Shown piece after piece: positions 1-26,485 of a stretch of 26,485 bases of DNA (position 1 is its first letter; every line of letters begins with the position of its first letter). The notes beneath the pieces were generated by a model. It was not told the DNA's origin and searched no databases. It saw nothing but the letters and a program-made list of their open reading frames with translations. This DNA comes from a virus. The stretch is from the IMG/VR virus record IMGVR_UViG_3300035182_000161, positions 1-26,485 of that record; one strand, 5' to 3'. The translations under genes and the position numbers were made by a program.

Positions 1-210
1 TTTGCAATGCCACCATCTATCGTTACAGCTACGACCACGTGGCTATCCACGAACTTTGGACAGACATTGTTATACGTTACGCTACTTGAGGCGTACATAT
101 TCATGAAGGGCTCTGCTGATGTGATGGAGTACTATAAGTCTGCAGCTGATGTGGGTATGAAAGAAATACAGACCGCAACAGGCGGTACTAAGATGAATGA
201 CTACCGATAG
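1..210 (+). CDS. C-terminal fragment of a head-tail adaptor-like phage protein (5' partial)
   Basis: The reading frame is open from the first base, so this is the last 69 residues of a longer gene that begins outside the window; the ATG at position 7 is probably internal, and no ribosome binding site can be seen before it. The visible part is helical, with a segment resembling LLYVTLLEAYIFMKG followed by DVMEYYKSA and a polar end at NDYR. From memory, this pattern (a hydrophobic 'LLY..L.EAY.FMKG' helix, then a Tyr/Gln-rich helix ending in DYR) is common at the end of small podovirus adaptor proteins such as those of the phage SU10 type, which sit between portal and tail nozzle. Its place directly upstream of tail appendage genes fits. 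The fold assignment is inference and was not searched. Confidence 0.6.
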   Translation, partial: FAMPPSIVTATTTWLSTNFGQTLLYVTLLEAYIFMKGSADVMEYYKSAADVGMKEIQTATGGTKMNDYR

Positions 211-218
211 GATAAACT

Positions 219-1127
219 ATGCCAAGCACGTACTCACCATTACTACGAACAGAACTTCTCGCCACCGGAGAGCAGGCTGGCACATGGGGTGTTGCGGTTA
301 ATACCATACATGGGACTATCCTTGAAGCGGCTATAGCGGGCACAGCGACTGTTGTACTACCCGCGGGCGCGGCAGATTATAGTCTAACGGCCTTGAACGG
401 TGCCGCAGATGAGGCACGCTCCGCTGTACTAAAAATTACAGCGACTATTACAGCTAATAGAAATGTCATCTGCCCCAGCTCAAGTAAGCAGTATCTTGTG
501 TACAACGCTACTTCAGGTGCCTTTACGGTAACGCTTAAAACGCTAGCTGGTACTGGTGTGGTACTGCCTCAAGGCGCGTTCACCCTAGTGTACTGCGATG
601 GTACAAATGTTATTGGCGTAGATAATATAGCTGCGATATCTAGCGCAACAGCTAAGTCAACACCTATAGATGCTGATACATTTGGATATCAGGACAGTGT
701 TAGTGGTTTGTTACGTAGTGCAACATGGGCTAATTTTAAAGCTACACTAAAAACGTATTTTGATACTTTATATCTTATATTAGCAACTGTAAATAGTTTC
801 ACGAAGGCACAGCGTGGTACGCCAGTCGCACTAGCATCATCCGCTGCTTCAATTGCCATTGATCTTTCTTTAGCAAATAACTTTACCTATACCACGAGTG
901 AGAACACGACACTGGCCGCCCCGACAAATGCAGTTGCGGGGCAGTCTGGTGTGATTGTAATTACGCAGGGCGCGACGGCACGGACACTTGCTTACAACAC
1001 TTTTTGGAAGTTTGCCGGAGGCACCGTACCAACATTAACGGCAACAATTGGCGCGGTTGATGTCTTTGCTTATTACGTCGATTCAGCTTCCCGCGCTACG
1101 TGCAACCTCGTTAAGGATGTGCAATGA
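219..1127 (+). CDS. Tail fibre/appendage-like virion protein
   Basis: A 302-residue protein starting 8 bases after the adaptor fragment with a usable AGGAT ribosome binding site. The N-terminal ~145 residues follow a pattern familiar from phage tail appendages: a short start around 'LLATGEQAGTWG', a stretch with 'YSLTALNGAADEARSAVL', a beta-rich 'YLVYNATSGAFTVTLK' and then 'LVYCDGTNV'. The rest is Ala/Thr/Ser-rich beta-strand-like sequence ending in a repeat-free domain (about residues 190-302) that may be the distal receptor-contacting part. No enzyme motif is visible. It overlaps the next gene by ATGA, so the two are probably translated together. The tail-fibre role is inferred from composition and family resemblance; the ligand is unknown. 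Confidence 0.7.
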   Translation: MPSTYSPLLRTELLATGEQAGTWGVAVNTIHGTILEAAIAGTATVVLPAGAADYSLTALNGAADEARSAVLKITATITANRNVICPSSSKQYLVYNATSGAFTVTLKTLAGTGVVLPQGAFTLVYCDGTNVIGVDNIAAISSATAKSTPIDADTFGYQDSVSGLLRSATWANFKATLKTYFDTLYLILATVNSFTKAQRGTPVALASSAASIAIDLSLANNFTYTTSENTTLAAPTNAVAGQSGVIVITQGATARTLAYNTFWKFAGGTVPTLTATIGAVDVFAYYVDSASRATCNLVKDVQ

Positions 1128-1783
1128 TAGTTGGTGGACTTCCGTTATTCTTAAATATCGGGCCGGTCGGCCCGGTCGGCCCGTGGAGCTTCGTTGCTGC
1201 GGGGACGGTAACATCATGGGCATCAGTGTCTGCGACAGATGTGCCGGTGCCAGCAGGCATCCTTGCAAAGGACTTGCTAATCCTGTGGAGTGGCAATTAC
1301 TCTGCCCAGCCATATACACCCTTGCCATCTGGATGGACAAGTTTATACAGCTATAATACACTTGGAGACAGCATAGTTGTGCTATACAAAGTGTCAGACG
1401 GCACTGAAACAGTCGCATCTTTGACGCACAGCTCTACTGCGGGTAAGCGCGCCGTTATATTGGCGTACAGGGGCACTACTTTAGCGCCGTTTGATGTTTC
1501 GAGCACAGCAGCCCAGTCCAATTCCACGCCGGTCACAACTAATTCGTTGACTACTGCCTTGAATAATGAATTGGTCATATCGTTCTGTTATACAAGGCAG
1601 AACGTCACTGAGCCAAGCACGCCTGCAAGCACAACATCAAGAGTGTCCAATGTTGGCGCTGCAACATATCCATCATTTAGGATTGTTGATGAAAACAAGG
1701 CAACTGCAGGAGCCACTACAGGAAGGGCGTTCACAACAGCAGCTCCGAGCGTTGCAATGTCGTCTGCATTTAAACAAGCATGA
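1124..1783 (+). CDS. Tail appendage protein with short collagen-like start
   Basis: A 219-residue protein whose start overlaps the previous stop (ATGA). Residues ~13-20 read GPVGPVGP, a minimal Gly-X-Y collagen-like stretch encoded by two copies of GGTCGGCCC. The remainder is a beta-rich domain: a 'VPVPAGILAKDLLILW' strand, a 'VLYKVSDG' strand, 'KRAVILAYRG', a Thr/Asn-rich segment and a C-terminal 'AMSSAFKQ' strand. The same order of landmarks (PAGDLLI, YYK, IAAYR, ..SAFK) appears in the N-terminal ~210 residues of the 732-residue protein at 17087-19285, so both probably carry the same domain. A role as a virion-surface appendage is inferred from this and from gene order. Confidence 0.65.
   Translation: MIVGGLPLFLNIGPVGPVGPWSFVAAGTVTSWASVSATDVPVPAGILAKDLLILWSGNYSAQPYTPLPSGWTSLYSYNTLGDSIVVLYKVSDGTETVASLTHSSTAGKRAVILAYRGTTLAPFDVSSTAAQSNSTPVTTNSLTTALNNELVISFCYTRQNVTEPSTPASTTSRVSNVGAATYPSFRIVDENKATAGATTGRAFTTAAPSVAMSSAFKQA
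1165..1182 (+). repeat. Two tandem GGTCGGCCC units (GC-rich, hairpin-capable)
   Basis: Two exact 9-base units encode Gly-Pro-Val repeats at the start of the appendage gene at 1124. With the preceding GGGCC (1160-1164) they can pair as GGGCC-GGTC-GGCCC. The block is almost pure G/C in a genome near half GC. Collagen-like stretches in phage tail proteins are known places for modular exchange; that use here is inference. Confidence 0.7.
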
Positions 1784-2160
1784 AAACAATACTCATCATG
1801 TTGATTCTTTCCTCTAGCTGCTTTGCGGACGAGTTTAATTTCCGCGAGTATTACAAGTGGACGGACGCGGATACAAATCGGGAAGTTGCCTTCCAAGTTC
1901 TGAACGTGATCGACTGGCGGCAGACAGTTTACATCGCCAGAAATCCTGATAGGTACTACGAAATAAACCCTCTATTCGCAAGCGAGTATCCGAGCGAGGG
2001 TGAGGTCAACTGGCACTTTGCTGCGAACGCTTTGCTGCACCCACTGGTTTCTATTGCGCTTGCTCCACCATACAGAAGTTACTGGCAGTATTTTACGGTT
2101 GGATTTACGGGTGCGGCGGTTGCAAATAATGCGCGCATTGGAATTAAAATTGCGTTTTGA
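1780..2160 (+). CDS. Exported small phage protein of unknown function
   Basis: A 126-residue protein overlapping the previous stop by ATGA. Residues 1-16 (MKTILIMLILSSSCFA) form a signal peptide: a Lys, a hydrophobic core and a likely signal peptidase I cut after SCFA; the Cys is not in a convincing lipobox, so I prefer a cleaved or anchored soluble form. The mature part has a 'WTDADTNREVAFQ' start, 'DWRQTVYIARNPDRYYEINP', 'HFAANALLHPLVS' and a C-terminal segment with many small residues. From memory, this pattern recurs in phage proteins next to lysis genes, with no agreed function. It is the first gene of the lysis-module stretch. A lysis accessory or superinfection role is only a guess. 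Confidence 0.65.
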   Translation: MKTILIMLILSSSCFADEFNFREYYKWTDADTNREVAFQVLNVIDWRQTVYIARNPDRYYEINPLFASEYPSEGEVNWHFAANALLHPLVSIALAPPYRSYWQYFTVGFTGAAVANNARIGIKIAF

Positions 2161-2169
2161 GGAGACACT

Positions 2170-2205
2170 ATGAACGGAGTAATTGATATGAGGAGTAAAT
2201 TATGA
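2170..2205 (+). CDS. Candidate 11-codon leader ORF coupled to the membrane protein at 2202
   Basis: After the stop at 2160, a GGAG stands 5 bases before ATG 2170; the frame runs 11 codons (MNGVIDMRSKL) and ends with TGA at 2203-2205, which overlaps the ATG (2202) of the next gene as ATGA. The main gene also has its own AGGAG inside this mini-ORF. This arrangement could set the translation rate of the membrane protein, but could also be chance in 36 bases. Confidence 0.3.
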   Translation: MNGVIDMRSKL

Positions 2206-2528
2206 TTTCAGCTGCTCTCGAAGCTGCAACTATTGCAACTGCTGGATGGCTTGTGCCTGCATTGTTTTCGCTTGTCGCATTCTTTCTTTATAGAATTTTG
2301 CAACAGTTTGATAAGCTTAATGCCACGGTTGTTGACTTGAATACCACAATGCTTAAGATCGATAAAGATTTAACTGGTGAGATTATCACTATCAAGGCTA
2401 TTCAACTAGCACACACTGAGCAGATTAGAGGACTTGGTGAGATATATGATCGTATCCGAGCAACTGAAAATCATGTGTCAGTGTTGCAGGCTAAATGTGA
2501 AGAAGTTACGGGAGGTAAATTTCAATGA
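2202..2528 (+). CDS. Small membrane protein with coiled coil, holin candidate
   Basis: A 108-residue protein with one strong membrane segment at about residues 12-33 (containing LVPALFSLVAFFLY) followed by a long amphipathic helix (about 35-100) with hydrophobic residues at heptad-like spacing and a charged C-terminus. It has an AGGAG ribosome binding site 6 bases before ATG. Its position just upstream of the endolysin gene, overlapping it by ATGA, makes a holin or holin-partner role plausible. Single-segment membrane proteins with coiled-coil tails also serve other phage roles, so the call is positional inference. The protein at 2929-3270 is the competing holin candidate. Confidence 0.6.
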   Translation: MISAALEAATIATAGWLVPALFSLVAFFLYRILQQFDKLNATVVDLNTTMLKIDKDLTGEIITIKAIQLAHTEQIRGLGEIYDRIRATENHVSVLQAKCEEVTGGKFQ

Positions 2529-2932
2529 GCCGCGATATATCCAAACTTAGCCCATTAATGCAATCTAAGTGGCAGGTATTTAAAAAGCAGTGTGATGCTG
2601 AAAACCTTGGAGTTTTTATTGTCTGTACTGACCGCAACGAGGCAGAGCAGAATGAATGTCTAAAAAATGGTTCGTCTAAAGCTGCATGGGGTCAATCAGC
2701 ACATAATGTACTTTTACCAAATGGCAAGCCAGCAAGTGAGGCTTGGGATATAGGCGTAATACTTAACGGTAAGTATATCGACAAAAGCGAGCATCCAAAC
2801 TACCAACGCGCAGGTGCGATAGGTATGGCTTTAGGGCTAAAATGGTATGGTGAACTCAATGCTAATGGCAAGCCTAAGTATTTTTACGAAGCGGCACATT
2901 TCCAAAATATGTTATGGAGCAAGCCTAAATGA
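2525..2932 (+). CDS. Endolysin, M15-type (VanY/L-alanyl-D-glutamate peptidase-like)
   Basis: A 135-residue protein, the size of a single-domain phage peptidase endolysin. Candidate zinc ligands are visible in the order expected for peptidase family M15: His60 in 'GQSAHN', Asp75 in 'EAWDIG' and His125 in 'YEAAHF', with Glu122 three residues before the last His as the likely catalytic acid. The gap between the first His and the Asp is 15 residues, longer than the classic SxHxxGxAxD signature, with the loop 'VLLPNGKPASE' in between. In this family such enzymes cleave peptide cross-links of peptidoglycan. No signal peptide is seen, so it would need a holin. It has a strong GGGAGG ribosome binding site and overlaps both neighbours by 4 bases. 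Confidence 0.85.
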   Translation: MSRDISKLSPLMQSKWQVFKKQCDAENLGVFIVCTDRNEAEQNECLKNGSSKAAWGQSAHNVLLPNGKPASEAWDIGVILNGKYIDKSEHPNYQRAGAIGMALGLKWYGELNANGKPKYFYEAAHFQNMLWSKPK

Positions 2933-3270
2933 ATGAAGTAAACCTATATTCTTTCCTATCTGTATTTGCTTTTCAAATGCTTGGTGCTACTGCCCATTGG
3001 CTAAAAATGAAAAGAACTAAACGCATTCGTGGAAACATATTTGGTTATTACTTCGGTGACCAGAAAGGCAAGAGCACAGCAACCTTTATCATGTTAGTTG
3101 GTTCAGCGTGGTTTTCTTGTACATCAGGGATTGGTGATTTGCTTAACCCTTCTTTATTGTGGTCATATCTTGAAAAAGGTTCATTACATATTACAAGCGT
3201 TAATGCAGTCCTCGCAGCGATTACCACCGGGTATGCTTTTGACAGCATGAGCAATAAGAGTGCAGCATGA
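2929..3270 (+). CDS. Multi-span membrane protein, holin candidate
   Basis: A 113-residue protein with up to three hydrophobic segments: about residues 6-24, 49-69 and 78-97, with a basic loop (KMKRTKRIRG) after the first. This topology and its place between the endolysin and spanin genes resemble class I holins, which form the membrane lesions that release endolysin. I do not recognise the sequence family. It overlaps its neighbours by ATGA on both sides and is AT-rich like the rest of the lysis module. It is an alternative to, or a partner of, the membrane protein at 2202-2528. Confidence 0.6.
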   Translation: MNEVNLYSFLSVFAFQMLGATAHWLKMKRTKRIRGNIFGYYFGDQKGKSTATFIMLVGSAWFSCTSGIGDLLNPSLLWSYLEKGSLHITSVNAVLAAITTGYAFDSMSNKSAA

Positions 3271-3725
3271 TAGCATATATTAAAACATACGCTTGTGGAG
3301 TGGTGATTGTTGTCCTACTTACGATTACCGGCATAATTGGATGGCAGTTACATTCCGCTAAAACAGAGTACGAAACATACAAGGATTCTATCAATGACCA
3401 AGTACAGAAGGCTAAGATTGAGAAAGCAAGAATTGAAGCAGAGCAAAAAGCTAAGTATGATCGAGGGGTTGCCGATTACGCTTCTGATATTGACAGGCTT
3501 AATCGTATCCTTAACGGGTTGCGAAAGTCTGGAGCTGTGCCACGGGAAGCAGGTGTGCGAGTGGCAGGAAGTAGCCCCGATAGTCTGCCCAGAGAAGCAG
3601 AAGATACCGCCAGAACTCTTAAAGACTTTGCGACTACAGCCAGAACTGAATGTCCTACTTTCTACTCCGAAGCCATGAGGGATGCGTTACAATGCAGCCG
3701 TCTAATTGAGTTCGTGAAGGACTAA
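3267..3725 (+). CDS. Inner-membrane spanin (Rz-like i-spanin)
   Basis: A 152-residue type II membrane protein: an N-terminal membrane segment at about residues 8-27 (ACGVVIVVLLTITGIIGW) followed by a long charged coiled coil (about 32-80, rich in Lys, Glu and Ala) and a periplasmic tail with two Cys. This is the layout of Rz-type i-spanins, which pair with an outer-membrane lipoprotein (Rz1) to fuse inner and outer membranes in the last step of lysis. The partner gene is embedded in the +1 frame at 3457-3678. The gene follows the endolysin/holin genes with an ATGA overlap, and it implies a host with an outer membrane. Confidence 0.85.
   Translation: MIAYIKTYACGVVIVVLLTITGIIGWQLHSAKTEYETYKDSINDQVQKAKIEKARIEAEQKAKYDRGVADYASDIDRLNRILNGLRKSGAVPREAGVRVAGSSPDSLPREAEDTARTLKDFATTARTECPTFYSEAMRDALQCSRLIEFVKD
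3457..3678 (+). CDS. Embedded outer-membrane spanin lipoprotein (Rz1-like o-spanin)
   Basis: This frame lies wholly inside the i-spanin gene, one base shifted. From ATG 3457 it gives 73 residues: a hydrophobic start 'LPITLLILTGLIVSLTGC' with a good lipobox (LTGC), then a short mature lipoprotein of about 52 residues containing two further Cys and several Pro. Signal peptidase II cleavage before Cys22 and outer-membrane anchoring follow from the lipobox. The start is uncertain: the ribosome binding site before 3457 is weak and the signal lacks positive charge, while the in-frame ATG at 3394 would add a very basic stretch (KYRRLRLRK). Fully embedded Rz1 genes are known from lambda-type phages. 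Confidence 0.8.
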   Translation: MIEGLPITLLILTGLIVSLTGCESLELCHGKQVCEWQEVAPIVCPEKQKIPPELLKTLRLQPELNVLLSTPKP

Positions 3726-3727
3726 GT

Positions 3728-5590
3728 ATGCCACTGCAAAAGCTTATAATCAAACCAGGTGTGGACCGCGAGAATACCCGTTACACTAACGAAGGTTCGT
3801 GGTGGGATATGAGCGCAGTCCGTTTCCGTTCGGGTACGCCGCAGAAGATAGGTGGGTGGGTACAACTTGGTATCAGTAGCTTTTTAGGTACGGCACGTTT
3901 TCTGCATAACTGGGTGACTATATCAGGTGAAAACCTCCTGGCGGTTGGAACAAACCTAAAGATATATATTGAGCGGGGTCAAGGCTACTACGATGTAACC
4001 CCAATCAGGTACACAACCACTGTGGCGAACCCATTTACTACCGGCGTAGCCGGGTCTACGACGGTCACTTGCTATATCTCAGCGCACGGTGCGATCACTG
4101 GTGATTTCGTTACCTTTTCAGGGTCTACGTCTGTTGATGGTATTTTAGCGGCAACGTTGAACGCGGAGTTTCAGATTACGGTGTCCAACGTAAATCAGTT
4201 TACTTTTGTAGCGACTGCGTGTAGCGCAGGTAGTGTTACAGGGGGTGGGGCGGCAGTTACCGCGGCGTTTCAGCCTAATACGGGGCTAGCTGTCACTGTA
4301 TCCGGTGTCGGTTATGGCTCTGGAGCGTGGAGCGGGTACGGATGGGGCGATGCTTCATCAGGTACAGGGGCGACTTCGCAATCACTGCGCCGCTGGGTTG
4401 GCGGTAACTTCGGTCAAGACTTTATATGCTCAATCAAAGACGGAGGTGTATTCTACTGGTCTGCTTCAGGGAGCATAGGCACAGCATTAGCGGCACGCGC
4501 AGTATCTTTAAGTAGCCTAGCGGGGGCTTCTGATGCGCCTACTATAGCGGACAATATCCTTATAACTGACGATCAGCACGTGGTTACTTTAGGCACGAAC
4601 GCCCTAGGAACGACTACAGAAGACCCACTACTTATCCGTTGGTGCGCTCAAGGCAACCCACTTAACTGGACACCTGCTATCACTAATACAGCAGGGGACT
4701 ACCGCTTATCTGCAGGTAGCTACATTTACGCCGCGTTGAAGATGCGGCAGGAAAATCTTATACTTACCGATACTTCATGCATATCGATGCAGTTTGTAGG
4801 CCCCCCAATCGTATTCTCATTTACAACCCTAGCTAGCCAGATTTCTATAGCCTCGCCTACCGCAGTTGCGGTAGCGAGTAACGTCGCCTATTGGATGGGT
4901 AAGGATAAGTTCTACAGCTACAACGGTCAAGTTCAGACACTACCCTGTACCGTTCGCGCATACGTATTCGGCGGTATGAATACAACTCAGCTAGGGCAAG
5001 TTTACGCAGGGACTAACTCGCAGTTTAACGAGGTCACTTGGTTCTATTGCTCCACTAGCTCCTTGACTCCTGATAAGTACGTAACCTTTAACTATGTTGA
5101 AAACTTATGGTCTTTTGGGGCGATGACACGGACGGCATGGTTAGATTCACCCCTTAGAACTAGCCCTATTGCAGCTGGTGACGATAGCAAACTGTACTAC
5201 CACGAGAATGGTTTTGATGATGGTTCGACAACCCCAGTATCAGCTATCCCCGCATTTCTGGAGTCCGCCGATATAGACATTGGTGATGGGGAGAACTTCT
5301 CTTTTGTGGAGCGAATTATACCGGATGTGGCTTTCGATGGGTCTACCGCCGCAGTCCCTGCCGTGATACTAACGGTTAAGGCGCGCAACACACCCGGAGG
5401 TAACTTCCTGCAGAGCCAAGCAAGTAACGTGGCACAGACCGCTGTGGTACCTTTCGCACAATTTACTGAAATGTGTTGGATACGCGTACGTGGGCGCCAG
5501 ATGGTCTTCCGTATAGAGTCTAATGCAGTTGGTGTTACATGGCAGCTAGGTACCCCTAGAGCTAGTGTCAGAGAGGACGGATCACGATGA
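3728..5590 (+). CDS. Tail nozzle / DNA stabilisation-like structural protein
   Basis: A 620-residue protein with an N-terminus typical of podovirus nozzle or P22 gp10-like proteins: 'IIKPGVDRENTRYTNEG', then 'DMSAVRFRSGTPQKIGGW'. The body has beta-propeller-like strands such as 'NLLAVGTNLKIYI' and 'LWSFGAM'. Residues ~105-178 form an apparent insertion, a beta-rich module ('TVTCYISAHGAITGDFVTFSG...') of a kind that occurs on its own in other phage surface proteins. In this family such proteins close the tail end of the DNA channel. The GTATG start has an AGGA 6 bases upstream, and the stop overlaps the next ATG. The call is by pattern recognition only. Confidence 0.75.
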   Translation: MPLQKLIIKPGVDRENTRYTNEGSWWDMSAVRFRSGTPQKIGGWVQLGISSFLGTARFLHNWVTISGENLLAVGTNLKIYIERGQGYYDVTPIRYTTTVANPFTTGVAGSTTVTCYISAHGAITGDFVTFSGSTSVDGILAATLNAEFQITVSNVNQFTFVATACSAGSVTGGGAAVTAAFQPNTGLAVTVSGVGYGSGAWSGYGWGDASSGTGATSQSLRRWVGGNFGQDFICSIKDGGVFYWSASGSIGTALAARAVSLSSLAGASDAPTIADNILITDDQHVVTLGTNALGTTTEDPLLIRWCAQGNPLNWTPAITNTAGDYRLSAGSYIYAALKMRQENLILTDTSCISMQFVGPPIVFSFTTLASQISIASPTAVAVASNVAYWMGKDKFYSYNGQVQTLPCTVRAYVFGGMNTTQLGQVYAGTNSQFNEVTWFYCSTSSLTPDKYVTFNYVENLWSFGAMTRTAWLDSPLRTSPIAAGDDSKLYYHENGFDDGSTTPVSAIPAFLESADIDIGDGENFSFVERIIPDVAFDGSTAAVPAVILTVKARNTPGGNFLQSQASNVAQTAVVPFAQFTEMCWIRVRGRQMVFRIESNAVGVTWQLGTPRASVREDGSR

Positions 5591-5751
5591 ACAAACCCCC
5601 AGCACTCCCAATCGCCCCTATGGAATATGATGCAGCGGCGATAAATAACTTAACCCGTATATTGACCCAGTACCTTAACCAAGTTGCGGCAGATGTATCT
5701 AAAACGCAGGATAAAACAGATGTAAGTGAGGTACTAATATGGCTTTCATAG
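5587..5751 (+). CDS. Small phage protein (54 aa) between nozzle and beta-rich protein
   Basis: A short reading frame, ATG 5587 to TAG 5751, fills the only gap between the nozzle gene and the next structural gene. It overlaps the nozzle stop by ATGA and the next gene by 13 bases, which is the style of every neighbouring junction. The product begins with a Pro-rich stretch (NKPPALPIAPMEYD), followed by an amphipathic helix (AAAINNLTRILTQYLNQVA) and a polar tail. Small proteins of this form (Pro start, then an 'L...L..YLNQ' helix) occur beside tail genes in other podoviruses, function unknown. The tight packing is the main support. Confidence 0.75.
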   Translation: MNKPPALPIAPMEYDAAAINNLTRILTQYLNQVAADVSKTQDKTDVSEVLIWLS

Positions 5752-6074
5752 TCCCTACAAAACTAGGCCAAGGTTCAGTTGCAACGGGCGCAGGGACCTT
5801 GGTGTATACTGCTCCCCCAGGGATAACTACCTTGGTTAAGTGCATCGACTTAACTAACACGAGCGTAGGTACTGTCAAGGTAAACTTATACCTCGTACCG
5901 ATCGGAGGCACTGCGTCAGCATCAAACTGCCTCATATACGGAGCGTCAGTTTCTGCTTCCTCGCTCTACCAGTGGACTGGCACACAAGTGCTAGCGACCG
6001 GTGGGTTTTTACAGGCAATAGCCGATGGTGCAGGGTGTACGATAAATGCTGCAGGCGGGGAATATGTTGTATAA
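5739..6074 (+). CDS. Small beta-rich virion protein (head/tail decoration-like)
   Basis: A 111-residue protein made of short beta strands: 'GTLVYTAPPGITTLVKCIDLTN', 'GTVKVNLYLVPIGGTAS', 'LYQWTGTQVLATGGFLQAIA' and a final 'INAAGGEYVV'. From memory this order (YT.P.G..T.VK.I.LTN...V.LYLVP.GG) recurs in small phage structural proteins near tail or head-fibre genes. It probably folds as one beta-sandwich and decorates the virion surface; the exact place is unknown. It overlaps the 54-residue gene by 13 bases, with the likely ribosome binding site (AGTGAGG) inside that gene. Confidence 0.6.
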   Translation: MAFIVPTKLGQGSVATGAGTLVYTAPPGITTLVKCIDLTNTSVGTVKVNLYLVPIGGTASASNCLIYGASVSASSLYQWTGTQVLATGGFLQAIADGAGCTINAAGGEYVV

Positions 6075-6098
6075 TCACGCGAACTTAAGGGGTATCTA

Positions 6099-7898
6099 AT
6101 GAAGCACATAGCCAATGCACTTGCCAAGATGGGCCGAGGTCCAGATACAGAACTAATGCACGTCACTAAAGACGAGGTAGCGTATCTTGATAAGCTCGCG
6201 CGGTCAAAAGGTCTTGGTAGCTTAACAAAGAATCCTAAAACAGGTTTGATGGAAGCAGGTTTGTTCCAGACAGTACTACCTATCGTTGGGGCCTTAGCTG
6301 CTGGGTCTATGACAGGTGGTTTAGGCGCGGGTTGGGGTGCTGCCATAGGTGCTGCTGCCGCAGGTGGCGGCTACGCTCTTGGCAGTAGTATGGATGGTCA
6401 ACGTATGACCGATCAAGGGTTCCTTCTTAGTGCCGGTGGCGGAGCTATAGGTGGTGGTATGGGTGGCTCGGTAGCGCCTGCAGCGCAGGCAACCCAAGCC
6501 GAGATGCTAGCCGCACAAAATGCAGGGTTAGGCACAACAGTGCAGGGCGCTGCCGCAGATGCGATGGCTACTGATGCCGCCGCGGCAGACCCTTTTGCGT
6601 TGGCACCAGCAGACCCTGAAGTTAACGCATTGACTTATGAATCCGCCCATGCACCTGCAGCACAACCTGCAGCACAACCTGCAGCACAGCAAACAGCACA
6701 GCAAACAGCACAACAAACAGCACAACAAACAGCATCCCCATATGGCCCTAGCGGCCCTGTAGACCCTTATGGCCCTAGCGGCCCTGTAGACCCTTATGAG
6801 TATACGCCCGAAGACACCTCGTGGGCACGCTCAGCACCTGCTGAGAAACCCGGTATGATGGAACGCGCAGGTGACTGGGCTAGGGATAACCCAGGTAAAG
6901 CCGCTATTGGTGCGAGTATGGCTTATACCGCATTGCAGCCTACCCCAGATACTTCACCTAAGAAACATAGACAAGAGCTGAAGGGGCGAGCACATTCCAC
7001 ACGTACTGTTAACCAAAAGGCTACAGACCCAGGTGGGCTTAACTATTATAACAATAACCATGCCTTCGCCTATACCGAGGACCCTTCAACCTACGAGATG
7101 CGTTACGCTGAGGGCGGTCAGGTTGATGCAACTACTCCCGCTCCCGCTCCCGCTCCCGCAGGTATCGTAGCACTCCCGCAAGCAGCGCCTCAGGGCTATA
7201 TACATCCTCAGTACGCTAACCCGTACGCCACTGGGGCGTATGCTAATCCGTACCAAGCAGGCACCAATGTGGCGCAGCGGGCGCAGGAAATCCAAGCCCA
7301 GATGCCACAGGCACCGGCAGCAGGCATCACAGCGCTACCCGTCAATCCATCCGTCGATGTCTCCAAGAGCGGGTGGCTAGAGCAGTTACAGTTTGACTCA
7401 CCTACTGCGACCGCCAAACGAGCGAGCGATTTTGCAGCGGCAACTGCCATATGGAATGACTCAAAGGCTCACTATGACCAATCAACACCCTATACAGACG
7501 AGGACGGTGGTACTCGTACGATCAATATATATGGGGGCGACCCCGGCCCGAAACCAATAGAAGCCGTCCGCCCAAAGCAATATGCTCAAGGCGGTGCGTT
7601 GAACACGAGGCCACCTCGTAAGTCGCTACCACCGATGTTTTTAAAAGGAGCTGGAGATGGGATGTCTGATTCAATCAACGCGAGCATTGATGGGGAGGGT
7701 AAGCGACCTCACGAGCCTATCCGTGTTGCTGATGGCGAGTATATCGTTCCTGCTGACGTGGTTAGTCATCTCGGTAACGGTTCAAGTAATGCAGGGTCTA
7801 AAAAACTGGATGCTATGGCAGCTAAGGCGCGTAGCGCACGTACTGGTAAAAGTAAGCAAGCCCCACAGGTAAATACCAGCAGGTTTATACCTAGATGA
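6099..7898 (+). CDS. Internal virion/structural protein with glycine zipper and Pro/Gln repeats
   Basis: A 599-residue protein with an AAGGGG ribosome binding site. Residues ~54-98 and 107-127 are Gly/Ala-rich hydrophobic stretches of glycine-zipper type, able to cross a membrane. Residues 186-212 are a low-complexity (PAAQ/QTAQ) repeat, followed by two exact YGPSGPVDP units; a PAPAPAPA run comes near residue 346. Two 'Y-A-x-G-G' segments (YAEGGQV, YAQGGAL) flank the second half. The C-terminal ~85 residues hold a segment I recognise from many phage structural proteins: 'VADGEYIVPADVVSHLGNGS' followed by 'KKLDAM'. The set suggests an internal protein ejected with the DNA. It overlaps the methyltransferase gene by ATGA. 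Function is inferred. Confidence 0.65.
   Translation: MKHIANALAKMGRGPDTELMHVTKDEVAYLDKLARSKGLGSLTKNPKTGLMEAGLFQTVLPIVGALAAGSMTGGLGAGWGAAIGAAAAGGGYALGSSMDGQRMTDQGFLLSAGGGAIGGGMGGSVAPAAQATQAEMLAAQNAGLGTTVQGAAADAMATDAAAADPFALAPADPEVNALTYESAHAPAAQPAAQPAAQQTAQQTAQQTAQQTASPYGPSGPVDPYGPSGPVDPYEYTPEDTSWARSAPAEKPGMMERAGDWARDNPGKAAIGASMAYTALQPTPDTSPKKHRQELKGRAHSTRTVNQKATDPGGLNYYNNNHAFAYTEDPSTYEMRYAEGGQVDATTPAPAPAPAGIVALPQAAPQGYIHPQYANPYATGAYANPYQAGTNVAQRAQEIQAQMPQAPAAGITALPVNPSVDVSKSGWLEQLQFDSPTATAKRASDFAAATAIWNDSKAHYDQSTPYTDEDGGTRTINIYGGDPGPKPIEAVRPKQYAQGGALNTRPPRKSLPPMFLKGAGDGMSDSINASIDGEGKRPHEPIRVADGEYIVPADVVSHLGNGSSNAGSKKLDAMAAKARSARTGKSKQAPQVNTSRFIPR
6654..6734 (+). repeat. 12-base tandem repeat, ~6.75 copies, coding for PAAQ/QTAQ
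   Basis: Units run CCTGCAGCACAA (x2), CCTGCAGCACAG, CAAACAGCACAG, CAAACAGCACAA (x2) and a partial CAAACAGCA. The length is in frame, giving a flexible linker from residue 186. The conversion from PAAQ to QTAQ units within one array suggests slippage followed by drift. Confidence 0.85.
6741..6794 (+). repeat. 27-base exact tandem duplication coding YGPSGPVDP twice
   Basis: Two identical 27-base units (6741-6767 and 6768-6794) start with TATGGCCCTAGCGGCCC; a third start (TATGAG) diverges at once. Exact identity at third codon positions points to a recent duplication. Each unit holds the palindrome GGCCCTAGCGGCC-like GC block. Confidence 0.85.
7135..7158 (+). repeat. CTCCCG hexamer x4 coding Pro-Ala linker
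   Basis: Four exact CTCCCG units encode a short alternating Pro-Ala linker in the 599-residue protein, probably a stiff spacer between its first Y-A-x-G-G segment and the following Tyr/Pro-rich part. Confidence 0.8.
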
Positions 7899-8578
7899 AG
7901 TATCTTGAGAATAATCCGTTGGGGTGTACGTGGGATGCTTTTATGGCTAAAGGGTACCAGATGTTTATCGCTGCGCGTTTGGCACCTACTGAGGTAGAGC
8001 ACTGCCAGAAGTATTATGAGTTTATGGACGCACCGCTAGGCGCAGTTCTTGTGGATATGGGTTGTGGTGTGGGTGGGTTCGGGGCATATATGCAGAAAAT
8101 AGACCCTGATATGCGGGTAATCAACGTTGTTAATGACTCAGCTTTAATAGCCGAGATGCGTGCAGCGAATAAGTACTGCGTAGAAGCTTCATATGAGCAT
8201 ACGCAGCTACCAGGTATGTTTGCAGATGTCGTTGTGTTCAATGAGTCTATTGGCTACGGTGATATAACCCAAGCCGTAAAGGAAGCGGTGCGCCTTATGA
8301 AACCCGGTGCCGTATTGATAATTAAAGACTTTGCACCAGCAGACAGGCGTATCCGGGAGTTACATATTCACTCGATGGCGTACACAATGCACCGCCCAGA
8401 TACCATTGTAGCCGCAGCTTGTAGCTACGGACTATGTTTAGATCGGGTCGATGCCCCTGAACAGTATGTAGACCATTGGGTTGACATAACAGGAGATGCA
8501 GCGGGGGATAGGTATACCGGCAGGCAGATCATATACCGCTTTATTAAAGGAGATATAAATGAGCACACAAACCTCTAG
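7895..8578 (+). CDS. Class I SAM-dependent methyltransferase
   Basis: A 227-residue protein with a clear Rossmann-type methyltransferase core: motif I 'VLVDMGCGVGGFG' (residues 51-63), an acidic/hydrophobic strand end near 'RVINVVNDS' (74-82), motif IV-like 'FADVVVFNESIGYGD' (109-123) and a post-core 'RLMKPGAVLIIKDF' (133-146). The 'NES' after motif IV and the 'LMKPGAVLIIKD' strand are closer to small-molecule or lipid methyltransferases than to DNA methyltransferases, which would show (D/N/S)PP(Y/F). No target recognition domain is present. It sits among internal virion protein genes, overlapping the upstream gene by ATGA and the next gene by 20 bases. The substrate cannot be told from the sequence. 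Confidence 0.85.
   Translation: MKYLENNPLGCTWDAFMAKGYQMFIAARLAPTEVEHCQKYYEFMDAPLGAVLVDMGCGVGGFGAYMQKIDPDMRVINVVNDSALIAEMRAANKYCVEASYEHTQLPGMFADVVVFNESIGYGDITQAVKEAVRLMKPGAVLIIKDFAPADRRIRELHIHSMAYTMHRPDTIVAAACSYGLCLDRVDAPEQYVDHWVDITGDAAGDRYTGRQIIYRFIKGDINEHTNL
8546..8552 (+). promoter_or_regulatory. Strong ribosome binding site AAAGGAG for the gene at 8559
   Basis: AAAGGAG lies 6 bases before ATG 8559 in the context TTAAAGGAGATATAAATG. It is one of the best matches to the 16S anti-Shine-Dalgarno sequence in the window and lies within the end of the methyltransferase gene, so the downstream protein may be made in larger amounts than the enzyme. Confidence 0.75.
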
Positions 8579-9032
8579 CGAAACCTGCTTGCCTTGGTTC
8601 GGTGGGAATCAGGACGCCGCGAACCTGTATCTGATGCTGATAGAGTTGTCGCATACCTGGGATGACATAGTTGATCAGGATAATGGAGTCGTAGACGAAA
8701 ACAGGGTTAATCAGGCGTTTATGACTGCTTTGGTTTATATGCCGAACAACCCCTTCTATCAACGTGTGATAACCGCGATGCCCTTTATGTGGTCTATGAT
8801 CGTATCAGCGTATGAAACGGCTAATGAATTTGAACGAAAAAAAGAAGTACACGGGGTAGAAATAGCCCATAGTTTGCGGTATGCTACCGGGCATGTAGTC
8901 GCTCAGATGATTATGATGTGCGTTAGCCGCGACGAAGCCCGCATGTTTATCCCTGAAATGTGGAAGAATGTGTTTTTTGATCGGTATGACGAATACTATA
9001 GGGAGCATACGAATAATGAAACTCAACCATGA
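8559..9032 (+). CDS. Small all-helical phage protein with Asp-rich DDxxD motif
   Basis: A 157-residue protein predicted by eye to be nearly all helix. It carries 'ELSHTWDDIVDQDNG' (residues 29-43): Asp35, Asp36, Asp39 and Asp41 form a DDxxD-type cluster, with His32 one turn before. Later come 'NNPFYQRVITAMPFMW' and an acidic helix 'AYETANEFERKKE' (84-96). I recall similar proteins (HxWDDxxD then NPFY) in other phages beside internal virion genes, without a function. The Asp cluster suggests divalent metal binding; resemblance to class I isoprenoid-synthase motifs is superficial, because the protein is half the usual length and lacks a clear second motif. It is coupled to the methyltransferase gene by a 20-base overlap. 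Confidence 0.7.
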   Translation: MSTQTSSETCLPWFGGNQDAANLYLMLIELSHTWDDIVDQDNGVVDENRVNQAFMTALVYMPNNPFYQRVITAMPFMWSMIVSAYETANEFERKKEVHGVEIAHSLRYATGHVVAQMIMMCVSRDEARMFIPEMWKNVFFDRYDEYYREHTNNETQP

Positions 9033-9936
9033 AAAACAGCACAACCTAAGACAGGTTAGCCGATTCGTCTGCTACGTAAGTGGTAGCCCACCCCCAGGCC
9101 CTCCTACTAGTAGCACCTCAAACACGTCTAACCTACCTACATACCTCGAGCCCTACGTCACGCGTAACATAGCAGGGGCAGAGGCAGCGGCAGATGAGGC
9201 ATATCAACCATACCAGGGTAGCCAGAACGCTGGCTTCAATGCTAATCAGCAAGCTGTGCAAGGTGCGACAATGGCTATGCAGACACCCGGGCAGTTTGGT
9301 ATTGCTAACCAAGCCACAACAGATGTGTTGAACAATAGCTGGACAAATCCAGGCACAGCTCAGGCATTCATGAACCCGTATCAGCAAAACGTAACGGACA
9401 TTCAGAAGCGTGAAGCCGCGCGTCAGTCGGACATACAAGGCACTAACACAGATGCTCAGTTCGCTAAGGCTGGGGCATTTGGTGGTTCTCGTCAGGGTAT
9501 CGTTGATGCCGAGCGCCAGCGTAATCTCGCACAGCAGCAAAATGATATCCAACTGCAGGGCTCCAACCAAGCGTATCAGCAAGGTATGCAGCAGTACAAC
9601 ACACAGCAGGGACAGACTGCGGCGGCGGCTAACCAGTTAGCGAACCTAGGTACCTCGCAGCAGCAGACTGATATGGCTCGTCTAGGGGCTCAGGCGGGGG
9701 TAGGTGCGCAGCAGCAGGCGTTAGAGCAGCAGGATTTGACTACCCAGTATAACGAATTCTTAAACAAGAGAGATTACGCTAAACAGCAGATCGGTTGGGA
9801 ATCGTCCATCCTGCATGGTACACCCGCAGCATCTAACTCAAACGTAGTCACTGCAACGCCTGGACCCAATGGTTTATCCCAAGCAGTAGGTCTAGGCATC
9901 GCAGGTTTAGGCGCGTATAATGCGTCTCAGAAATAA
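9016..9936 (+). CDS. Internal virion protein, Gln/Ala-rich
   Basis: A frame of 306 residues from ATG 9016, overlapping the previous gene by 17 bases. I chose this start because GGGAG stands about 10 bases upstream; the longer in-frame start at 8968 has no such support and would overlap by 65 bases. The N-terminus has a Pro-rich patch (SGSPPPGPPTSS), then 'LPTYLEPYVT', Gln-rich helices, the segment 'AKAGAFGGSRQGIVDAE', more Gln/Ala heptad-like helix, 'DYAKQQIGWESSILHG' and a small Gly-rich end 'AVGLGIAGLGAY'. From memory this order is typical of internal or ejection-block proteins of podoviruses. Function is inferred from family pattern and neighbours. Confidence 0.65.
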   Translation: MKLNHEKQHNLRQVSRFVCYVSGSPPPGPPTSSTSNTSNLPTYLEPYVTRNIAGAEAAADEAYQPYQGSQNAGFNANQQAVQGATMAMQTPGQFGIANQATTDVLNNSWTNPGTAQAFMNPYQQNVTDIQKREAARQSDIQGTNTDAQFAKAGAFGGSRQGIVDAERQRNLAQQQNDIQLQGSNQAYQQGMQQYNTQQGQTAAAANQLANLGTSQQQTDMARLGAQAGVGAQQQALEQQDLTTQYNEFLNKRDYAKQQIGWESSILHGTPAASNSNVVTATPGPNGLSQAVGLGIAGLGAYNASQK

Positions 9937-9948
9937 GGGGAATGGCTA

Positions 9949-11463
9949 ATGGCTTATCAACAAGAGTTTTCTGCTGTATCCAACATTATCAGCAATACTG
10001 AAGGACGCACCGACCTCACCCCGCAGGAAAAACAGAAAGCACTCCAGCAAGTGCTACAACAGCATCCAGGGCAGGCTTCTCAGCTCCTACCTGCTATAGC
10101 TATGCTCCAGAAAAGTATACAGCCTCAGACTCAGGCTATGGCTAGAGGTGGTATCGTCGCCTTTAAACAAGGTGGCAAAGTAAAAAAGGCGGAGCAGATC
10201 GAAGGATACCGCGAGCAGGGTACTCCATACGTACCGGCAGAGCCGAAGAAGCTACCCACGCCAGAGATAAAGTCAGCGGAAATAGAATCCCCAGACATCA
10301 GTGACATTATGGCGGATCGCCCTGCGACCCCTATACGAGGATATGCTCGAGGTAGTCAGGTAGAGTGGAAGCTACCCGATCAGATGCAGAGCGACTATGC
10401 TGCGCGGCAAGCAGCTAAAGCGGCTGCATGGGCTGAGGAAAACAAGAACCAACGTACAGGCAGGCCCCTAGGGACTAACCCCTATATGCCAGTTGATCGA
10501 AATACACCCACTGCAGGCACTGCACGCCCACCGGTTACATACCAAGTACCTAAAGACCTAGTACCCACCCTCGCAGATCAGCAAGCAGCGCATTATGTAC
10601 CTCCAAAAGTGGAATTCGATCCCCATTACTTTGATGGGCTGGATACCGCGGGTATCGGTAGTCTGTCTGGGAGGGGTTCAGGCAGCTTCAGTCTGCCAAG
10701 GTTTGACGTAAAAGACCCAGATGTCCACGATAGGCAGTACTATATGAAACAACAGCAAGACTTTATGGGTAACAACGCTGATCTTACAGATGCGCGTGCC
10801 CAGCTAGAGGAGACTAAGGCGGGCCAGGCTAAGGAGTCTGCGAATAATGTAAATATGGCTATGATCCGTGCCGGTCTAGGTATGATGGCTAGCAAACGCC
10901 CTGACTTTCTAGGTGGCGCTGGCGAGGGTGGTATCAGTGGGCTTGAGCAGTACAGCGTAGGTCAGCAGCAGGCAGCGAAAGCACAGAGTGAAGACTTGGC
11001 ACGCCGGCTTCAGATAGGTAGTATCGAACGGCAAGAACGTGCAAATATGTACCAGCAAGGCTCGGCGGATGAACGTGCTGATAAGCACGCTAAGACCGAG
11101 ATGGACGTCGCAAGGCTGCGTCATGACGCTGATAATGCTCGTACCCTAATGAGTGTGAATGCGATGAATAAGCCCGCTGCAATAATGGACGCAAAAGCTA
11201 CATCCTTTGCGCACGATTATTATAAAGATGATATAAAAAATAACGTCACCCCGCAGTTGCCTGGGGATTACTATAGCCGTGGGCTAAGTAAGGCAAACCC
11301 GACCTCGTACGCCACCGACGCTAGAAGCGACACCGCAGCGCGCGGGCAGTACGAGAAAGCTAAAACGGCTTTCAATAATACGCACCCACCCACTGCGTAC
11401 TTCCCCACCTTCGAGGTGTGGAATCAGTCTGGCGGCTTTGTACCTACTACAGTGAGAGATTAA
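9949..11463 (+). CDS. Internal virion protein with RGGIVAF motif
   Basis: A 504-residue protein with a ribosome binding site (GGGGAA) before ATG 9949. The first ~60 residues form a helical domain rich in Gln ('KQKALQQVLQQHPGQASQLLPAIAML'), followed by 'MARGGIVAFKQGGKV', a short motif that recurs in phage internal proteins, and a second 'GYARGSQVEW'. The middle is Pro-rich and probably disordered. Residues ~270-400 are helical with Gln/Ala/Arg heptads ('QQDFMGNNADLTDARAQLEETKAGQAKE') and a 'NMAMIRAGLGMMASKRPDFLGG' stretch typical of such proteins. It is likely packaged inside the capsid and ejected. No enzyme motif is visible. Confidence 0.65.
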   Translation: MAYQQEFSAVSNIISNTEGRTDLTPQEKQKALQQVLQQHPGQASQLLPAIAMLQKSIQPQTQAMARGGIVAFKQGGKVKKAEQIEGYREQGTPYVPAEPKKLPTPEIKSAEIESPDISDIMADRPATPIRGYARGSQVEWKLPDQMQSDYAARQAAKAAAWAEENKNQRTGRPLGTNPYMPVDRNTPTAGTARPPVTYQVPKDLVPTLADQQAAHYVPPKVEFDPHYFDGLDTAGIGSLSGRGSGSFSLPRFDVKDPDVHDRQYYMKQQQDFMGNNADLTDARAQLEETKAGQAKESANNVNMAMIRAGLGMMASKRPDFLGGAGEGGISGLEQYSVGQQQAAKAQSEDLARRLQIGSIERQERANMYQQGSADERADKHAKTEMDVARLRHDADNARTLMSVNAMNKPAAIMDAKATSFAHDYYKDDIKNNVTPQLPGDYYSRGLSKANPTSYATDARSDTAARGQYEKAKTAFNNTHPPTAYFPTFEVWNQSGGFVPTTVRD

Positions 11464-11469
11464 CCAATT

Positions 11470-14400
11470 ATGGCTCTTTTACCACTACCAGACGGCAGTG
11501 CAGTTACAGTTCGTCCTGACGAGACCGAAGAACAGGCCTGGTTTCGCGCACAGCGCATGTATCCAGAAGCGTTCGGTATTAAGCAGAAACATGGTATTAT
11601 GGGTGCTATCAAGCATGGAGCGGCACAGTATATAGCCGATACCGCTGAAGCTGGCGCCGAGATTCCGGGTTTAGGCGGATTGAAGGGCTGGGCGCAGGAT
11701 ACGATGAAGGAAGATCAGACGCCCGGGGCGTGGAGACCCACGACCCAAGCGGATGCCGACAAAGAAACAGGCCTTGCTTGGTTGGGCGCTAAGGTTAACC
11801 AGACCGTAGAACCTGTTGGTGATACGATCGGTAGTTTGGGTATCCCAATTGCCGGAGGTATAGCAGCAGGCGCCGTCGCAGGTCCAGGCGCGGTCTTTAC
11901 AGCCCCAGCAGCCATCACAGCCCTGAGTGCTCCAGCTGAATACACAAAGAACATGCGCCAGCAGAGGCTCGCGAACGAAGAGCGCACCGCGCAGGGGCAG
12001 GCTCTGGTACCTGAGGATAAGACTACTGCGATGGCTACATCTATTCTGCAGGGTGCCATGATGAGTGGCGCCGGCCTGCTCGGTAAACTTACACCTAGGG
12101 TTATGGGGTTGGTAGGGCCGGAGTTGGGTGCGCTGACAAACCAAGTATCGCGCGGTGAGATTACTAAAGAAGCGGCCATCGCGCAGGTGAATTCGAAACT
12201 ACGTGACTACGTAGGTTCTACCGCGGGCGCTGCCGTTGGCGGCACTGAGATGATGGTAGGTACAGATGCACTCCGCCGTGCGCAGGCACAGCAGGAAGTA
12301 GCTAGCCCCGAGGCTTTGGGTGGGTATTGGGAAGATATCAAGAACGCTGGTGTGCTCGCCCCGGTCTTAGGTCTCCACGGTGCGATGCGTCGCAGCGGTC
12401 AGATAAAAGCTATTGAAGGTAGCGCGAATCAGTTTGAAAGTACGTGGGACGATGCCCACAAGATGAATGATACTGAGAATACCCGCCGTACCGGTTCCGA
12501 GACGGGGACTCTTTTCGATGATCCTACCCAACCTGCGACGAGCGCTACAGCGAGTGAGCTTACTGCCCGAAAGATAAATGAGCAGGGTACGGAACCTGCG
12601 CGTTCCTATACTGAGGAGAACCTAGGCCCGCTCCAGGATAACTACTACACCCCTGAACAGCAGCGAGACACCCTCCAATACCTAGAAGATTCCGGTGCTA
12701 CACCGGAGCAGATCGCTGCTAAACAGCAGGAGATGGATGCTAATAACGCCCGCCCAACCCCTAAAGAAGTCGCCAGCAGTGTACCGACGCTGGATAAAGC
12801 CTTCTTCGATCACTTAAAAATACCTAAACAGAGTTCAATACGTACTGAGTACGCGGACCTCCCTATAACTGATCCAAAAGTTGCTAGCCTACATAACGTT
12901 CTACTCGAGCGTGCTGAAAAGACCAAAGACCCCGAAGTAGTGAAGCGTATGCAGTACGGTATGGACTACATAAAGCCCGACCTAACGCCCGACCTAACGC
13001 TTAAAAAGCAGACTGGGTTCGAGTTTAAGTCCCCTGAAGAATATGCTCATCAGGACTACCATGATATGTTCTCGGGGCTACTCGACGAGAAAGCGCAGAA
13101 AGCAGAGCTAGCTAATCAGGCGGCACGTAGGGACATGGCAGCGCCTACCGGCTTAGGTGGGTTAGATGCCGCTGCAAACAGAGCACGACACCTAGGCGAT
13201 AGACCTGATCCTACATCCATCCACGCGCCTACAGGTTTTGGTGAGTTAGCTGCAAAAGAAGCTGATGCGACGAAAGCCATTGCTGAGAACAAAGCTAGGC
13301 AGCAGCAGATTGCCGAAGCGGAAGCTAAACGTCAGCAAGCTGCTGAGCTACGAGCACGTATAGCAGAGACAGACGCTCGCGTTGCCGAGGCAGAGCCCGC
13401 GCGTCAAGCGGCTATGCAAGAGCCTTACGCAGAACCTAGTGCGCCTATCACCCCTATGAAGGTGGACCGCTTAGCCATTGCTCAGAAGCATATTGATATG
13501 GGTGGTCGTGTGGACGGTAATATCATCCGTAATAAGGATGGTAAAAAAGTATTCACCTTAGGTCGTGGCGAAGCCGAAGCCTTGGCAGGACGAGCTAAAC
13601 GTCCTGAGCCAGGACGTCAGGAACGCTCGCTTGAGAATACAACGGAAGATATGTTCAACGGCCAGCGTACAGCGAAAGATATGTCTGAGCCTACCCGCGA
13701 ACCTACACGCAATCGCGAAGAGTTTAACGCACGCAATGAGGAGTTGTATAGTGAATTCCAGAAGGCGAACGAGCACTATCAGGAGACGGGCAACGATACA
13801 GCGCTTACTAAAGTACTGGCACGAGCTAAAGAAGAGCTAACCCCTCTGAATGATGCACGGAACCGTGTCTCTACGCGCAAGATGTTTGATACAAAAGGCA
13901 AACCAACTGAAGGAGCTTTAAATCATGAGCGAGTCGTTAATGAACAAAGAAGTAGTCGAGCTAGCGATGCAGTTCCTGTACGCGAATCCAAAACAGCGCC
14001 CGCCAAAAGAGATAGGGCTGTCACCAAGCGAGTGGAAAACCGTGCACCAGATACTGCAAGGGCTGATGTGGGAGAAAAGCCGGTCAAGCGTCCATTAAAG
14101 GCTGAAACAAAAGTAGTACCTGAGACAAAAGCCAAACCCACCTTGGATGCGAATGATGCGCTAGCAACTGCTTTGATGAACAAGATCAAAGCAACTAAAA
14201 AGTCTAAGGAACAGGTATCACTTGCATCTGAAAAAGATAAGCTGCAGGCTGAGATGTTATCTATGAAGGGTATTCTCGATACTGCAAGTAATGCACGTCG
14301 TCGTGAGATACGTGACCGCCTTGCAGCAATTGAGAAAGAGAAGCAGGCCCGCACAGTAGTAAAACCTCAGGCAGAAGCTGCTAAAGATGTAGAGGAGCTG

Positions 14401-14646
14401 GCGAGCAAAGCGTCTAGCTGGACTGATATACTCCCGACCAAGGCGGAGCGAGCCGCAGAGAAAGAAGCTCGTCCATTTAGCGAAGATGTACCGCCCGGGG
14501 AAAAAGTAACTATCGAGCACGAAGATGCCAATGGGAATGTGGTAGAATCAGCGGTACCCGCTAAAAAGCAGATGCGTGCCGCGGAGCAGGCATCGAAGAA
14601 ACTTGCTAAGCTGGAAGAAGAATTTAAAAAATGTTCAGGGGGCTAA
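11470..14646 (+). CDS. Large internal virion/ejection protein (1058 aa)
   Basis: The N-terminus 'LPLPDGSAVTVRPDETEEQAWFRAQRMYPEAFG' type pattern (residues 3-36) is one I recognise at the start of very large podovirus internal proteins. Residues ~121-155 are a Gly/Ala-rich hydrophobic stretch ('PIAGGIAAGAVAGPGAVF') able to insert in a membrane. Residues ~590-690 are Ala/Glu/Gln/Arg coiled coil ('KARQQQIAEAEAKRQQAAEL'). The rest is charged, Lys-rich and probably flexible, ending in a coiled coil 'ASKKLAKLEEEFKKCSGG'. No lytic transglycosylase or protease motif was found. The ribosome binding site is weak and the gene follows its neighbour by 6 bases. The related large protein at 19583 is separated from it by a tail appendage cassette. 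Confidence 0.65.
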   Translation: MALLPLPDGSAVTVRPDETEEQAWFRAQRMYPEAFGIKQKHGIMGAIKHGAAQYIADTAEAGAEIPGLGGLKGWAQDTMKEDQTPGAWRPTTQADADKETGLAWLGAKVNQTVEPVGDTIGSLGIPIAGGIAAGAVAGPGAVFTAPAAITALSAPAEYTKNMRQQRLANEERTAQGQALVPEDKTTAMATSILQGAMMSGAGLLGKLTPRVMGLVGPELGALTNQVSRGEITKEAAIAQVNSKLRDYVGSTAGAAVGGTEMMVGTDALRRAQAQQEVASPEALGGYWEDIKNAGVLAPVLGLHGAMRRSGQIKAIEGSANQFESTWDDAHKMNDTENTRRTGSETGTLFDDPTQPATSATASELTARKINEQGTEPARSYTEENLGPLQDNYYTPEQQRDTLQYLEDSGATPEQIAAKQQEMDANNARPTPKEVASSVPTLDKAFFDHLKIPKQSSIRTEYADLPITDPKVASLHNVLLERAEKTKDPEVVKRMQYGMDYIKPDLTPDLTLKKQTGFEFKSPEEYAHQDYHDMFSGLLDEKAQKAELANQAARRDMAAPTGLGGLDAAANRARHLGDRPDPTSIHAPTGFGELAAKEADATKAIAENKARQQQIAEAEAKRQQAAELRARIAETDARVAEAEPARQAAMQEPYAEPSAPITPMKVDRLAIAQKHIDMGGRVDGNIIRNKDGKKVFTLGRGEAEALAGRAKRPEPGRQERSLENTTEDMFNGQRTAKDMSEPTREPTRNREEFNARNEELYSEFQKANEHYQETGNDTALTKVLARAKEELTPLNDARNRVSTRKMFDTKGKPTEGALNHERVVNEQRSSRASDAVPVRESKTAPAKRDRAVTKRVENRAPDTARADVGEKPVKRPLKAETKVVPETKAKPTLDANDALATALMNKIKATKKSKEQVSLASEKDKLQAEMLSMKGILDTASNARRREIRDRLAAIEKEKQARTVVKPQAEAAKDVEELASKASSWTDILPTKAERAAEKEARPFSEDVPPGEKVTIEHEDANGNVVESAVPAKKQMRAAEQASKKLAKLEEEFKKCSGG

Positions 14647-14649
14647 TCA

Positions 14650-14928
14650 ATGCTTAAAGGGCCAGTAACAATACTCAAGGCAGTGCAAGCAGACCCGAAC
14701 AAAAGTATTGCGGAAGCTGTACTCGAGGCAGGTCGGCGCACTGACGCAAGTAATAAAGCATTGATCGATGCGGTCAAAAGCGTCATAATGCAAGCCCCGC
14801 AGGTGCAGGTAGCCGCCCCACAAGTAAAGGTGCAGTTACCAGTGGTCGCTAAGCCGACTAAATGGGTGTTCACAGTGCATCGGGACGAGCAAGGATTAAT
14901 GACAACAGTTACGGCGGAAGCCCGCTAG
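14650..14928 (+). CDS. Small phage protein of unknown function (92 aa)
   Basis: A 92-residue protein starting 3 bases after the large internal protein, with a G-run (GGGGGC) as a possible ribosome binding site. It has an N-terminal helix ('ADPNKSIAEAVLEAGRRTD'), a Val/Gln/Pro repeat-like stretch ('QAPQVQVAAPQVKVQLP') and a C-terminal 'KWVFTVHRDEQGLMTTVTA' beta strand pair. The last part resembles the ends of small phage proteins with 'W.F.V.RD..G....V.A'. I do not know the function. It closes the ejection-protein operon before the 110-base gap. Confidence 0.6.
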   Translation: MLKGPVTILKAVQADPNKSIAEAVLEAGRRTDASNKALIDAVKSVIMQAPQVQVAAPQVKVQLPVVAKPTKWVFTVHRDEQGLMTTVTAEAR

Positions 14929-14972
14929 GAGCAACAAATGCAAAATCCGTTAATACAATTTTCATTTTAACA

Positions 14973-15005
14973 TTGACAGTACAGCTTGCGAGTTTGGGGT
15001 AATAC
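14973..15005 (+). promoter_or_regulatory. Possible promoter before the second tail cassette
   Basis: The 110-base gap 14929-15038 is the longest between plus-strand genes. It holds a perfect TTGACA (14973-14978) and TAATAC (15000-15005), but their spacing is 21 bases, longer than the usual 16-18, so a sigma-70 promoter is only possible. A short stem CGAGT/ACTCG (14989-14993 with 15004-15008) overlaps it. The phage may use another polymerase specificity. Confidence 0.3.
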
Positions 15006-15038
15006 TCGATCCCGTAATAAATTAAAGGAGCAAATAAC

Positions 15039-15509
15039 ATGGCAGCATGGACAGACGTAGCAGAAAACAAATTGATTGATTGGTTTTTCCGTGCGCAAGC
15101 AATCGGAATCACAGGTGCATCAGCAGCGGCGGGTACTGGCCCAGCTAACTTGTATGTAGCGCTGTTTACAGCAAACCCAACTGACGTGGCTGGTGGCACT
15201 GAAGTTACTGGTGGGTCATATGCTCGAGTACAGGTTGTTAGCTCGCTTGCAAACTGGGCTGGCACACAGGCCGCTGCAAGTACAACTGCATCATCTGGTA
15301 CATCTGGAACAACCAGCAACAACGCAGCGGTTACATTCCCTGCTCCTACAGCTAACTGGGGTGTCGTTACTGGCTTCGCAGTGTTCGATGCGGCCACTGT
15401 CGGAAATATGTTGTTCTACTCTGCGCTTACTGTCAACAAAACAATCAACAACGGTGACGCCGCTCCTTCATTCGCTGCCGCCGCTCTAACATTCCAGATT
15501 GATAACTAA
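15039..15509 (+). CDS. Tail appendage protein (LYVALFTANP family)
   Basis: A 156-residue protein with a strong AAAGGAG ribosome binding site (15024-15030). It starts with a helix ('ENKLIDWFFRAQ'), then 'NLYVALFTANPTD', 'GGTEVTGGSYARVQV', a Ser/Thr/Gly linker, 'NNAAVTFPAPTANWGVVTGFAVFD' and a closing 'LTFQIDN' strand. I recognise this beta-rich pattern from small tail or appendage proteins of many phages. It opens the second tail cassette and is probably an adaptor or part of the fibre. It is followed by the next gene after 3 bases. Confidence 0.7.
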   Translation: MAAWTDVAENKLIDWFFRAQAIGITGASAAAGTGPANLYVALFTANPTDVAGGTEVTGGSYARVQVVSSLANWAGTQAAASTTASSGTSGTTSNNAAVTFPAPTANWGVVTGFAVFDAATVGNMLFYSALTVNKTINNGDAAPSFAAAALTFQIDN

Positions 15510-15512
15510 CAA

Positions 15513-16706
15513 ATGGCGTTCAAAACTGGCGACAGGGTACGCGAGACAAGTACGACAACCGGCACAGGTACGCTTACACTCGCCGGTGCTGTAGCTGGAT
15601 TCCAGCCGTTTTCTGTTGTTTGTGCGAATAACGATGTGTGCTACTACTGCATCACTGACAATGCTTCCTTATGGGAGGTTGGACTCGGTACTTGGGGAAC
15701 TGGCGGAACGCTTGCCAGAACAGCGGGTGGAGTTTTGTCTGGTTCGTCCGGTGCTAGCACATTAGTCACATTTGCAGCAGGTAGCAAAGATGTGTTCATC
15801 ACTGCACCAGCCTCTGAAACTTTTATGCAGGATAACAACAATATTGCGGTGATGCCGCTAACAACAGGTGTGACTACCCCCGCGGCAAGCAATTTAGGGA
15901 TATTTGTCAAGAACTTTGGCGGCAGGATGATGTTATCCCAGATTGGGCCAAGTGGGCTGGATACATCACTCCAGCCACACATCGGGCGCAATAGATCGGC
16001 GCGCTGGCAACCTATAGGAAACGCAACTACGGCACCAATTGCCGAAGGAATACTTGCGCCGACTGCACTGGGAACGGCAACGGCGAGAACTGTAGCAACA
16101 ACCAATATCTCAACCATGATGAAGCGACTCGGCTATGTGTCTGCCTCAACTGCTGGCAGTTTGTGCGGGCATTACTTCCTTGCGGGCGCACAGCAGTACA
16201 CACTAGGCACTGGCTCTGGTTTTGGCGGGTTTCACTTCGTTGAACGATTTATTGTTAGTGATGCAGCAGCGGTTTCAGGTGCACGTCAATTCATTGGTTT
16301 TCGTAACGTGGTTACGGCTCCGACAAACGTAGACCCCAGCACAGTCACAAACTGTTTTGGACTGGCGCAACTGCAAGGTGATGCAACACAGTGGTACATC
16401 GTTTACGGCGGCTCTGCTGCACAAACTGCTATTGCGCTTGGTACGACAATCGGCGCACCAACACTTACTAATACTGCATGGGATTTATCTTTCTTTGCGC
16501 CTCCCAGCCTGAATAATACTGTTTACTACACAGTCACCAATATGGGTTCAGGTGTGACAGTATCAGGGACGTTGACAGGTACAGCAGGTACGGCACTTCC
16601 ATTAAACACAGCACTACTCGCGCCCTGCGCATGGCGGTGCAACAATGCAACTGCTCTTGCCTGCGGATTAGATATTGCATCAATGTATATCGAGACAGAC
16701 CAATGA
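15513..16706 (+). CDS. Tail fibre-like protein with conserved N-terminal module
   Basis: A 397-residue protein. The N-terminal ~105 residues follow a module seen at the start of many phage fibres: 'DRVRETSTTTGTGTLTLAGA', 'NDVCYYCITDNASLWEVGLG' and 'TFAAGSKDVFITAPAS'. The C-terminal ~250 residues are a beta-rich domain with 'GFGGFHFVERFIVSD', 'GARQFIGFRN' and 'WDLSFFAPPSLNNTVYYTV', probably the receptor-facing part. No good ribosome binding site precedes ATG (only TAACAA), so it relies on coupling to the gene 3 bases upstream. It overlaps the following chaperone-like gene by ATGA, the usual order of fibre then fibre assembly protein. Confidence 0.75.
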   Translation: MAFKTGDRVRETSTTTGTGTLTLAGAVAGFQPFSVVCANNDVCYYCITDNASLWEVGLGTWGTGGTLARTAGGVLSGSSGASTLVTFAAGSKDVFITAPASETFMQDNNNIAVMPLTTGVTTPAASNLGIFVKNFGGRMMLSQIGPSGLDTSLQPHIGRNRSARWQPIGNATTAPIAEGILAPTALGTATARTVATTNISTMMKRLGYVSASTAGSLCGHYFLAGAQQYTLGTGSGFGGFHFVERFIVSDAAAVSGARQFIGFRNVVTAPTNVDPSTVTNCFGLAQLQGDATQWYIVYGGSAAQTAIALGTTIGAPTLTNTAWDLSFFAPPSLNNTVYYTVTNMGSGVTVSGTLTGTAGTALPLNTALLAPCAWRCNNATALACGLDIASMYIETDQ

Positions 16707-17083
16707 CCTACTCATTCAACACGACAACCGGCGAGGTTATACGCGACAGAGACAGCAAGGTGGTTGCGCCCTGTCAATCAGCCGATGATGCAGATTTTGT
16801 TGAGTACAATAATTGGGCAAGCGCGGGGAACTTCCCGACCTTAATCCAAGCCATAGTCCCAGTGCCCGTGATGATCGTTGAGCCTCTTCAAATTAGGAAA
16901 GCACTTACGCGCCTCGGAATTCGCGCACAGGTTGAAGAAGCTGTCGGCACAGCAAATCAGGACGTTAAAGATATGTGGGAGTTCTCTCCTGCTATATACA
17001 GTAACGACCCAACTCTTGTTCAATTCGCGACTGCTCTCGGCCTAGACATAGGAGCAGTATTCGCACTGGCGGAAACGCTTTAA
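16703..17083 (+). CDS. Putative tail fibre assembly protein/chaperone (XkdW-like)
   Basis: A 126-residue protein from ATG 16703, which overlaps the fibre stop as ATGA; the frame extends upstream to 16631 but that start would overlap by 76 bases without a ribosome binding site. The N-terminus 'TYSFNTTTGEVIRDRDSKVV' and 'DADFVEYNNWASAGN' is like the short beta start of fibre assembly proteins; the C-terminal ~65 residues are helical ('QIRKALTRLGIRAQVEEAV', 'DVKDMWEFSPAI', 'FATALGLD'), a pattern seen in XkdW-type and related fibre chaperones. Its place directly after the fibre gene supports the call. Confidence 0.65.
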   Translation: MTYSFNTTTGEVIRDRDSKVVAPCQSADDADFVEYNNWASAGNFPTLIQAIVPVPVMIVEPLQIRKALTRLGIRAQVEEAVGTANQDVKDMWEFSPAIYSNDPTLVQFATALGLDIGAVFALAETL

Positions 17084-17086
17084 GTT

Positions 17087-19285
17087 ATGTCAATTACGCT
17101 CAATCAGGCGTGGAGTAATGCGGGTACTAACACTGCTAATAATGTCCCACTGGCCTATGGTGCAATTCCTGCTGCTGGCGACTTACTCATTGCAGTATTT
17201 TCTCTCACTGACACGCAGACACTAACATCGCTCGCTGACACCATCGGTGATGGGGTATCGTGGGTGCAGGCAGGCACTACAGTACATGATAATAATTCTG
17301 GTTCAAACAGCTATGTCTATTATAAAACTGTAGGCACTCCCAGTGGTGGGGCTAAAACAGTCACGCTTACAGCATCAGCAACAGCCGGTATGGTGTTGTC
17401 TATTGCCGCTTATAGATCATCTGTCGCTGGAACATGGTCAACAGACGGATTTGTTAGTGTAATAAACACAACCTCGACAAACCCAAGTCCCGGCGCGATT
17501 ACCACCACTGCTGCCGATGGGGTTGTACTTGGGTATGTAGTTAAAAGTGGGGCTACACCTACTGCTGGAACTGGGTTTACCCTTCAATCAGCGCCTACTG
17601 GTTACTTCGGCTATGAAGGTGTAGAAGATCGGATCACCACGGCAGCAGGTAGTTATACAGCAGCGTGGGTCGATGGTGCTTCTAGCACATGGTCTACTCT
17701 TGGTTCTGCATTTAAGTGGGTAACAGGAGCGCCAGCAATAACAGCGCAGCCTATAAGCACAACAGTCGCCACTGGAAGTAGCTCAATTATATTCTCCGTA
17801 ACAGCAACCGGCGCTACTAGTTATCAATGGCAGCGTATGCCAAGCGGCGGTTCATTCGCTGATATAGGTGGCGCAACATCTAGCAGCTACACTACTGGCA
17901 CAGTCACAAATGCCACGAATAATCTTGACCAGTATAGATGTAACGTAACCAATGCAAGCGGTACAACAGCATCAAGCGCAGCTACCCTGACTGTTTATGC
18001 AACTACTACAGCCGCTTATACGATTGAGGGCGATCTGTGTGGTATGGGGGCAATGGCATCAGCACCGTTTAGCACGGTTAAGTTGGTTGCAACTAGTGGT
18101 GGAGCGGCTGCATTAGCAGGTACAGCATCTTGCCTAGCGGCATCAGCGGCGACTGCAACTACATCTATCAAGCTTGCGGGCGCAGCGGCAGCGGTGTCTA
18201 CAGGCGTCGCATCAATGGGTACGCCAGCAGCGGCACTTGCAGCCACACCCATGTCACTCGCGGCATCTACAGGTGGATTAAGTACCGCAATCGTAGTCAT
18301 GGCGGCATCATCGGCATCGGCCTCCGTTACTGGTGCATTGACGACTGCTATTAGGCTAACTATATCGGCACTGGTACAGGCCGCAGCGACAGCAGCGATC
18401 ACAACAAGTATTGCACTTTCTGGTGGGGCGTTAGCGCAGGCTAGTGGCACAGGCACACTCGCTACGGGGATTAGATTGGCCGCATCCCCAGTGTCGGTAG
18501 CGACAGGTAGCGCAACATTTGCGGCAACAGCAGCGGCTCTAGCATCAGATTCTTTTGCTATATCACTAAGTACAGGTGCACTCTCTACGGGGATTAATCT
18601 ATCAGCGAGCAGCGCAGTAGTAGCAACTGGCAGTGCAACATTTGCGACAACAGCAGCGGCGCTGGCATCAGATTCTTTTGCTATATCACTAAGTACAGGC
18701 GCTCTGACCACTGGGATTAATCTATCAGCCAGCAGCGCAGTAGTCGCGACAGGTAGCGCAACGTTCGCAACAACGGCAGCGGCTCTAGCATCCTCTGCAA
18801 TATCTGCATCTAGCGCAACCGGTGCGCTATCTACCGGAATAAACCTGGCTACTGGTACACTATCTCAAGCCATTTCCACTGGCGCACTGACAACACAGAT
18901 ACCGCTATCCGCTATATCAGTAGCACAAGCGGCAGCTACAGGATCGTTATCTCAATCAAGCTATAACCTGACGCTCACGATCGCGCAGGCACAAAGACTC
19001 GAAGCGGTGTGGAGACTGCACGGGCTAAGTTCACCCCTTGTTGTAACTCCAACCTCTCGCAGTGATGGTGTTGTTGCCCAGACTCTTTCAGGAGTCGGCC
19101 CGGTGACTGTAACAACAACTGCTATGCCAACAGGTCAGCAGCCTCTCGCGTCTTGGGTAGATGATATGGCTCGGTGGTATGGGTTGATTGATCCGATGGT
19201 GGAGCAGGATGCTTCTCGTACCGATGGAACACTGTCTCAGACAGTAGTAACGGCAGGCGGAATCACTACGGTGACTACAGTGTGA
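17087..19285 (+). CDS. Modular tail appendage protein with Ig-like domain and Ala/Ser-rich repeats
   Basis: A 732-residue protein in four parts. Residues 1-210 are a beta-rich module ('IPAAGDLLIAVFSLTD', 'VYYKTVG', 'SIAAYRSS', 'LGSAFKW') shared with the gene at 1124. Residues ~214-303 are an Ig-like domain ('ITAQPISTTVATGSSSIIFSV', 'YQWQRMPSGGSF', 'YRCNVTNASGTTAS'). Residues ~310-625 are Ala/Ser/Thr repeats of about 20 residues (core G-x-L-x-T-x-I-x-L), including two near-identical 41-residue units. Residues ~626-732 hold two related ~40-residue units ('RLHGLSSPLVV..TSRSDG' and 'RWYGLIDPMVE..ASRTDG'). This suggests a long surface fibre or spacer. The ribosome binding site is weak; it ends by GTGA overlap with the next gene. 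Confidence 0.7.
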   Translation: MSITLNQAWSNAGTNTANNVPLAYGAIPAAGDLLIAVFSLTDTQTLTSLADTIGDGVSWVQAGTTVHDNNSGSNSYVYYKTVGTPSGGAKTVTLTASATAGMVLSIAAYRSSVAGTWSTDGFVSVINTTSTNPSPGAITTTAADGVVLGYVVKSGATPTAGTGFTLQSAPTGYFGYEGVEDRITTAAGSYTAAWVDGASSTWSTLGSAFKWVTGAPAITAQPISTTVATGSSSIIFSVTATGATSYQWQRMPSGGSFADIGGATSSSYTTGTVTNATNNLDQYRCNVTNASGTTASSAATLTVYATTTAAYTIEGDLCGMGAMASAPFSTVKLVATSGGAAALAGTASCLAASAATATTSIKLAGAAAAVSTGVASMGTPAAALAATPMSLAASTGGLSTAIVVMAASSASASVTGALTTAIRLTISALVQAAATAAITTSIALSGGALAQASGTGTLATGIRLAASPVSVATGSATFAATAAALASDSFAISLSTGALSTGINLSASSAVVATGSATFATTAAALASDSFAISLSTGALTTGINLSASSAVVATGSATFATTAAALASSAISASSATGALSTGINLATGTLSQAISTGALTTQIPLSAISVAQAAATGSLSQSSYNLTLTIAQAQRLEAVWRLHGLSSPLVVTPTSRSDGVVAQTLSGVGPVTVTTTAMPTGQQPLASWVDDMARWYGLIDPMVEQDASRTDGTLSQTVVTAGGITTVTTV
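18542..18787 (+). repeat. 123-base tandem repeat x2 (41 residues each) in the 732-aa protein
   Basis: Units 18542-18664 and 18665-18787 start with the same GCATCAGATTCTTTTGC and differ by scattered, mostly silent changes; the protein units differ at one residue (Ser/Thr in ALSTG/ALTTG). A diverged partial unit precedes and another follows. In-frame period and near identity indicate recent unequal exchange or slippage. Confidence 0.85.
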
Positions 19286-19569
19286 GTATTCAGTCGCGGA
19301 TTGTCAGGGGTATAGGTTTTGGTGCTATAGCGGTTGCTACGCTTGGTTTACTGGATTCAACACCTACACCAGTTAACGAGGTCATCTGGACACAGGGGGC
19401 TCACGGTGGCGGCGGCGCTTCTAACGGGCAGGCTATATCGTATGATTGGCGCTCCATAGATGACCTATTCAAAACAGATAAACAAGCCGCGCTACTCCGT
19501 AGAATCCATGCCGATGATGAGGTGCTGCTCAGTGTTATAATGAGTGCCATAACGGAAGATATGATGTAA
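19282..19569 (+). CDS. Small protein closing the tail cassette (GTG start)
   Basis: A 95-residue protein starting at GTG 19282, which overlaps the previous TGA as GTGA. The N-terminus has a hydrophobic, Gly/Ala-containing segment (about residues 8-25: VRGIGFGAIAVATLGLLD), then a Gly-rich linker (QGAHGGGGASNGQ) and a helical, charged C-terminus ('FKTDKQAALLRRIHADDEVLL'). The start may anchor or plug into a membrane or virion channel. I recall similar short proteins after repeat-type appendage proteins in other phages, with no assigned function. Confidence 0.6.
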   Translation: MSIQSRIVRGIGFGAIAVATLGLLDSTPTPVNEVIWTQGAHGGGGASNGQAISYDWRSIDDLFKTDKQAALLRRIHADDEVLLSVIMSAITEDMM

Positions 19570-19582
19570 CTAGGAGATACGC

Positions 19583-22579
19583 ATGAGTTCAAAAGTATGC
19601 TTTATAGATGTTCAAAAACAGATGGAGCCCGCTGAGAAGCAGGAGTTTAAACGTCTAACACAAGAGAATATAAAAGCGGGTATGGAGGGTATACACGCCG
19701 AGGCTATGGCTTTAACTCACATGCGTATGCAAGCGGAGGAGAACGCAGCGTATCTACGAAAACAAATAACTTCTCAGCTAGGGGACAAGATACCTAAGCA
19801 AAAAGAAGCACCTAAGGAAGAGCCCGTATTAAAAGCGGAGGAAACTCCCGGTAACGAACCGCTAAAATCTGCAGAGGCGGAGCCTCTAGGGGGGTCACCT
19901 GCGGCACGTAAAGCCTCTGCCGTTGATGGTGTGTCCGCTATGGTGCATGACCTTGCTGAGAAGTATCTAGGGCCTGAAGGCCATAAGCTTGTAACTGACG
20001 TGTCGCACGTAGTCAGAAAGCTGGTAGGTTCACTCGAGTTCCTACATTCACTGGTTAACCGTATTACCCCTCATATGCCGTCTGCGAAGAAGTGGCATGA
20101 TGCATTGATCCAACGTGAGACTATGAAGAACCATCTGGAGAAAAAATATGAAGGGGTATCGCAGTTCGCTAATAAACTGAGTACTAAAGACCGGCTCGCT
20201 GTTGGTGACTACATGGCGCGGGCTTCTCTAGACAAGGAATGGGGACACCAACCGAAGGGATTAGACCGGACGGTACTGATTGACCCTATACAGAAAGAAA
20301 AGTTTGAGAAACTAAACAAAGGCCAGCAAGCATTGGTTGACGCCTTATTTAGGGCCAATGACGAATTATCACAGGTGGAGCAGAAGCAGAAGCTGATGAA
20401 GAGCAACGGTGCCCCGGGCATTTTTGCAGCTAAAGGACTACTAGATGGCCCTTACGTGCATCTCGACCGTAAGGGTGGGTTTATCGCGGTACTCAAATCC
20501 GCTGAGTATATGGCCGCTGAGAAGGCGAAGAACAAAAAGCTGCTAGAGACGATGGAGCGCGATCCTAAACATACGATCGTGAGGGCTTTCGATACACCCG
20601 GCCAAGCTGATCGGTTCGTACGTGAAAACGAAAAGAACTATGCTTCTGCCGACTATTCTGCGAAAATGCCTCAATTAGAAAACCACCGCACTATGGACCC
20701 TCAGGCATTGGATCGCTTGTCATCTGCCCTAAAGGTAGATACTACATTGTCGGCGGATGCTAAGCAGGCTATGGAGAAGAGTATCCGGTCGATGTACCTC
20801 TCAACATTAGACGCTAATAGTGCCCGCCAAGCTCACCAGAAACGAGCTGGTACAAGTGGCTGGGATGAGGATGTGGTCGCTACCGCGTTGAAACATGGGC
20901 GTGCGAAGGCGGCATACCTCGCCAATATACAGTATGGTGAGGCTATTAACGATGGGTTTTACGGGATGCTCGCTGAGATTAAACACCCTGAGACAGGGAA
21001 GCGTGTGGGTCAAGACGACTTTAATATGTTGGCCGCCCACCATGTGCGCAGCTTAGAGTACAAACCAAGCCCACTGTCAGACGGCGTTGTTACCGCCACC
21101 TCTGCATGGCAGCTGGTCACCAGCCTGGGGTACCACCTCACTAACTTTACCCAGCCAGTTATGTACTCACTACCTAGGCTAGCCGCAGATTTTGGTTCTG
21201 GTAAGTATCTAACCGCATGGGGGCACCTGCAGGATGGGTATAAACTTATGCATTCGATCACAGATAACAAAGGTATGACTATCGATCTGGCTCGTGTAAA
21301 AGACGCCAACCTACGTGAAGCGTTGAATCACGCCTCTGATATGCAGTTGTTGGACGTGGGTATGACCGAAGACTTGAAGCACTTTGACCGATTTTCCACC
21401 GGGTATAAAGCAATTGATGCAACAAGCGGTGTAGCCTCATCTGCTATACACAAGATGCGCCAAGTATCGAGCGCTGTGGAGCGTTGGAACCGTGTGTCAT
21501 CAGCTACTGCTAGCTACAATATGGCTCGGGCTGAAGGGCGTACACATGCACAGGCAAAGGATTACATGATTGAGATTTTGCGGGATACACAAGGTGATTT
21601 CTCGCATACCGCCGCGCCGCTTATACTTAAAGCGCTGCCTAAGATAGTGGGGCAATACCGCAAGTTTCAGATAATGACCGCATCGTATTATGTTAACGCG
21701 TACCAGGGAGCTTTCCACGGCGCCTCAAAAACAGAACGCGAAATCGGTAGACGACTACTAGCTTTTAAACTTACGCACACTGCGCTAGCTAGTGGCCTCC
21801 TCGGGTTACCCCTCGTGAACGTGGCGGGTATGGTCTACGATGCGGTCACTGATGGGCCCGATAAGCTGGAGGATGCTGTTGACACAGGCGACAAAACTCT
21901 GAACCAGCTGCTATATCACGGACTACCATCGTCCTTGGGCTTAGATATGAGTGCTAAGTTGGGTGAGCAGAATACATTCAGTATCGCACCCTATAGTAAG
22001 ATTGATCTCACTAGCAAGACTGGTTTGGCTACCACCGCCGCAGGTTTATTAGGTCCCGCTGTGGGCTTGGCTGGGCAGATGGCTGACGGTGTTGGACTGG
22101 TAAAGCAGGGCGATATATACAAAGGCACCGAGAAGTTTATGCCTAAGGGTATGGCCTCCGCGATGGAAGGGTTCCGCCTAGCTAACGAAGGCTTCACTAT
22201 GAAAGACGGTGACCTCGTAGTTAAGCCAGATGACATATCGTACTTTGGTTCCCTACTCACTGCCGCGAGTATCCCCTCTACTGAGGTTACGCACATCAAA
22301 AATCAGGAGTTTAAACAGCATGATGTGCTTAAGTACTATGCAGATAATAGCAAGGAACTGGAGAATAAGTACACCCGTGCGTATAAGGAGAAAGACACTG
22401 AAGCGATGGCAGACCTCCGGGCTAAGTGGATGGAGTTACAGAAGAGCAAAGATGACCAGCGCAAGCATTTTAAAGTAGTGCCGGACGCCTTGAAATACCA
22501 GCCCCTGTCAACCATGCTCGATGCACCCAATAAAGCAGCTAATCGTGAGCGCACCGGACAGATGCAGTATGGGGGCTAA
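19583..22579 (+). CDS. Very large internal virion protein, polyvalent-protein C-terminal type (998 aa)
   Basis: A 998-residue protein with an AGGAG ribosome binding site. The first ~110 residues are a charged helical and Pro/Glu-rich start. From about residue 125 it is helical throughout. The section 'VVTATSAWQLVTSLGYHLTNFTQPVMYSLPRLA' (about 505-535) and 'LPKIVGQYRKFQIMTASYYVNAY' (about 690-712) follow the pattern of the C-terminal part of large polyvalent phage proteins (PLxRFG-type neighbourhood), which are packaged and ejected into the host. Residues ~728-755 are a hydrophobic stretch ('ALASGLLGLPLVNVAGMVYD') that could insert in a membrane. No protease or kinase motif is visible. Its stop overlaps the convergent minus-strand stop. 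Confidence 0.7.
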   Translation: MSSKVCFIDVQKQMEPAEKQEFKRLTQENIKAGMEGIHAEAMALTHMRMQAEENAAYLRKQITSQLGDKIPKQKEAPKEEPVLKAEETPGNEPLKSAEAEPLGGSPAARKASAVDGVSAMVHDLAEKYLGPEGHKLVTDVSHVVRKLVGSLEFLHSLVNRITPHMPSAKKWHDALIQRETMKNHLEKKYEGVSQFANKLSTKDRLAVGDYMARASLDKEWGHQPKGLDRTVLIDPIQKEKFEKLNKGQQALVDALFRANDELSQVEQKQKLMKSNGAPGIFAAKGLLDGPYVHLDRKGGFIAVLKSAEYMAAEKAKNKKLLETMERDPKHTIVRAFDTPGQADRFVRENEKNYASADYSAKMPQLENHRTMDPQALDRLSSALKVDTTLSADAKQAMEKSIRSMYLSTLDANSARQAHQKRAGTSGWDEDVVATALKHGRAKAAYLANIQYGEAINDGFYGMLAEIKHPETGKRVGQDDFNMLAAHHVRSLEYKPSPLSDGVVTATSAWQLVTSLGYHLTNFTQPVMYSLPRLAADFGSGKYLTAWGHLQDGYKLMHSITDNKGMTIDLARVKDANLREALNHASDMQLLDVGMTEDLKHFDRFSTGYKAIDATSGVASSAIHKMRQVSSAVERWNRVSSATASYNMARAEGRTHAQAKDYMIEILRDTQGDFSHTAAPLILKALPKIVGQYRKFQIMTASYYVNAYQGAFHGASKTEREIGRRLLAFKLTHTALASGLLGLPLVNVAGMVYDAVTDGPDKLEDAVDTGDKTLNQLLYHGLPSSLGLDMSAKLGEQNTFSIAPYSKIDLTSKTGLATTAAGLLGPAVGLAGQMADGVGLVKQGDIYKGTEKFMPKGMASAMEGFRLANEGFTMKDGDLVVKPDDISYFGSLLTAASIPSTEVTHIKNQEFKQHDVLKYYADNSKELENKYTRAYKEKDTEAMADLRAKWMELQKSKDDQRKHFKVVPDALKYQPLSTMLDAPNKAANRERTGQMQYGG

Positions 22580-22782
22580 GCTGTCCTATAGACCCTGATA
22601 CCATATATGCCGGTAGCTGTATCAATACCGGTACGGTACTCAACGGTGAAACCAAGCTCGTCGGCTATCGCTCGTACCTTATGCATTGGTGCGCTCGCGT
22701 GTAACGCAGGTACAAAGAAAGAGTCGCCTACCTCCAGTAGGCTGACCGGGTAGCGTATGTTAGGTTGATGGGTTATCGGCAT
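22576..22782 (-). CDS. Small phage protein downstream of the primase-helicase (68 aa)
   Basis: A 68-residue protein that overlaps the primase-helicase end by 23 bases and ends in TAG whose complement (CTA) is part of the CTAA shared with the convergent plus-strand stop. Features: 'LLEVGDSFFVPALHASAPMHKVRA', 'DELGFTVEYRT' and an end 'IYGIRVYRTA'. From memory, the pattern VGDSFFVP ... GIRVYR is common in small phage early proteins with no known function; it may fold as a small alpha/beta domain. Co-translation with the primase-helicase suggests a replication accessory role, which is inference. Confidence 0.65.
   Translation of the reverse strand: MPITHQPNIRYPVSLLEVGDSFFVPALHASAPMHKVRAIADELGFTVEYRTGIDTATGIYGIRVYRTA
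22610..22631. other. Inverted repeat just past the convergent stops
   Basis: CCGGTA (22610-22615) pairs with TACCGG (22626-22631) across a 10-base loop, extendable by a G-T and a T-A pair. It lies inside the 68-residue minus-strand gene, 31 bases after the plus-strand stop. No T-run follows on either strand, so a role as a two-way terminator is weakly supported. Confidence 0.25.
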
Positions 22783-25639
22783 CGTTCAGTATCTCCCCTA
22801 GCTCACCACCGAGTATGTGGAATTTAAGTGCTTTCACAGGTGTGGTTACGATATCGGTACCTGACCCCATGCGCTTATTCACCACACCCACAAACTGCTT
22901 ATCCTTACTATAGTAGGAGATCAAGTCTACGAAAGAATGTGAGCGCTTATTGCAGTACGCCTTCAGCTCGTTCTGTGTGATAAATAGCTGCTGCGTTGTT
23001 TTCTCCCAGCGGATTACAAGTTTATTCCTGGCTTCCCGCTCAGTCTTGCGTCCATATATAGCAGCCGTTGCACCTCCCATTGCCGTGGCAGTTGCTGCAT
23101 GGCTGTCAGGGATAATAATATTATTGTAGTTCTCGTTGATAAAGTCACCGATCACGTTCTCGTGGGATACCACTTGGCTCGCTGTTGCCGCACGCACTGT
23201 CTTCATATGGCTAGTCCAGAACTCATACAACCTAGGGATATCATACGCTTTCAGTATGCCTAGCTCTTGCTGCAGAATAGTAATCGCCGCAAACCCTGCA
23301 GCGGTAGTGCCAACCCAGTTACGCTCTTTACTAACACTGCTGAAATCTTTTTCAAACTTCTGACGAATAGCATCAACACGCCCTTGCAGTTCATCAGCAT
23401 GAGCGACTAGCCATTTAGCAAATATAGGACCTGCGTGCCCGTAGTGGTTTTTAATCTTGCCGAAGTGATCATCGCTTGATACAAGTTCTTTTAAAGGAGC
23501 GAAAGGAATCTCTATAAGACGAGCCAATTCCCCCGCTGAATTCGTTTTAAATGCGCCAAGTATATCGCTGACAAACCTGTTACCCGTAGAGAAGTATGTG
23601 TTGTTGCGGCGGTCGTTGTTTACCATCTCTTGTGAGCCGCTGGTCAAGCGTAGTTTCTCACGCCCTTGTGACTGCGAATACGCTAGCTGACTTATCTTCT
23701 CTGGCGGATAGTTCGTAATCTCGTCCTGACAGATTGGCATAGAGTTAAACACAACACGCCGCTTCTCCACGGAGTTAATCGTATCTGCCGCAGTAAGCGC
23801 CATTGTTGTGGGGTCGCCCCAGATGCTGTCCATCACGTGCATTAAGGTTGTCTTACCTGTGCCCGAGTCGGAGCTTACCAAGTGTATCCATACAGGGTCT
23901 TCGTACGTGTACTGGTTTAGCATTGATCCGAACGCCATAACCATGCAGCAGGCGTATAACTCAAAACCCGGAGCGGCGTATCGACCGGCAATAGACTCCC
24001 ACATCTCGAGCGAGCCAGAGGAGCGCATCATGTTGGCAACGGTTGTAGACTTCGCGGCAGGCGGGCAGTACTGGGAACCTGTCTTTGTAAACATAGTACG
24101 ACCCCATACGATACCGTCACGATCACCTGTCCAACCCATTTGAGTACGAGCAGGCTCTGCCGCGCTTGTTGATTGCATATGTTTTACCATCTTTGTCATA
24201 TACGTACTTATGCGATTCATCTGATCTTTACCAGCGGCGACACCGTGGTGGCCTAGTTTATCCTTCATACGCTCGATAGATTGCGCATCCGCTAAGGGGA
24301 TAACAAGCTCCTGCACGCCGTCTTTAGGGAGGGCGAGATGCATAACCAAAGTCTCACCGCGCTCTGGGTCACGGATACGGCGGACAATATCTATGTTGTA
24401 TTCGTAGATTAAAACATCATCCCCCGGCTCGCCTTCAGGACCCTTTACACCTTCTGCATATATACCACCCTGCTTACCTCTGAAATAGGGCCACGGTAAT
24501 ACCGGCAGGATCGATGCCTCTGTCAAACCAGCTACAGCAATACCAGTGCTGGCAGTACCATCGCCGCTGATCACTTCGATTGGGTCTTCCGCTCTGAGGA
24601 TAGACTTCCCCAATTGTATTGGACTTGTTATTTTATTCCGGTGTTCACATTTCATGCAGTGCTCGGTGCCGCACTGGAGCGCGATGGTTGCGCATTTATA
24701 GGGGCCCCCGGTAGCAGCGGCTTTTGCTTCGGTTTCAGCGTAGTTGTACTCGGGGTGTCCTTTTGATATTTTATGTATTGCGTGGGCGTGGTCTTCGCAG
24801 TGCTGCGCTATAGACAGCCCCGCGCGCCATAGGGGCTCTGGTGTCCCTGCTTGATCATTGATAGCATCCGCGATATGTGCGCACCCAGTACCGTTGAGAC
24901 TACGTATGGCGATCTTCTTAAAACTTGATACGCTATTACCCATCAGCGCGGCGGTCACCGCATCGACTGGACGTCTCTTAGCGGGTGTTGGTGGCTCTTC
25001 GTGGAAACCATTAATACCTACAGTACCGCAGGCATCCTGAATCATTTGGCTTAGACTATCCCAGCTCGTTACTGCACCGCTGCAGATGATAGAAACTGCT
25101 AGGGGGTCATCTGGGTTCTTGAAGTTAAACGTGTCTGGTATGCGCAGGATACGTGCTGCATCAGTGCTACAGCCGGGGTCTTTAATCGCTAGACCGTGCG
25201 CAGCGCACATCGCCACCAAACGTGTTGCATATGTCCCCCACAAAGGAGCGATGATAGCGGTCTCTAAAGGCCAGTACACATGTAGCCCACGACCTGAGTT
25301 AACGACCCACGGCTTTGGCATTGAAGCTGATTTGCATAGCGCACGGAGCGCATCAAAACCATCCTGCTGTGTTGCGTATGCGGTACCCTCCCCACAGTCG
25401 AGGTCTATCCAAAAAGACTTAACGTAATACACGTTGCTCTTCTTACGGCTATCAGGATTCACATAGGAGGCGCACCCAAAATATACGTCTTCATTGTTGC
25501 TAAGCGCAGCACGTATAATGGGGCCCATCGCTGTTATATCGTCTACTAGGACTTGTTGTATTTTTTTATTCTTGATCCCGACAAGGGCATAGTACCCGTC
25601 AGTTGGTAAAATCGTGCGCAGGAAATCGCTGGGCTTCAT
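22760..25639 (-). CDS. Primase-helicase fusion: AEP primase, zinc cluster, DUF927-type P-loop ATPase
   Basis: A 959-residue replication protein. The N-terminal third is an archaeo-eukaryotic-type primase: 'FWIDLDCGEG' with Asp79/Asp81 (DxD), 'SGRGLHVYW' with His120 (SxH) and 'STDAARILRIPDTFNFK' (159-174). A PriCT-like helical part ('PLWRAGLSIAQHCED') follows, with a CX6CX4CX2C zinc cluster at 316-331. The C-terminal half is an SF3/DUF927-like ATPase: Walker A 'SDSGTGKTT' (590-598), Walker B 'MPICQDEI' (634-641), sensor-like 'STGNR' (684-688) and Arg707 as possible arginine finger. I chose ATG 25639 rather than the TTG at 25645 because AGG stands 8-9 bases before the ATG. It should prime and unwind phage DNA. 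Confidence 0.88.
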   Translation of the reverse strand: MKPSDFLRTILPTDGYYALVGIKNKKIQQVLVDDITAMGPIIRAALSNNEDVYFGCASYVNPDSRKKSNVYYVKSFWIDLDCGEGTAYATQQDGFDALRALCKSASMPKPWVVNSGRGLHVYWPLETAIIAPLWGTYATRLVAMCAAHGLAIKDPGCSTDAARILRIPDTFNFKNPDDPLAVSIICSGAVTSWDSLSQMIQDACGTVGINGFHEEPPTPAKRRPVDAVTAALMGNSVSSFKKIAIRSLNGTGCAHIADAINDQAGTPEPLWRAGLSIAQHCEDHAHAIHKISKGHPEYNYAETEAKAAATGGPYKCATIALQCGTEHCMKCEHRNKITSPIQLGKSILRAEDPIEVISGDGTASTGIAVAGLTEASILPVLPWPYFRGKQGGIYAEGVKGPEGEPGDDVLIYEYNIDIVRRIRDPERGETLVMHLALPKDGVQELVIPLADAQSIERMKDKLGHHGVAAGKDQMNRISTYMTKMVKHMQSTSAAEPARTQMGWTGDRDGIVWGRTMFTKTGSQYCPPAAKSTTVANMMRSSGSLEMWESIAGRYAAPGFELYACCMVMAFGSMLNQYTYEDPVWIHLVSSDSGTGKTTLMHVMDSIWGDPTTMALTAADTINSVEKRRVVFNSMPICQDEITNYPPEKISQLAYSQSQGREKLRLTSGSQEMVNNDRRNNTYFSTGNRFVSDILGAFKTNSAGELARLIEIPFAPLKELVSSDDHFGKIKNHYGHAGPIFAKWLVAHADELQGRVDAIRQKFEKDFSSVSKERNWVGTTAAGFAAITILQQELGILKAYDIPRLYEFWTSHMKTVRAATASQVVSHENVIGDFINENYNNIIIPDSHAATATAMGGATAAIYGRKTEREARNKLVIRWEKTTQQLFITQNELKAYCNKRSHSFVDLISYYSKDKQFVGVVNKRMGSGTDIVTTPVKALKFHILGGELGEILNDADNPST

Positions 25640-25671
25640 AGTCAATACCTATGGGGTTTAACGGATTGGAC

Positions 25672-25691
25672 ACCGCGTTTGGACGCGCGGT
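25672..25691. other. Hairpin in the leader of the primase-helicase gene
   Basis: ACCGCG (25672-25677) and CGCGGT (25686-25691) flank an 8-base loop in the 75-base gap between the 66-residue gene and the primase-helicase start. There is no T-run after it on the minus strand. It could slow or protect mRNA between the genes; no function is shown. Confidence 0.35.
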
Positions 25692-25714
25692 AACGACAGA
25701 CTTTACTCTTCAAC

Positions 25715-25915
25715 CTAATGGGAGTCAATATAGTCGTTGAGTTCCTGCTGTAGCCGCGCAGCTTCCTTCACTGCAGCGGCAGTTATATCTATATGATCCT
25801 CAAGCCGTTCCATAAGTTCTATACCCAGGTCCGATACACTAAACCCCTGTTGATCTGCTAACTTCAGTATTTCTTCGTCAGTCCATGTTGCATATTGTGT
25901 TTTGTGGATTCTCAT
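25715..25915 (-). CDS. Small early phage protein (66 aa)
   Basis: A 66-residue helical, acidic protein starting at ATG 25915, which overlaps the previous stop by 4 bases. It reads 'TQYATWTDEEILKLADQQGFSVSDLGIELMERLED' in its first half, then a helix 'AAAVKEAARLQQELNDYI'. Phages often carry short proteins with 'W.DEE.L..A......S.L..EL..RLE' in early operons; no function is known to me. It may bind another early protein. Co-translation with the helix-turn-helix gene is likely. Confidence 0.65.
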   Translation of the reverse strand: MRIHKTQYATWTDEEILKLADQQGFSVSDLGIELMERLEDHIDITAAAVKEAARLQQELNDYIDSH

Positions 25916-26220
25916 TTTGCACCTCGATATGTTTTAATTATTTTCATTGCTTCCGCTAGGTCATCTACAGGGAGCACATTATCATCTAACGCTCTCAGTA
26001 GAATACTGCGTATACTCTCAATCTTTGCTCGGTGCTTCTCCGCTACTTCCGTCACGCCGGTGAACCAGTAGTAAACACCCTGCCTTGTCACACCCAACCA
26101 CTTAGCAACAACTTGGACTGGTATCTGCGCATCGATACAAGCCGCACCGAACTGAACACCCAGCATACTCATCGGTGCTTCAGCTACTAGGTCATACATC
26201 TTTTTTGAATATTGTGCCAT
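25912..26220 (-). CDS. Helix-turn-helix DNA-binding protein
   Basis: A 102-residue protein with a good AAGGAG ribosome binding site before ATG 26220. Residues ~33-56 ('IPVQVVAKWLGVTRQGVYYWFTG') have the spacing of a helix-turn-helix: a first helix, Gly-Val turn and a recognition helix starting at TRQGVYYW. The N-terminal part is helical and the C-terminal part has two short helices ('SIRSILLRALDDN', 'LAEAMKIIKTYR'). It lies between the ssDNA-binding-like gene and the primase-helicase. It could be an early regulator or a replication-associated DNA-binding protein; no operator can be assigned, though the AT-rich palindromic leader (26279-26297) is a candidate place. Confidence 0.7.
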   Translation of the reverse strand: MAQYSKKMYDLVAEAPMSMLGVQFGAACIDAQIPVQVVAKWLGVTRQGVYYWFTGVTEVAEKHRAKIESIRSILLRALDDNVLPVDDLAEAMKIIKTYRGAK

Positions 26221-26259
26221 GTGTGGCTCCTTAGAATTTTTCCCGCTTACGATGTACGG

Positions 26260-26277
26260 GGCACCTCAGAGGGTGCC
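26260..26277. other. Hairpin between the ssDNA-binding-like gene and the HTH gene
   Basis: GGCACC (26260-26265) pairs perfectly with GGTGCC (26272-26277) over a 6-base loop in the 70-base gap 26221-26290. On the minus strand it follows an AT-rich stretch and is not followed by an immediate T-run, so it looks more like an mRNA processing or attenuation element than a classic terminator. A partial terminator for the upstream gene remains possible. Confidence 0.4.
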
Positions 26278-26290
26278 GATTAAATATTAA

Positions 26291-26485
26291 TTAATCATCC
26301 CACTCAGCGACTACAGCAGAGACAGGGCGCTTTCCTGCAGGTGCTACTACAGCTGGCTTAGCCTTAGATGTTACCATAGGCTCGTCACCTTCGTCGTCAG
26401 CAACGGCAGGTTTAGCCTTTGCTTTTGGTGTGGGTACTTCATCCTCTTCCTCGACTACCGCTGCTACAGGCTTAGCACGTGGAGC
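26291..26485 (-). CDS. C-terminal acidic tail of a putative ssDNA-binding protein (5' partial)
   Basis: The minus-strand frame is open from the right edge of the window and ends with TAA at 26293-26291, giving the last 64 residues of a gene that starts outside. The tail is low-complexity: alternating Lys-Ala-Lys-Pro-Ala segments, acidic clusters (EEEDE, DDEGDE) and a final 'RPVSAVVAEWDD'. An acidic, disordered tail with an aromatic-acidic tip is the usual partner-recruiting end of ssDNA-binding proteins, and phage DUF2815-type ssDNA-binding proteins often precede the replication genes in this way. The family call is inference from the tail and position only. Confidence 0.6.
   Translation of the reverse strand, partial: APRAKPVAAVVEEEDEVPTPKAKAKPAVADDEGDEPMVTSKAKPAVVAPAGKRPVSAVVAEWDD

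Follow-up and report, generated by a model that had tools for sequence, protein, structure and literature searches.

A 20-residue repeat array in a modular phage protein: a likely beta-solenoid in a section that appears to be exchanged among related phages

Layout of the repeat gene

The window, i.e. the whole stretch of 26,485 bases analysed here, is the entire IMG/VR record IMGVR_UViG_3300035182_000161 and has the genes of a tailed phage, which is probably podovirus-like. Searches identified an endolysin, a DUF927/primase gene, a Gp80 fibre gene and a DNA-ejection-like protein. The gene under study (Table 1) lies three genes downstream of the Gp80 homologue, separated from it by a phrog_13925-type gene and one small ORF. 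Elsewhere, at 19583-22579, the window encodes a 998-aa protein that resembles very large antirestriction proteins of the DarB-like kind at their C-terminal end (phrog_10089).

Table 1 Features of the repeat gene, its neighbours and related genes in other loci (L numbers)
Feature	Record	Position	Strand	Remarks
Entire repeat gene, 732 aa	Window	17087..19285	+	ATG to TGA; N-terminal domain, Ig-like domain, linker, 20-residue repeats, C-terminal module
N-terminal domain, aa 1-213	Window	17087..17725	+	Without family match
Ig-like domain, aa 214-305 (approx.)	Window	17726..18001	+	Sf14 gp20 type (Hoc-like decoration protein)
Linker, aa 306-332	Window	18002..18082	+	L002 DNA identity stops at ~18082; putative exchange junction
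20-residue repeat array, aa 333-620	Window	18083..18946	+	Autocorrelation, anchor spacing
Two near-identical 41-residue (123-nt) units	Window	18497..18742	+	Third unit 18743-18865, 64% alike in DNA
C-terminal module, aa 626-732 (approx.)	Window	18962..19282	+	Common to L003 (55% identity) and L004 (67%); second half only in L005/L006
95-aa gene (short overlapping gene)	Window	19282..19569	+	GTG start overlaps repeat-gene stop by 4 bases (GTGA)
Homologue of podophage GP4 fibre I protein gp80	Window	15039..15509	+	PF23140 E 2.9e-36; PDB 8jou_a E 2.4e-9; phrog_240
phrog_13925-type protein	Window	15513..16706	+	PHROG match; between Gp80 and repeat gene; same order in L022
Short overlapping gene	L003	6315-6602		
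Short overlapping gene	L004	1599-1898		
Short overlapping gene	L005	6201-6479		
Short overlapping gene	L006	1841-2119		
FDxAxFDxAxF-type protein	L022	1547-2824		
FDxAxFDxAxF-type protein	L024	5844-7028		P26059A gp0007
FDxAxFDxAxF-type protein	L025	4823-6715		Mae-JY02
FDxAxFDxAxF-type protein	L080	5318-6286		

The N-terminal domain, for which Pfam and PHROGs gave no family, also had no tblastn match in the phage collection. It is weakly like the 219-aa product of 1124-1783 in the same window (26% over 202 aa, a value inflated by running BLAST without composition correction or masking), a product that has relatives in the Burkholderia jumbo phages FLC6 and FLC8. The idea, formed by eye, that L016 and the window have this domain in common was dropped (BLASTP E 0.18). 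The Ig-like domain which the first-pass annotation had placed ahead of the repeats is borne out by matches to solved phage Ig domains, namely 9ncf_S (E 4.6e-33) and 9c2d_S (E 6e-30; Sf14 Hoc-like decoration protein), as well as to the 'tail protein' family phrog_3995 (E 3.8e-11), while Pfam Ig_3 (E 0.048) stayed under the cut-off. The domain is closest to Sf14 gp20, and its type is that of Sf14 gp20 and T4 Hoc. For Sf14 gp20 the prediction is a capsid-binding domain and then three Ig domains (PMC11821841), whereas the window protein has a single Ig domain, followed by the long repeat array.

The repeat units of about 20 residues that had been claimed for this gene are confirmed by autocorrelation, over approximately 300 residues rich in Ala, Ser and Thr (91, 53 and 49, respectively, of the 320 residues of aa 306-625). 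Against 300 shuffles, the strongest lags of aa 306-640 were 41 (z 12.1) and 20 (z 6.9); with the near-identical units excluded (aa 306-470, 500 shuffles) lag 20 was still the top one (z 4.7), and the same analysis found no period in the protein's own first 305 residues (best z 1.7). The pair of almost identical 41-residue units, likewise reported earlier, is found at both the protein and the DNA level, as part of a DNA repeat that starts at 18497 and consists of three 123-nt copies (100, 89 and 64%). Between the two units there are 14 base differences, 12 of them at third codon positions; 11 are synonymous and 3 non-synonymous. Because the differences are mostly synonymous, the protein sequence has apparently been kept by selection since the duplication, i.e. 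the units appear to be under purifying selection. On the minus strand, a frame of 282 codons (18019-18864) is open as well; it was rejected as a gene and, being wholly or largely open in relatives too, is probably a by-product of composition.

The C-terminal module, which is undescribed and which the first-pass annotation overlooked, seems by eye to contain an internal duplication. In L005 and L006 its second half stands alone between portal-like and capsid-like genes (labels read from the sequences), and a profile of the module found no relatives among 46 pattern-matching stretches of bacterial genome contigs. In five loci (the window and L003 to L006) the stop of the module is overlapped by four bases by a short gene of 92-99 aa, for which the window and L004 copies had no PHROG match. 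The portal-like protein of L005 (2704-5970) has, as read from its sequence, an apparent intein-like insertion.

Recurrence of the array and exchange of the repeat section

A tblastn search of the phage collection found no match for the entire protein, the repeats or the C-terminal module, and scans of viral contigs with the whole protein and the N-terminal domain found only the L002/L007 contig. Since low-complexity filtering hides such repeats from BLAST, the viral contigs were instead scanned with a DNA pattern for TGALTT(G/A)IxL. Long arrays with the same 20-residue period were present in 10 of the 14 matching stretches (L009-L014, L016-L018 and L022), the other four (L015, L019, L020, L021) being left out because their ORFs are without an array. 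The spacings between anchors are mostly multiples of 20, with some of 21 and 41 and some irregular gaps. Among bacterial genome contigs, arrays occurred in 8 of 48 matching stretches (the ORFs of the remaining 40 are without two correctly spaced anchors), on contigs titled Proteobacteria, Betaproteobacteria, Burkholderiaceae, Rhodocyclales, Gallionellaceae and Nitrospira; within these 48, L042 and L057 seem to represent the phages of L022 and L014 again. The 20-residue repeat is not due to chance. In L009 and L033 it is joined to a concanavalin-type lectin domain.

The window repeats alone matched no Pfam or PHROG family up to E 1, the whole protein had no NCBIfam match up to E 0.01, and ten relatives had no PHROG match up to E 0.01. 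A literature search, of which a small part was aimed at the repeat, found no paper naming it. Judged by these sequence comparisons, the repeat type is undescribed in the libraries searched, the protein itself being of a known kind.

Several relatives differ from the window in the repeat section. The DNA of L002 is near-identical to the window from 17595 to ~18082 and unrelated thereafter, which makes for a sharp junction: L002 shares the window's Ig domain and linker, after which it has a 22-residue repeat that differs in sequence (z 5.3) and a different C-terminus. Two other 22-residue repeats precede a window-type C-terminal module in L003 and L004 (z 15.4 and 12.5), the Ig domain of L004 being in a separate ORF upstream. 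The repeats of L004 match those of Mycobacterium/Gordonia phage minor tail proteins (GYAP-type; best E 1e-8, identity always under 60%), which are unrelated in sequence to the window's; the window protein had no match in the same collection. Different repeats were also found in the gene after the phrog_13925-type gene (gp0006 in P26059A) of two isolated phages, of 21 residues in Curvibacter phage P26059A (gp0007, z 14.4) and of 20 residues in Microcystis phage Mae-JY02 (z 18.6), while in Rhodobacter phage RcKemmy that gene is followed by a holin and an endolysin and by no repeat gene. The ALTT(G/A)I type of the window is thus one of at least six repeat types (those of the window, L002, L003, L004, P26059A and Mae-JY02), and it appears that the repeat section is swapped as a cassette among related phages.

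Two further observations concern these relatives. An FDxAxFDxAxF-type N-terminal motif, seen by eye, is common to repeat proteins with unrelated repeats (Table 1) and is a possible common anchor. In L002 (1351-6497) the exchanged relative comes directly before scaffold-, capsid- and tail-tube-like podophage genes, the last of which matched phrog_376 tail protein.

The Gp80 fibre neighbourhood

The gene order of the window recurs in L022, where Gp80 is followed by a phrog_13925-type protein (55% identical over 282 aa) and the repeat gene. Gp80 was found above the cut-off in 7 of the 14 viral records searched, all seven being among the ten that bear an array, and in these seven it lies on the same strand as the array gene with gaps of 0.15-3.5 kb. 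The array-bearing records without Gp80 are L010, whose contig ends at the array, and L012 and L013, both of which are short. No Gp80 was found in L002 to L005, which also lack the window-type repeat; because of this, and because relatives of the C-terminal module or Ig domain lie near capsid genes in three of these four, attachment may differ there.

In one of the closest known systems, that of podophage GP4 (tail fibre I is gp80, PDB 8JOU), chain g of 8JOU is described as a fibril linking an adhesin to the tail nozzle collar (PMC13243795). The sequence matches of the repeat protein do not include 8jou, and the phrog_13925-type profile had no match in the PDB, including the fibril chain 8JOU_g. 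The annotation of the isolated phage phiM5 notes detection in the particle proteome for the Gp80 homologue but not for its weakly periodic neighbour Sm_phiM5_18 (z 3.1). More generally, Gp80 homologues occur in 36 records, of which seven were inspected and 22 neighbouring ORFs tested for a period. Two of the 22 had a period of 20-21 residues with z above 9 (L079 5314-5991 and L080 5318-6283) and one a period of 17 (L076 7181-9370, z 22); the best lag of the remaining ORFs did not exceed z 3.8.

Predicted fold, virion location and meaning

In 56 in-register units from 11 loci, positions 11, 13, 15 and 17 are hydrophobic or small (Ala/Leu/Val-like), with a charged residue in only 1 of 224 cases, while polar residues occupy positions 14 and 18; the units were selected by positions 1-7 and by the spacing of 20, which therefore carry no evidential weight. 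AlphaFold2, given aa 306-732 as a monomer with 13 other rows, modelled a regular succession of a 6-residue strand, a 3-residue turn, a 7-residue strand and a 4-residue turn, i.e. a two-strand rung of 20 residues. Confidence was middling (pLDDT mostly 60-71 in 10-residue blocks of the array from ~aa 386) and mostly below 50 in the first ~50 array residues and in the C-terminal module.

In a structural comparison with 22 chains, the model resembled the HK620 tailspike (Z 17.1, rmsd 4.0 over 307 residues), SufD (Z 11.7, rmsd 2.5 over 168) and the tail fibre of phage 7-7-1 (Z 12.2), although part of such a Z value would be obtained with any beta-helix, and the likeness to HK620 and other beta-helices is one of predicted shape, at 8% identity for HK620. 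Foldseek found no match among viral models at E up to 0.001, the best-shaped one being A0A6J5KJQ2 (TM 0.55). According to a published study, AlphaFold2 makes confident solenoids from random perfect repeats (PMC11795689), which makes the rod fold likely rather than shown; the study reports less of this bias for AlphaFold3. The matched control was the antisense frame that is open in this DNA, aligned with its counterpart in ten relatives; its mean pLDDT was 38.5, regular structure was scarce and the highest Z was 5.3 (its weak matches again being largely beta-helices), so that periodicity alone does not yield the result of the sense frame.

It is likely, as far as the model goes, that the array consists of beta-solenoid (beta-helix) rungs within one chain. 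The regular rod proposed in the first-pass annotation is supported by the alternating residues, by a period of 20 residues that unrelated phages also show and by the predicted rung of that length, and is weakened by the middling pLDDT and the solenoid bias of AlphaFold2; that it is 'not obviously a named fold' is doubtful, since the model resembles ordinary beta-helices with Z up to 17. The opposite outcome, a disordered chain with no repeats in homologues, was not observed, the monomer model being regular and repeats occurring in many loci. The suggested role as a surface or adhesive fibre gains from the Ig-like domain and the adjacent Gp80 fibre gene, its position on the virion being a conjecture.

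Most simply, the array would serve a virion adhesin as spacer or display rod and would have its sequence exchanged, given its fusion to Ig-like (window, L002) or lectin (L009, L033) domains and its position in a fibre cluster. With about even chances, the gene product is a modular virion fibre or adhesin with a rod swapped as a cassette and fixed via the Gp80 system; fold, virion location, Gp80 attachment and receptor contact are all points that we infer. The N-terminal and Ig-like part would be a conserved base or display part, the 20-residue repeats would build a long beta-rod (most likely a beta-solenoid of one chain, each repeat supplying one turn with two short strands and its odd positions inward), and the C-terminal module would terminate it. 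The rod would probably be anchored to the tail or neck via the adjacent Gp80-type fibre-I and phrog_13925 proteins. Related phages would retain either the Ig part or the C-terminal module while swapping in repeats of ~20-23 residues of unrelated sequence, a replacement that is to be expected for a part that faces the host or sets the reach.

A location on the tail or neck is favoured because Gp80 is nearby, and the head is its main rival, since a Hoc-like capsid protein is the nearest match of the Ig domain and the relatives in L002, L004 and L012 lie directly upstream of scaffold or capsid genes (the L004 capsid by Pfam, the L002 and L012 labels read from sequence). The protein would then be a Hoc-like head decoration fibre, with its N-terminal domain on the capsid and the Ig domain and rod projecting, and the Ig part of L004 does match Hoc-like PHROGs. 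However, the Sf14 gp20 chain is matched only from around residue 110 onwards, and hardly any of its capsid-binding domain (the N-terminal 118 residues) is covered (a search of this kind would miss a divergent one), this type of Ig domain serves many places on the virion, and the repeat is accompanied by Gp80 fibre genes; a head fibre seems unlikely.

Regarding the fold, trimers are common among phage fibres, and the repeats could form an intertwined trimeric shaft, the monomeric solenoid being a modelling artefact of AlphaFold2, which was run on a monomer and is biased to solenoids (PMC11795689). This is unlikely, as the clean two-strand rung of 20 residues with its inward Ala/Leu/Ile/Val face suits a single-chain solenoid and the antisense control failed although its DNA has the same period. 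That the array would be a low-complexity flexible linker without a fold is suggested by its richness in Ala, Ser, Thr and Gly, its few aromatic residues and the middling model confidence, but is highly improbable in view of a 20-residue period kept across unrelated phages, nearly charge-free inward positions, and synonymous changes favoured between the duplicated units.

Beyond the window, a broader reading of the exchangeable rod is put forward tentatively: many tailed phages may carry such a 'cassette rod', in which beta-rungs of ~20-23 residues and of unrelated sequence are arrayed. Set between a conserved base (Ig, lectin or FDxAxFD-type start) and an end module, these arrays would be interchangeable; they would often lie in a Gp80 fibre cluster, and their replacement through recombination at a fixed junction would change reach or receptor. 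A possible parallel is the 'extra structural module' gp34-36 of Alishewanella phage LSH1. As described, the C-terminal part of the payload is a poor beta-helix model suspected to be repetitive, and its gene is beside those of a GP4-type fibril protein and an Ig-fold protein (PMC13243795); unlike the window protein, gp34 has an N-terminal domain resembling polysaccharide lyases (PMC13243795). From this description, sequences aside, we infer that the LSH1 module resembles the window cluster.

The array type of the window is missed by low-complexity-filtered searches, Pfam, PHROGs and NCBIfam, and because such arrays are nearly invisible to the usual tools, a recurrent structural part of phages stays nameless. 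If a swapped cassette is indeed carried on a GP4-type fibre, it would offer a candidate explanation, by analogy, for the LSH1 'extra structural module' with its badly predicted beta-helix (PMC13243795), and would give phages a simple general route to alter their reach or host contact.
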